Origin: Rhizophagus irregularis | Taxonomy: Eukaryota > Glomeromycota > Glomeromycetes > Glomerales > Glomeraceae | NCBI RefSeq assembly: GCF_026210795.1 | Contig: NC_089443.1 | Span: forward strand, 4,876,001-4,940,000 | DNA length: 64,000 nt | Direction of reading: 5' to 3' | In this document: in pieces, positions 1-64,000 of the stretch | How the letters are laid out: the number at the start of each line of letters is the position of its first letter | How positions within the stretch are numbered: position 1 is the stretch's first letter | Made by a program: the position numbers and the translations under genes | The notes under the pieces: generated by a model | Database searches by the model: none | Told to the model about the DNA's origin: nothing | The model's input: the letters and a program-made list of their open reading frames with translations, nothing else

Positions 1-136
1 CATCGTCTTTGTAATATTCTGCGATAGCAAGTGTCTTTTTAAATATAATCTAGTGTTCGGTAAACAAAAGAAACTACAAAAAAAGGGGGGTCGTAAATCA
101 ATCAGTCGAAGGTCGTACTGATTTGATTTACCAATC

Positions 137-325
137 AGATTATACATGCCACCCAAATTATTTTGGACTGCCGTAATTATAAGTAAAATCCCAAATTCAA
201 TTATGGCATCCCAAATTATTTTGGCACTTTACATAGTAAATTATATATAAACCGAATGAATTATGGCATCCCAAATTATAATTATGACATCCCAAAATAA
301 TTTGGACAGCATGTATAAATCGGAT
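137..325. repeat. Small fold-back block of iterated CATCCCAAATTATTTTGG words
   Basis: The words CCCAAATTATTTTGG and GGCATCCCAAATTA recur at least four times in both orientations. The outer ends pair: ATTATACATGCCACCCAAA on the left against the reverse complement of the right end (ATACATGCTGTCCAAATT). This looks like a short non-autonomous inverted-repeat element. No target duplication could be fixed and no coding capacity is seen. Confidence 0.5.
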
Positions 326-365
326 AATCTAAATTTTTTTTTTAAAAAAAAACGGGTTATTCTTT

Positions 366-1236
366 TTTTTCTTTTTGTTTTTTTTGTTAAAACGGTTTTT
401 TTAAACCGTTAAATTTTTATTTTTCTTCTTTTAACGGTTCTTAAAACCGTTATTTTATTTTTTTTTATTTTTTTTAAAAAAAAACTTTTAAAACGGTTTT
501 TAAAACCGTTATCTTTCAATTTTTTTTAAAAAAAACTTTAAAAACGGTTTTTAAAACTGTTATTTTTTCAATTTTTTTAATGGAAAAACTTTAAAAATGG
601 TTTTTAAAACCGTTATTCTTTCAATTTTTTTAATGAAAAAACTTTTAAAACGGTTTTTAAAACCGTTATCTTTCAATTTTTTTTTAAAAAAACTTTAAAA
701 ACGGTTTTTAAAACCGTTATTTTTTCAATTTTTTTTAAAAAAAACTTTTAAAACGGTTTTTAAAACCGTTATCTTTCAATTTTTTTTAAAAAAAACTTTA
801 AAAACGGTTTTTAAAACTGTTATTTTTTCAATTTTTTTTAAAAAAAACTTTAAAAACGGTTTTTAAAACTGTTATTTTTTCAATTTTTTTTAAAAAAAAC
901 TTTAAAAACGGTTTTTAAAACCGTTATTTTTTCAATTTTTTTAATGGAAAAACTTTAAAAACGGTTTTTAAAACCGTTATTCTTTCAATTTTTTTAATGA
1001 AAAAACTTTAAAAACGGTTTTTAAAACCGTGATCTTTCAATTTTTTTTTAAAGAAAAAACTTTAAAAACGGTTTTTAAAACCATTATTCTTTCTATTTTT
1101 TTTTAAAAAAAACTTTAAAAACGGTTTTTAAAACCGTTATTCTTTCTATTTTTTTTAAAAAAAAACTTTAAAAACGGTTTTTAAAACCGTTATTCTTGCT
1201 ATTTTTTAAAAAAAACTTTAAACCCGGTTTTTAAAA
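366..1236. repeat. 52-bp minisatellite built on a palindromic core
   Basis: About 15 tandem units of 52-54 bp. Each unit is the near-perfect palindrome AACGGTTTTTAAAACCGTT, then TATCTTTCAA, a T-run of about 8-10 and an A-run. Variants include AACTGTT, AATGG and CCCGG in place of AACGG. The first two units (about 380-460) are diverged; the rest are regular. The palindromic core and the T-run/A-run spacer could both form hairpins. No reading frame runs through it. Confidence 0.9.
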
Positions 1237-1239
1237 CCG

Positions 1240-2300
1240 TTGTAAGTAGGTTAGCGGGAAGTGAGGGATGAATTTTTTTTAATATATAGAAGAAACGTAC
1301 TAATGTTTCTTCTATTTTCTTTTTTTTTTTAGGTTGCCGACGAACCTTGAAATATATAATATTTACATATAATTTAAAATAACTATTTTTAATTATATAA
1401 TTTATGTAAGTTTAGTGAAATAATAAAGTGACTACAATAAAATAAACATACAATAAAACAATACAACATTATAAATTATAATAATAAAAAAATAATAAAA
1501 ACCGAAATCTTATTTCAACCCTTGTAATCTGTTTTGACCCTCATAATTCGTAATTAATTATGACTCAAAATTTATTTATAAGATTGTTAAAAATCGGCAA
1601 GTCGATTGTTGTTATTAATAAAAATTGATCAAAAAAAAATATTGGTCGATTTATAGTTTTTTTTTATGTTACAACTCAACCAAAAATCAACCAAAAATCA
1701 ACCAGCTGATTTATGCTAAATTTTTTTTCGATTTTTATAATTTGCTGAATGTTTGACGAATCACGTGATGACGATGACGAACTTTTGATGAAAGGTATTA
1801 ATGCCGAAAGAAATGATTTCGACTAGTGGCTACAAGCAACACCAAGTTTCATTCTACAATGAAATTTAAGGAATTTAAGTTTCAAAGTATTTTTAATACT
1901 TCCAAGTTAAGTTAATAGTTTCCACTGGAACTTTCCTTGATGTAATGTTCAGTATTTACTCTTTTGATAGGTTTAGGTTCGGCTTTGTGTTCTATAATGT
2001 TTTGGAAGTTTAATTAACTTTTGCATATGTATTTTTCATACAATGAAAGGCATGCCACCTTTAGAAATCATACAATTTTTGGTGCTTGGCAATAAAGTCC
2101 ACATGTATGGACTTTGGGTTTTATTTGGATAAAATTCAAAATTATAAGTTTCATTGATTTGTCACAAGTATAAATAGGAGGAACGCGAACATGGACATCC
2201 AGTAGTTCGCAGAAGTTGGCCGAACGACGTCGCTTGTTCAAATTCTGTTTTTTCTTTGCATTTTTTTATTCAAAAAATTTTACAAATCGCCTAATCTAAC
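1240..2300. other. AT-rich stretch without recognised gene
   Basis: No convincing ORF, exon chain or inverted repeat was found. It contains polypyrimidine tracts (around 1315-1335) and two nearby copies of CAAAAATCAACCA (around 1680-1700). Confidence 0.5.
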
Positions 2301-2305
2301 ATTGA

Positions 2306-2331
2306 CCCTAACCCTAACCCTAACTCTAACA
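2306..2331. repeat. Short interstitial telomere-like repeat (CCCTAA)3
   Basis: Three CCCTAA-type hexamers followed by a variant (ACTCTAAC), about 25 bp in total. TTAGGG is the usual fungal telomere repeat. The tract is too short and internal to be a telomere; it may be an end-capture scar or part of the neighbouring iterated block. Confidence 0.6.
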
Positions 2332-2337
2332 AATTGG

Positions 2338-3205
2338 ATAACCCAATAAATTAACCTGAAATATTCAGGTCAGGTCATCAAATTCATGACCTAATACGGA
2401 TCAGATATATATTTAGGTCAAATAAATTAAAAAATCACAAAACTAATAATGATTCCGGCATTTTTTTATGTAAAATCAAAAAAAATGCCGTAACTATCAG
2501 TTTTAGTGTTTTTATATGTAAAATCATAAAAAAAAATGCCAGAACGTATGATTCTGGCAGTTTTACATGTAAAATCAAAAAAGAAAAATGCTGGAACAAT
2601 AATTCTGGCATTTTTACATGTAAAATCAAAAGGAAAAATGCCAAAACTAATTATTCTGGCATTTTTACATATAAAATCAAAAGTAAAAACGCCAAAAAAA
2701 ATAGTTTCAGCGTTTTATATATAAAAACAAAAAGTAAAAAATGTTATAAAATGTTTTTTTATAATATTTAATAATAAAACTTCAGGTAATCCAAGTTACC
2801 CGAAATGATCCAAATACTTTCAGGTCAAATGAAAGTAGATCGTCTGAACAGGAATCGTAAAACTATATATAAAGGTCACCAGAAAAAAATCAGAAAATCA
2901 TATATATGCGAACCATCTTATGATTGGTCAATTGGCTATTTATTCACATGTTTTCGCTTCAAAAACAGAAAAAGGAAAGATCTTCACTCAAATTTTCTTA
3001 TTCTTGCGAACCAACACGTGACTTTTATTAATTATTTTTACGGTGACCTTTTTGAAAATTAAATATGGGTTCAAACCAAGAAAACCGGTGACCTTTATTA
3101 GTAGTTTTCCCGGTCCTGTCAGAACAGTTTACCTGACCTGACCTGAAAAAAAATTTCAGGTCAGGTTAACCAGGTAACCTGATCCGACCTGACCTATGCG
3201 GAGCT
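2338..3205. repeat. Iterated AGGTCAGGT/ACCTGACCT block, probable mobile-element remnant
   Basis: Both flanks of this roughly 870-bp segment carry the same words in opposite orientation: ATTCAGGTCAGGTCAT near 2355-2375 and GACCTGACCTGAAA, CAGGTCAGGTTAACC and CCGACCTGACCTATG near 3125-3197. The right end reads GCGGAGCTCTA. No intact matching left terminus or TSD is visible, so boundaries are approximate. The interior holds a separate tandem repeat (2445-2725). Confidence 0.55.
2445..2725. repeat. About 58-bp tandem repeat containing inverted TTCTGGCATTTTTAC motif
   Basis: Five diverged units of about 55-60 bp carrying ATTCTGGCATTTTTACATG, then TAAAATCAAAA and AAAATGCC. Each unit is partly self-complementary (GGCATTTTT against AAAAATGCC). 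Open frames in this stretch come from the repeat and are not considered genes. Confidence 0.8.
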
Positions 3206-3211
3206 CTAATT

Positions 3212-3986
3212 AAGATATATCAATCATTGGTCATGTCACGAATCGGCATAGGGACTTTTTATTATAAAATGATTGACATATTTTGTGTAACAGTAAATTC
3301 CAGTAAATTTTTGCCCTGTACAAAATATTTTACATAACAATATACTTTAAAATTTTAAACATATCTTTACAATATTTTGACATTAATTTTTATTAAAATT
3401 AAACTATCATTGAATTACTTTTATTAATAACAACTTTTAAAGTCTTCTATCTAATAAAAAAAATTATTAAATTAAAAAATATATATAATAGTTATTGATT
3501 ATAAGATGTAATTTGCACCAAATATTCTTTTTATGCTATTAAAATAGAACTTATTTATGTAATTTTTACAAGTTTAATATAAGCTAATTGGGTAAAAAAG
3601 TAAAAAACTTGAATTTTCTATAAAAATTAATAATTAACTTGCCTTTTATGCAATATGTTTTTTAATTCTACATAAAAAAATACATATATCTGTATTATTA
3701 AAACGATGTTTAGTTTTCATACAAACTTGCATCTCTGGGTTAAAGTCAAAAAAATAGGAGAAGTTAACCTAATGTAAGTTTTTTATACAAGTATTGTACT
3801 GTCAAAATAAATGTCAAAATAAGCAGAAAAAAACCTAAAGAACAAAAGTTTTCTAATATCTGTATAAAAGTTGTTTGAGAGAAAACTATGTTATATTAGA
3901 AGCGTTTGTGCAGATCATTTTTTATTGCGCAAATTTTAATTAGTAATCAACACTTCCCGTGACATGACCGAAGATTGATATATCTT
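3212..3986. mobile_element. About 775-bp TIR element (AAGATATATCAATC ends)
   Basis: The left end AAGATATATCAATCATTGG then TCATGTCACGA pairs with the right end. Reversed, the right end reads AAGATATATCAATCTTCGG then TCATGTCACGG, a TIR of about 30 bp with few mismatches. The interior is AT-rich non-coding DNA. It is probably a non-autonomous DNA transposon; the TSD is not resolved and the family is unknown. Confidence 0.7.
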
Positions 3987-4097
3987 CTTTTATAATTTAT
4001 ATGAAAAATTACGTCCTTGCTGTTTAAACTTAATAACTGGATCAAAAGAATAATTATGAATTTCTTCTATTTTTGTGATTTGTAAATTAATATAACT

Positions 4098-4338
4098 AAG
4101 GTTGTCTGCCTAAACCTTTCCAAAATTCTACAATTAGTTTCTCCAAAATTTTACTATAGTTTTATTATAATTTCAGTAAGGTTTCAGTAATTTTAGCATT
4201 TATAATAAGTTTCGTCAGGGTTCGCTTTTCTCCAGAGTTATACCAACTTTTTAATAAGACTTTCATATAATTTCGGCAAAATTTCACCATTTCGGCATTT
4301 TACCAACTTGCCAAAACTCCCTAGTTTCTCCAGCAACT
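4098..4338 (-). mobile_element. MITE family A, copy 1 (inverted, diverged)
   Basis: A 241-bp sequence that matches, in reverse orientation, the copy at 7287-7528. One end reads AAGGTTGTCTGCCTAAACC and the other ends in CCAGCAACTT, corresponding to the AAGGTTGCTTGCC...GCAACCTT termini. The interior carries the same repeated CCGAAAC/GCCAAAAC phrases. Non-autonomous, no coding capacity. Confidence 0.75.
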
Positions 4339-4973
4339 TTAAATACAATGCATAAAACTATTTTTTAAAAAAACTATTATGAAACATAATTTTTGTATCA
4401 ATCAAAATGATCGTAATCAGTGTTATCATATGTCAATTTAATGATTATCATTTGGGGTTACATCCCAAAAATTGGGGTTAAGATTAAGATCTGCATATAT
4501 GCATTTCTGGTGTCTTTATTTTGATGCAACATATTTGGATATATATGGAGTTGGTCAAGTTACTCAAGTGATATGATCATCACTATTCTATTTTTTAACT
4601 AATTTAATGTAAATTCCAAATTTCCTATAAAATTAAATTTCAAACTAAAAAATGCATAATTTTTTATAATGTATTTATTTCATATTACACTTTACAATTA
4701 AAAAATTTTTATTAACCAGATTATTGGCATTAAAAATACTTAATTATTATACAATTGTGCAATCAGTTTTTAATATTTTATCTAAAAACAAATATATATT
4801 GATAATTTTATGAAATTTAATAAGATATGATAATATAATATTATACAAGTTTTATGAATATTGAATAATATTATTTAAAATTATGGGTGGTTCCGATGGT
4901 ATATAAATATAAATATCAGTAAGTTTTTAAAGTTTGTGTAAATTTGTATAGTTTAAAATTTAAAATAGTAAGT
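4339..4973. other. AT-rich stretch, nothing recognised
   Basis: No exon chain or repeat family was identified. The only notable local feature is a GGGGTTACATCCC / TTGGGGTT pair around 4455-4490. Confidence 0.4.
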
Positions 4974-5190
4974 TAAGGATATTTCAGAACTCTGCTTATT
5001 TATAAGATAGGTCATCTCTAGACTTAAAAATCATATATAAAATTCTTTACAGATCCTACTATTAAAAGAAATTTTATGTTACATTGTTGATTATTTTCCT
5101 TTTAACTAATTAACTAATAGAATTTAAGAAAAAAGTAAGGTAAAAATTATTAGTAAAAGACCAATTTTTTATAATAACCTTTATTATATT
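4974..5190 (+). repeat. Diverged copy of the AGGACC MITE seen at 21720-21944
   Basis: Extended similarity to 21720-21944: shared phrases include CTGCTTA(T/C)TTATAAGATA, ATATAAAATTCTTT, TTTTATGTTACATTGTT, TAATAGAATTTAAG and TAATAACCTTTATTATA. The terminal AGGACC is degraded (AGAACTC). Non-coding. Confidence 0.7.
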
Positions 5191-6109
5191 TTTGCAAAAA
5201 CTCAAAATTTTTTAAGATATCATTAAACTACTGTCTATGAATTTTAAAAGTAATGTGATGGTCAAATTTTCTTAATATATCATCCTAGAATGAAATAATA
5301 TTTGGATGATATTGATATGGTCATGTAACGTTAATTTGCATGACATTTTAACTATACTGGACAGGTATTTTTTACAATATTGTGAAATTATTAAGAAGAC
5401 ATCTTTTTAGCATGTTCATGGTATTTTAAATACATTTTTTATAATATATAATTATTTTTTAAAAGATAAATACTTTTGCGTTGCTTATTGTTATACAATC
5501 AGAAAAAAATAATTTTTTGCAAATTATTTATTAATAAATATTAATATAATGCAGCTTTTAATTACAAATACATTTTTATTGCATAAAAAATTTTTTTAAA
5601 GCAAAATAAATCATAGAGCCAGATTCATAGCAACTTTTGCTAAAACTCGACTATAACACTTTTAGTATGTGACTATCATGTGATTATAGGGCCAATTGCT
5701 AGTGGAATTATAAACTTCATAACTACATTCAATTAAGGTAATATATTACTAGACCTATACTAAAGATGACTTTAGCAAGGCTTTCTTTATAAATTAAAAG
5801 AAATTTCATACATTTTTCCAGCTGGTGGGATAGCTTATGACCTCTAACCTCAAGTCTATTTACACTAATAAATCCAGAATATTTGCATTGTTAATAAAAA
5901 GTATAGTTAAGGTACTTTTAAGAATCCCTAAAAAGAAAAAATAAAATAAATGAGCAATTAAACATTCAGTCAAATAAAAATAAAAAAAATAAATACTTTC
6001 ATTTTTGTTTATAATCATATGATATCAATTGAGATTGATTTGCATGACAGTTCACACCTCTAACTCATATAAATGATCCCAGAAAAATCACAGCCAAATA
6101 AATATAAGG
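5191..6109. other. AT-rich stretch, nothing recognised
   Basis: No supported coding exon or clear repeat was seen on either strand. Confidence 0.4.
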
Positions 6110-6117
6110 GATACGAT

Positions 6118-6930
6118 TAGGGTTCTGATCGGTTTCGGTAATTACCGAACCGAACCGATCGGTTTTCGGTTTTCGGTCGGTAATTGCATCAAAAATTACC
6201 GACCTAACACTTCAGTAATTTACCGATCGGTTTGGTAATTTCGGTTTTCGGTATCGGTTTTATCATTTATCGAACCGATTTACCGATCTGACTTTATATT
6301 TTGTGATTGGCAAACTGATAATCTTTTTTAGTCCATATATATATAGTTTTTTTTTAATTTTTCTTTTTTTTACAGCAAATTTCAAAATATACGGGACACT
6401 TGAGAAATTTGATTGTCAGGTTGTCGGGTAGCTGGGTTACTCGGCAGTAGGTTGTTTATTAGAAAAGTATAAATAACACGTGACGAGTATAATGAATAGT
6501 AGTATATCAGATTATATAATAACCTACTGCCGAGTAACCCGGCTACCCGACAACCCGACAATCAAATTTCTCAAGTGTCCCGTATATTTTGAAATTTGCT
6601 GTAAATAGTAACGCGTTTATTATTAATTGATAACAATCATACAATAGATTACAATTTTATATAAACACCTAGCGTATACTAAATCCAAGGATCTCAATCT
6701 TAAATTTGTTTATTGATAGGATTTATTTTTTATATAGGTTTTGTAATAAATACATCGAGGAGTAGTAAATTCGGTAAATCGGTATCGGTAATCGGTAATT
6801 ACCGGCCGGTTTCGGTTATACAGTTTACCGATATCGAAAATTCGGTAAATTATCGATTACCGATACCGAAATTCGGTTTCGGTTTCGGTATGACTCAAAC
6901 TGAAACTGAACCGTACCGATCGGAACCCTA
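6118..6930. mobile_element. 813-bp fold-back element with iterated CGGTAATTACCG words and 8-bp TSD
   Basis: The termini are inverted: TAGGGTTCTGATCGG at the left and CCGATCGGAACCCTA at the right. The element is flanked by a perfect 8-bp direct repeat GATACGAT (6110-6117 and 6931-6938). Both ends are dense in TCGGT, GATCGG and CGGTAATTACCG words. The interior has been invaded by a second MITE (6373-6601). There is no transposase. An 8-bp TSD points to hAT-type or, allowing one mismatch at 9 bp, MULE-type insertion. Confidence 0.85.
6373..6601. mobile_element. Nested 229-bp MITE, TIR CAGCAAATTTC, TA target
   Basis: Nearly perfect inverted arms of about 80 bp run from CAGCAAATTTCAAAATATAC to the mirror GAAATTTGCTG. 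Both ends are flanked by TA (6371-6372 and 6602-6603). The arms contain CGGGACACTTGAGAAATTTG and GGTTGTCGGGTA. TA targeting suggests a Tc1/mariner-type non-autonomous element. It is inserted inside the element at 6118-6930; a related copy lies at 13652-13867. Confidence 0.9.
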
Positions 6931-6938
6931 GATACGAT

Positions 6939-7286
6939 CGATATACCAACAAAATTTTATGTGTTTAAATTTATCTAAAGAGCAAGTATTTATCAGAAAT
7001 CATCCAAAAATTTCAAGTTTCTTACTTTAGTAGTTTCTGTCTGATATTGTTAAAGATTAGCTTTAAATACTTTTTTTAAAAAGAGATGAAATGATTTAAA
7101 GAAATAATAAAATATAATTGTTTCAATCTAAAATGTATAAGATAAAATTGTAAAAAATATATAAAATAAATATTTAAAATGTAATAATATTATGCAGAGT
7201 CTATAAAGAATAAAATAAGTTAATTAATTAATTAAAGTATATGGTTATTCATTCTATTCTAATGAAAGTTTTAAAGCATAATGATT
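6939..7286. other. AT-rich stretch, nothing recognised
   Basis: No supported exon or repeat. It precedes MITE family A copy 2. Confidence 0.4.
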
Positions 7287-7528
7287 AAGGTTGCTTGCCG
7301 AAACCTAGGGGTTTAGGCAAGATGGCGTTTTGCCGAAAAGCGAAATTCTGCCAAAACTATATTAAAGTTATATTAAAAAACTGGCAAAACTTTAGAGAAA
7401 GGCGAAACTGCCGAAACTTATTATAAATGCCGAAACTGCTGAAACTCTGCCAAAACTATAATAAATCTATAGTAAAATTTTGACGAAACTAATCGTAGGA
7501 TTTTGAAGAGGTTTAGACAAGCAACCTT
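7287..7528 (+). mobile_element. MITE family A, copy 2 (reference copy)
   Basis: 242 bp with terminal inverted AAGGTTGCTTG / CAAGCAACCTT. It is flanked on both sides so that the ends read TTAAGG and CCTTAA, which would fit a TTAA or TA target. The interior is rich in GCCGAAAC and GCCAAAACT repeats. Other copies lie at 4098-4338 (inverted) and 62050-62283. No coding capacity. Confidence 0.8.
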
Positions 7529-7859
7529 AATAATGATAATATATATATTAATTAAAAATATAAAAAAAAAAAATTTGAATTTTAGAAAAACCTCCTATTT
7601 ATATATCACATAAATTACGCGATATGATATTAATATAATTACAGCCATAGCTGCAGTTATTTATTTAAACTAAAAATAAGCTTTTTTCTTTTTGAGTTTA
7701 ATTTTGATATTATAAGTTTTGCAAACCAATTTTTTTTCTTCTTTGAGAAAAGTTATTAACTTTGTTGCAAAAATTAATGATTTTTTTGAGAAATCAGTTT
7801 TCAGTAAATATATTTTTCATTTTTTTTTTCTTTAAAACTATTATTAACATTTAACAGTT

Positions 7860-8880
7860 CAGTTCTTTTTTTTTTCTTTTTTAGGTAATCTTTTGAGTCT
7901 CTTTGAATGTGGGAATTTGGCAAGTAAATTTTTATTTTTATTTAATTTAATAAATGGTTATTAACTGTCCATTTCTTTTCTTTTTTAAATAATTCTTTTA
8001 GATTTCTCTGGATATTGGATTTTGGTAAGTGTATGGTTTCAATTTTTTTTCACCTTTTAATGAATAGTTTCTACTAACAGTTCATTTATATTTTTTTAGA
8101 ATGCGTTCTCTCAGATCTTTGGATATGAAATTTTGATAAATAATTTTAATTTTTTTTCTTAATAATTTTATTTTAACAAACTTAATTAACAGTTTATTTT
8201 TTGGTTTTTATCTTTTAGGTTTTGCCAATTCTTTCTAGAAATGGATTGGCTATTAAATTTCTCCCTTCTTTTTGTAGGTTTTAACTTTTTTTTCTTTTAA
8301 ATTTTGGCGGATTTCATTTTATCCTTTTATCTCCACTACTAACAATTGGTTTTCTTCTTTAGATTTCAGTTGTATATTATTTTTTTTATAAAATTTTTGA
8401 TACCAATCTTTTTTTTTAGGGTCTGTCTTCGTTTTGTCTTTCAAATGTGTAAAATTTTGGTAAGAAATCGGATAGTATTTACATTTCTATATATTTCTTA
8501 ACAAAATATATACTAACATTTTAATTTTTCTTTTTCTTAGATGACCGAGTCTTTGGATATATAAAAGTTCAGTAAGTGAGATTTTTTTGAACTATTCTTT
8601 AATAGAACATTTATTGATGTTTTTTTCTCTTTTTTAGGTGACTTGTTTTTTGAATTCCTGGATATGAATTTCAGTGAGCATTTTTTTTCTTAATTATCAG
8701 AACGCTAGAAAATTAAAGATTTTTCTTAGTAAGAAATCAAAGATGTTTTTTTTAATAAAAAAAACATTTTTTGTTAATTTTAATGAATCTAACATTTTAT
8801 CTTTTTTATTTTTAGTCGAATCTAGCATGTGGATTTCAGTGGAAATTCTGAATTTTTTTTTGGGTTTAGACGTTTAAGAC
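7860..8880 (+). other. Array of micro-exon-like cassettes
   Basis: About eight or nine diverged cassettes spaced by roughly 100 bp. Each shows a (T)ACTAAC/ATTAAC branch-site-like word, a long polypyrimidine tract, AG, a 23-40-nt core, then often a GTAAGT-like donor. Cores with clear borders are about 7885-7919, 8002-8024, 8420-8459, 8541-8571 and 8638-8673; others (around 8100, 8220, 8362, 8816) have lost one border. The cores share TCTTTGGATATGAAATTTTG-like sequence. Core lengths are not all multiples of three, so coding cannot be claimed. It could be a gene with tandemly duplicated micro-exons, a decayed one, or simply a degenerate tandem repeat. Confidence 0.5.
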
Positions 8881-9984
8881 TTTAATTTATAGAGGCCATT
8901 TTATTAAAAGAAATCTATTAAAAAATTGCTGTATTCCTATTAAAAGTACAACATATACTAATTTATAATGAACTTTCAAAACAATTTCAAAGCAATTCCT
9001 GATTTCAAAGAGTTCAGATTGATGGGGAAGTTAATTTAAGATTTTCCAGAACCTGCAATAGCTTTGCCAATTTATCAAATAGCATTACATATATTACACA
9101 TATAACATTTATTATTGAAGAACATACAGAATCTAATGATAATGAAACAAAAGGTAATTAGTTTTTATTTTTATTTTTATATATATTCTCTAATCATTTA
9201 TTTCATTTTTTTTTAGTGCATACAAATGTTGAAAATATTGTCAAATTATTTCTTAAATGATGTATATTAGTACAAAACTCCAAAAATATATTTATTAATA
9301 TATATAGCATTATATTTCAATTTAAATTAATGAAATCATATTCAGATATGAATTATACAGCAGCTTTGATACATAACTGAATCTTTTTTTATAAAATTTC
9401 AACATATTTTTATGAAGATGTGTATGGATCGTTCAATAAGTGGTGATATTGTAATTATTGTTATTATTAAAGAACAATATTATGACGAATCCTATGCTAT
9501 TGTCAAAGCAATTTTTAATCATCGAGATAATAATGATAATCTTTATGCATTTGTCATTATACAGTAGTTTGAAGAAATAACTTGAACAGAACTGGACTGT
9601 CCAATATATAAGTTGCGAGCAAATATTAATTAGTGGTGACCTGTTTTTCATTATCTGTAATAAATTTAGTTAATAGAGTATATTTTATTTATAATTGTAC
9701 GATTCCTACATAAATACTACTTTAATGTTATTTAACAACATAGTTTAGATAATTTAAATGCACTGTTACGATATTTTTACAATAGTTATAATGATGTATC
9801 TGCAATACATTTAAAATGATTCACCATGCATAGTAATGGACATGGCAGTATATTATAATTTTTTCCATTACTTAATGTTAACTTACTTGTGAATTCAATT
9901 GGCACAGTACCGTCCCAATTCTATTTAAACATCTTAATGACATCAGGAAATTATATAGTGCGAAAAGTTGCGCAAGTTTACACA
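8881..9984. other. AT-rich stretch, nothing recognised
   Basis: No supported exon chain. The short frame on the minus strand around 9433-9651 is low-complexity and is not called. Confidence 0.4.
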
Positions 9985-10420
9985 TCATAATATTTCGTAA
10001 GCTTCCAGACCCGCCGCAAGTTTGCGTAAGCGTAATATTTTGTAACTTTTTAAAATATTTCGAAATATTACGATATGCAAAGCTTCATAATTTTACGATT
10101 TGTAATATTCCGTAATTTTGCGGTTCGCAATATTTCGTAATTTTACATAATATTTCGTAAGTTTTCAGACCCGCCACAAGTTTGCGTAAGCGTAATATTT
10201 TGTAACTTTTTAAAATATTTCGAAATATTACTGTATGCAAGGCTTCGTAATTTTACGATTCGTAATATTCCGTAATTTTACTGCGTAATACTTCGCAACT
10301 TTTTAAAATATTTCAAAATTCTATGATGCGTAATGTTCCATAATTTGATGATTCGTAATATTCTGTGATTTTACACAACTTAATATTTCGTAATATTTCA
10401 AAATATTTCGATAAATAATA
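9985..10420. repeat. Iterated CGTAATATTTCG words with a 158-bp direct duplication
   Basis: Two copies of a segment of about 135 bp (about 9990 and 10148) share AATATTTCGTAAG, CAGACCCGCC, AAGTTTGCGTAAGCG and TTTTTAAAATATTTCG. The whole block is built from TAATATTTCGTAA / TTACGAAATATTA words in both orientations. The same word family recurs at 18990-19240 and in the fold-back at 41751-42260. Confidence 0.75.
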
Positions 10421-10529
10421 CTTCATTTTCTGTACTATAAGTTTATATAATGTATGTTTTATTAGATATAATTTTATTAAACCATAAAAAATTACAAGTA
10501 TTTATTAATATATACAGAATACATAAAAG

Positions 10530-11070
10530 TAAAAAAAAGAAAGAGTAGAGTAACAATATTATTAGACGTAAAAAGAAGAGAAACAGCTATAGTAACGTTA
10601 GTATTAGATATAAAGATAAAAGAAATATTGTTATTATTGTTAGTATTAAGGTAAAAAGAGTTAAAGAAACAGTAAAAGGAGTAAAAGAAACATGGATATT
10701 ATCGTTAGTATTAAAGTACAAGTAAAAAGAAATAAAGGAAACGTAGATAGTATTGTTAGTATTACAACATAAAGTAACAAAGAGGTAAAAAAAAACGCGT
10801 TAATATTAAAATAATTAGTATTAATAAATAAATATTACTATACCTGCAAAGTAATTGAACAAAAGAATAAAGAAATAAAGAGAAAGGAAAAAATAAACAT
10901 GTTGTTAGTATTGTTAGTATTGTTAGTATTAAAGTACAAGTAAAAAGGAATAAAGGAAACATGGATATTATTGTTAGTATTACGATACAAAATAACAAAG
11001 AGGTAAAAAAAAATGAAAATAATTAGTATTAATAAACAAATATTTCTATACCTGCAAAGCAATAAATTAT
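10530..11070. repeat. Purine-rich degenerate tandem repeat, period about 220 bp
   Basis: Segments from about 10707 and 10927 are direct repeats. They share AGTATTAAAGTACAAGTAAA, ATAAAGGAAAC, ACAAAGAGGTAAAAAAAA, AATTAGTATTAATAAA and CTATACCTGCAAAG. The minus-strand open frames here are low-complexity by-products of the repeat. Confidence 0.75.
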
Positions 11071-11596
11071 GAAATATATGTAAATATATTGTATATAATT
11101 AAAGAAATAATAGAAAGAAGAGACAAAAAAATTAAAAATATTGAACAAAAGAATAATAAAAAAATAAGAAACAAAAATAAATAAGACAAAAACGCGTGCA
11201 TGATTAAATGATTAAATGATTAAATCACATGCAAGGATTAGCCTAATTTGATTGGCCAGAAAATATGATATCGTAAAATTACGGAAATCCGCATTTTAAA
11301 AAATCACAGAAATTGTATATGCACAATTACTAAATATTATCCCCTCGTGATAAATTAAAAATTATCAACACAAATTCAACACAAATTTAACAAATTTAAC
11401 GAAATTTGGCCAAAATTAACAAATTTTTACCAGAATTATCAACACAAATTGAACACAAATTGAACACAAATTTCAGCCACGATTTATTTATGTCACACCC
11501 GTGTTGTTAAGAATTAATAACCATTTTATTTATTAAAACTATATTAATTATGGTAAAAAAAATGCTATTACGTGTGATATATATAAAAAATAATAT

Positions 11597-13014
11597 TTAT
11601 TTCCTATGCAACCCATAATTCTCTAATAAACTATTTACATACCGACCTTCCTCCTCCGTGTTATAAGAGTCAATAGAAAGTATATCATCATCAGCTATGC
11701 CATCATTGGCCGCACTATCGTTGGCCGCACCATCGTTGGCCGCATCATCGTTAGCCGCACCATCGTTAGGCCTACTATCATTAGTCACACCATCATCAGC
11801 CACATCTGCTCTATCGTCAGCTGCTCTATCACCACCATCGTCTACATCATTACCATCATGAGAATCATCGTCCGAATGTGTAAATTTATCCCTATTTTCC
11901 AACTTTTGCTAAAAATCAATAAATAAATAAATAAACTGTAATTCAAATAATTCACATTTTGCAAATTGTAAATTAAAAACTTACTAAGTTGTTGATTATC
12001 TTTGACTTCATTATACTTTCGCTCATTTGAATGTTTTGATTATTAGGATTTAAGTACGTTTTACATATGCTAATCGCATACGCTATTTGTGTTTTTGAGG
12101 GATTTTTATTTTCTTTTCGCAACTTATCAATTATCAGCGACATATATGTCGTAGGTTGCCCATCTTTAACCTTTTTAAATAGGTTGTTGTAACATCTTTT
12201 CACCTCCGCCTTACTCTTCCATTCCTGAATCTTTGACAGACTAGCCTGAGTGTTAATAGACGGTAATTTATGCCCAGTCACTTCGAAAACAGAATACATA
12301 ACGTCTTTAACTTTAGACGTGAACATCCCTCGTATGCTTCTATGTTGTTGTACTAACTATTAAAAAAAAATGTTAGTATGAAATTTAATAAAATTCATAA
12401 TTGCTTTAACTTACAGTCGGGGCAATTTTTTTTTCGAAAAAAATAATCCATTGATTTTTTTTGAACTGGCGCATAAATTCCGGATTTTCATCTTTTAAAT
12501 ATTTTTCGGTAGCGAGTTTGTACTCGTCTTGCGAAGGATAAACAAAATTTTCAAATAAAATTTTCAACACCTTCTTAACGAGCTCCTAATCAAACGAGGT
12601 TAGCATTTCAGGTTTACATTAAATAATATTCATCTTTATTACCTTTACATACTCCGGATCTATTGTATTATTATTATTTTTGTTATTATCGTTGAGCTTT
12701 TTTTCTATGCTCGAGAGACGGGTTTCGAGATTTTTTTGTCCGGTGATAAGAACTTCAAGCTTAGAAATTATCTGCGAATTGGTTCTTAATAGTTTTTCTA
12801 TTGTTTTTTTATTAACTTTAACAATAAAATATAATTTAACTATATATTATATAATTTCTTTTATAAAGAATATGATACATATCATGTCATATATACCATC
12901 AACGCTATCATCGGATATTCTCACTCGCTTCTCAGCTTCGCTACCCTCAGTACTACGTTTTGAAAATCTTTCATTATCGTCAATTCTTCATTTCTCGCCA
13001 CGCTTTGTAGCCAT
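11597..13014 (-). pseudogene. Plavaka partner gene: coiled-coil / acidic-tail protein of unknown function, one early in-frame TGA
   Basis: Five exons can be chained: 13014-12897, 12815-12643, 12585-12415, 12356-11985 and 11908-11597. All have GT-AG borders and consistent phases, totalling 382 codons. Exon 2 (about residues 40-97) looks like a coiled coil (IEKLLRTNSQIISKLEV...). Exons 3-4 are a lysine-rich helical region with FMRQFKKNQWIIFFEKK. The last exon is very acidic with an AND/DDG tripeptide repeat (DDGVTNDSRPNDGAANDD). Codon 9 is TGA (12990-12988), probably from CGA, in otherwise open sequence; alternatively the true start is different. It is divergent from the transposase inside the same TIRs, which suggests an accessory function, possibly DNA binding; I do not recognise the family. 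Confidence 0.65.
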
Positions 13015-13027
13015 TATGATAATAAAT

Positions 13028-13170
13028 TTGAAATGAAAATATGAGAAAAAGGAGGAAATATATGAGAAAAAAGAGGAAATATATGAGAAAAAGGTGAACT
13101 AGAAAATTCGAAAAGGATGAGGAAAAAGGGGGAAATACATGAATCAGAAATTCAGAAAAAGGAGGCAAGC
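13028..13170. repeat. Short purine-rich tandem repeat upstream of the partner gene
   Basis: About five diverged units with ATATGAGAAAAA and GGAGGAAATA. It lies immediately 5' of the minus-strand partner gene, so it could be part of its promoter. No regulatory role can be shown. Confidence 0.55.
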
Positions 13171-13651
13171 TGTCATAAGGTAATTTCTGCCATTCTATAC
13201 TAAAAAAGAAAAAAAACTTGCGAAATATTGCGAAAAATGGATGAACTAATGCGAAATATTACGAAAAATGAATGTACTAATGCAAAAATTTTGCATCGTG
13301 ATATTACGAAAAAATATTGTAACACTTTCATAAGAGAACTTTAAAAAAAAACTCTCGTAAAAGCACATAGTACAATCGAAATATTAATCAAATCCAATTT
13401 ATAAAAAAATAACATGTTACACATGTTGGGGCTTTTATGCATGGAAAAAAAAGTTGCAGCCAGTGAACTTATTTGGCTGATCAGATTGATAGTGATCTTG
13501 AGCGCTTATAACCTGATTATCGCATAAATTTGTGGCTGATCATCCGTCCATTATTGTAAAAGTGATTTGCCGTGTTAAGCCAATAAATTTGCGGCTGATT
13601 ATCAGATGATTAGCCGATTGAATAAGCCATCCGAATTCTTACAGCCCGTTA

Positions 13652-13867
13652 CAGCAAATTCAAAATATGTGAAACACTCAGCACTTTTGCTGTCAGATTC
13701 ACTTGGCAGGTTGCCGGCAAATTGAAATAGTAAATAAAATAATAAACAATATTTATATGGTCATATCATAGACTTATTACATTTATTTTTAGATTTGCCA
13801 ACCCACGAACTCGGCAAGTTCCCGACAGCAAAATTGCTGAGTGTTTCGCATATTTTAAATTTTGCTA
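13652..13867. mobile_element. MITE of the CAGCAAATT family nested in the Plavaka element
   Basis: The TIRs CAGCAAATTCAAAATATGTG then AAACACTCAGC and their mirror (GCTGAGTGTTTCGCATATTT...TTTGCTA) flank about 150 bp. TA sits at both borders (13650-13651 and 13868-13869). The ends match the element at 6373-6601 (CAGCAAATTTCAAAATATAC). The word ATTCTTACAGCC occurs just outside on both sides (about 13635 and 13912), a possible larger duplication. Confidence 0.75.
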
Positions 13868-14115
13868 TAATGCGTAAAATTGCGAATAATTCCGCGATAT
13901 TAGCCACCAGATTCTTACAGCCAGTTCCATTCATTAATGCGTAAATTTGCGTAGTCGTGTCTATTCAAATAACTCAATCAATTGTAATCCATTCAATTAA
14001 TTCATTAAATTTTTACAATGAATTTGCAATATAATTTTATTAGCACACATAATCTCATATAAATTAAATAGTGAATTGATACTTTTCATCAAATTTGACG
14101 CGTTAATTTAGTAAC

Positions 14116-17100
14116 ATGAGTTTCAAATGCCCCCTTTGTATGCGAATATTCAGTCAACGCTTTGCATATACTCAACACGCCCAAAAATGCTTAAAAAATG
14201 TAGAAGTAGAAGTAGAAGATGATGATGATAATAATGATAGTGAAAAATATAGCAGTGAAATGGATACAAGAAGTAATCTAAGTAGTGAATATGAAAATGA
14301 TAAAGTTGAGGTAATTATGTTATTCCAGATTATTCTTTTTAAAGAAAAAGCTCAATAATTATGTTATTCCAGATTATTCTTTTTAAAGAAAAAGCTCAAA
14401 TTATACTAACTCATTTTGGTTTATAATTTTAGGTGGATGATGATAATAATGTACAAAATATGTCATTTGACAGTATTGGAAGTGCAATATCGAGAGATGA
14501 GCCTTGAAGATAGTAACTTTGAAAATATATTAGATTCATCTGAAGAGCCTGAAATTTTTGAAGAACCCAAAAATCTCAATACCAAAACTTGCACAGAATT
14601 TCCTAATGATGCTTATAAAGATCTAATGTTATTAGTAACGAAATATAAAATAAACAATAAAGGTGGTAATGAAATAATACGTTTTTTTAATAAACATTCA
14701 AATCTTACAGAATCACCATTACCAAAAAATATTGAACAGGGACGAGCATTTATGAATAATATGCAGTTTTCTAATTTAGAATTTAGTAAAGTTCTTATAA
14801 CAAAACATAAGGATAAAGATTATTTTCTTTATTATCAAAACTTAATACAGTGCATCAAAAATATCTTAACTGTTCCTGACATAACACAAAATTTTGCGCT
14901 ATCTTACGAAAACTATGAGGTAAATAGTAAATATTAGTTAATTCAATAATTTAAATAATATTTATTTTAATTTATTTATATTATTTTATAGTATAATAGA
15001 GAAAGTATTTACAGTGAACAAAACACTGGAAAATGGTGGAAAACTACGCAAGAATCCTTACCTACTGGTTCCAAATTATTATCAATTATTTTATATTCTG
15101 ATGCAACAACTACAGATACATTAGGAAAAAGTCAATTGCATCATATATATATTTCATTAGGCAATATCCCAATATGGCGTCGTAATAAACAGGATGCAAA
15201 GCAACTTTTGGGATATTTACCAATTTTAGAAGCTGCAAATAAAGATCTGGTTCGTGATACCTTTCATAAATCTTTACGTCATTTACTAGAACCAATTATT
15301 TTATTAAAAGATGGTATAGACCTTTTTATAAATAATGAAAATACCTGGTTTTATCCTAGAGTTTCAACTATTATTGCAGATTGGCCAGAAGCCGCAAGTT
15401 TTTGTTTAGTTTATAAATCCTCCAATTCAAGCCTTCCATGTCACTCCTGTTTAATTAAAAGGGACAATCTTGCAAATATAAACTTATTGGTTAATGATGT
15501 AATACTAAGAACTCATGATGAAATGCGTAAATATTTTGAAAATGATACACAAAAATCTGTTTGCATAGAATCTGTACCTAATTTTTTTTGGGATTTGCCG
15601 TAAGTATGCAAAAGTAGAAATAATTATAATAACATATATATATATTAATTATAAATATTTATATTATCAAGGAATATAAATATCTACTTGGCTACTGTTC
15701 CTGACAGAATGCATCATTTAGATTTGAGTTTATTTCGTTATCAAATTATCTTCACGTGTGATATCTTAAAATTGCAACATGTTAATGGTAATAAATTAGT
15801 TGAAGAAGTAGATCGCCGTCTAGCAGCAATTCCACGTTTTCCTGCCATTAAAATTTTTTCCAATGGACTGCAGTCAATTGCAAGATTAACTGCTAATGAA
15901 TATCGAAGTTTGATGAAAGTCATGATATTTGTTATTGATAATTTATATGATGAAAATAATAACGAAGTAGATAATTTTGTAAATAATGATGATCTTGTGA
16001 AATTGTACGAATATTGGAATGAAATGTATATTTTAAGTAGATATGAAGAATTTAGTGAAAGTGACTTGGAGAAATTTAATGTATGTATTAAAATTTTAGT
16101 AAAATCGAAAATTTAAATTAAATAAATTAAATTAACATTTAAATTTTAGGATACAATACATAGATGGGCGCGGATGTTTGTCAAGGCTTTTAAATTTGTT
16201 TCTCCTTCCAATTTGAAGTTGCCTAAATTGCATTCATGGGTTTATCACATTATTGACTCAATACGATCTTATGGCACAATAAATGGCTATACCACAGAAA
16301 CTTACGAAAGTCTCCACAAATATTTCGTTAAAATACCCTACCGAATTAGCAATAAAAAAGATGTCGAACCTCAGCTTTTACGAACTGTAAGTATTTGGAA
16401 ATTTATTTATTGTATATATTTATTATATAACTTAAGATGGAAATTAAATTAATAGATAAAACGTCAAGCAATATCTATTAGAATGTCTCAACATTCAGTG
16501 AATCCGGCAAAAACACCTTGCACTTGTAAATTTTCTGCAAGACTCTTTGATTTCTCTTTACAAGATGCAAATACATTTTTTAATGAAAAAAAGATTCCGT
16601 AGACAATAAAATGCAGACCGGTTTTGCTAGATTTATAAGTTGTCTGGATTCATATCTAGATTTACTTGATGGGTTCACAATTATTGGTGAAACCCGAATA
16701 AACATATACGGATCGGTAACACTGGAAAATGGTGCCATAATGCGTGCCACAAACAGGTATCATAATAAAGTATGGTTTAGCGACATAGCTATTTCAATGG
16801 ATTCTGAAGAATCAAATGATTATATATCAGACAAAGGACTTTGTTATGGACAGGTATTTTTCCAATTTATGTAATAATTTATTATAAAGTATTAATAAAT
16901 ATTTATTATTTATAGGCCTTATTGTTAGCAGAAGTATTAACAGACCCACCGCTAAATCTCGCATTAATTCAATGGTACGATTTTAAATCTAAAAGGAACC
17001 CATATTTATATGGATGTCCTCACTTAAAATTGATAGAATTATATAACTTTATAGCTATAGAGTCTATACATGGTGTCGTTCACATAGTACCCCGATTTGA

Positions 17101-17140
17101 TAAACAAAATGAATATTTCGTAAATAAATATATTTTTTAG
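14116..17140 (+). pseudogene. Plavaka/KDZ-type transposase, seven exons, two single-base frameshifts
   Basis: Exons: 14116-14310, about 14434-14919, 14992-15599, 15672-16080, 16150-16386, 16456-16853 and 16916-17140, with GT-AG borders. The N-terminus has a CPLC...H...C zinc finger (CPLCMRIFSQRFAYTQHAQK then C), as in Plavaka proteins. There follow an acidic linker and the RNase-H-like core with ILYSDATTTDTLGKSQ, HHIYISLGNIPIWRR and LGYLPIL, then HSWVYHIIDSIRSYG and TYESLHKYF. The C-terminal exon ends with HGVVHIVPRF, usual for the family. The frame slips by one base near 14490-14503 and again at about 16601 (after FFNEKKIP, before DNKMQTGF). Otherwise it is full length. Either a recently dead copy or one hit by homopolymer assembly errors. 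Confidence 0.85.
14311..14402 (+). repeat. 46-bp tandem duplication inside transposase intron 1
   Basis: The phrase TTATGTTATTCCAGATTATT followed by CTTTTTAAAGAAAAAGCTCAA occurs twice back to back. The second copy ends just before the polypyrimidine tract and the AG acceptor. The two copies are nearly identical, so the duplication is recent. Confidence 0.9.
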
Positions 17141-17449
17141 TCACTTGATATAGGAGTTTTGATTTATTTTAATAAAATTATATCCTTAAAGAATTTATGG
17201 TCACGTTTCCCATATCATAAATAAAATGCAGATTTATTTATTTAATTATTAATAACACGGGTGTGATATAAATAAATCGTGACTGAAATTTGTGTTCAAT
17301 TTGTGTTCAATTTGTGTTGATAATTCTGGTAAAAATTTGTTAATTTTGGCCAAATTTCGTTAAATTTGTTAAATTTGTGTTGAGTTTGTGTTAAATTTGT
17401 GTTGCGTAATTTTTTATTTATCACAAGGGGATGATATTTAGTAATTGCA

Positions 17450-17978
17450 TGTACGACGTACAAGATTTTTTTTTATGATTTTTTTAAGAAATGTACGCAA
17501 AATATTTAATCAGAATATAATTGTTTTATTTTTAAATATGATATATTGATGATTTTTTTTTAAAAAAAAAATTGATTTTTTTAAAATTCAATAGAATGTG
17601 CTAATAATAAATTGGTTTATTTTTAAATATAATATATTGATATTTATATTTAAATAACCAAAACATGTACATGATTTTTAATTATTTTTAATTGAAATCA
17701 AACTAAGATTTTTTTTTAAAAAAAATTAAAATAAATTAAGTGATTTATATTTATATTTAGAATCATGATATTTATATTTAGATAATCCATATCCGCATGA
17801 GATTTAATTAATATGTTTAATGATGAAAAGTCTAATAAATTAAATTTTAATTGAAACGAGAAATAAAATCAAACCAAAGAGGTATTGTTCAAATTTTATT
17901 TAAAGTGACATTTTACGACTTTCTTTCAAATTTTTACTTATCCCAAAATCAAATTATAAAAATCAAATCTAATCTAAT
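17450..17978. other. AT-rich spacer between the Plavaka right TIR and the SANT-like gene
   Basis: Runs of A/T and weak repeats of TATATTGATATTTATATTTA. It holds the presumed promoter of the gene at 17980. Nothing else is recognised. Confidence 0.45.
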
Positions 17979-17979
17979 A

Positions 17980-18604
17980 ATGCCTCGCCACACACGTCGT
18001 CGTTCCCACTATAACGTCCATTGGAACTGGGCTATGATGGATGAACTTGTTGACATACGCCAAGACAGAAACCGCGCCTACCACAATATTAATGGTAGAA
18101 GCCGCCAAGATTTTTGGGACTCTGTTGCCAATAGGTTCATATGACTAATATCTATAATTTCTTTAAGAAAGAATTTAAATTCAAATTAACCAATCCATTT
18201 AATTGAATCAGAATAAATAGAATATTTCGAACGAGGGTTTCCGGGCAACAGTGCAGCCAAAAGTGGAGGAACCTCGTCAGGGATTACCATGTAAGTAAAT
18301 AAATAAAATTACATTCATATAAATTAAATGTATTTACCGAATATTCAAACTGATTTTGATATTTAGAACTATGTCCTTTATCATAATGGTAACCCTGGGC
18401 GGCGGCTGTGGACGCGTACCGGCGCAAGATATTATCGTGAATTTAGAACGAGATTTTGGGAGAGGCCGGGTAATTATACTATAATAAAATTTATAATTAA
18501 TATTTACGTTCATGTTTTAAATTTGATAAATTTGATCAATTTTAGTCACGCGTGATGATCGTAGGGCAAGGAGAAACTTACCTACGTATCGTAGAAGAAG
18601 ATAA
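17980..18604 (+). CDS. SANT/Myb-like (trihelix-type) small DNA-binding protein, four exons
   Basis: Exons 17980-18134, 18221-18290, 18367-18469 and 18546-18604 join in frame to 128 aa (phases 2, 0, 1). Residues about 10-75 resemble a SANT/trihelix fold: WNWAMMDELVDIR, then RNRAYHNINGRSRQDFWDSV, then the recognition-helix signature GQQCSQKWRNLVRDYH. The tail is arginine-rich (RDDRRARRNLPTYRRRR). The donor of intron 1 is weak (GTTCAT), but it is the only choice that recovers the third helix. It lies about 530 bp beyond the Plavaka right end on the same strand. Such short SANT proteins are often transposon accessory genes; whether it is host or transposon gene is open. A 132-aa relative is at 54503-54979. 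Confidence 0.75.
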
Positions 18605-18985
18605 TTATTTTTATTTTTTTATTATTTATTAAGTGAGTAGCTAGGCCCAGTCCGTACCAAATATCGGCTGGAGACTCACATTTTTTTTGGGCTGTGACTG
18701 ATACTGACATCCACGCCGTACAGCCTGGGTACTATTTTATAAAATAGTAGCGAACAAGTATCAAATGTGTATTTTTTTTATTAAGTTATAATAAAAATTA
18801 GAATTTACTTTAATTTTTAACATAAAAATTGTAAATAATAAAAAATTCGTAAATAAAAATAAATTTGCTTTCCCAAACTTAAAAAAAAAGGTGTTTATAT
18901 AAAAGAAAAGGTGTTTATATTATTTTTGATTATTCAATAGTATCACATGCCCCTTGTATACGTTCTACTGCATATGCAGTTTACA
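18605..18985. other. Non-coding stretch downstream of the SANT-like gene
   Basis: Contains an unusually GC-rich patch for this region (about 18640-18735: TAGGCCCAGTCCGTACC, GCTGGAGACTCAC, ATCCACGCCGTACAGCC). No tRNA or snRNA fold could be recognised. It may be 3' UTR. Confidence 0.35.
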
Positions 18986-18989
18986 ATCT

Positions 18990-19240
18990 CGTAAATTTTC
19001 GAAATATTTCAACCGTAATATTACGCAGGTTTACAGTTTCGTAAATTTGCAGAATATTTTGACCGTAATATTGCGTAAATCTTACGATATTGAAAACTTA
19101 CGTAATATTTTAACCGTAATATCACATAAATCTTACGAAATTGTAAACTTGCGTAATATTTTGAAATTTTTCGAAATATTATGCCATAAACTTTCGTAAA
19201 CTTACAAAATCGTAAACTTACGCAATTTTTCGCGCTATAA
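18990..19240. repeat. Iterated CGTAATATT / CGTAAACTTACG word block
   Basis: Repeated TTTCGTAAATTT, ACCGTAATATTACG and TCTTACGAAATTG words in both orientations over about 250 bp, with a sub-period of about 55-60 bp. Same word family as 9985-10420. Open frames on both strands here are by-products of the repeat. Confidence 0.7.
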
Positions 19241-20275
19241 AATTTCCTGATGGACATTGGATAAAAATTGAAGTTTCTGCAAAGATATAAATAAGTAAAG
19301 TTCTGATATTTTGTTATTCAATGATAGGATTTTTATAAATTTAGATTCATTATATTTGTTTTATTAAGAGATTTTCATAATTTTTAGCTCACTAGATAAG
19401 ATAATTCAGGATGATAAATTTATAATAATTTGATTGATATTGATCAAATTATAGTTAGTATCTTTAATTTTTTAATTCGTGATTCAGATAAAAATGAGTA
19501 AACAATTTTGCGATTTCTAAATGTGGGTGTCCTTACATATATAAATCCATCAATTTTCAGCTAAATCATTTGAAATTTTTACTGAAAAAACTTTAAGATT
19601 GACTCTATCATATTTAAGTATTTAATAATATAGCAGGCTTTCCGATTTTTGAATAATCACATGATGATCGGCATATGTATTGTTTTTAGTTTTTTATTAA
19701 TAAATTATCTGTTATGGCCTCATAATAAATAACTAAAATTCACATTTTCTAATAATTTTTAAATGACGTAATACTGACATAATTGTTTGTATATAGATAT
19801 GTATTTTATTGGCTGGATATCATATATATCGCACATGTGATAGCTGTACTAATTTATTTTAATTGTGCTACAAAAAATTTAATAGCGAAGGACGATAAAA
19901 AAAATTGATTCTTCAGGTCTTGTTTAAACGTATTACAAAGGAATCTGGCTATTAGAGGTGGAATCCAGAAGTTATAAACACTTGAAACCTTCTTATAAAA
20001 CGAAAATAAGTATAGTACGTTTATATTATTTGGCTTTACAAAGAATTTTTGACAAAAAATAGTTGGAATCAAATAAAGATATATTTTGACACTCCAGGTT
20101 CTTCTTAAGTGTAAGTTATAAAGTTTTAAATAAGTTTAGTGTCAAAAAAATTCTTTATTGATAGAACTCCTTACCATTTAAAGGGCCAGATAGGATTTTT
20201 AGAAATTTTTTTTCCTTTATTAATAAACTAATTATTTCTTTCTCTTTTTTAGGAGTTGACTTATGAATTTCTTCT
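19241..20275. other. AT-rich stretch without recognised gene
   Basis: No supported exon chain. A small inverted pair TTTTGACACT / AGTGTCAAAA lies at about 20085 and 20140. Confidence 0.4.
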
Positions 20276-20690
20276 ATTAAAAGCTTAAACAACATTCTTT
20301 AAATAAAGTGAAAGGAGTTTTATGGCTACAATTATTGGTAAGAAATATAATTTAAATTTTGTGTCAGGTTTTGATTGTAATGACATTATCATTAATTTTC
20401 AACATACACATATGCTAAATGAATAATTTTATATTCCTTTGAAAGGTGTAAATGGGCTCTAATTTTGGAATCAAAAATCATGCAAATTGAATTATTAGAT
20501 AAGGAGATATTTACGTTCAAAAACAAGAGTTTATGTCAAATTGATAGTAAATGTGTTGAGCGTATTTATTGAGGAACCAATGATTCAATCAATGCGATTT
20601 TTAACTTTTTGGATAGATCTCATTCTCTCCTTTCAAATAAATATAAATTCATTTTTCTAGCATGCATATATGTTGAGTTATTTATGATTT
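20276..20690 (+). repeat. Dispersed repeat family D, copy 1
   Basis: Shares with 40380-40790 and 40900-41125: TTTAAATAAAGT(G/A)AAAG, TTTTTGGTAAGAAAT, AATTGAATTA(T/C), GATTCAAT(C/T)(A/C)A, GGATAGATCTC(A/G)(T/A)T and CTTTCAAATAAATATAAATT. It appears to be a non-coding dispersed element with a conserved GTAAGAAAT and a GATTCAATTCA pair. Boundaries are approximate. Confidence 0.6.
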
Positions 20691-21567
20691 TGCAACAGGG
20701 ATTATAATGGATTTTTAATTTATATAGAAGGTACATATTAAAATTCTTGAATTTATTTCAGATTCTAATAAAATTTTTTTTGCAAATATATTTTATTAAT
20801 ATTTATTAGTTTGCAAGATTTAAAGTACGATTATTATGTGAGTTTTTAAATCTGCCAGTCATTTATATTAAAAAATTACGTAAAATGCATTAAATTAAAA
20901 GTTACTACTTGTAAAAATCGGTCAATAATAATTCAATTTGAATAAAACTTTGTATGATTAAAATTTAAAGTGCAATAAATTTATTTGCAATATTTGAGGT
21001 CATATTAATATGTAGAATTTTATGCAATGTCTTGTAACGGCATTTTATATCATGTGATAAAATTGGGAAATGATCGGCAAATTAATGTGATAAATGAGAA
21101 AGCCCGCTATGCAGTGCTGTATTTAATATAATATTTATAACAGCTCTAAATTTAAAAAAAAAAATTAAAAAGAATTTTTTTATAATTTTTTTTTAAAAAA
21201 ATGCTAGATTCATATTCAGAATATATGTTTTTATGGAGTTTAATCTATTTTTAAACTTTTAAAATTAGTATTTAATTTGTGATTCATGTAAAAATAAGAA
21301 GTAAATCACTAATTAAATTTGAAAAAAATAAAAAAAACTTGTTTTTGCAATTATCTTATGATCTAGTAATTCAATTTCAATGAACATTTTTTTATTGTAT
21401 AGCTCTTCAAATTCTCTACGTAATAAAAAAATGATTGTTGAAATTGGATTGATAGATTGTGAGATAATTGCAAAAAATGATTTTTTCTAAAGGATTGCTG
21501 CATTTATCTAATATATTCTGAAAAAAATCATTTTTGTAATATCAGAAAACTGGGTATAATTTACATA
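20691..21567. other. AT-rich stretch with a long imperfect hairpin
   Basis: About 21335-21485 forms an imperfect hairpin: TTTTTGCAATTATCTTATGA ... AGATTGTGAGATAATTGCAA. It contains AATTCAATTTCAATGAACAT like the hAT-type MITEs at 38709 and 61115. No gene is recognised. Confidence 0.5.
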
Positions 21568-21984
21568 TAGTTAAACCTTTATATAACGATATGTCAAGAT
21601 ATATATGAAATTTTTAGAAAATATTGTTATATCAAATATATACCAATATTTATATGTCCTCACATATAGTAGAAAAATAAAATTTTATTGGTATATTAAA
21701 TTTTTAATAGTATATTAGTAGGACCCTGCTTACTTATAAGATAAGTCACCCCCAGACCTAAGGTAAAAATGATATATAAAATTCTTTGCAAATCTTACTA
21801 TAAACGGAAATTTTATGTTACATTGTTATGATTTTTTCCTTTTTAGCTAATTAACCAATAGAATTTAAGAAAAAAGTAAGGTAAAAACTATTAGTAAAGG
21901 GCCAATTTTCTATAGTGACCTTTATTATAAGTAAGCGAGGTCCTATATCAGTATATCGAATATTGGTATATTGAAGTTAGATTG
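21568..21984. mobile_element. CAGT-like/TA MITE (TAGTTAAACC... ends) carrying a nested MITE
   Basis: The left end TAGTTAAACCTTTATATAAC pairs loosely with the right end, which reversed reads CAATCTAACTTCAATATACC. TA sits at both borders. The interior repeats ATATTGGTATAT words. It is split by the AGGACC MITE at 21720-21944. It resembles pogo/Tigger-type termini (compare 33127-33298), but the ends are degraded. Confidence 0.5.
21720..21944 (+). mobile_element. 225-bp AGGACC MITE with 8-bp TSD, nested
   Basis: The ends AGGACCCTGCTTACTTATAA and (reversed) AGGACCTCGCTTACTTATAA are inverted repeats. Flanks are ATATTAGT (21712-21719) and ATATCAGT (21945-21952), an 8-bp TSD with one mismatch, as expected for hAT-type insertion. 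Related copy at 4974-5190. Non-coding. Confidence 0.8.
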
Positions 21985-22078
21985 TAATTGTAAAAATAAA
22001 GTTTTTGGTGAAAAAAAATTGAAAGTTATAATAATAATTTGTATTCAAATATAATAAATAATAGGCAATTTCTATTTG

Positions 22079-22315
22079 TACACGGGGTGTTTAAACACGG
22101 GTCATATTAGTAGATTAAAAACGGCATTCAAAACCTCCTTTAATACCTTAAGTAAACTTGCAGAGCAGGTGAAAATACGTATATTTATCTGTAATATAAT
22201 AAGAATAAAAAGTAAAAGAGTATAATGTTGGTAGCATTCAATTTCAAATTAAAAAACAAAAAATTAGTCTATTAAAAATTATATTTATATGACCCGTGTA
22301 CAAACACCCCGTATA
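22079..22315. mobile_element. 237-bp MITE with ACGGGGTGTTT ends and TA borders
   Basis: The left end TACACGGGGTGTTTAAACAC then GGGTCATAT pairs with the right end, which reversed reads TATACGGGGTGTTTGTACAC then GGGTCATAT. The TIR is about 30 bp. Termini abut TA, suggesting a Tc1/mariner-like non-autonomous element. No coding capacity. Confidence 0.8.
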
Positions 22316-22730
22316 AACTTAGAAATTTTCTAAATAATATGCAGTCAAATAATATAATTATGTGATTATCATAGGCAATAATAATTAGCAATTTTTATTT
22401 AAATTTAAAAGTTAATTACAAACTGATTTTATTATATAAAATGTTTTACAAATACTCTATAATCAGTGTTGAATAAAAAAAAGCTATTTATAAAAAAATA
22501 AAATATTTGTTTAATTACAAACTAATTAAATTAATTTCATTAAATTTACAAATATCTCATAATCAGTGTTAAACAAAAAACTATCAATAAAAAAAAATTA
22601 TAGTTTTATAATGATTCTTTTCTTTTAATTAATTATTTTCATTTTAAACTATAAACTATAAAATAAATTTAATAATTAAATATTTTTTAATTAAAATAAA
22701 TAAATAAATAAATAAATAAACATAATTAAC

Positions 22731-25700
22731 TTACTTTGTGAAGTCAATAACTTCCATTGAATAAAGATTTTTTGTAAATGGATTAAGTAATCGAGATGTA
22801 TAATAAGCTTCTGAATGAGTAGTTGATTGATTATTTTTAATAGATAAAAGATTTGCTTTTCTATATTCTTCTGCTTTTTCAAATTGCTTTTCAATTTCCT
22901 CATCTTTAATATATCTAAAAGAATTAATCGATTTTACTAAATCAATAGTATTTGGTCTATTATTTGGATTTGAATCCCAACATTTTTTCATTATATCAAT
23001 ATAAATTTTTGGTATTTCTGATTCATTTATTTCAGGTCTAACTCCATTACATATATTTAATACTAAAAATTCATCATGTGCACAATTGGCAAAAGGTTGT
23101 TTTCCAGTTGCTATATAATACATAATCATACCGAAACTGTATATATCTGCTGCTTGAGTATAAGGTTTACCTTTTAATACTTCAGGAGCTACATAAGGTA
23201 TAACTCCATAAATTTTGCTTTCATCTTTTATATTACTAACTTCTCCACATAATCCCATATCTGAAATATATATTTCACCAGATGTTTCATGTTCAACTAA
23301 TAAATTTCCTACATGAAAATCACGATGAACCATTTGTTTTTGATGAATATTTTTAAGTCCTATAATAATATTCAATATTAAATCTAATTTAAATGTCCAA
23401 TTAAATTTATCATAATTTTTATTTAACTGGTAATATAAACTTCCTCCACTTGCATAACCTAGAACTATAATATAATCTTTTGTATCTGGATTTTGAGATA
23501 ATCCATATATTCGAATAATATTTTCATTATAATTAAGAGAATATGCTCTAATCTATTAAAATATGTAAAAATTATTATTTATATAAAATAAAATTTAATT
23601 ATATGTATATATATATATAATTTCTTACCTCATTTAAAAATTCATCAATAATATTTTGTGATGAATTGAGCAAACATTTTAAAGCAACTTTTATATTACC
23701 ACGTATTCTTCTAAATTTTTCTTTGTAAAATAATGGACCATCCTTCCATATTGCTGAATAAACTATAGCAAATCCACCCTTACCTATTTCTTCAATCTTA
23801 TTAAACTGATTGTATGATATCCACTCAAATATTGTATCAGATTTATTATTAATTTTTAATTGCATTTCTTGAATAAGTTCATCAATTTTTTTATTTCCAC
23901 TGGTACAATTTATAGGATTTTTTCTTAAATAATCTAATTGACATGATATACACAAAGTATCATGCAAAATTTTACTACATTTTTCACAATATATATTTTC
24001 AATAACCATAATATAATTTTTTGTATCTGGATTTTGAGATATTCCATATATTATTTTATTATTACTATATTCATTAGCCTATTAAAAAAAAAATTTTTAT
24101 TAGAAAATAAAATAAAATAAATTTATAAAAGAACTGAATTTTATACCTCATTAAAAAATTCATCAGCATTATCTTGCAAATTGTAAAATTTTAAAGCAAT
24201 TTTTTGATTCTTATTTTTTAAATTTCTTTGATATATTTTTTTATATTTATCATAATTTAACTGACCATTTTTCCATATTGCTGAATATATTGTAATATAA
24301 TCATCTTTGTTTATTTTTTTAATATTATTAAACTGTTCATATGGTATCCATTCAACTATTATATTATTAAAATTATCAATTTTTAATTGCATTTCTTGAA
24401 TAAATTTATCAATTTTTTCATTTTTGCTGGTCCAATTTGTAAAATTTTTCTTCAAGTTGCTTATTTGACATGTTTTACACCATTTAAGATATGTAACTGT
24501 ATATTCCTTACCACAATTTTCACAATATTTCTCTTGAATAACTATAATGTAATTTTTTGTATTTGGATTTTGTGATACCCCATATATTTTATTACTGTAT
24601 TTCTAATAAAATAAAATAAAAATATTACTAAAATAATTAAAATAAAATAAATTAATAAAAAAAAATTTTATACCTTATTAAAAAATTCATCAGTAATATT
24701 TTGTGAATTAAATGATTTTAAAGTAACTATTTCATTCTGATTTTTTAAATTTCTTTTATATATTCTTTTATTTCCATCATAATTCAACTGACCATTTTTC
24801 CATATTGCTGAATATATTGTAAATAAATCATTTTTACCTATTTCTTTAATATTATTAAACTGTTCATATAATATCCACTCAACTATTATATTGTCATAAT
24901 CATCAATCTCTAATTGCATCTTTTGAATAAATTTATCAATTTTTTCATTTCCACTTGTCCAATTTGTAAAATTTTTCTTTAAATAATTTATTTCACATGG
25001 TTTACACCATTTTTCTACTATATCTGTATATTGCTCACCACATTTTTCACAATATTCATCTTTAAGAATCATTATATAATCTTTTGTATCTGAATTTTGA
25101 GATAATCCATATATATTATCAATCCTATCTAGCATTGAATATTCATTATCCTATTAAAAATAAAAAAAAAACATTATTAAAAAATAATAATATAAAGGAA
25201 ATTTATAAAGAAACTTTCTTACCTCACTTAAAAATTCAGTAATATCTTGTGTATTATAACATATTAAAGTAACTTTTTTATTTTGATTTATAAAATCTCT
25301 CTTATATATTTTTTTATTTATATCATAATTTAATGGACTACTTTTCCATACTGCTGTATATATTGTAATAATACCATTTTTGCCTATTTCTTTAATATTA
25401 TCAAACTGGTCATATGGTATCCATTCGATTATTATATCATTGTAATCATTAATTTTTAATTGAAATTCTTGAATAAAATTATCAACTTTTTCATTTCCAC
25501 TAGTCCAATTTATAAAATTTTTCTTTAAATAATCTATTTGACATGATTTACACCATTTTTTACGCTGATAATACATTAAATTCATATATTCTTCACCACA
25601 TTTTTCACAATATTCATCTTGGATAACTATTATATAATCTCTTGTATCTGGATTTTGTGATATTCCATATATTGGAAGAGTATTACTATTACGTCCCTTT

Positions 25701-26709
25701 ATTTGAAAATTAATTAGTATAAAAAATAATATAAAAAAATATTTATATTAATATTTCATACCTTGTTTAATAATTCGTTGGTAATATTTTGTGAATTATG
25801 CATATATTTTAAAGCAACTTGTTTTTTCCCTAACTTTCTTTTATATTTTTTTTTATAAAGACAATAATATAAAGGACCGTCCTTCCATATTGTTGAATAT
25901 ATTGTAATAAAACCATCTTTTCTTATCTCTTTAATATTATCAAATTGGTCATATGGTATCCATTCAATTATTATATCATTGAAATCATAAATTTTTAATT
26001 GGAATTCTTGAATAAAATTATCAACTATTTCATTTCCACTAGTCCAATTTGTAAAATTTTTCTCTAAATAATTTATTTGACATGATTCACACCATTTGTA
26101 CTTCACATCTGTATATTTTTTACCACATTTTTCACAATGATCATCTTGAAAAACCATAAAATATTCTTTTGTATTTGGATTTTGAGATATTCCATATATT
26201 GGAAAATTATATAAACCAAAATATGATTTAACCTATTATAAATAATAAAAAAAATCATTACAATGAAATATAAAAATATATATATATATTAAAATTTTGG
26301 ATTAAATATAGTCATTTCATACCTTATCATAAAATTCATTGGTAATAATTGACAAATCATACAAACAACTGAAAATAATTACTTTTTCATTCTCAGATTT
26401 CCTTACATATTCCTTTTTGTGATGACAATAGTATAATGGACCATCTTTCCATATTGCCAAATATAAAACATTGTTTATTTCTTTAATATCATTCAATTGA
26501 TTGTATGGTATCCATTCAAATATTATATCATTTGGTTCACGAATATTTTGATTTTTTTCTTGAATTAAATTATCAATGATTTCATTTCCGCTTGTCCAAT
26601 TTGTAAGATTTTTTTTAAAATTATCTATTTGACATGGTTTACACCATCTATCTTCTACAAATGTGTATCTGTCGCCACATTTTTCACAATCTATATCAAT
26701 TTGCGACAT
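22731..26709 (-). CDS. Protein kinase with six tandem zinc-ribbon/N-lobe exons (phase-0 exon array)
   Basis: Seven exons: 26709-26323, 26232-25762, 25696-25223, 25150-24674, 24602-24147, 24078-23629 and 23552-22731. Every exon length is a multiple of three and all introns are phase 0 with GT-AG borders, giving about 1178 aa. Exons 1-6 each carry a zinc-ribbon-like CEKCG...WCKPC motif, TNWTSGNE, EWIPYxQFxNIKEI, an AIWKDGPL strand and SQNITxEF. Exons 2-6 also start with an IYGISQNPDTK(D)YIMV fragment. Only exon 6 keeps a good glycine loop (IGKGGFAIVYSAIW) and VALK lysine. Exon 7 supplies the rest of the catalytic domain: VHRDFHVGN, SDMG, APE, DIYSFGMIMYYIATGKQPF. The stop TAA overlaps a GTAAGT, so a further 3' exon is possible. 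Glomeromycete kinase expansions are known; the five extra N-lobes are degenerate and probably non-catalytic. Alternatives are mutually exclusive splicing or a partial pseudogene. Confidence 0.8.
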
Positions 26710-26713
26710 TTTT

Positions 26714-28530
26714 ATTATTATTCAAAAAAAAAAAGCGAAGACGATGAAACGGCTGAAACGCACGTCAATTTACACTACATATTTATTTAGTTTGACAGTG
26801 ACCATGCCGATCGTACTGTATTAATCTGATCAACATATAATCACGTGAAAGTAGTGACACGCAAACTGATCAATGACGAGAACTATTTTTCTATAATTTT
26901 TATTCCATATAGAGATGATGATCAACATTAAAGAATCGAAAATTTAATTAATAATCTTGAAATATTTACTATGCAATTTTAAATTGGGTAAATTTAAATC
27001 AAAAGAAATTTATTTATATTTTTATCTTATGTTATTTATTGAATTTTGTAACGAAAAATATATTTTTTGAATTGAGACTATAATAATCATATCTTCAATA
27101 TTACCTTTGCATTAATCTTACTAATCGCGCAAAAAAATAAGAACAAATAAAGTGTAAAAATTATGCTTAAATAGTAGATAGCAACAAATCAATTCCTATT
27201 ATAAAAATATTAACAAATTTTTTTTAAAAAAAGTAATCTAATATTCTGAAATTATAAATCAAATAATTTATATTAAACGAGACCTGTGCTGTTATTAAAG
27301 CTCTGCATGAGCCAAGCTGCTCATGAGCTGTATTAATACTATTACTACAGTAGTACTTTCTTCTTTTGACTACTATACACCGATCTAAGAAGTTTTAGAA
27401 CTATTATTATTGGAATCATATTTAGATGGATTAAGAGGAGGACTTTGTGAAATTACGATATCAGCTATTGATAAGTTTATTTTGGCAAATAAAGAATTCA
27501 GATAAATTAAATCATACAGATTTAAATGTTATTTTTTTTTTTAGGATCGTAAAATCTTGTTTAAAAATTTAACAAGTAATCTTTTAAAAAAATAGGCTAA
27601 ATATTTAAAAAATATTGCGAGAAGTTTTTTCGAAATGTTTTATTATTATTGAGGGATCGAAATTTTTGCGGATTGAATTTCCTTAAAATAACAGAATAAC
27701 TCTTTTTTCATAATCTGGTAATTGATTATTCTTCTAACGTATACTGTATAAGCTCTTATAATTTTACGTGATTCAAAGGAATAATGGAATTACAAGTCAA
27801 CGCCAATATCAATTAACAAAAGACATGAATTAAGTGAATAGAAATCATCTTCGAAACGTAATAAGACTTATTTAATTAAGGCCGGCTGGGTCGATTTTTG
27901 TTAGGTCTTAAAAAATTTTTTATATTATCTAAAAATTACACATTATGAAAATTATAAAATTAAATTTGTATAAATAATTTTTATTTACTGTACATATACG
28001 AAAACCTAAAAAATGCATTGATTCTATACAATTACTTCATTATATAAAATCGTTTTTTTGATCAAGTCGATCCACTTTGCGAAATATTATTACGTTTACA
28101 ATATACGCATAAAATTTAATCAAACTCCGCTTATTTACAGAAATACTGTATCTCATTACACTTGTACGCTATTATAAATGAATTTTTAATTTTCTTAATT
28201 TATAGTTAAATTTTAAGAAAATTTCACGTGATTACATATTATGAAAGTTTTTTTCGACTTTTCGACTTGCAAAAAGAAAGCAGCCAGCTGATTATTATCT
28301 TAGTCATGTAAGAAATGTAAGATAAGCTATTCATTCTATCTATCAAAATAATATGTCATTCGAATGCGTTTTTTGTTATTATACTTCAAATTCCATCTGC
28401 ATTTTTTAATAATAAACTGCCTTACTCAAATAGTAGACGATAAATGTGATAATGAAATTGTACCGTACTACTCGCGTGACTAGCACAAAGCGCACAATGG
28501 AAACACTATCTTATTTCCTAACGGTACACA
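26714..28530. other. Intergenic stretch upstream of the kinase; no gene recognised
   Basis: Contains the presumed kinase promoter, with an AATCACGTGAAAG word at about 26840. No exon chain was found. A small GGCCGGCTGGGTCGA / CAAGTCGATCCA pair (about 27880 and 28065) may mark a decayed inverted-repeat element. Confidence 0.4.
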
Positions 28531-28531
28531 T

Positions 28532-28730
28532 TAAGGTTGGTTGCCGTAAGTAACGATTATTATATATCGAATTACAACCTTTAGCGGTTGTAATATTATA
28601 AACGTAAGCTGTAAATTGGCTGTAAATACTACACCATTGCGGTTAGCTAAAAGATGGTAATTCTGATTTACAACTGTTACATTTACTTGACTTTTGGACT
28701 TACAACTATTTACGGAGACCAACACTAGAC
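28532..28730. mobile_element. About 200-bp MITE-like element (TTAAGGTTGGTTGCCGTAA end)
   Basis: The left end TTAAGGTTGGTTGCCGTAAG and the right end (reversed: GTGTTGGTCTCCGTAAATAG) are imperfect inverted repeats. The left terminus resembles MITE family A (AAGGTTGCTTGCCG). Internal words TTACAACC/GGTTGTAA are palindromic. A long open frame over the minus strand is considered spurious. Confidence 0.5.
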
Positions 28731-28734
28731 TACA

Positions 28735-29408
28735 CATGGCGTCACATATAACGATGATTGAAGGGTGGATTGTAAAATATATTTCTGCGATTTCTGCGAT
28801 TAAAGTGAATGAATGGGATGATAAGAATGATAGTAAAATTGTTTGTCGCATGATAGAGGAATGATGAATTATAATTTAGTCTAACATGAAATTGTTAACA
28901 CTTACAGTAACATCTAAGGGAAATATAATCGCCGTAAAAAATTAAAGGAGTGCATTTTCCAATTCGAAATATTTAAATTAGGAGATAACCGATGTAAAAT
29001 AGAATTGTGCGAAATACAAAATAATTGGCTTTTAATTTACCTTCAAAAGATGAAAATCAGAATATGATCCTATATAGTATGACTCAGAATCCCAATACTC
29101 ATAAATATCAATCAAATTAGGCGTAACATTCCAAATTTAATTCGCGATAATATGATACATATACCGCATAATAAAAAATACATGTTTGGATTCATTTAAA
29201 TTCCAAATAACAAAAGATTTGGAAATTCATTTGAATTGAATCTGCATATAGGCGTAGATTCTATGTTACACAATAAAATATGTTTCTTTTAATAAGTTCG
29301 CTTTTACTAAAGATCTCAAAATCTTCACATTTTTTAACTTTATTTAAGGTAAAAACGTGATAATGTTCAAATTTCGTATTTTCTTTACATATTCATGATA
29401 TATTTTCT
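28735..29408. other. Intergenic stretch upstream of the small two-exon gene
   Basis: No recognised feature. It includes the presumed promoter of the 29409 gene. Confidence 0.4.
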
Positions 29409-29807
29409 ATGTGGAATCAGATGGTAAAGATTCACAATTCCTCCTCCTCACAAATTTGGGTAAAAATTCCGTTTAGACATAAAGATTTAAGTGATTATCT
29501 CCTTAATCCCGGTGCAAATAGAGAGTGGAAGAGAAACGCACCCGGTCTTGCAAGGTTCAAGATGGAGGTTAATGGGAAATTGAAAAGATGGGAAAATATA
29601 GTAACTGCAGATGGGTATTATTATATTCATGGATACAAAGATTTGGTTTGTATTATTCTTGTGATAAGACGGATACAATCTTGAATAATAACCCTAGAAT
29701 TATTAAATTGCATTCTTTTTTTTTGTCTGTCATTTCAACAGAGAGAAATTAATTCATCAGGTGATACCGATCAAGTGTCTGTATACAACAATTGTGATTG
29801 TTGCTAG
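29409..29807 (+). CDS. Small (about 100 aa) two-exon protein, possible UDD-like beta-sandwich fold
   Basis: Exon 1 is 29409-29645 (79 codons). The intron is 29646-29741, with donor GTTTGT and acceptor TTTCAACAG. Exon 2 is 29742-29807 and ends in a cysteine-rich tail (YNNCDCC). The start is MWNQMVKIHN; Met5 is an alternative. The pattern VKIHNSSSSQIWVKI, then a central WKRNAPGLARFKM and a late YYIHGYKDL, is reminiscent of short single-domain proteins of the Up-regulated-in-Daf-2 (UDD) type. That is only an impression from the motif order. There is no signal peptide or membrane segment. Neighbours are non-coding. Codon use and the clean intron suggest a real gene. Confidence 0.5.
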
Positions 29808-29809
29808 TC

Positions 29810-30609
29810 ATTCAACTACCACTTATACGGTATTTTTTTTCTAAAATTATGCAAGTTTGTAACATTATTCATGAATAAACATAAATATTTTATTAGTTTT
29901 TGCCTTCTCTATTATAAAAAAATGAAAAAACTTACATTTTAGCAATAAAAGATACAAACACATATTTAAAAATCAATCAAAATCAAAATTTTTTATTATG
30001 TAATATGGATACAATAAAAGATTATCTGGCTAAGTAAAAAAAATAATAAAAAGCAGTGTTTCAGAAAGAATAAAACATGAATGGGATTCATGCCTTTCAA
30101 GCCTAATCAATATGATGGCAGTTCCTTCCCTGCTACTCCATAATAACTATTAATACTACTGCTACAAACTGGTAATATCTTTTTTTATCTGTATAAGTTT
30201 ATTTAATTTTATCTTAAAATTTATAATAAATATTTAATTGCTTTCAAATTAAAGTTCTCAAATCTCATGAATTTTTCTTGTAATTGGAATTTGAACTTTA
30301 TAAATTAAGCAGTATTAAGGAAAAATCTTGCAAATTTTTCTTGGTGATCTCAAGCAATATTAATCAAACTTTGAATTTTATATTAAATAGTATTAATTTA
30401 GTACCTTTAATTATATAGATAATTTTTTTTTTTTAATTGCAGCACATTTATAAATTTATTAAAATAATTAAAGTAATATATAATAAAATTATTAAAAAAC
30501 TACTTAATTAAACTAACATTATTAATTTATAAACCGCTTGTTATATTATATAATATTCCATGTGTATACTGTCAAATGATTTATTATGCTAAACAGGTAA
30601 ACATATATG
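29810..30609. other. AT-rich stretch, nothing recognised
   Basis: No supported exon or repeat between the small gene and the Tc1 element. Confidence 0.4.
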
Positions 30610-30611
30610 TA

Positions 30612-31923
30612 CAGATGGTGCCCAAAATTATCCGGCCACTTTTCAAATTTGAAAAACTTATATATGTTAAATATGATGAAAATAAAAATTTAAGTTTAAC
30701 ATATTTATTATGCCTTCCTTTATTGAATTTTACAAAAATTTAATAATTGATTCTATTTCCATTTGCGGAAATAACTGCATCAACCCTCCGAGGCATACTT
30801 TTGATCAGTTTTCTATAATATTCAGGAGGAATGTCGTTCCACGCATCTGTAACATACTCCATAAGCACACTAATGCTAGATGGTAGTGGTGAACGACGTT
30901 GAATCATCATCTTCATTTCAGCCCAAATATTTTCTATAGGATTAATATCTGGTGACTGAGCTGGCCAGTCAAGAGTCACAATCCCAGCATTTTCACGTGT
31001 GGCCGTTGCAACTCTTGAACGGTGTGGCGCAGCATTATCCTCCTGAAAGATTCCATTACCCTGTGGAAAATGTGTGCGCAAGGTAGGTGACAACAAAAAT
31101 CATTAATAACTTGAGCATGCGTTTGGCCAGTAACTGAACCATTTAATGGAACAATTGGCCCAAGGCCGCTCCAGGAAAAACACCCCCAAAACATTTTGCT
31201 AGAACTGTGTTTCACAGTAACTGAAATACAATCAGGATTTAACTCCTCCCCAGGTTCATGCCATACCATCTCCTGCCGACCCTGTTGAAATTGAGTAAAG
31301 TGTGCTTTCATCTGAAAATAGGACTCTTTTCCATTTTCTTTCCGTCCAATTTTCATGTTCATAAGCCCACTCAAGCCGAGCCCTGACAATGTGCTTCTGT
31401 CATTGCAGGTTTACGACGAGAACACAGGCTGTAAGTCCAACTTTCTTAAGGTTTCAGCGTATAGTATTACGAGAAATAGGTTGCTTTGTTTGGGCTGTCC
31501 AAGTGGTCGCAATTTTTTTTGAACAAAGTCGACGATTTTCATTGTTTTCTTTAATGAAGGACTTAAGTTTTTGTTGAGCTGGTGAGTTAAGAAGTGGTGG
31601 ACGCCCTGTTTGTTTTTTTGGTGTTAAAGAGTGAGTTTCGCAAAGGCGTTTAAGTATGTAAATTTAACTGTTGTTTTAAAATTTTAGTTGTTTGGCAATT
31701 GTGCGACTTGAATGTCCACAATTGTGACCGTAAACAATTGCGCCACGAGTTTTTGGGGTAAGTGGTTTCATTTTTCCGGAAAGTTCCAGAAGAAATGTGG
31801 CGCAGAGGATTGTTCATTGTGATTATAAATACAAAATTATTGTTTGTTTACATCATAATAACACGTGATGATCAGCATAATTTTGGCAAAATAAAGTGGC
31901 TGGATAATTTTGGGCACCATCTG
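30612..31923 (-). mobile_element. Tc1-like transposon, 1312 bp, TA target
   Basis: The termini CAGATGGTGCCCAAAATTAT then CCGGCCACTTT (left) and their mirror (right, CCAGCCACTTT) form TIRs of about 31 bp bordered by TA (30610-30611 and 31924-31925). The GGTGCCCAAAATTAT terminus is characteristic of Tc1-type elements. A single decayed transposase lies on the minus strand. Confidence 0.92.
30740..31810 (-). pseudogene. Tc1-type transposase pseudogene
   Basis: An N-terminal helix-turn-helix remnant (MKPLTPKTRGAIVYGH, IAKQLKF) is followed by a stop near 31674. Then come RPPLLNSPAQQKL, the first catalytic region WTERKWKRVLFSDES near 31315, and VWHEPGEELNPDC, which needs a frame change. FWGCFSWSGLGPIVPLNGSV follows. 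After a shift near 31090-31000 come QEDNAAPHRSRVA and LDWPAQSPDINPIENIWAEM (second and third DDE residues). At least three frame disruptions make it non-functional. Full family length is about 340 aa, so most of the gene is present. Confidence 0.9.
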
Positions 31924-31925
31924 TA

Positions 31926-33124
31926 ATATATTTCTTAGCCAAAGATTCTATTGTCTTTGCAAGGATGATCATGAAATTTACTATATTGTGACTATATTTT
32001 CATCTTTGTCGCTAGCTCCTTTCTTTTTAACATATCTAATTTTCTTTGCTTTTGTTATCACTGATTTGGTCTGAAGTGATAACTAACATTAGAGATGTTA
32101 AATTGAACAGTTGTGACAAAAAGGCCAAGTAATAAAATGATAAGTATTTTGATAATATCATAATAAAATATAAGAGTATCACTAATAATTCTCAGTAGAA
32201 AATTAATAATGATGGTAAACAATATAAGAGTTTCTTAAAGATAGAAATCTATCAAACAAATAATAACAAACATAAAGGTAAAACAATTAAACACACGAAA
32301 AGTTTACTATAAAACTAACAAACAAATCATACAAAAATACAATACTTCAGATAACACAATCTAAACTCACTGTTAGATTTACCCAGGTGTTAACAACCTT
32401 TATTCAAAAGGAAATATTGCTCTATATATGTTTACATTTGCACACATGACAGTTTGAACTTATCAATATTATTCTATTATACTGATATGATTAATCAATC
32501 AATTTTCCTTTTTCCATTGCAATTATCTGTAGAAACCTTCCTATTGCTATTTTGTATAAGTTCTATATGTCTATATGATTCATCAACTATGTAAAGTTCA
32601 AGAAACTTCTCTAGCTAAACCAATAAAGCAATTTTCTGAGGTTATAATAATTAAACTGATACTTATAATTGAATACTTATGAGTCAAAAGTACTAATAAT
32701 ACTAAAAGTAGTTAAGTAACTAATAAAACTAAAATATATTATAAGAAATGTTTCATATTATAATAAACTCAGCCATAATTATAGGATTTCTGCGTACTAC
32801 ATCATGTGATTTGTTCGATCTTCAATTATTTTCATGGGTGACCCTAACAATAATCTTTAATTAATTCTATCTTAAGCAAAAATTTTGGTAACACTTTTCA
32901 TAGTTGTAGAGAACCACCTGTTAGATGTAAAAGGATATTTTCCTTACATCATGTCATCAATTTGCATAATAAATCCTTTCTATTCAGAGGCATTTGTAAA
33001 AAATATGGAGTTTGTTGTTAAGATACAGGAATCGGGTGATGTCTAATGGTAGTCATCATATCCTTTTTGGTGATGTCTAACTTAGTTTTACAAATGTTTA
33101 ATTTCAAATATCATGGATTCCATA
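31926..33124. other. AT-rich stretch, nothing recognised
   Basis: No supported exon or element between the Tc1 copy and the CAGTC MITE. Confidence 0.4.
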
Positions 33125-33126
33125 TA

Positions 33127-33298
33127 CAGTCAAACCTTGATATAGCGAACCCTTGATATAGTGAATTTTTCAGACAACTATAATAAATTTCCCCTTGCTA
33201 TAACGAATTAACCAATCAAATCTCTTAAAATCTTCACTATAGCCTTATAGCGAAGTTGGGGTCTAGAACCTAGGGTTCGTTATAACAAGAGTTGACTG
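33127..33298. mobile_element. 172-bp pogo/Tigger-like MITE (CAGTCAAACC ends, TA target)
   Basis: The left end CAGTCAAACCTTGATATAGC and the right end GTTATAACAAGAGTTGACTG are inverted, with TA at both borders (33125-33126 and 33299-33300). Internal TATAGCGAA words repeat. CAGT...ACTG with TA is typical of the pogo branch of Tc1/mariner. Related termini bound the 960-bp elements at 49336 and 55232. Confidence 0.85.
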
Positions 33299-33300
33299 TA

Positions 33301-33657
33301 TATTTTCTGAAAGCATTGTGAAAATATTTGATAATTCTAACTGTGATGTTATTAGAGATTTTTCTGGACATATATCATCAAAGTTTTATCATAATTGTAT
33401 CTGATATAAGACCTTTGGTAAGCTTTATATAATTACGTTCTTTGAGAAGTAGAAAGGCGTTATTTTTATATTCAAAAATAATGCATTCTAATTTATCTAT
33501 ATTACAGCTTCATTGAAAATATAGATTTCATAATAACTTTCAAGATCTTTGTCTGATTTTCTTTTCAACCTATTTAAAACCTGCTTTATAACCTGGATAC
33601 TGCCTGGACATATTATAATATGTAAAAGTATTTCATCTTTTTATGTATATATTAAAC
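33301..33657. other. AT-rich stretch, nothing recognised
   Basis: No supported feature on either strand. Confidence 0.4.
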
Positions 33658-34139
33658 TAGAGTTTGGAACCGGTTGCACCAACCGGTTTAAAAATCGGTT
33701 CCAACCGATTTTTTGACAATTCGTTTATTTGACCGAATTCATATTCTGAAACCGGTTTGCGTTTAAAACGGGTGCAACTGGATTTCCAATCCGGTTTGAT
33801 ATTGAAACTTTATAGTGCTGGCCCGAATTACGAATTAAAATCACGCGACCACGGCTAAATAGTTTAATCCACCGGTGAAGTTATGTTACATAAAATTTTA
33901 TTACAGATAATTGTGTCCCACAAAATTTCATATTGTGTTACACAATGGTTGTAATTCCGGCCGGAATTATAACTTGGCCAGATTTATGCCGATCACATTT
34001 AATTCTGGCCGGAATTATCAAATATATACGATTCGGTTATTCGGTTTCAATCGGGTTTTGCGAAATCGGTTTGAAACGGATCGAACCGGTTGTACCCGTT
34101 TTAAATTCGGTTTTCGAAAATAGAACCGGTTCCAAACTC
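33658..34139. mobile_element. 482-bp fold-back element, iterated AACCGGTT words, 10-bp TSD
   Basis: The ends TAGAGTTTGGAACCGG (left) and GAACCGGTTCCAAACTC (right) are inverted. The flanks are the perfect 10-bp direct repeat TATATTAAAC (33648-33657 and 34140-34149). Both arms iterate AACCGGTTT/AAACGGG words and the centre holds AATTCCGGCCGGAATTA twice. A 9-10-bp TSD fits MULE-type transposition. No coding capacity; open frames across it are by-products of the repeats. Confidence 0.88.
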
Positions 34140-34149
34140 TATATTAAAC

Positions 34150-35425
34150 ACTTGACATTATCATATAATTTATTGCATATCTTAAGATTATTAATGGTAA
34201 GTAGTAAATTATTTAAACACTTATCAAAATATATAAATTTATCATTAGTGAAGAATGATAAGTATCTTTCTTTATTCATATTATTAATATAGTGTTAGTA
34301 TAACTGAAATTCTAGTTTCATCATATTGTTGTAAAGGTTTTTTTAAAGTAGAATTTCTAATATCTGTTATTAAAGAACTATTGCACTTCTTCTAAGAATT
34401 TAGCTACAAATCTAATAAATGATTTAATGTGTCTATCTATGCCTATGTTATACTATACTTGTAGAAAATTTAATGGAAAACTAAAACTATAAAAAAGTCT
34501 AATATCTAAATTCTATCCCTATTATAAACTGCTGCATTCCTTCTTTATTTTGCAGTTCATTATATCTGTCATATTATTCTATTTATCACTAAAATGTTCT
34601 CAGATTTTAATTAATATAAGTTTTAAGGATTTCATTTTAATTAGATCTTGAATTGTAGCCAAAATAATATAATTATTTAATTTTAAAAATTTCTTACTAT
34701 TCCTATATGCAGCATCAAATATATAATTAATTCCATCAATAATAGCAGCTTGACTATCTATATATATTAAAAGTTCTGGACATATAAATAACAAGTAATA
34801 TTTAACATTACAAGAAAACTGTAAATCATGATCTTTTATTATTCATCTATTACCTATAATCACTTCATTTTCAGAATTTTTACAATTAAAATCAAATAAA
34901 CATGAAAACTATTATCTGTCTCTTGTTACAATATGTTATTAATTTCTATTATCTCTTTAGCAAGTACAGGTAAATTAATAAATTTTGAAATTATGTTTTT
35001 ATAATCTCGTTTGATGCAGGTTTCTATTAATATTAAATCAGATTAATAATAAGTACTGCAACCTGAGCATTTAATTAGTAAATTTGAATTATTAAAAGTG
35101 ATCCAATGTTGATATGAAAATGTAGTGAGAGACATTTTTCTTATTATCTTTCCCATTTTAGAGAATCTATTTATATTATTCTTTTTTCTGTCTATCATGA
35201 AAAGGATATATTGGTATAATAGGTTGATAAATAGGTGAAGATGTGGAGGCTGATATGAGGTTAGAATTATATTTACAATATACTGTAATACTATTGGATA
35301 TGAATAGCTATTCAATAATATACTTGATAAAGTATGATAAGTAAGTATGGTAGAAGCCTAATTGCAAATATTCCTAAAGTCATTTTGATTTAATTAGAAT
35401 ATATACAGGTAGAATAGGATTCTGG
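34150..35425. other. AT-rich stretch, nothing recognised
   Basis: The short minus-strand frames here (about 34600-34794 and 35043-35315) lack family motifs and splice context and are not called. Confidence 0.4.
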
Positions 35426-35783
35426 ATATTACATATATAACTCACATTTGAGTTTTAGCAAATTCAATCAAAATTAAGTTAAGCTTATAATTTTAGATAG
35501 AGCAAATTGATTGAAGATTAATTAATAGTCATAATTATGAATTTTAGCAAATTGTGTTGATTTTACAAAGTGATATTTTATATTTGAGCAAATTGGTACT
35601 TTTTTTTTAAACTTTTATAGATAATATTTTTAAAAATATTAGTTTCAGAGTCCAGGTTATATTTTGGCCAAAATTAAGTATAATTCCGGCCAAAATTAAG
35701 CATAATGCAGGCCAAAAACTGTCTGATTAGTTTCGCAACATTTTATTTTTTAATAATTATTTATATTTAATGAAAAAATGTAT

Positions 35784-36098
35784 TTGTAACAGCCTGTTAC
35801 ATATCTTATTTGTAACATCCTTTTTTTATTTTTTTTTAATAATAAATTTAATATGTGTTTCACAAATAAAATTTTTATATGCAAAATTTAATTTGGAAAA
35901 CTTTTACTTAATGTATTTAAGACAGTTTCATAGACAAAATTTTAAGTTATAAGCAGTTTCTTGAAATTTTTTAAAAAATTCTTTTGTCTTAGTTACACGA
36001 CTGATCTTTTGTTTTTGTTTACATTACGCCTGATCTTAAATTTTAATTGGATAAAATTGGGGGTTGTTACAAATAAGACGCGTAACAGGCTGTTACAA
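35784..36098. mobile_element. 315-bp MITE-like element with TTGTAACAGCCTGTTAC ends
   Basis: The left arm TTGTAACAGCCTGTTAC then ATATCTTATTTGTAACA and the right arm (reversed: TTGTAACAGCCTGTTACGCG then TCTTATTTGTAACA) are inverted repeats of about 35 bp. The palindromic word GTAACAGGCTGTTAC lies at the very ends. Non-coding. Confidence 0.75.
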
Positions 36099-36599
36099 TT
36101 AGATTTATCCATATTTAATTTATTATTTTTATTAATTATTATTTTATGGATTTTATAAAAAATCGCCATAGCGATGTGTTGCAAGTGTCACGTGACTTTA
36201 CATATGTGAATAATTTGTCATCCCGCGTCACATCCTTTAGTTTTCCATTTTTATTATTTATTCTGGGGACTTAGAATTTTTTCAGTGCAAAAAATACTAT
36301 TTGTCACGCCCTATACATCACGTGCTTAATTTCGGCCAAATTTTATAACGCTGGCCAAAATATCCTTTTTTGGAGCTTTAGGTAACGTTACACAATCCAA
36401 AAAAAAGCAATTTTATTTTTCAGCAAAATTCAAGTTTTGTTATACAAAACTTCCAAATAAGGAAATTTCTTTGACGATCTTTTAATTCCGGCCAGAATTA
36501 TAAAATCACGTGACACTGGCGATGCATCGCCATGGTGATAAAAAACAAAACCCTTATTTTATCTATAATTTACATATTTTTAATTATAAATTATAAAAA

Positions 36600-37112
36600 T
36601 TAATTCGTGATCCGCCAGTGAACCATAAAATTTGACTATTAAAAGGCGGTGATAAGTTCATATATATATTTATCAATAATTTAGAATCTGCGATTCCAGA
36701 GAAAAAATATGGGATAACTCGCCTTCTATTGGTCATGGAGACATAAAATCATTACCATTAGATGCGTCTCGATGAGATGAATCCGATGAACCAAATTTTA
36801 TTTTCCTACGACCACTAGATGATGAGTTATCTTTAAAATTTTTAAAATACTAAATTTTTTTTTTTTCAAATTCAAATTTTCAGCTCTTATGAAAGTGTCT
36901 TTTGGTGCTTAAAATTTTTACCAGTCTTTTATTATTAAGACAGCCAAATGGCATATTTTTATGGCTATAATATTAGTTTTCATATTATATTTTAGTAATT
37001 TGTACCTTGCATTGCCGGAACTGTAGATTCCGCGCTATTAGTAAATATATATATAACTTTCACCGGAATTTAATAGCCAAGTTTTATGGTTCACTGGCAG
37101 ATCACGAATTAA
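36600..37112. mobile_element. 513-bp TIR element (TTAATTCGTGATC ends)
   Basis: TIRs of about 65 bp: TTAATTCGTGATCCGCCAGT then GAACCATAAAATTTG at the left, mirrored with few mismatches at the right. Both ends start with TTAA, so a TTAA-type (piggyBac-like) target is possible but unproven. The interior includes an ATTAGATGCGTCTCGATGAG module related to the 150-bp module in the CAGTC elements. Confidence 0.8.
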
Positions 37113-37394
37113 TAGTTTAATTTATATTAATTATTTATTTTTTTATTGATAATAAAAAAAAAAGATTGTAAATTTACCGATTTATAAATAATTTTAATAA
37201 ACTGAAATTATATTTTATTAAGCAAATTTAAACCTATATTATTTAGAATTTTACTATAACTCATATTTTGAGTTTTAGCAAATTAGTATAGATTTAAAAT
37301 GTGATAATTCAATTTTTAGCAAATTAGGTCTATTTTAAGCAGGAGCAAAAAGTGCTAAATTTATGCAGATTAGTTATGAGTTATATATGTGATG

Positions 37395-38700
37395 TCTGGT
37401 GTAGCAATAGATACTGATGTAATCACGTAATAGTCATATGATATCATATTGAACAATAAGTCACATATATGATAGAAGTCACGTGATAGATGGGTCACAT
37501 GATATGATGTAATATTTATGATGTAATATTTATTGAATAATTAGAAAGAATAGAAAGATGACATATTAAGAAAACATAAAAGAACAAAAAAAGAAAATAG
37601 AAATAACAGAAAAGAAAATAAAAAGATAGATTGAAAGAAATTAGATTTGTAAAACTATAAAAAATGATGGAATTCAATAGGAATTCCACAGTTCAGTTGA
37701 ATTCAATAAAATATTAATTATCAAAAGTTATTTCGAATATACTTATGGTTCATCTAAGTTTTAATTAATGTTTCAGTTAAAATGATGAATAATAAGATGA
37801 AATAAATATAAACTTTTGTAAGAAGAATCATCATACTTTAGAAGTAAGAATATGGATTAAACTTTATAGTGAGAGCTATTGCAGTTTGAAAGTTAAGTAT
37901 AAAATATAAATTTGAACTAAGCATAAATATTAACATTTCGTTGAGGACAAATATAAATAAAAGCAGAGAGTTTGTTTACCAACGGGTGGCAGATGTTGGT
38001 AACATCGGGGTTCTGGTAGAATGCTGATCATTTAGCATGTTTACCGATTTAGTCATCTAAGTTAATTAGATATTAATAAAATGTATTATAAATTAGAAAT
38101 CAATTAAGTATTCAATTCAATTTAGAGTTTAGATTCAGATTATCTGTTAATATTCACTGAATACATCCACTCAAAAAATGACAATCTGGATATCCAGATA
38201 TAATATTAAACACTAATCCGGATAATAAAATCTGAATATTCAATGGATATTCACTGAATATGTTTAATTTAATAAATGTAAATTATAAAGCATTAAAGTA
38301 ATTAAAAGCAAGTATTAAAATTTAAAAGCAATATTATTATTATTATTTATTATTTTACAATTTAGTTTAAGAGAATATGTTTATTAAGTATACTAAAGCA
38401 TTTCAACAATTTCACCTACAAATAAAGATGGCCCCGAAACTAAAATATTTTGGATTTGCCAAAATTCCAAAACCATAATTCGATATGTTTTCAAATGCCT
38501 AAATTCTGAAATCTGAAATAAATCTGAAATTCATTTTAGTTAGCCAATTAAAATTAATCATACAATCATTTCAAATATGATGATCTACATACAGATAATC
38601 TTTTTTTTTACTTCTCATTATTACTGTTTCAAATTTTTTTACAAAAAATAAATTTCTAAAAATTAAACTAACTTTATCCCTTCACTAAAAATAAACTATA
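37395..38700. other. AT-rich stretch with iterated GGATATCC/GAATATTCA words
   Basis: About 38105-38270 repeats AATATTCACTGAATA, GGATATCCAGATA and TCCGGATAATAAAATC words. About 37420-37510 repeats TCACATGATAT and TCACGTGATAG. No gene is recognised. Confidence 0.45.
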
Positions 38701-38708
38701 CAATGGTT

Positions 38709-39003
38709 AGGACCCCGGATATCTAATATAAAGGTCATAATGGACTTTTGGCCAAAAACACCCCTTTTGCTAAAACTCAAAAAATCGTTTTTTGTAAATA
38801 TCTTAGCATCCAGTAATTCAATTTTAATGAACTTTTTTTTATTTTGTAGCCCTCATTTAGCTCTACAATTTAAAAAAAAAGTTCATCAAAATTGGACCAC
38901 TGGATGCCGAGATATTTACAAAAAACGATTTTTTGAGCCCTGAAAAATGGGCCAATCTGCCGAAAGTGTGACTTATGACCTGTTTTGGAGATATCCGGGT
39001 CCT
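38709..39003 (+). mobile_element. hAT-type MITE H, copy 1, 8-bp TSD
   Basis: The ends AGGACCCCGGATATCT and (reversed) AGGACCCGGATATCTCC are inverted. The flanks are the perfect 8-bp repeat CAATGGTT (38701-38708 and 39004-39011). The interior is a near-complete hairpin (AAAAATCGTTTTTTGTAAAT ... TTTACAAAAAACGATTTTTT). A copy with its own TSD is at 61115-61412. An 8-bp TSD is the hAT signature. No coding capacity. Confidence 0.93.
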
Positions 39004-39892
39004 CAATGGTTAATAACAAATTGAGGATTTTTTCAAAAATAGAGAATTATCAGAAAGCAAAGCAGCAGCAATTGATCGAGCACTTATTCAAGCCTTTATT
39101 TGTTGTGGAATACCTTTTACTGTAATTGATAGTCTATTTTTTCATGAATTGTTATATCAATTACATTCCAATTATACACCTTCTACCTGAAAGGTACTTT
39201 CAGAATCTCTTCTTAATCAAGAAACTTCGCGAGTTAATAAAGCTATTAATAAATAATTAGAACATTCACGAAACTTAATACTTGGTAATTATTTTCTTTT
39301 ATGTAAATAGTAAAAATTTTAATATCAATATTTAAATAATTTAATACATTATATTTACAGTATATTTTAATATTGTTTATTAGTATTGGACGGTTGGACT
39401 AGTGCAAATACCACTTCTATATATAATTTTATTATTTTAACTCCTTTCAATCAACAGTTTCTTTACTGTCTTCAGGATTTTTCTTCTTTCCATCATACTG
39501 GCGATTTTCTTGCTACTGAAATAAAAAAGATTATAGATAAAATTGGAGCAGAAAATTCAGTACCATTGTTACTGACAATGTATCAAATGTCCGATTAGCT
39601 CGTGAAATAGTGACTGAAGAATATCTCACAATATTAAACTTGCGGTGTATTGCACATTTTATAAATTTGATTACAAAGTCAATTTTAGGTAAGATTTTAC
39701 ATTTCTTAATTCTGAGTCACATGAATAACATGATATTACGGGTTTATGATAGAAAAAAAAATAAATTTAAATTTTTTTTTTTAATTTAATAGATCACGAA
39801 ACTGCTACTAAAATTTTAGCTGCTTGTAATTCTATTACTAAATATTTTAAAGCATCACATCATATGTGCCGATTTTTGGAATTAGTCTAAAT

Positions 39893-41340
39893 TAAGATTT
39901 TTATAAAAATTTAATATTTTAGTAAGATTAACATTACACAAATCTAAATTAAATATGTGTTACATATTTACGTAACTCAGATTTATTAAAAAATAAAAAA
40001 AAATTTTTTAATCAATATTCAAAAATAACGGTAATAACCACTTCTTTTTCCCCATCACTCCCATCACTTTTCCATCATTTTTCTATTCACTTTTATTAAA
40101 TATGACAAAAAAGTTTATAAGCAAATATAGCAGTTATTTTTAAGTGGTAAGTAAAAGAAAAAACTTAATATTTTATATACATAGATAAGACATATTTTTT
40201 CATAATTTTTAGCATTAATTTATTGTTTTTTCTTTGTAAAAAATACATGCAAATAAAAAATAATTATGATGTAAAATAGTTGTAAAATGAATAATAAGAT
40301 ATTCTTTTTTTTTCAAAATAACTAATTATATATTTGTTTTTTATCTTTTAAAATTATTTTATTAGATTTATTCTACTAAAGCAAATAAAATCTTTTAAAT
40401 AAAGTAAAAGAATTTGGGATTCTCTTATGAAAGCATTTTTTGGTAAGAAATAAAATTTTCAGATCGGACTTTATGCAGGTGACAAAATCGTGCATTATTA
40501 TTCCTGGAGATATGCTAACGTCATCATTTTACATTCATTTGAAAGCTGAGAATTTGCTCTATCGTAAGAATCAAAGATCAGGAAAATTGGATCACTGGAT
40601 GAGGCGTAATTAACGATCAAAGTCAAATCAAATTTAAAAATTAAAAATAAATATATTAGACGTAATTATTCACAATCCAGTGATTCAATTCATTCGATTT
40701 TAGGCTTATTAGATAGACCTCAATTTTCTCTTTCAAATGAATATAATTTCATTCGTGTAGCTTGCATCTACAGGTATTTAATAAATTTTTTTATATCAGA
40801 TTTTATCAAATTTATAAAATTTTATATTAATAATATAATTGATGATTCCTAAACATCTACATATATTAAACGAATTATTTTAAATTTATTTTAAAGATAA
40901 AAGTTGGCATCACCTTAGGGAGCAAAGATCATTCAAATTGAATCACTATATGTGAAGTAATTAATGATCAAATTTAGATAAAATTCAATAATATACTGAA
41001 CGTGATTACTGAACAACTAGTGATTCAATTCACTTGATTTTAGATTCATTAGATAGATCTCGATTTTCTCTTTCAAATGAATGTAAATTTATTTGTATAG
41101 CTTATTTCTACGAAGAATTATCAATGATTTTGTCATGAGAGTTATATTTGATCTTTTAAATTTTAATGATATCTTATATTAAAAAAAAATTAAAAATTAT
41201 ATAATTAATTAGTTTTTTTTGCATTATCTGGTATAAATTTATTATTCTTATATAAATGATAATTTATATTTGCTTTAATAAAATTATTTTTGTGTAAAAA
41301 AATTAAATTCCAAGGATCGGCCCATATGATTTGCAATAGT
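39893..41340. repeat. Insertion within the hAT pseudogene containing two family-D repeat copies
   Basis: Between the KYFKASHHMCRFLEL and LSESTKSL segments lies about 1.4 kb of foreign non-coding DNA. It contains two tandem-like copies (about 40380-40790 and 40900-41125) of the repeat at 20276-20690, sharing GTGATTCAATTCA, TTAGATAGA(C/T)CTC(A/G)ATTTTCTC and TTTCAAATGAAT. The word AGTCTA occurs at both candidate borders, but the join does not restore frame, so the exact ends are unknown. Confidence 0.55.
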
Positions 41341-41750
41341 TTATTATCTGAGTCTACCAAGAGTTTAAAAATTGAAGATGACAGACTTAAGTACTTTATT
41401 AAAACAAGATGGACGTTCATATACAAGGCAACATATTCATTTGTTAGAATGAGACAGGTTCTTGATAAAGTAATATTTATGATTTTTTTTTGTTATTTCA
41501 TTTATTAATTTTTATATCAAAAAATTTAATCAAATATTAATTTTAAATCTATAGGTAGTAACTAATCATCCCGAAGAAATTACTAATTCAACTGTTAAAA
41601 AATATCTTAAAAAACAAGACTTTTATGATAAAGTTAATACTTTAGCCAAATTACTTCGACCTATTAAGAATGCAATATTGATGCTTGAAGGAAATCAAAC
41701 TAATTTAGCTGATGCATTTATCCAAATGATACGCTTAGGTTATGTAATTA

Positions 41751-42260
41751 CATCAGGAAATTTGTTTAGGCGTAATTTAGTGTAATATTTCGGAGGTGGT
41801 GTAAAATTTTGAAATATTACACTAAAAACGTAATATTACAAAAGTTTACGCTCTTAAATTTGAATAATTATAACAATTTAAAAATATCTCGCTAATCAAG
41901 ATGATCTATAGCTCATTGGAATCAGCTCATCAAGTCAAATCGAATGGTAGTAAAATCGCATTTTTACAGTTGATAGAATACTCTATAGTATACAATAAAG
42001 TTTTAAATTAATATAAAATCATCTATCGAACATAATAATACGATTTTACTACCATTCAATTTGTCTTGATGAGCTGATTCCAATGAGCTATAGATCGACT
42101 TGATTGGATCAGTAGATAGTAAGATATTCTTAAATTACTATAATTATTCAAATTTAAGAGCGTAAATTTTTGTAATATTACGTTTTTAGTGTAATATTTC
42201 AAAATTTTACACCACCTCCAAAATATTACACTAAATTACGCCTAAACAAATTTCCTGATG
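41751..42260. mobile_element. 510-bp fold-back element with about 200-bp arms, TA target, inserted in hAT
   Basis: The arms start CATCAGGAAATTTGTTTAGG and run about 200 bp with few mismatches to the mirror CCTAAACAAATTTCCTGATG. TA borders are at 41749-41750 and 42261-42262. The arms contain GTAATATTAC-type words and the CAAGTCAAATCGAATGGTAG module shared with the CAGTC elements. Deleting the element with one TA keeps the hAT frame open across the junction (LGYVI then KKFNSSNL). Confidence 0.92.
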
Positions 42261-42660
42261 TAAAAAATTTAATTCAAGTAATTTGATATCACTACAACAG
42301 CATGCAATACAGGCATTTAATAAAAGATAGGAGGAGTTTAATATTTCTTTATATTTGTTAGCATATTTTCTACATCCAGGATTTTGAGATAAATATTCTT
42401 ATTTAATTAAAATTTAATTATCATTTATTATAATTATTATGTAACAAATTTTAACTAGATATTTATTATAGCAGAAGGATTGTGAAGCGAAACGTATTCT
42501 CTAATTACCTCAGCTGCTAGTAATATTTGGAAAGCTATGGGAAATAATTCAAAGTCATGTGAAGACCTTTTTCTCCAAATGCGTCAGTATAAGCTAAAAT
42601 TAGTACCTTATAAAGAAGAATTTAGAAATAATGATGAAACTAAAACTCTGAATGGTTCAG

Positions 42661-43160
42661 ACTAAACTGGAAAACTGATCTGAAATTGGCTCAAAATTCG
42701 GTTCAGTTCAGTTCAGGTATTAGAACCGAAAAACTGGCAGTTCAGTTTGGTTTAATCTGATTTTTTATAAAAATGCGAAAAATCAAATAGCCATCCATCT
42801 AGTAATCGTACAAAGTTGAGCCATATATCATTGGATTCATCTTGACGAGACACATCAAATGGCGGTAAGATCATGTCTTTAGCATCGATAGATCACAAAT
42901 TAACCCGTGCTAAATGATTTATAAATAATTGGAATTAGCAAGCTATCTATCAGTGTTAGAGACATGCAGTGTTCAGACCCGTAAACTGTTAATATCAGAT
43001 AGAAATGGATATCCATTATTATCGGGTATTTAGGTTAACGGTTATAATCTGGATATAAAATCGACTAACGGATTTAACCGGTTGGATCTGATAAATGGTA
43101 TCGGATACTTGTTGATCTGGATTCATAACGGATTAACAGATTAATCATAATCCGTTATTT
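42661..43160. repeat. Iterated CAGTTCAGTTCGG, GATTCATCTTGACGAG and GGATATCC/GGATTAACGG words
   Basis: Three adjacent word blocks: about 42650-42770 (GGTTCAGTTCAGTTCAGG and mirrors), about 42785-42900 (the GATTCATCTTGACGAG...GGCGGTAAGATC module), and about 42985-43160 (GGATATCCA, TAACGGATTAAC, TCGGATA words). The first block abruptly ends the hAT homology, so it is probably an inserted element whose right end I could not find. Confidence 0.55.
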
Positions 43161-43965
43161 GTTTCATTATAAAATCATTACGCAGCAGTTTTTTTTGATT
43201 CATTTACTTTATTACTTATAGTTTATTCAATTCTTTTTTACAAAATAAAACCAAACGATCTTTTTTATTTATTATTAAAAAACTAAATATTTTCTCAATT
43301 TAATTATTTAGAAATAAAAAATGTAAAAAATTAAAATGAACTTTTGTATTTTTTTTATAAAAAATCAAACCGAAATCTATTTTTGTCCAAAAAATTGTAC
43401 TTTATTGCTTCTAGGTGCGATTTTGGATTTGGACTTTGGAATAAGACATAAGGTATAGGATTAAAATTAGAAAGAAAATATCAAGAAAGTAATATGTTAA
43501 TTTTTAACCAACCTTTCTTAATTTCTTTTCGTTTTTTTAATTTCTTGTCATATCTTTCTGGATACCTAGAACTCGGATTTCGGTTACTGGATTTGATCAT
43601 TTGGAAAAAGGTGCGTGTTTTGAAACTTTGGAATAGGAGTTGAGATTTTAGAGAACATTAGTAAAACTTTAACTAATTTTACTTCTAATTTTTTTTTCCT
43701 TATAGGTATCTTTCTGGACGTCTTGATGTAGGATTTGGTCTTTGACTTCAGAATAGAAGGTAGATTTGAGAGTTAGGAGGTAGGAAACATTGGTAAGGTT
43801 TTTACTAATACTTCTTTTATTTTTAGTTATGGGTATTTACTTAAACATTTTGGATCTTAAAAATTGGGACGAAAAGTCTGATGGATTAAGAATTGAGAAT
43901 TTTTTCTTTTTTTTAGAAAGTAGAAAATAAAATGCTTTGCTGAAACTTGGAGTTTACAATCGATA
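43161..43965. other. Non-coding stretch with two or three further micro-exon-like cassettes
   Basis: Around 43540-43625, 43705-43760 and 43815-43860 there are polypyrimidine-AG borders followed by (G)TATCTTTCTGGA(T/C)(A/G)... cores and GT(A/G)-type donors, with ACTAAT words upstream. They resemble the array at 7860-8880. Coding potential is not demonstrable. Confidence 0.35.
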
Positions 43966-43969
43966 TTGA

Positions 43970-44320
43970 TTAGATATCGCAATGATATCATTACGATATC
44001 ATTACGATATTTTGATAAAAAATAGATTCGACGTCGTTAAGTTAGTCGTAACTGTATTTAATCGACATTGATTAGTTCGATATCTCTGCGATATCGCTAC
44101 GATCATTATGCGATGTAAATATTATCATGTAACCACATCGTAGTGATGTCGTATTAACATTGAATTAATATTACAATTTTATTTGATATCGTAACTACAT
44201 CATAATAATATCATATTAATATCAAATTAATATTACAAAAAATGTTTTACATTTATTTAATATCGTAACTACATCGTAATGATATTATATTAACACCGAA
44301 TTAACATCACAAAAATATTT
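43970..44320. repeat. Iterated GATATC / ACATCGTAATGATATC block
   Basis: About 350 bp dominated by ATCGTAATGATATCATATTA, CGATATC and CGAATTAATATTAC words in both orientations. It shares words with the tract at 60480-61106. Confidence 0.75.
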
Positions 44321-44424
44321 TTATTGTAATATATGTTTATTATTTATTATACATTAATAATAATAATTTTTTATTAGTGGATTATTATGGGTGAGTGGAG
44401 TACGTTTCTTTTCTTCCTTTTTTT

Positions 44425-44542
44425 TTTATTCTTTTCTTCTCTTTTTTATTCTTTTCTTCTCTTTTTTATTCTTTTCTTCTCTTTTTTATTCTTTTCTTCT
44501 CTTTTTTATTCTTTTCTTCTCTTTTTTATTCTTTTCTTCTCG
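44425..44542 (+). repeat. 20-bp pyrimidine minisatellite (TTTTTTATTCTTTTCTTCTC)n
   Basis: Six essentially perfect 20-bp units, purely pyrimidine except for one A per unit, flanked by GTGAGTGGA motifs. A related phrase (GTATGTGAGTGG, GGGTACATTTT, TTCTTTTC) recurs at 45235-45340. Open frames across it (Ser/Phe/Leu-rich) are artefacts of the repeat. Confidence 0.9.
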
Positions 44543-44946
44543 TATGTGAGTGGATGGATACGTCATTTTCAATTTTAAAATATATATATATATATATAAA
44601 AAAAATAAAAAAAACAATCATGATTAATAAAATGTACTCTTTGTAAAATATATTTAAAATTTAATACATAACCTTGGGATAATAGTTAGAGCAGGTAATT
44701 CTGGGATTTTGTAAAGAATAATAAAAATGATAATATTTTTAAGTTAGTTCTTTCTTTAAATTTTTTTGAAAGTGTTTTGTTTCTTAAAATCATAATATTG
44801 TAAAAAAATGCTGGTTGCTACGACTGACGGACAACGACAAATTGTCAGGCTACCCCCGGACAAAGTAATTGGAAGGCGGAAAATGCCATAAATATCCAGC
44901 CCTATTTTACAACATTTTCTTCCAGGTTAAAGCAAATATTACAAAA

Positions 44947-45120
44947 GAAATTGCAAATATATTTAACAAGCAATAGATACATGGCCGTTGAAAAATATAT
45001 TCACACTTCATATTGTAATACCACAGTCTAACAAAGAAATTGCAAATATATTTAACAAGCAATAGATACATGGCCGTTGAAAAATATATTCACATTTATA
45101 CCACAGTCTAACAAAAAAAT
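44947..45120 (+). repeat. About 90-bp tandem duplication
   Basis: AAAGAAATTGCAAATATATT then TAACAAGCAATAGATACATG and GCCGTTGAAAAATATATTCA occur twice about 88 bp apart with almost no change. Each copy is followed by ACCACAGTCTAACAAA. Non-coding. Confidence 0.88.
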
Positions 45121-45234
45121 ACTCAAACCACAACATATTGTAAAAAAAATATGAAAAATATGCGTATATCTTATTTTCATACCTTGCTTAACAGCTCCAC
45201 TATTTATTTAAAAAACGGCTTTTTTCTCTTTTGT

Positions 45235-45695
45235 ATGTGGGTAGGTGGGTACATTTTTCCTTTCTTTTATTCTTTTCTTTCGTATGTGAGTGGCGGGTAC
45301 ATTTTCTTTTCTTTATTCTTGCTTTTCGTATGTGGGTGTCTTACTATGTTGAATATATAAACTAAAGTGTCCCAAAGTATTGTTAATATTGTAAAAAGAT
45401 AATTAAAGTATACTTTAAAAAGAAAAAAGAAGAGACGAACTAAAATACCGTAAAGTATTAATATAAAAGACAAGAGAAAAGCGTATTTTTGAAAATAAAC
45501 AAAAAAAATCTCATTAATAAACGCGAATTTTAGCTATTTTTAGATATCACATGCATGATATCACATGCATGTAATTAAAGTGATTTTAATTGGTTAATTT
45601 TAATTTATTATTACATCACGCATATGATTTTATTGGTTAAAATTTTATACGATACAAATTAAAATAATTATTTTATTATATTTATATAATTAATA
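45235..45695. other. Non-coding stretch 3' of the nested transposon gene
   Basis: Contains the GTATGTG(A/G)GTGG / GGGTACATTTTC repeat (45235-45340) and a 20-bp tandem pair ATATCACATGCATG at about 45540-45575. No TIR of the neighbouring transposon gene was identified. Confidence 0.45.
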
Positions 45696-48600
45696 TAATT
45701 ATATGGCTGTAAAATAAAAATTATTTTTTATCCAAATTCTATTTGTAGTATCATGATTTGGTAGTTGGCACCTTTCTGAATTACAATTATGAATAAAATG
45801 TACTTTTTGAACATTATCTATTACAGTAATTGGAAAAATACGTCTCCATTTATCTCCTGTTGCTTGGAGACGGTAAAGTGGACATTTTAATACTGAATGT
45901 TCAACCATAGTATCTTCAAACCAATCTACAACAATAAATGCATAATATTTGTTATTGTTACCCTTATGTTGAAAGATACCTTTGATTATTGCATAAGATT
46001 CTTCATGATCTTCTTCATAAATTGTGATAAAATCATCGAGATGTAGGTGAACTTTTGAAAGGATACCATTTTCTTCTTCAATCATATATGATGCAAATTT
46101 GTACCAACTAATTGAAGAGTTTATAAGTGCCGCCTCAAACTTCATATCCACATAAGATAAAAACAATTCAGTTTTAAAATTATGTAAAGTTAAAAGAAGT
46201 TTATCACGTTCCTGCTTTGGCATTCTTTTTTTTAATGAAATATTGGAAATAAAGTTTACTGGAGATATAACTAAATTAAAAGATTAGTAAATATAAATAT
46301 CAAACATGTACTATTATATGCAATAAAATACTTACTTTTTGTATCATCATCATCGTCTTGAACTTGTTCAGTTGCTTCAGTTGAATATTTATCTTCTGTA
46401 ACATACCAATTTAAAAATAATTGTCCAAAATTTGAATTTGTAAATCCAGTACAAGATCTATTAAATCTTGGATCAATACCACCATCTGCTAAATGTCGAA
46501 TTGCAAATAAAGTATTGTAACGCTTTAATAAATCTAAATCTATGTTTTTGCAATTAGTTTTTGGTACCATCCCCTTAAAAATACGATGGACCATTTCTTT
46601 TATACCAACTTGGATATTAATAAGTGTTCCAAAGGTTTTAGCATGCATCAAAAGATGCATATTAACGTGTATGTTTGGTAAATTAACAAAATTTACAAAA
46701 ACCTATAAAAAGTAAAATATTGTTAATTATTTGAAATTATTCCACATTTCAATATCAAATTTGTAACTATACCTTTGGAAGGATTGAAAACTCTTCTTCA
46801 AGACATTGTTGCAATTCCTCATAGCTATCTGATGTAAATTTCTTGTTAAAAACCGCTTTCATAGTTTTTGCAACATGTATCCAACAAGATATAATAATTT
46901 TTGGAACTGAACTAACTCGAAATGCATCAATTCTTTGTTGAATTATGGCTGTTTCATTACGTTTGATACTTGATTCTTTTAAAAACTGGTTTAACAAAAA
47001 TGGCATAATCATAGCTAATCTAAGTAAATCCGACATCATAAAACTATTGTAGTGAGTAATCGGATTTGGTAAGCGAGACCATCTTTTTGGGATTTCAAAA
47101 TTTTTCCAAATTTCGATAAAATTATCTTCTCCTTCTCGTGAAAATAATTCACAAGTTAATTTTAGTAGCCGCCCAATCTTTCCTGCAGTCGCATGATAAA
47201 CATCCTGCGGCGTCTGTAAATGTCTTTCCCTTTTTAATTTATCTAAAATACTAGGTAATGATCTTAAACCATATTCCGTACAAAGTTGATCTCTTCTTGA
47301 CATTATAGTCTCATAAGAAATTTTTAAGATTTCTTCGTCTGTAATATGATGATAACGTAATGTTATTACGATATCCTGATTGTGAGCACTCAATGATTCT
47401 TTAGTAGTTTTACAAGTACGACAACCCTTATTTGCATTATGTCTAAATTTATTTTTTAAAAAATTTTAATAGTTGTCATAAAATTATATTATTATATTAT
47501 TAACTAAGTTGAAAAAATACCTTAGTACTCCTGTCATATCGTTACCTTGAGGTAAATCTGCCGTAACAATGCCTAAACCAGCAATTATCCATGCATCTTG
47601 TCCTTGGACAGTCATCACCTTTCCTTTCTCTAATTCCTTCATTTCTGAAATGAATGGTATCATAAATTCGTCAAATTTTCCTCCAAATAGGATAAACCCA
47701 ATAACAAAATGGTTCTTTATTAGCTTTCTTTGATGTGCTGGCATATTTCCAAACTGTACATCATAAACACCACCTAGAGAATGGTATACATTTCTAAATG
47801 TACCAAAATCATCATAATAAAGATCTAAAAACAGCTTATAGATTGGCATAGATGATGATGGTGGATTTCTAATAGAAATGTAATCAGATGGATGTAGGTA
47901 TGAAAGCTTTACATTACGAACGTGCCAACGGTCATTACATTTATAAATTATTTCACTAATCCGCAATGAACCATCAGGAATATTTTGTATGTTGAAACAT
48001 TATCAATATAGTTACTTTTTCTAAAATTTGAGAAGTCATTATAATTAAAAATCGTTCATCTTGTAACTATACTTCACTGGTAATAGAACGACGTTGTCTT
48101 GATAACCCTTTTAAATTTCCGGGTAAATCACTATATTCCAAAATTTTTTGAATTCGTAACTGATAATATCCATCATGATTTTTTAAAATTGATCTTAATC
48201 TTCCAAGTTTTTTTTGACCATTATCATCATGATAGTAAACAAAATCACCAGATCGGTACAATACTATTTATTAAAAATAAGGATGATCTTAACGCTCACC
48301 AGGGGTGAAATTCACCAGGGGTGAATTCACCAGGGTAAAATTCACCACAGGTAAAATTCACCAGAAATAAAATATTACGTAATTTAAATTTTTATTTTTA
48401 AAAAAATAAAAAAACAAAAAAAAAACAAAACAAAAAAAAATTTTTAAAATTCCAATTTTTAACATGGCATTATACTATCATCAAAAATATAATAAAAAGT
48501 ACAATTTAAATGAATAAAAACGTGTAGAATTTTCTCCTCTTTCTAATGAATATTTTATTATGATTATTGAGTAAAAAATGATTAAGTTTCATTAGAAGCA

Positions 48601-48875
48601 ATGAATTAAAAAAAAAATTTTCGGAAAAGACTTCACCCACCTGTGGACAGCAGTTCTTTATATAGATTTTTCTCTTCCCCCTAAAAAACGTATCGCAACA
48701 TTGTACAATTTCACGTTCGCTCTAATTAAGTAATACGTAACGCAATTAAATTATTAATTAGTATAATGCGCATATATATATTACTTTATCAACTATTAGA
48801 TAATCAAATGATCTAACGAACCTATATATATCATGCACTGCATCTTATCATTACATTAACATCACACTTGCTGTC

Positions 48876-51800
48876 TTACTCTCTTATACTTGGACATTTC
48901 TTTTGATAATGTCCCGGTTTTTTGCATAACAAACATTTTCGTTGCGACTTTGATGTTCCTCCACTATCATCAGTCTCTTGTACATTAACATGATTTGAAG
49001 TTTCATGCATTACCTTTTTTCTTCCCATCACTTCAATACTACTCTTCATTCTTTTTTTACAAGGAGCTCCCCGAATTTTAGTAACATAAGGATCTGCTGT
49101 TATATCAATTAGTTGTTGTTGTAAAGGAAGTATATTATTTTGATTTTCGTCATGTTCAATATTTTCTACTTCCATATTATTTTCTAAATCAACTGCATTT
49201 CGACTTCTTTGTTTAGTTGAAATAAAATCTCTTAACAATTTTACTAATTCGTTATCACATCCAGTTTCTAATGCAATATTAATTGCAGTCTTTGCAGTTG
49301 AAAATGCTACTCCAAATTTATTTCTTTTAGGAATACAGTCAACTCTCTTTATAGTCACACATTTGGGACAGTCCATATTTGGTGATTATAAAGAGATGTG
49401 ACTATATAAAAAATTTCTTATATTTGTATATCATAATTCCGGCCAAAAATTAACATAATTTTAGCCAGAATTATACTTAAAACTTTATTGTATCGTAACT
49501 TCGCCAATATTAATCGTAGAGAGATGATCTTACCGCCATTCGATTCGTCTTGATGAGACGGTTCTAATGGTATAAAATACGTCGAAATCCAATCACTAGA
49601 TTAATTTCCGAAATTAAAAAAATATTAATAGTTTTTGTGTAATAACTCTGCCAATATTGATCCTAGAGAGACGATCTTACTACCATTCGATTCGTCTTGA
49701 TGAGACGAATCTAATGGTATAAGATACATCGAAATCCAATCACTAGATCAATTTCCGAAATTAAAAAATATTAAATGGTTTTTAAGTAATAACTCCGCCA
49801 ATATTGATCACAGAGAGATGAGCTTACCACCATTCGATTCGTCTCGATGAGGCGATTCCAACGAGCTATAAATCGTCTTTTTACAATCACTAGGTACCGA
49901 GAAATCTAGCAAAATGTTAAATGGCGCAGTAAACGTAAATCAAGAAATATTATAATGCCGATGTTTAACATTTTGTTGAATAACTCGTCAGCCAGTGGTT
50001 GGAAAAGGATAAACTACCACCATTCGATTCGTCTCAGTGAGACGATTCTAACAAGCTATGATACATCTTTGTACGATTATTAGATGCCAAGTTATTTAAT
50101 ATATTCTTTATATAACTGTGATTATAAACGGTTCTTTTTAATATAAGATTTTTGAGGATAGGTGTGATAGTGACTATAGATAGATAGTGACTATATAGGA
50201 TAGATTTTAATAATAAAGTGTTTTGAACATTCAACTGGTGTGACTATATAGTAGAATGTGACTATAACGGGAGTGACTATAGAGGGAGTTGACTGTAATT
50301 TGTTGAATAATTTCATTATTATAAGATCCTTGAAAATGCTTTTTCAAACTTTGAAGAGCAAAATCTACTGTATGTAGCATTGCTGTATCAGATGATTCTA
50401 CTGCTGTAAGAACAGGTGAATTTTCAAGTATACTACTACTTAATTTCGTTAAAATATCATCTTTGTACCATCTAATAGGAATAATACTAATATGAAATTT
50501 TGCTGTATTAGAATAAAGCATAACTCTCCAAAAATGGCGGCAAATTATTCCTTTTGTAATTGTTTCCAAACAAGTACAAATATGTGATCCATCATTAAAA
50601 AGAACTACTAAATTTTCTTTTTGAAAAATACCTCCTACTCGACGAATTTTCCAAGTTTCAACAACATTTGATATATCCATATCATTTAATATAGATTTTA
50701 ACATTACTTGTGGTTCATCTACTATATCTTCTACGAAATTATCATCTGGAGTATTAGAAGGTGAGTTCTGTAATGAAAAATAATGTTTTTTATTTATAAA
50801 TGTCAATTAATATCAATAGTTTTATTTTTTAAGAAATAATACATACATCAAATGAACAAGATATTAATTGCCCTTCATAAGTAAATGATTGTGAAATTTG
50901 AAAACGTTGTAAAGATAATATAAGAGGAGTTAAAAATTCAACAATAACTGTATCAACATCTGAAAAAAATTGAGAAGAAAGATGTGGAAGTCCAACTGTT
51001 GTATACTTTGCTTTAAGATCTGTTAATTGACAATATCTAATTTCTTCTTCATATCTCTTATTTATAGCTTCTTCCACCTCACAAAGTGTACTTGTACTAT
51101 TTAAAGACCTTTTAATAATATTATTAAACGATTCTACACTTTGGGTACTTTGTATACCACCATTAAACTGGAATGGCATATATGCTTTAGCCCAACTAAT
51201 TCTATTATTATATAATGTTCTAGTCATATAACGTTTACAGTTTGGAAATGATTTTATCATAAATTTCCAACGTTGTTCAAAAATCTCTATACATAATGCA
51301 TTTCTACATGCATAGAAAGCTTTACTAAAATTACTAAAGTTTTCGCCTAATTTGGATTTAAGATGCTTTATAATATTCTGCCATATATGAAACATACAAT
51401 AAAAATGTGGTGTATTTGGAAAAACTTGAGCAACAGCATTAATTAATCCAGGTTCAGAATCAGTCCAAAATGATTTTGGAATTATATTGTCAGTTGCTTT
51501 TACCAAACATTGTAAAATCCAAGTGTATGTTGAAGAAAGTTCATCTTCTATTAAAGCATTTGCCACATTGCGAAATCTTCCATAGTTATCTTTTATCATA
51601 AATACACTTAAGTACATATTATACTTGTTAGTTTTACAAGTATTGTCATTTAATACTATATCAGAAAATCGCCTATACAATTCTAGTTGACTAGGAGACA
51701 TCCAAAATATACCTGATAGGCGATTTTCACTACCAGTATGACGAACAAAAACTTTCCAACGTGGGTCTTGAGTCATTTTTTCAAATAAGATATCAAGAAA

Positions 51801-52692
51801 TAATAAAGAGTCAGGTCTTTCATTTTTATTATTCTGGCATAAATTATAAATAGCATTATAAACGTCTTGTTTATGAAATACATGTTCTGGATACTTTCTT
51901 TTAAGAATTTCTAGTTGTATAATAGGTGCAACTTTGCAATCCAAAAAAAATTTCAAGTCTTTTATCATTTCGTTATCAAAACGTCTATATCTAGCAATGA
52001 TATGAGGTAATTGGGTAGGGTTTACTTCATGATTATGTATATCTTTTAATGATGTACATTTTACTTGATTTGCCGTTTTTGGAAATGAGAATTGCAGTGC
52101 CACTCACAATTTGTCTTTATAGTACCACGTAAACGATGCAATTTCTGATCTATTACTTTTCTGGATTCATATTTTCCATTTGAAGAACAACGAAATGATT
52201 TACGTCGTATAATAGTAAAATCATTTGGATCTTTATCATTTCGATAAACTTGATATCCAAACCTCTTTCTAAACAATATTGATGCATAAATGTATCAACT
52301 GATTGCCAATCATCAAAATAATCTCCTACAGTAAGATTATACTGATAAATCTGTTCAGATAATGATTCAAAATGTTCTTCAAAAGGTAGTTCAAAAGGAG
52401 TTTCACAAGAAGGTTCAGAAGAAAGTTCAGAAGAAGGTTCAGGAGATAACTCTAAAGAAGGCTCAGAAAGTAACTCTAAAGAAGGGTTAATAGATGGTTT
52501 AGAAGGTGTTTCAAGAGAAAAACTATCTATGTTTGTAAAATTATGATTAAAATCTGGTTCAACAACTGGTAAAAAATTTATAGCAAAATTATCATTAAAT
52601 GGTGATAATAAAAAGTCTAAAGTTTCAGAATATGGCGAAAAAAATGCATTTGTCTTATATATATCTTTATTATAATCATTAGAATCCTCCAT
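48876..52692 (-). pseudogene. FAR1/MULE transposase with SWIM finger and zinc knuckle, interrupted
   Basis: Start MEDSNDYNKD at 52692. A Ser/Glu/Pro-rich N-terminal repeat (LELLSEPSLELSPEPS) precedes a FAR1-type DNA-binding region: MHQYCLERG, shift, FGYQVYRNDKDPNDFT, TIKTNCEWHC, shift, FPKTANQVKCTSLKDIHNH. The MULE core in 52103-50847 has LNDNTCKTNKYNMYLSVFMI, FWTDSEPGLINAVAQVF, YCMFHIWQNIIKHLK and STQSVESFNNIIK. After intron 50846-50768 comes the SWIM finger (CTCLETITKGIICRHFWRVM) and LQSLKKHFQGSYNN. The reading frame is cut at about 50297 by the 960-bp element and resumes at 49335 (PKRNKFGVAFSTAKTAINIA), ending in a CCHC knuckle (CLLCKKPGHYQKKC). The two shifts each look like loss of one T from a T-run. 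Confidence 0.85.
49336..50295 (+). mobile_element. 960-bp CAGTCAACTC element, copy 1, TA target, inside the MULE transposase
   Basis: The ends CAGTCAACTCTCTTTATAGT and CTATAGAGGGAGTTGACTG are inverted and bordered by TA (49334-49335 and 50296-50297). The subterminal zones repeat TATAGTCAC. The centre carries four units of about 150 bp with ACCATTCGATTCGTCTTGAT then GAGACGAATC. Removing it with one TA rejoins the MULE frame (QQI then IPKRNKF). No transposase inside; the 66-aa frame at one end is shared by both copies but looks repeat-derived. It probably belongs to the pogo/Tc1 group. Confidence 0.92.
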
Positions 52693-53059
52693 ATTGTTTA
52701 TATTCTTTAAAGAAAATTATAAAAACAAAAAAAGAAAAATGGCGTTCTAAGGCTAAAAGTTTGTTTATACATTATGTAAATTAGGGTAAAATTCACCGAA
52801 GGTAAATTTCACCATAAAATTTTAAAAATTTAATGTAACACATGTATGTAATACATGTAAATCAAGGTGAAATTCACCATTAAATTACTAAAATTTGGTA
52901 TTTTAATAAAAATTTATAAAAATTGAAGTGAAATTCACCACTGGTGAATTAATTTTAAATTAACCACTGGTGAATATAAAATTAATCCTAAAAATAAATA
53001 ACTTTAATAAATATTATCAATGATAATAAATTATAATTGTATCAAAGTGTATTAATTTA

Positions 53060-54058
53060 TAACCTTCTGATATTAATATTTCGTGTTGTCCAAAAAGTGG
53101 GGATTCCCCCCATAAATTTCCATGCCAAAATTCTGATTTTTCTTCAGAATTAATGACGGATCCAAAATACATATGCTTCATTAGCATCGGATTATTAAGA
53201 ACACGCCATATAATTTCACTAATTGAAAGTTGATACGAAAGTTTTGATCCTCGTGAGGTTGATGGAGTTTTTTTTGGTGAAATTTTAATAGACTTTGTTA
53301 TTATTGGTAGGAGAGGAAGACGTTTTCTCCATGATTGGAATCTTCAGATATTTTTTACCACATGGGTAGGTTCAAATTGAGAATTGTGAATGATATCGAC
53401 AAGATCTTCATATGCTTTCGTAGAAATATTATGTTTCTGAAGCCAGCAAAATAATGCCGTAGTTGTATAATTATCAAAGTACGGTGCAAATTGACCATTG
53501 CAGAACGGTATCTTGTCTTCATCTAACACTTCAACGATTTGATGTATTTCTTCCTCTTCGTTATTACATTTCTCTTCATCGTTATTATGTTCCTCTTCAT
53601 CGTTATTACGTTCCTCTTCATTGTTATTACGTTCCTCTTCCACTTGATTATTATTATCATCATTATTACCTTCATTCTCCTCCTCTTCGTCATTGTTTTC
53701 ATTATTATCTTCCTCCTCTTCCTCCTCTTCATAATTGTATTCGTTATCACTTTCTTCTTCCTCTTCAGTATCAGATGAATTGACATTATCTTGCGAAAAT
53801 ATCATCTCATCATTGTAGTCTTGGAGGATTAATTGATCCATATGCATTATCGTCATCATTAATGTCTTGAAAACTTAAATCATCTTTATGATCATACTGA
53901 AAGTCCATGTCATCGTTATCATTATCAGGCGAACGTACAGGCGAACGAATTGCCACTCTCTCGTCAGAATCTGTTGTCTCATTAGGTTTGCTGTAAGAAA
54001 CCCGATTTCGAATTCGAATTGGCTCTATTGGCTTGTTGTGACTATATCGTCTTCTCAT
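53060..54058 (-). other. 5' exon region of the BAH-like transposon gene (acidic tract)
   Basis: This is the part of the 45699-54058 gene upstream of the MULE. The acidic stretch (53786-53530) is a degenerate GAA/AAT-type trinucleotide expansion encoding Glu/Asn/Asp runs such as EEERNNDEEEHNNDEE. It ends in conserved PFCNGQFAPYFDNYTTTA. A TGA replaces an expected Arg codon at 53346-53344 within otherwise continuous homologous sequence. The exon ends at 53064. Confidence 0.6.
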
Positions 54059-54061
54059 CTT

Positions 54062-54435
54062 TATAACAATTTAAAATAATTCAAATTTAATTAGAATTTT
54101 ATAAATTCAATTAGAACTAAATTTATTAAATACTATTAGTGTGTCGGCAAAAAAAAAATGCAATTAAGTAATCAATTCGGTTAAATTACTGCCGATTTGG
54201 CTACACAAAATTTAGGGTCAATTATACCGGCTGTATATGGTTAATGACAATTGGTATGACAAATAATATTATCGAAAATAGTCATTTATTGAATGAAAAT
54301 AAAATAAAACATATAATAAAATAAAACATATAATAATAAAATAAAATAAAACATAATATTAAAATAAAATAAAACATAATAATAAAATAAAATAAAATAT
54401 ATTAAAATAATAAAATAAAAAATAAAAAATCAATG
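54062..54435. other. Intergenic stretch with AAAATAAAAT low-complexity repeat
   Basis: 54297-54430 is a run of ATAAAATAAAACATAATA units. 54060-54290 is AT-rich with no recognised feature; it would hold the promoter of the 54058 gene. Confidence 0.6.
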
Positions 54436-54502
54436 ACGTCGGTGAGAGCGCCTGCGCTCTCGGTGGTAGTAGGGGGATCGGGAGCGAGAGCGCCTGCGCT
54501 CT

Positions 54503-54979
54503 CTATACTCGTATGTCCCTACGATCCATCTTATTTCTCCGGGCGGCCCAGACTAATGCTTAAAACAAAGCAAGTATTAATATAAATGCAATAAATTAAT
54601 GAAAAAATCAGTTAAATAATAAATACTTACGCTCCACTCTCCAAAACTCGTCAGAGAGTTCCTGGTGGAATCTCTCGTCATGCAAAGTCGGGGTACGAGT
54701 GGGATATCCTTCAGGATTTCTGTTTATTAATCTCTCTAAATTCTCGTACCCCGACTTTAGCGCATTCCATTTCTCTCTACATTGTTTTCTAGTTGGCCTG
54801 AATATGTGGTTGTTTCGTATATCACGAGCAATTCCACGCCATAATTGGTTTTGGTCATGTAACCTCGTTGTGGTGAATAAGGGCTGATAGGCCTGACGAC
54901 GCTGAATTAAGGTCAAAGCAGCGTCATCGGGCCATTGAATGTATACTGGAAGATTTGCGTTTAAGTTTAATGCTGCCAT
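54503..54979 (-). CDS. Second SANT/Myb-like small DNA-binding protein, two exons
   Basis: Exon 1 is 54979-54631 (116 codons plus one base). The intron has donor GTAAGT and acceptor CATTAG. Exon 2 is 54552-54503, giving 132 aa. A SANT/trihelix pattern is visible: WPDDAALTLIQRRQAYQPLF, LHDQNQLWRGIARDI and PTRKQCREKWNALKSGYENL, then RFHQELSDEFWRVE and a basic tail (WAARRNKMDRRDIRV). With another acceptor about 20 nt downstream the frame would instead end in an RS-like tail (RERRRSRSRSPYYHRERRR) running to about 54436; the GAGAGCGCCTGCGCTCTC palindromes at about 54445 and 54487 encode it. Same size and architecture as the gene at 17980-18604. Confidence 0.7.
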
Positions 54980-55049
54980 TATTAAATATTATTAGTTTAA
55001 TGGGGAAAATGTCAAGAAAAGACTCTATATTTATAATAAATTTATTATG

Positions 55050-55226
55050 ATTTCTTTGAGTTTATTTTTACGATCTTGTCTAAATTTTTTAGTTCTAATG
55101 CAATCATCCTTAATTAATTTATTTAACAATGAATACACACATAATTTTTTTTTGATTTCTTTGAGTTTATTTTTATGATCTTGTCTAGTTCTAATGCAAT
55201 CATCTTTAATTAATTTATTTAACATT
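55050..55226 (-). repeat. About 100-bp tandem repeat encoding a repeated basic peptide
   Basis: Two units share GATTTCTTTGAGTTTATTTT, GATCTTGTCTA, TTCTAATGCAATCATC and TTTAATTAATTTATTTAACA. On the minus strand they read LNKLIKDDCIRT...RQD(H/R)KNKLKEI twice. No start, splice context or known family; the CAGTC element copy 2 has inserted at the end of the second unit. Confidence 0.75.
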
Positions 55227-55231
55227 GAATA

Positions 55232-56192
55232 CAGTCAACTCCCTCTATAGTCACTCCCGTTATAGTCACATTCTACTATATAGTCACACCAGTTGAATGT
55301 TCAAAACACTTTATTATTAAAATCTATCCTATATAGTCACAATCTATCTATAGTCACTATCACACCTATCCTCAAAAATCTTATATTAAAAAGAACCGTT
55401 TATAATCACAGTTATATAAAGAATATATTAAATAACTTGGCATCTAATAATCGTACAAAGATGTATCATAGCTTGTTAGAATCGTCTCACTGAGACGAAT
55501 CGAATGGTGGTAGTTTTATCCTTTTCGAATCACTGGCTGACGAGTTATTCAACAAAATGTTAAACATCGGCATTATAATATTTCTTGATTTACGTTTACT
55601 GTGCCATTTAACATTTTGCTAGATTTCTCGGTACCTAGTGATTGTAAAAAGACGATTTATAGCTCGTTGGAATCGCCTCATCGAGACGAATCGAATGGTG
55701 GTAAGCTCATCTCTCTGTGATCAATATTGGCGGAGTTATTACTTAAAAACCATTTAATATTTTTTAATTTCGGAAATTGATCTAGTGATTGGATTTCAAT
55801 GTATCTTATACCATTAGATTCGTCTCATCAAGACGAATCGAATGGTAGTAAGATCGTCTTTCTAGGATCAATATTGGCAGAGTTATTACACAAAAACCAT
55901 TAATATTTTTTTAATTTCGGAAATTAATCTAGTGATTGGATTTCGACGTATTTTATACCATTGGAACCGTCTCATCAAGACGAATCGAATGGCGGTAAGA
56001 TCATCTCTCTACGATTAATATTGGCGAAGTTACGATACAATAAAGTTTTAAGTATAATTCTGGCTAAAATTATGTTAATTTTGGGCCGGAATCATGATAT
56101 ACAAATATAAGAAATTTTTTATATAGTCACATCTCTTTATAATCACCAAATATGGACTGTCCCAAATGTGTGACTATAAAGAGAGTTGACTG
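55232..56192 (-). mobile_element. 961-bp CAGTCAACTC element, copy 2 (inverted relative to copy 1)
   Basis: Nearly identical to 49336-50295 in reverse orientation. The ends CAGTCAACTCCCTCTATAGT and ...AAAGAGAGTTGACTG are bordered by TA (55230-55231 and 56193-56194). It contains the same four modules with CATCAAGACGAATCGAATGG and the same small frame. The few differences (one longer TATAGTCAC segment, point changes) indicate recent activity. The two copies form inverted repeats about 4.9 kb apart. Confidence 0.92.
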
Positions 56193-56194
56193 TA

Positions 56195-57382
56195 CACTCA
56201 ATTTTTTGATTTATCAATTTATTTTAAAAATATAATTATAGTAATACTGCATTAATTAATATATATAAATAAAAATAAATAAACAAATTCTATTAATAAA
56301 AAATGAGTTAAAATGTTATCTTTATACTTTATAATTATAAAATATAATATTTTAAATCACGCATGTTCTTGATTATATTTCATATTACACTGCGATGATA
56401 TATTACAATTATACTGAATTTTAAGCTAACCTTAATTTACACCGTAAGGAACTTAATTCGATCTTAATTTACTCCGTTTTAGGAATATTATCGAACAATT
56501 AAACAAATGATTAGTTGCACATGACTTGTATTATTTGAATAGTTGATACTTTATATACCGATATTTGATTACACCAATATGTATTAAAACTCTTTCCTAT
56601 CAGTATTTTCACAATTTCAATCAATATATCGGTATTTTTCAAATATCGTTATAAGTCGACTACTGTAGATCCCATCTATTTTTTATGTAATCAATCCAGA
56701 GGCTTACACTAAATAGATATGGCTTAGTTAGATAGGATCATCACATGGTTCATTGGCTCAGTTATTTTTCCGTCAAGAGTTTATAAATTTTTTTTTCTTG
56801 CATGTCATCGTATCACACATAAAAATGGAAATTCAAAACGTAATATTCCATTAATTTCTTCTTACTCCTTTTCTTCTACCGATCATTTTTCTTCTCACCT
56901 TTCCATTATTTTTCTTCTCATTCCACGTATAGCCTGAAAAATATAATAAATTTGAAACCGTAAAATCGATTTGAGGTAATCTTCCATGTAAAAAAAAAAT
57001 TTCACTGAATGAAATTCGATATTGTAATAATTTATTTATATTAATTAAATTTAATTTTCGATCTTCTAGAAATCATAATTTTTAGTTTTCTCATCTCCTG
57101 ATATTTTTAACTGATCCTGCATTCTACATGATACACAATGATATTAAGATCATGTATATTTTCCAATTAAATACTACAATCATAATTACAATAGCTAAAA
57201 TCTCAAAATTATATCATGATAACCTCGCCCTTTTTTTTGTTCATTCAATATTTATCATCTACTTTTTTGAGCAAGAAAGTTGCTCTACATTTTTTATTCA
57301 TTCATATTTTCTCGATAAATATCATCTACTTTTAAACAAAAAGGTTGTTCCACTTTTTTTTCGCTCATATTTTTTTTATATT
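56195..57382. other. AT-rich intergenic stretch; remnant of a TA-type element near 56530-56680
   Basis: TACCGATATTTGATTACACC ... AATATATCGGTATTTTTCAA ... AAGTCGACTACTGTA resembles the right half of a CAGT-type MITE. The rest is unassigned and would include the promoter of the 57383 gene. Confidence 0.4.
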
Positions 57383-57695
57383 ATGACGACTAAATGTAAA
57401 TTACCTAATAAATCGTCTGATGATAATCAAGAAATGGAAGTTGAAGGAGGTATATAGATATAACTCTTTTGTAAATTTATAGTAAGTTTTGCTTATATAG
57501 CTATATGTAAGAAGAATAATTAATAAATACCAAAAATATGTATAATAGGATCAAAAAGAAAACAAATTACGAAAAAAAGAAGAGATATTGACATTGAGAA
57601 AGCCAATCAGTTGATGAAAAAAAGTAAAAATAGTAATAAAGAAGCTGCCGAATCTGCTGATAAAGAAGTTATAGTAGTAAATGAAAAAAGAAGTA

Positions 57696-57753
<58 letters not shown>

Positions 57754-58552
57754 GAGTAAGACGGAAGATCATAAAAAACCCGAAGTATTTCAATCAAAGT
57801 CAAATTTAGAAATAGTTGCTTGGCTCGTCGACCATCCGGAAATTTTAAGATTGGCACTAGAAATGAACAATACGGATGTTGCTATCTCATCATCCAGTAA
57901 AATTACGGACGTAAGTATTAAATTAACATGATTTTATTATGTCTAAATCTTTTAAATAATGTATTTTTAATATTTTAGGATAAAATTCGTCTATGGGACG
58001 AAAGTGTCAAGTGTCTTTTTTTACGTGCAAGAAGTCCGCGTGGTGAAGTTTTTGATGAGTTGATAACAAAAATTTTCAAAATAAAAATACATTCGAATGA
58101 AGCTAAAAAGCTACCTCGAAAAAACCCGAAAATTTTTTATCGATTTCAGAAATAAGTTTAACCAAATTATTTTAACTTCTGTAGAAGAATTTAAAGAAAT
58201 AAGAAAAAACAGGTATTTATTTAATTGTTTCGTAGCTAACCAAATAGTGCTGTTTGTATTAATTATTAATTTAATTATAAAGCATCTACTGGAAGTTTAT
58301 CTCAAAAGGAATTTATAGATTACGTTGATGAAGAATTTGTCCAAAAGATTTTAAGCTGACAGCTTGTAGCTGTTAATATTTCAGAATTAACAAGAAATGG
58401 AGGATTCAATACCTTGGTTGATTTCGTAAGAGAAACCTTTAAGGTTTCGTGGAATGGAAAAAATTTGTCCGCCGTTAAAGAATTAGATAATATGACCAAA
58501 AAATTAACGATTCCTTCTAGGAGCGGAAATAAGATCGTTGATTCTTTATCGG
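57383..58552 (+). pseudogene. Decayed gene of unknown function with poly-Asp tract
   Basis: Exon 1 is 57383-57449 (MTTKCKLPNKSSDDNQEMEV). Exon 2 is 57549-57910: a basic SKRKQITKKRRDIDIEKANQ, an 18-residue Asp run from a (GAT)n microsatellite at about 57697-57752, and WLVDHPEILRLALEMNNTDV. Exon 3 starts at 57979 (DKIRLWDESVKCLFLRARSP, RGEVFDELITKIFKIKIHSN). Then the frame slips near 58100-58120 into KSYLEKTRKFFIDFRNKFNQ. An intron follows (58212-58285). The next part (STGSLSQKEFIDYVDEEFVQ) needs another shift and meets a TGA at about 58359, followed by NISELTRNGGFNTLVDFVRE and a GTAAGT at 58553. Clean splice sites but at least three lesions. The family is not recognised; a basic region plus acidic run suggests a nuclear protein. 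Confidence 0.55.
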
Positions 58553-58555
58553 TAA

Positions 58556-59965
58556 GTTATTTTATTTATACTGTACTGATACTTCATATCCTTTAATCAT
58601 AGTTATTAATAATAATATTAAATTATACATAGTTATAAATCTTAGCAAACGCTCTAATTTTTTTATAAAATTATGCATTTTATAACGATATTACATTGAA
58701 TAAATTTAGTAAATTTTACAAGCAAATGATAATATGAAACATCATTATTCTAAACATTATACCATAATGTCGAGTGATAATAATATAAAATAAAATGGAT
58801 GTATAAAACTATAAAATGTTTGTCTAAGATATAACATTTTCAAGTTTAAAAAGTAATTGTTGTTTTGTTAAAAATGGAATGGTTATTATATGACGTTTCT
58901 TCTTTAGTATATACGGCCTAAATATCTCTATATATTTGACGTTCTTATACAGATCAAAAAGAATACATTTGCGTAACATTTGCGTAAAGTAAGAACTTTA
59001 AAGTTTAAGCCAATTCTGACTGGTAATTTACAAAATAACAAACACATTTCTTAAAAAAAATTCTGAATCAGAATACTTTTCTGGTTTTCATCTTCGATTC
59101 TGCAAAAAATTGAAAAGTTCAGGTGATAATTTAAGAAATATCCACCTATAAAGAGACTAAACAATTATCAGGTTGATCAAGTTCGTGTAATACCAAATTT
59201 AATAAATTGTCTGATTAAATGATCGCGTATATTATAAGGCTATAAGGCCTATTAATTCCTAAAAAGTCAATTTAACCACTATTTTATTTAACCGCTATTT
59301 ATTTGTACGTTTTTTTTTTGAAAAAAAAAACTTTCTTTCTGAAAGTAGAGTCTTCCTCCTATACCGTTTGCCGTCGTGCATAGTGTGTTATAGGAAAAGG
59401 CGGACTTGAATTATATAGGTGTAAGCTTATGTTATATAGGCGTAAAGCTTATATAATTAACGCAACGAAAATCTTTTAATCAAAGGTTAAAATAGGCATG
59501 ATGGGATATTCTCATATATCATGAGCTCTGTCTGTTCGAAGTGTCGTTTTATATATAATTAAGTAGGCTTAAGTCGTAAGTAACTTTTTTATAACATTGA
59601 TTATTGGAGAATTAAGTAGCAAAAATAATTTTTAGTTTGTAAGACTTTTAACTTCATACCAACTTGTGTGTGTTTGGCGTGTAATTAATTCCCTAACCCT
59701 TAAACCCACTCGTGGGTTAGGTAGGTTGCTTTGCACTTCTTGCAGTCTACCTTATAATGGGTTTTAGGTCCACGTTTGCCCATTTAAAATTTATTAAACA
59801 GGATGTCATTCGTCCAAACACATTGCAACGTTTGTTGATAAAGCTATAGTTGTCTAATAAAAGTTCGCTTTGTCAGGCAATTTATGGTGGATTCAATGGA
59901 TCAAATTACAAACAACAATAATGCAAGCCATATTGGTAATTCCAGGCCAAAGTTAATAAGGGGCG
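58556..59965. other. Intergenic stretch, no gene recognised
   Basis: Any continuation of the 57383 gene past the GTAAGT at 58553 could not be identified. A palindromic patch AACCCACTCGTGGGTTAGG lies at about 59700-59720. Confidence 0.4.
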
Positions 59966-59970
59966 AATTG

Positions 59971-60249
59971 TCAAGTTGAGAATATATTTGTATTTTTTTT
60001 TAAAGCTGTCATTCTCATGAACTTTTTCATTGTATCCCTAAATTCAATGATTTTGGGAACGATGAAACTGCAGTTGTTTATAGGGGTTTCCCGCCAAACT
60101 TCTGAGGTGAATTTATGTCTGGTGTTTTCGAATATACTTATCCTTTTTGCAATAGAGTCGTAGCGAGTCTTCTTAAAGCGTACCTGTGACACCCATCCAA
60201 CTTGGGCAGTGTCGCTGAATCTAAAGTAAGGTACCCGGTTAATCCTCAA
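59971..60249 (-). CDS. Unrecognised 92-codon open frame, probably a gene fragment
   Basis: The frame reads RINRVPYFRFSDTAQVGWVS, TRYDSIAKRISIFENTRHKF, TSEVWRETPINNC and EFRDTMKKFMRMTALKK. Its non-repetitive, balanced amino-acid composition and local GC content above its surroundings suggest once-functional coding sequence. It does not begin with ATG (upstream it reads back to a stop) and no splice partner was found, so it is likely an exon or a fragment of a mobile element. The family is unknown to me. Confidence 0.35.
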   Translation of the reverse strand: MRINRVPYFRFSDTAQVGWVSQVRFKKTRYDSIAKRISIFENTRHKFTSEVWRETPINNCSFIVPKIIEFRDTMKKFMRMTALKKNTNIFST

Positions 60250-60479
60250 CTTTGGGTTGATGAGTTATGATTCTGGAGTATTAAGGCATAATGTTTTGAC
60301 TTACATCACCAATTTAACTCATAATTCTAATTTATTGAATTAGTTTATTATAGATTTATTGATATTTTTTTTATCTGTTATATAATATTTAAACTAATGT
60401 ATACTTTATCTGTAATTAAAATTGTTATTGTAATAAATAACCGGTAACTTAAATCTATTGAAATTAACTTTTAAATTAG

Positions 60480-61106
60480 ATTACAAATTATTAAAATATT
60501 ATAAAACGATATTTGATTGATTTGATATTTTTAAAGGTAAATTCAATATTTATAGATAATATCATTTTGATATTATTATTTTGATACTGAATTAATATTA
60601 TATCGATATTGCATTTATTAAAAAAAAATCATTATTGTTATAACAATATCAAAATGATATCGTTTCGTTATTTGTCAATATCGATTAGATAATTATAAAG
60701 TGATATCTTTATGATATTATATTGACATTGACATAATATCAAAATGATATCATATTAATATCGTATTTACTTTCTATTTTTCATTATTGTTATAACAATA
60801 TCGAAATGATATCAATTTGATGTTTCGTCAATATCGTTATGATGTCGATTAGATAATTATAAAGTGATATCTTTATGATATCATATTGATATTGAATTAA
60901 TGTTAGAACGATATCATATTAATATTGTATTTACTTCCCATTTTTCAAAAAATTCATTGTTGTTATAACAATATTGAAATGATATCGATCTGATATTTTT
61001 TCAAACAAATATCTTTACGATATCATTTCGATATATTGAATTAATATTGAAATGATATCATTGCGATATCATAATGATATCATTTGCAAATCGATATCGC
61101 CACGAT
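60480..61106. repeat. Long tract of iterated GATATC-centred palindromic words
   Basis: More than 600 bp in which AATGATATCA, TATCGATATTG, TTATAACAATATC and GTGATATCTTTATGATATCA recur in both orientations. There are local duplications of about 160 bp (for example 60640-60780 against 60785-60920). It shares words with 43970-44320. No coding capacity. MITE H copy 2 is inserted at its right edge. Confidence 0.8.
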
Positions 61107-61114
61107 ATTTATTT

Positions 61115-61412
61115 AGGACCCCGGATATCTAATATAAAGGTCATAATGGACTTTTGGCCAAAAACACCCCTTTTTGCTGAAACTCAAAAAATCGTTTTTT
61201 GTAAATATCTCAGCATCCAGTAATTCAATTTTAATGAACTTTTTTTTATTTTGTAGCCCTCATTTAGCTCTACAATTTAAAAAAAAAGTTCATTAAAATT
61301 GGACTACTGGATGCCGAGATATTTACAAAAAACGATTTTTTGAGATCCTGAAAAATGGGCCAATCTGCCGAAAGTGTGACTTATGACCTGTTTTGGAGAT
61401 ATCCGGGGTCCT
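61115..61412 (+). mobile_element. hAT-type MITE H, copy 2, 8-bp TSD
   Basis: 298 bp, very similar to 38709-39003 and in the same orientation. The ends AGGACCCCGGATATCT and ATATCCGGGGTCCT are flanked by the perfect TSD ATTTATTT (61107-61114 and 61413-61420). It has the same near-complete internal hairpin. The differences between copies are few, so activity is fairly recent. Confidence 0.93.
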
Positions 61413-61459
61413 ATTTATTTAACATCATTATTATATCAATTCGGTATTGTTTAAAAATT

Positions 61460-61615
61460 CAAGGTTTCTGTAAAGTCGGTCCTAGGCTCTTGGCTTGCCT
61501 TGTGACTTATATGCTCAGGAACGGATCTGACGAATGCTCCCCAGAATGAACAGTCTCAGGACTTGAGTTTTATTAAGTCTGGTCCTGGACCTGGTCCTGG
61601 GCTAAATTATTTATA
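61460..61615. repeat. Iterated GGTCCTGGACC word block
   Basis: TCGGTCCTAGGCTCTTGG at the left and GTCTGGTCCTGGACCTGGTC then CTGGGCT at the right are built from one word in both orientations. Probably a small fold-back element; no TSD was resolved. Confidence 0.5.
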
Positions 61616-61869
61616 AATTTTTGTCATATATAAAAATTGGTTTCATTTAATTTATTATCAAACGACTTAAAATTTTATTATTAGTATTACTACGATTTAA
61701 AACTACATATTAATTATTAAAAACTTGACGTATATTTACAAAAATTTTAAATAATGCTGTAAATTAGTAATACAAAAAGCAAATACCGTTTATTATTACA
61801 TATTAAAACCTTAATTAGTTTAGAACTGTTGATCGGTTACAAAAATTCCAAATAAACGGCTAAGCCACA

Positions 61870-63580
61870 TTTTTTTCTCCAATATTATTATCTATCTAAC
61901 TCTTAAGCATAATGACGCCCTCGCAGTTTCTGGTTGCAGTCGATTTCGAGTTTTCATAATTGTATTTCCAGCAACAGAAAATGCTAAATTTTAAAATAAG
62001 AAAAAAAAATAAACACAAAATTAATGAATTAATCAATTAAAACTAATTGCTTGTGAAGCGAGGGGTTATTTAGGCAAGATGCGTTTCGCGAAAAAGCGAA
62101 ATTCTGCCCAAAACTATATTAAAGTTATATTAAAAAACTGGTGAAACTTTAGAGAAGGCGAAACTGCCGAAACTTATTATAAATGGAAAACTGCCAAAAC
62201 TCTGCCAAAACTATAATAAATCTAGTAAAATTTTGACGAAACTAATCGTAGGATTTTGAAGAGGTTTAGACAAGCAACCTTAATTAAAACAATTAATTAT
62301 TGATTATTTCAAACGCTGTTCGCATGCAACCTTGTGGATTGTATCGCCAAATAATGCCATTAATGAGAGTACTGGAAATTCAACAGTGTGAACCGGCTTG
62401 CAAAGTAGTACTTCTACATTCCATTCTGACAAGGCAGTCCTAGGTATCGTTCTATTTCTGTGAAATCAGGATTGTTTGAAGGCGGGGTTGAAGCTTGTGC
62501 TGTTTCAGTAGTTTCTCCTAAACGCCGTTCTTTAGTTGGTAGAAATATTCTCTTCCGTCCGAACATTATTGTTTTCTTTAGGTATGGAAGTTCGTGATCG
62601 TGGAACTTTGCTATAATAAAAAGAAAACCTTTCTTTTAAGCGTATTAATTCTTTCGTTGTTGATTCACCTAATTCCATAAGAGGGTAATTTTGTTTCGTG
62701 GATCCAAGGATTGTAGGCAATCATAGTTACGCATCCATCGAATCGTCAGTATTTTCAAATTTTTTTGATTTATCGAATCGGTAACAAATATTGATCACTT
62801 TCCATACAGTATTTTAGATGGTCCCGAATTTCATTAAAATAGAATCGTACGTCAGCAATGGTTGGATATTTAGAACCTGAAAGATTTTTGGTGGCTCTTT
62901 CAGTGGTTTCTAAAACGATTATTGTTTCCTGGCAAAATAATAGTAGATTTTATTAAAATAACTTACGGAAATAAATGTAATTAATTTATTGATTTTTTAA
63001 AATATAAATATGTTAATTTACATGAAATATCTTTTAATATTTTACATAATAATATTCTCGATTTTTAGTTTCGTTCCTTTGAAGAATATCACCCCGCCCT
63101 CCTATTCGATATGATATTTCATTAAATAAGATTCGGGAGCTCTTATCTTACTGTTATCCTGAAAATCTTTGATCATTATAATATCGAAACATACCTTAAT
63201 CTTTGTCCATGCTATAAGAGATGGCATTAAATCTCGGACGTTTTCAAATTGTTTAATTGCAAGCATCTTAACGCCGTTTCCATTCTTTGAAATTCTAAGC
63301 ATATAGTAGGTGGAGTTCCCACCTAGTTTTATATCTACTTCAGCGAAGATATTCAATTTTCTCGCAGAACATAACTCGCGTAAATCATCACATAATAAAA
63401 CTGAATTCTTGATCTTTATCATCAACTTACGCACATTAAGAATTTCTTCATCAATTATCTCCATCCCTTGTTTAGCTGCGAGGTTAAGAATATGTGTGAG
63501 CGGCGTATGCTAAATGAAAAACCATCCAAGCACTCTCAAATTCTTCTGATAACTTTTGACCGCATAAGCATTGCAGTCTC
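61870..63580 (-). pseudogene. hAT-family transposase pseudogene 2
   Basis: Read on the minus strand: a degraded KLSEEFESAWMVFH region (about 63560); after a shift ILNLAAKQGMEIIDEEILNV then RKLMIKIKNSV; AEVDIKLGGNSTYYMLRIS (the usual TRWNSTYDML region, altered); and QFENVRDLMPSLIAW. Spacer sequence follows around 62532-62720. Then come EIERYLGLPCQNGM, PVHTVEFPVLSLMA and KVACEQRLK, and after the inserted MITE FSVAGNTIMKTRNRLQPETA then RASLCLK, the hAT dimerisation domain. Numerous shifts and stops; non-functional. Confidence 0.8.
62050..62283 (+). mobile_element. MITE family A, copy 3, inserted in the hAT dimerisation domain
   Basis: Closely matches 7287-7528 (AAACTATATTAAAGTTATAT, GCGAAACTGCCGAAACTTAT, TTTTGACGAAACTAATCGTA, GGTTTAGACAAGCAACCTT). 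The left terminus is degraded (AAGCGAGGGGTTATTTAGGC). It separates KVACEQ from FSVAGN, which are normally almost adjacent in hAT proteins. Confidence 0.8.
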
Positions 63581-63599
63581 ATTGAGGCGGCGGTAGTGC

Positions 63600-63785
63600 T
63601 CTTAATAGATCGGATCAAATCAGATTTTCTTAGATTTAATCGATCGAAATTAATACGAATCGAGATCAGATTTAATTAGATTCAATCTGTCCGATCGATT
63701 CCGAAGCCGATTAAATCCGATCGATGGATCTTTGGATCCGATCCGATTTGAATCTGATTTAAATCTGAATAAATATATTATAAAT
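63600..63785. repeat. Iterated GATCCGAT/GATTTAATCGATCG word block
   Basis: About 180 bp of AGATCGGATC, AGATTTAATC, GTCCGATCGATTCCG and GGATCCGATCCGATTTG words in both orientations. It adjoins the 5' side of hAT pseudogene 2, probably the end of another fold-back element that continues toward or beyond the window edge. Confidence 0.65.
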
Positions 63786-63799
63786 TCTAAAGCTATAAT

Positions 63800-64000
63800 T
63801 TGTAAATATGTAATTCGGCCAGAATTATGCACTTAACTCTGGCAGGAATTATTGAATTTCCTAAAAAGGAAATTTAGGTTATACAAAATGCCCAAACTTG
63901 GTCCTATAAAATCGATTTTGTGGAACGGCTATCGCCAAAAAAGGAAATGATCGACATATCCGTTTTGGCTGGAGTTAAAAATTAGGAATTAATTCCAGCC
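63800..64000. repeat. Iterated GGCCAGAATTA / AATTCCAGCC words at window end
   Basis: TTCGGCCAGAATTATGCA, CTCTGGCAGGAATTATTG and GGAATTAATTCCAGCC belong to the same AATTCCGGCCGGAATT word set seen at about 33950-34020, 35660-35720, 36480-36505, 49438-49480 and 56055-56100. The element runs off the window. Confidence 0.6.

What the first reader, a model, noticed from the sequence alone, without database searches (positions are those of the whole stretch)
22731..26709. Kinase gene with six tandem, all phase-0, zinc-ribbon/N-lobe exons
Six consecutive exons encode the same zinc-ribbon plus partial kinase N-lobe module, and exons 2-6 each begin with a piece of the alphaC-beta5 region before restarting at the zinc ribbon. 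All seven exons have lengths divisible by three and all introns are phase 0, so any exon can be skipped or exchanged without shifting frame. Only the sixth module keeps a good glycine loop and Lys. This could be a giant multi-pseudo-N-lobe kinase or a mutually exclusive exon cassette that swaps the sensory/ATP-binding half onto one catalytic domain.
Basis: partly seen in the sequence, partly recalled or inferred. Interest (0 to 1): 0.78.

Follow-up and report, generated by a model that had tools for sequence, protein, structure and literature searches.

The report
Kinase genes with repeated dead N-lobes
A symbiotic fungus carries many kinase genes in which the ATP-binding half of the enzyme is repeated several times in a row, and as a rule only the last copy keeps its ATP-binding residues, so the others look like a string of dead, possibly binding, modules attached to one working kinase.

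Summary
Minus-strand gene 26709-22731 has seven GT-AG, phase-0 exons giving an open 1178-aa frame. It is not unique: 24 of 25 loci fetched by module similarity and 11 of 11 loci drawn at random from related C-lobes have tandem N-lobe modules before a C-lobe. The piece that opens exons 2-6 completes the N-lobe begun in the previous exon: spliced units align end to end with three single-copy kinases of the same genome. The glycine loop (GxG) is kept in the last module (22/25; second set 11/13) and rarely elsewhere (4/99; 5/57). Of 53 columns conserved in last modules, the seven least kept elsewhere are all in the ATP pocket, while zinc cysteines stay at 96-99%. Three loci lack the intron between two modules. 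This favours one long protein, a chain of ATP-dead N-lobe repeats on one kinase, over exon swapping. No RNA and no other glomeromycete genome was examined; amino-acid constraint is weak. Ten searches listed no report of such arrays, but a likely relevant pseudokinase survey could not be read.

The parts
26323..26709 (-). exon 1 (387 nt): ATG, zinc ribbon, N-lobe beta1-alphaC; Gly loop shortened, Lys lost; no beta4-beta5 piece
25762..26232 (-). exon 2 (471 nt): beta4-beta5 of unit 1, then zinc ribbon + beta1-alphaC of unit 2 (RKDGFI loop, VALK kept)
25223..25696 (-). exon 3 (474 nt): beta4-beta5 of unit 2, zinc ribbon + beta1-alphaC of unit 3 (GKNGII, VTLI)
24674..25150 (-). exon 4 (477 nt): beta4-beta5 of unit 3, zinc ribbon + beta1-alphaC of unit 4 (GKNDLF, VTLK)
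24147..24602 (-). exon 5 (456 nt): beta4-beta5 of unit 4, zinc ribbon + beta1-alphaC of unit 5 (NKDDYI, IALK)
23629..24078 (-). exon 6 (450 nt): beta4-beta5 of unit 5, zinc ribbon + beta1-alphaC of unit 6, the terminal module with intact GKGGFA loop and VALK
23767..23784 (-). glycine loop GKGGFA of the terminal module
   Evidence: read from the exon 6 translation
23677..23688 (-). VALK (beta3 lysine) of the terminal module
   Evidence: read from the exon 6 translation
22731..23552 (-). exon 7 (822 nt with stop): beta4-beta5 of unit 6 and the whole C-lobe (HRD, DMG, APE)
   Evidence: (Pfam PF07714, E 8.6e-36)
23319..23327 (-). HRD of the catalytic loop
   Evidence: read
23253..23261 (-). DMG (DFG position)
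   Evidence: read

Best explanation
The gene is spliced constitutively into one 1178-aa protein: six head-to-tail units, each a CxxC/CxxC zinc ribbon, a linker and a complete kinase N-lobe, followed by one C-lobe. Because the intron lies between alphaC and beta4, each exon from the second on starts with the end of the previous unit. Only unit 6 keeps the nucleotide-binding glycine loop and pairs with the C-lobe as a kinase of TKL-like sequence. Units 1-5 are ATP-dead N-lobes that keep their zinc-ribbon and core positions and most likely act as a chain of protein-binding or regulatory repeats that positions or restrains the terminal kinase. The array is a shared architecture of a large gene group in this genome, probably formed by tandem duplication of the unit (breakpoints just before the zinc ribbon and just after beta5) and spread by duplication of whole genes. 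Shown from sequence: anatomy, recurrence, ATP-pocket-specific erosion, open frames, intron-less junctions in three loci. Inferred: constitutive splicing, zinc binding, fold, origin, and the binding/regulatory role.
For: Exons, phases and open 1178-aa frame. Same order of parts in 24 of 25 other loci fetched by module similarity (the 25th, L024, had no C-lobe match inside the fetched piece), and tandem modules in 11 of 11 loci drawn at random from 80 C-lobes that had no listed module. Donor phase 0 in 130 of 140. GxG kept in terminal 22/25 vs non-terminal 4/99, 9 non-terminal modules not covered (Fisher 2e-17), and in a second set 11/13 vs 5/57, 2 not covered (1.3e-7); leaving out the five close relatives of the window gene and without merging split hits, 16/18 terminal, 6/65 internal, 0/18 first. 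Of 53 columns at least 85% conserved in terminal modules, the 7 least kept in the others are five Gly-loop positions, the beta2 Val and the VAIK Ala (0.12-0.51), against zinc Cys 0.96-0.99; VAIK Lys 0.88. A profile of 94 spliced units (beta1-alphaC of one exon plus beta4-beta5 of the next) aligns over nearly its whole length (3-158, 3-158, 4-159 of 160) with three single-copy kinases in uninterrupted frames. L028, L029 and L030 have module-module fusions without an intron. In two non-overlapping paralogue pairs, 11.2 and 14.9 stops were expected in exons 2-5 under a matched null, 0 seen. An in-frame ATG lies 6-75 nt before the first module match in 18 of 25.
Against: No transcript was examined, so constitutive splicing is inferred. 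Amino-acid constraint is weak: the non-synonymous share in exons 2-5 is only slightly below the null (null at or below observed in 17/500 and 66/500), and terminal exon 6 is indistinguishable from the null (279/500, 257/500). The zero-stop count is partly a matter of choice: exons were taken where a profile hit lay in an open frame, and L003 (truncated) and L007 (stops) of the five nearest relatives were left out. L017 runs the other way: its terminal module lacks the loop and module 2 has GRGGF. Terminal modules without GxG in the first set are L003, L016 (DKGGF) and L017. The structure model is too poor to show the fold (pLDDT 47.6). Against the PDB the internal units do not match kinases significantly (best kinase E 0.36, out of register); in Pfam 1 of 20 units matches PF07714 at E 0.0035, while 3 of 20 match BCS1_N (best E 1.8e-5), which I take to be unrelated. 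Their identity as N-lobes therefore rests on the within-family alignment. Seven of the 11 random C-lobe loci have modules without a matched zinc ribbon, and in six of these no module frame holds two CxxC (0 of 41), so the ribbon is not essential to the architecture. The acceptor count (102 of 105 at phase 0, 9 without a call) leans to phase 0 by its method, since an in-frame TAG is taken as acceptor; the donor count does not.
Confidence: 0.7

Rival explanations
1. Mutually exclusive cassette: exons 2-6 are alternatives, one at a time joined between exon 1 and exon 7, so that the sensory/ATP-binding half of the kinase is swapped.
For: All exons are 3n with phase-0 ends, so any choice keeps the frame; array sizes vary between genes.
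Against: In the window only exon 6 has an intact loop and Lys, and across two sets the loop is kept mostly in the last module: most choices would give an N-lobe without a glycine loop. The beta4-beta5 pieces of internal exons would have no role. Two adjacent modules are fused without an intron in L028, L029 and L030 and cannot be spliced apart at that joint.
Confidence: 0.06
2. One long protein is made, but internal exons are skipped in a regulated way, so that isoforms carry different numbers of dead units.
For: Symmetrical phase-0 exons make skipping frame-neutral; nothing in the short introns (median 73 nt in 99 clean junctions) speaks against it.
Against: No RNA examined; phase-0 symmetry is also what tandem duplication of one exon gives for free; fused exons in three loci.
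Confidence: 0.12
3. Neutral repeat growth: the extra units are tandem-duplication debris tolerated in a fast-turning-over gene family, with no function.
For: Weak amino-acid constraint; nearest neighbour in the same gene for 50 of 104 modules, a sign of local duplication; two of the five closest relatives are truncated or carry stops (L003, L007).
Against: Zinc cysteines and many core residues kept at 0.9 or more while ATP-pocket residues are lost is not random decay; frames stay open over 4-7 modules in many loci; no stops where 11.2 and 14.9 were expected, with the reservation that open exons were chosen.
Confidence: 0.12

Closest known systems
Expanded protein (tyrosine/TKL-like) kinase genes of Rhizophagus irregularis (PF07714)
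   Same: Same species and Pfam family; 2,533 members of the kinase repertoire counted in this assembly (PMC10234402, passages); PF07714 the commonest motif in rapidly expanded genes (PMC6123716, passages).
   Different: The passages I saw count genes by domain; none describes tandem N-lobe units. Pfam gives no kinase match to units 1-5 of the window and one sub-threshold-looking match (E 0.0035) in 20 units.
Single-copy zinc-ribbon kinases of the same genome (L043, L044, L045)
   Same: Same zinc ribbon, linker, N-lobe and C-lobe in the same order, aligned nearly end to end.
   Different: One unit only, in one uninterrupted frame; after Sel1-like repeats in L043 and hydrophobic segments in L044 and L045 (my reading); loop GKGGFG in L044, DKGGFG in L043, GKGKFG in L045.
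Pseudokinase-kinase proteins (JAK JH2-JH1, plant tandem kinase proteins such as Pm24)
   Same: A dead kinase-derived part stands beside a kinase in one chain (JAK recalled; Pm24 seen in a search listing with the start of its abstract).
   Different: There the dead part is a whole two-lobed domain (recalled); here it is the N-lobe alone, repeated, with a zinc ribbon in part of the family.
Mutually exclusive exon arrays (Dscam type, recalled)
   Same: Tandem homologous exons of equal phase.
   Different: Non-terminal exons differ from the last one in the ATP-pocket residues, and some neighbours are fused.

Membership tests
eukaryotic protein kinase, TKL/TK-like (exons 6-7) | C-lobe profile match | tested here: met
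   PF07714 E 8.6e-36, PF00069 E 3.7e-33; among the nearest solved structures Roco4, TAK1, B-Raf
eukaryotic protein kinase, TKL/TK-like (exons 6-7) | Gly loop, VAIK Lys, HRD, DFG, APE | tested here: met
   GKGGFA, VALK, HRD, DMG (Asp kept, Phe not), APE by reading the sequence
pseudokinase (units 1-5) | loss of one or more nucleotide-binding or catalytic residues | tested here: met
   Gly loop lost in units 1-5 of the window; in the two sets GxG kept in 4/99 and 5/57 non-terminal modules
pseudokinase (units 1-5) | whole two-lobed kinase fold | tested here: not met
   no C-lobe match between modules in the window gene; they are half domains by sequence
tandem kinase proteins of plants | two or more complete kinase/pseudokinase domains | tested here: not met
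   one C-lobe in the window gene; L032 is a different case, with a degenerate C-lobe in front of its array
mutually exclusive exon array | interchangeable exons of equal phase | tested here: inconclusive
   phase equal, but the modules are not equivalent in the ATP pocket
mutually exclusive exon array | transcripts that contain exactly one variant exon | not testable with these tools
   no RNA data
zinc ribbon | two CxxC knuckles | tested here: met
   four Cys columns kept at 0.96-0.99 in covered non-terminal modules of the first set; only weak profile hits (eL37 E 0.009; NOB1 E 0.025)
zinc ribbon | binds zinc | not testable with these tools
   needs biochemistry

The most novel reading that the evidence does not exclude
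The ATP-dead N-lobe chain is a recognition array: each unit imitates the ATP-binding half of the fungus's own kinases and catches regulators or foreign molecules that target kinases, and the terminal kinase reports the capture. Skipping of phase-0 exons, together with gene duplication, would give a large, fast-changing set of such sensors in a fungus with some 2,500 kinase genes.
Probability: 0.12. Interest if true: 0.85.

Novelty: new variant of a known kind. Interest (0 to 1): 0.6.

Why it matters
The kinase expansion of arbuscular mycorrhizal fungi is reported but unexplained in the passages I saw, and is counted by Pfam domain. In the arrays studied here, most of the gene is a repeat whose tested units Pfam does not recognise convincingly as kinase: a kinase N-lobe reused as a repeating, ATP-dead unit. 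If made as protein, it would be an unusual case of half a kinase domain turned into a repeat array, and it gives part of the expansion a testable function (binding or regulation by the array).

Tried and rejected
Structure: AlphaFold2 on exon 4 with the six window modules gave pLDDT 47.6; I did not search folds with it and did not use the second job. PDB and Pfam searches of internal units gave no convincing kinase match, so I relied on alignment with single-copy relatives. Relatives outside this genome: none among 86 pattern matches in genome contigs or 77 in viral contigs; neither collection is meant to hold fungal genomes. L031 (C23) was dropped as an intron-less case because 19 extra codons at the junction look like an in-frame intron. 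Tree of modules, without L003-L007: terminal modules have a terminal module as nearest neighbour in another gene in 16 of 18, but after dropping the ATP columns in 10 of 18 (shuffle mean 3.0, maximum 13 in 1000 shuffles), so I do not claim one ancient array. The first count (GxG 19/22 terminal, 0/18 first, 7/81 internal) treated split hits as separate modules; one search merges them; both point the same way. Rows left out: L003 and L007 from the selection test; L024, L030 and L031 from the terminal-module counts (no C-lobe in the piece); one C-lobe place that was split in two was not entered, and held only part of the module places. One search failed on an error and was repeated. Literature: ten searches listed no title or abstract start on tandem N-lobe arrays (lists were capped, for instance 20 of 576); I saw passages of PMC8647823, PMC6123716 and PMC10234402, and listings for the rest. 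[quoted passage not shown] 2019, cited in PMC10234402) is not held, so I cannot say whether it touches these genes.
Full report
What is there. The window is G000:C15:4876001-4940000 of a 146.7-Mb genome in 32 contigs. Contig C13 is 5,085,394 bases long, exactly the scaffold N50 printed for the 32-chromosome Rhizophagus irregularis DAOM197198 assembly (PMC10234402, passages), so I take the genome to be that one. The gene lies on the minus strand, 26709-22731. Its seven exons are 387, 471, 474, 477, 456, 450 and 822 nt, with GT-AG introns of 65-90 nt, all phase 0, and give an open frame of 1178 aa. A repeat finder without any gene model found six copies of a 247-nt core at 527-552 nt spacing, 67-83% identical to the reference copy.

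What the repeated unit is. Exon 1 begins with ATG and a zinc ribbon and ends after alphaC. Exons 2-6 begin with a stretch like IYGISQNPDTKDYIIVIQ, then a zinc ribbon, then beta1 to alphaC. Exon 7 begins with the same kind of stretch (IYGLSQNPDTKDYIIVL) and runs on into the C-lobe. In a kinase this stretch is beta4-beta5 and the hinge (assignment by alignment and general knowledge). So the stretch at the start of exon k+1 is the end of the N-lobe begun in exon k. To test this I joined beta1-alphaC of each exon with the opening stretch of the next for 94 clean junctions, built a profile and searched three kinases of the same genome that have this region in one uninterrupted frame (L043-L045). 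The profile aligned over positions 3-158, 3-158 and 4-159 of 160 (best-domain E 1.6e-36 to 2.5e-41 in a three-sequence search). The repeat is thus a complete zinc ribbon plus N-lobe, and the intron cuts each unit between alphaC and beta4.

The architecture recurs in this genome. A search with exon 2 scored 150 of 4,537 first-look candidates; the 150 listed matches fall in 81 clusters. I fetched five clusters of the nearest relatives and 20 others from a random draw of 21 out of the remaining 75 (the twenty-first, on C7, was not fetched because a call takes 20 stretches). All 25 loci hold tandem modules, and 24 of 25 also a C-lobe match on the same strand within the piece. To avoid choosing by module I searched with exon 7. 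Of 140 C-lobe places entered (one split place was left out), 60 had a listed module within 6 kb upstream and 80 had none, judged on the part of the module lists that I entered. I drew 11 of the 80 at random, and 11 of 11 have tandem modules (2 to 8 counted in 3.6 kb, so lower bounds). Seven of these 11 (L032, L033, L034, L037, L039, L041, L042) have modules whose zinc-ribbon stretch is not matched; in six of the seven, 0 of 41 module frames hold two CxxC. Intact single-unit kinases also exist. Array sizes in the first set, window included, are 4 (10 genes), 5 (1), 6 (10) and 7 (4). Donors are phase 0 in 130 of 140; the ten others lie in L003, L007, L008, L014, L016 and L023. Acceptors are phase 0 in 102 of 105 with a call, 9 without, the three others in L011 and L018; the acceptor count leans to phase 0 by its method.

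The last unit keeps the ATP site. In the window the loop reads, from unit 1 to 6, NN----VLYL, RKDGFITIYS, GKNGIITIYT, GKNDLFTIYS, NKDDYITIYS, GKGGFAIVYS. Over the first set, GxG is kept in 22 of 25 terminal and 4 of 99 non-terminal modules, 9 more not covered (Fisher 2e-17). In the second set (11 random C-lobe loci plus L028 and L029) it is kept in 11 of 13 and 5 of 57, 2 not covered (1.3e-7). Leaving out the five close relatives of the window gene, and without merging split hits, it is 16 of 18 terminal, 6 of 65 internal and 0 of 18 first modules. The loss is specific: of 53 columns at least 85% conserved in terminal modules of the first set, the seven least retained elsewhere are five glycine-loop positions, the beta2 valine and the VAIK alanine (0.12-0.51). 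The four zinc cysteines are at 0.96-0.99 and the VAIK lysine at 0.88. L017 is a clear exception (terminal NKSDF, module 2 GRGGF); the terminal loops of L016, L038 and L040 miss only the first Gly (DKGGF, DRGGF, DKGGF). Loci share ancestry, so these P-values overstate independence.

One protein or swapped exons. Symmetrical phase-0 exons would permit swapping, but swapping would in most cases place an N-lobe without a glycine loop on the catalytic half, and exon 1, which holds the first ATG, has lost loop and lysine. Intron-less junctions speak directly: a query across the module junction found uninterrupted frames at C5:3322378 (L028, penultimate and terminal unit), C13:353909 (L029) and C9:856909 (L030; first two visible units in both). 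L028 has a second fused junction in a short frame. L029 and L030 look alike, so these may be two events rather than three. A fourth place, L031, probably holds an in-frame intron and is not counted. An in-frame ATG lies 6-75 nt before the first module match in 18 of 25.

Selection. Position-matched exons of three relatives (L004, L005, L006) are open throughout; two others are truncated (L003) or broken by stops (L007). In two non-overlapping pairs, 11.2 and 14.9 stops were expected in exons 2-5 when the observed changes were scattered at random; none was seen, with the reservation that exons were taken from open frames. Amino-acid constraint is weak in every part: pN/pS 0.34-0.70 pooled over six pairs, and the non-synonymous share is barely below the null or not at all. 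The frames look protected while the sequences change fast.

Likely mechanism. Shown from sequence: the anatomy, the recurrence, the specific loss of the ATP pocket, the open frames, the intron-less junctions. Inferred: constitutive splicing into one chain; zinc binding; N-lobe fold of the internal units; a role of units 1-5 as binding or regulatory repeats for the terminal kinase. The terminal kinase has HRD, DMG and APE, and the solved structures nearest to its C-lobe are Roco4, a tyrosine kinase, TAK1 and B-Raf.

Comparison with what is known. Kinases are known to be hugely expanded in this fungus: 2,533 members counted in this assembly (PMC10234402, passages), PF07714 the commonest motif in rapidly expanded genes (PMC6123716, passages), tandem arrays of duplicate genes and Mutator-like elements near high-copy genes (PMC8647823, passages). 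None of the passages seen describes repeated N-lobes within one gene. Pfam gives units 1-5 of the window no kinase hit; among 20 units, 1 has PF07714 at E 0.0035 and 3 have BCS1_N (best E 1.8e-5), which I take to be unrelated. That may be why the units were not described. Ten searches of the open library listed no such report; the lists were capped, subscription papers are not covered, and one likely relevant survey is not held. I file it as a new variant of a known kind: a pseudokinase-kinase arrangement in which the dead part is half a domain, repeated.

Limits. No RNA was seen, no other glomeromycete genome could be searched, and the only structure model was poor. The interest rests on the family-wide pattern, not on this gene alone.

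Noticed in passing
window 50829-52103 (-): Long open frame with a MULE transposase domain (PF10551 E 8.4e-21), about 24 kb from the kinase gene; Mutator-like elements near high-copy genes are reported for this species (PMC8647823, passages).
   Followed up: partly
window 14992-15603 (+): Open frame matching the Plavaka transposase family (PF18759 E 1.5e-22).
   Followed up: no
L033, L034, L037, L039, L041, L042, and most of L032: A second subfamily of arrays without the zinc ribbon: 0 of 41 module frames in the first six loci hold two CxxC; period about 450 nt instead of about 540; 4 of the 7 loci lie on contig C16.
   Followed up: partly
L032 minus strand, 1550-2573 (reverse-strand offsets): A degenerate C-lobe (HRN for HRD, GLG for DFG) lies in one open frame with the first module of an N-lobe array that ends in an intact C-lobe: it looks like a dead kinase fused to the front of an array.
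   Followed up: partly
L017 minus strand, 4873-6784 (reverse-strand offsets): A second C-lobe match follows the first after about 620 nt; whether it is a second gene or part of the same one was not worked out.
   Followed up: no
L043:828-6086 (+): Uninterrupted frame of 1753 aa: a long run of Sel1-like repeats (my reading) followed by a zinc-ribbon kinase of the same family with a single N-lobe.
   Followed up: partly
L044, L045: Single-unit zinc-ribbon kinases preceded by several hydrophobic, possibly membrane-spanning segments; HHD (L044) or HHN (L045) in place of HRD.
   Followed up: no
L007 (C4:539862-547861) and L003 (C6:3822620-3830619): Decayed close relatives of the window gene: L007 has stops and an interrupted C-lobe, L003 has fewer modules and only part of the C-lobe exon.
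   Followed up: partly
window 21500-22700 and 26750-28500: A+T-rich flanks of the kinase without an open frame of 190 aa or more (smaller frames); no tRNA or Rfam match in the whole window.
   Followed up: no
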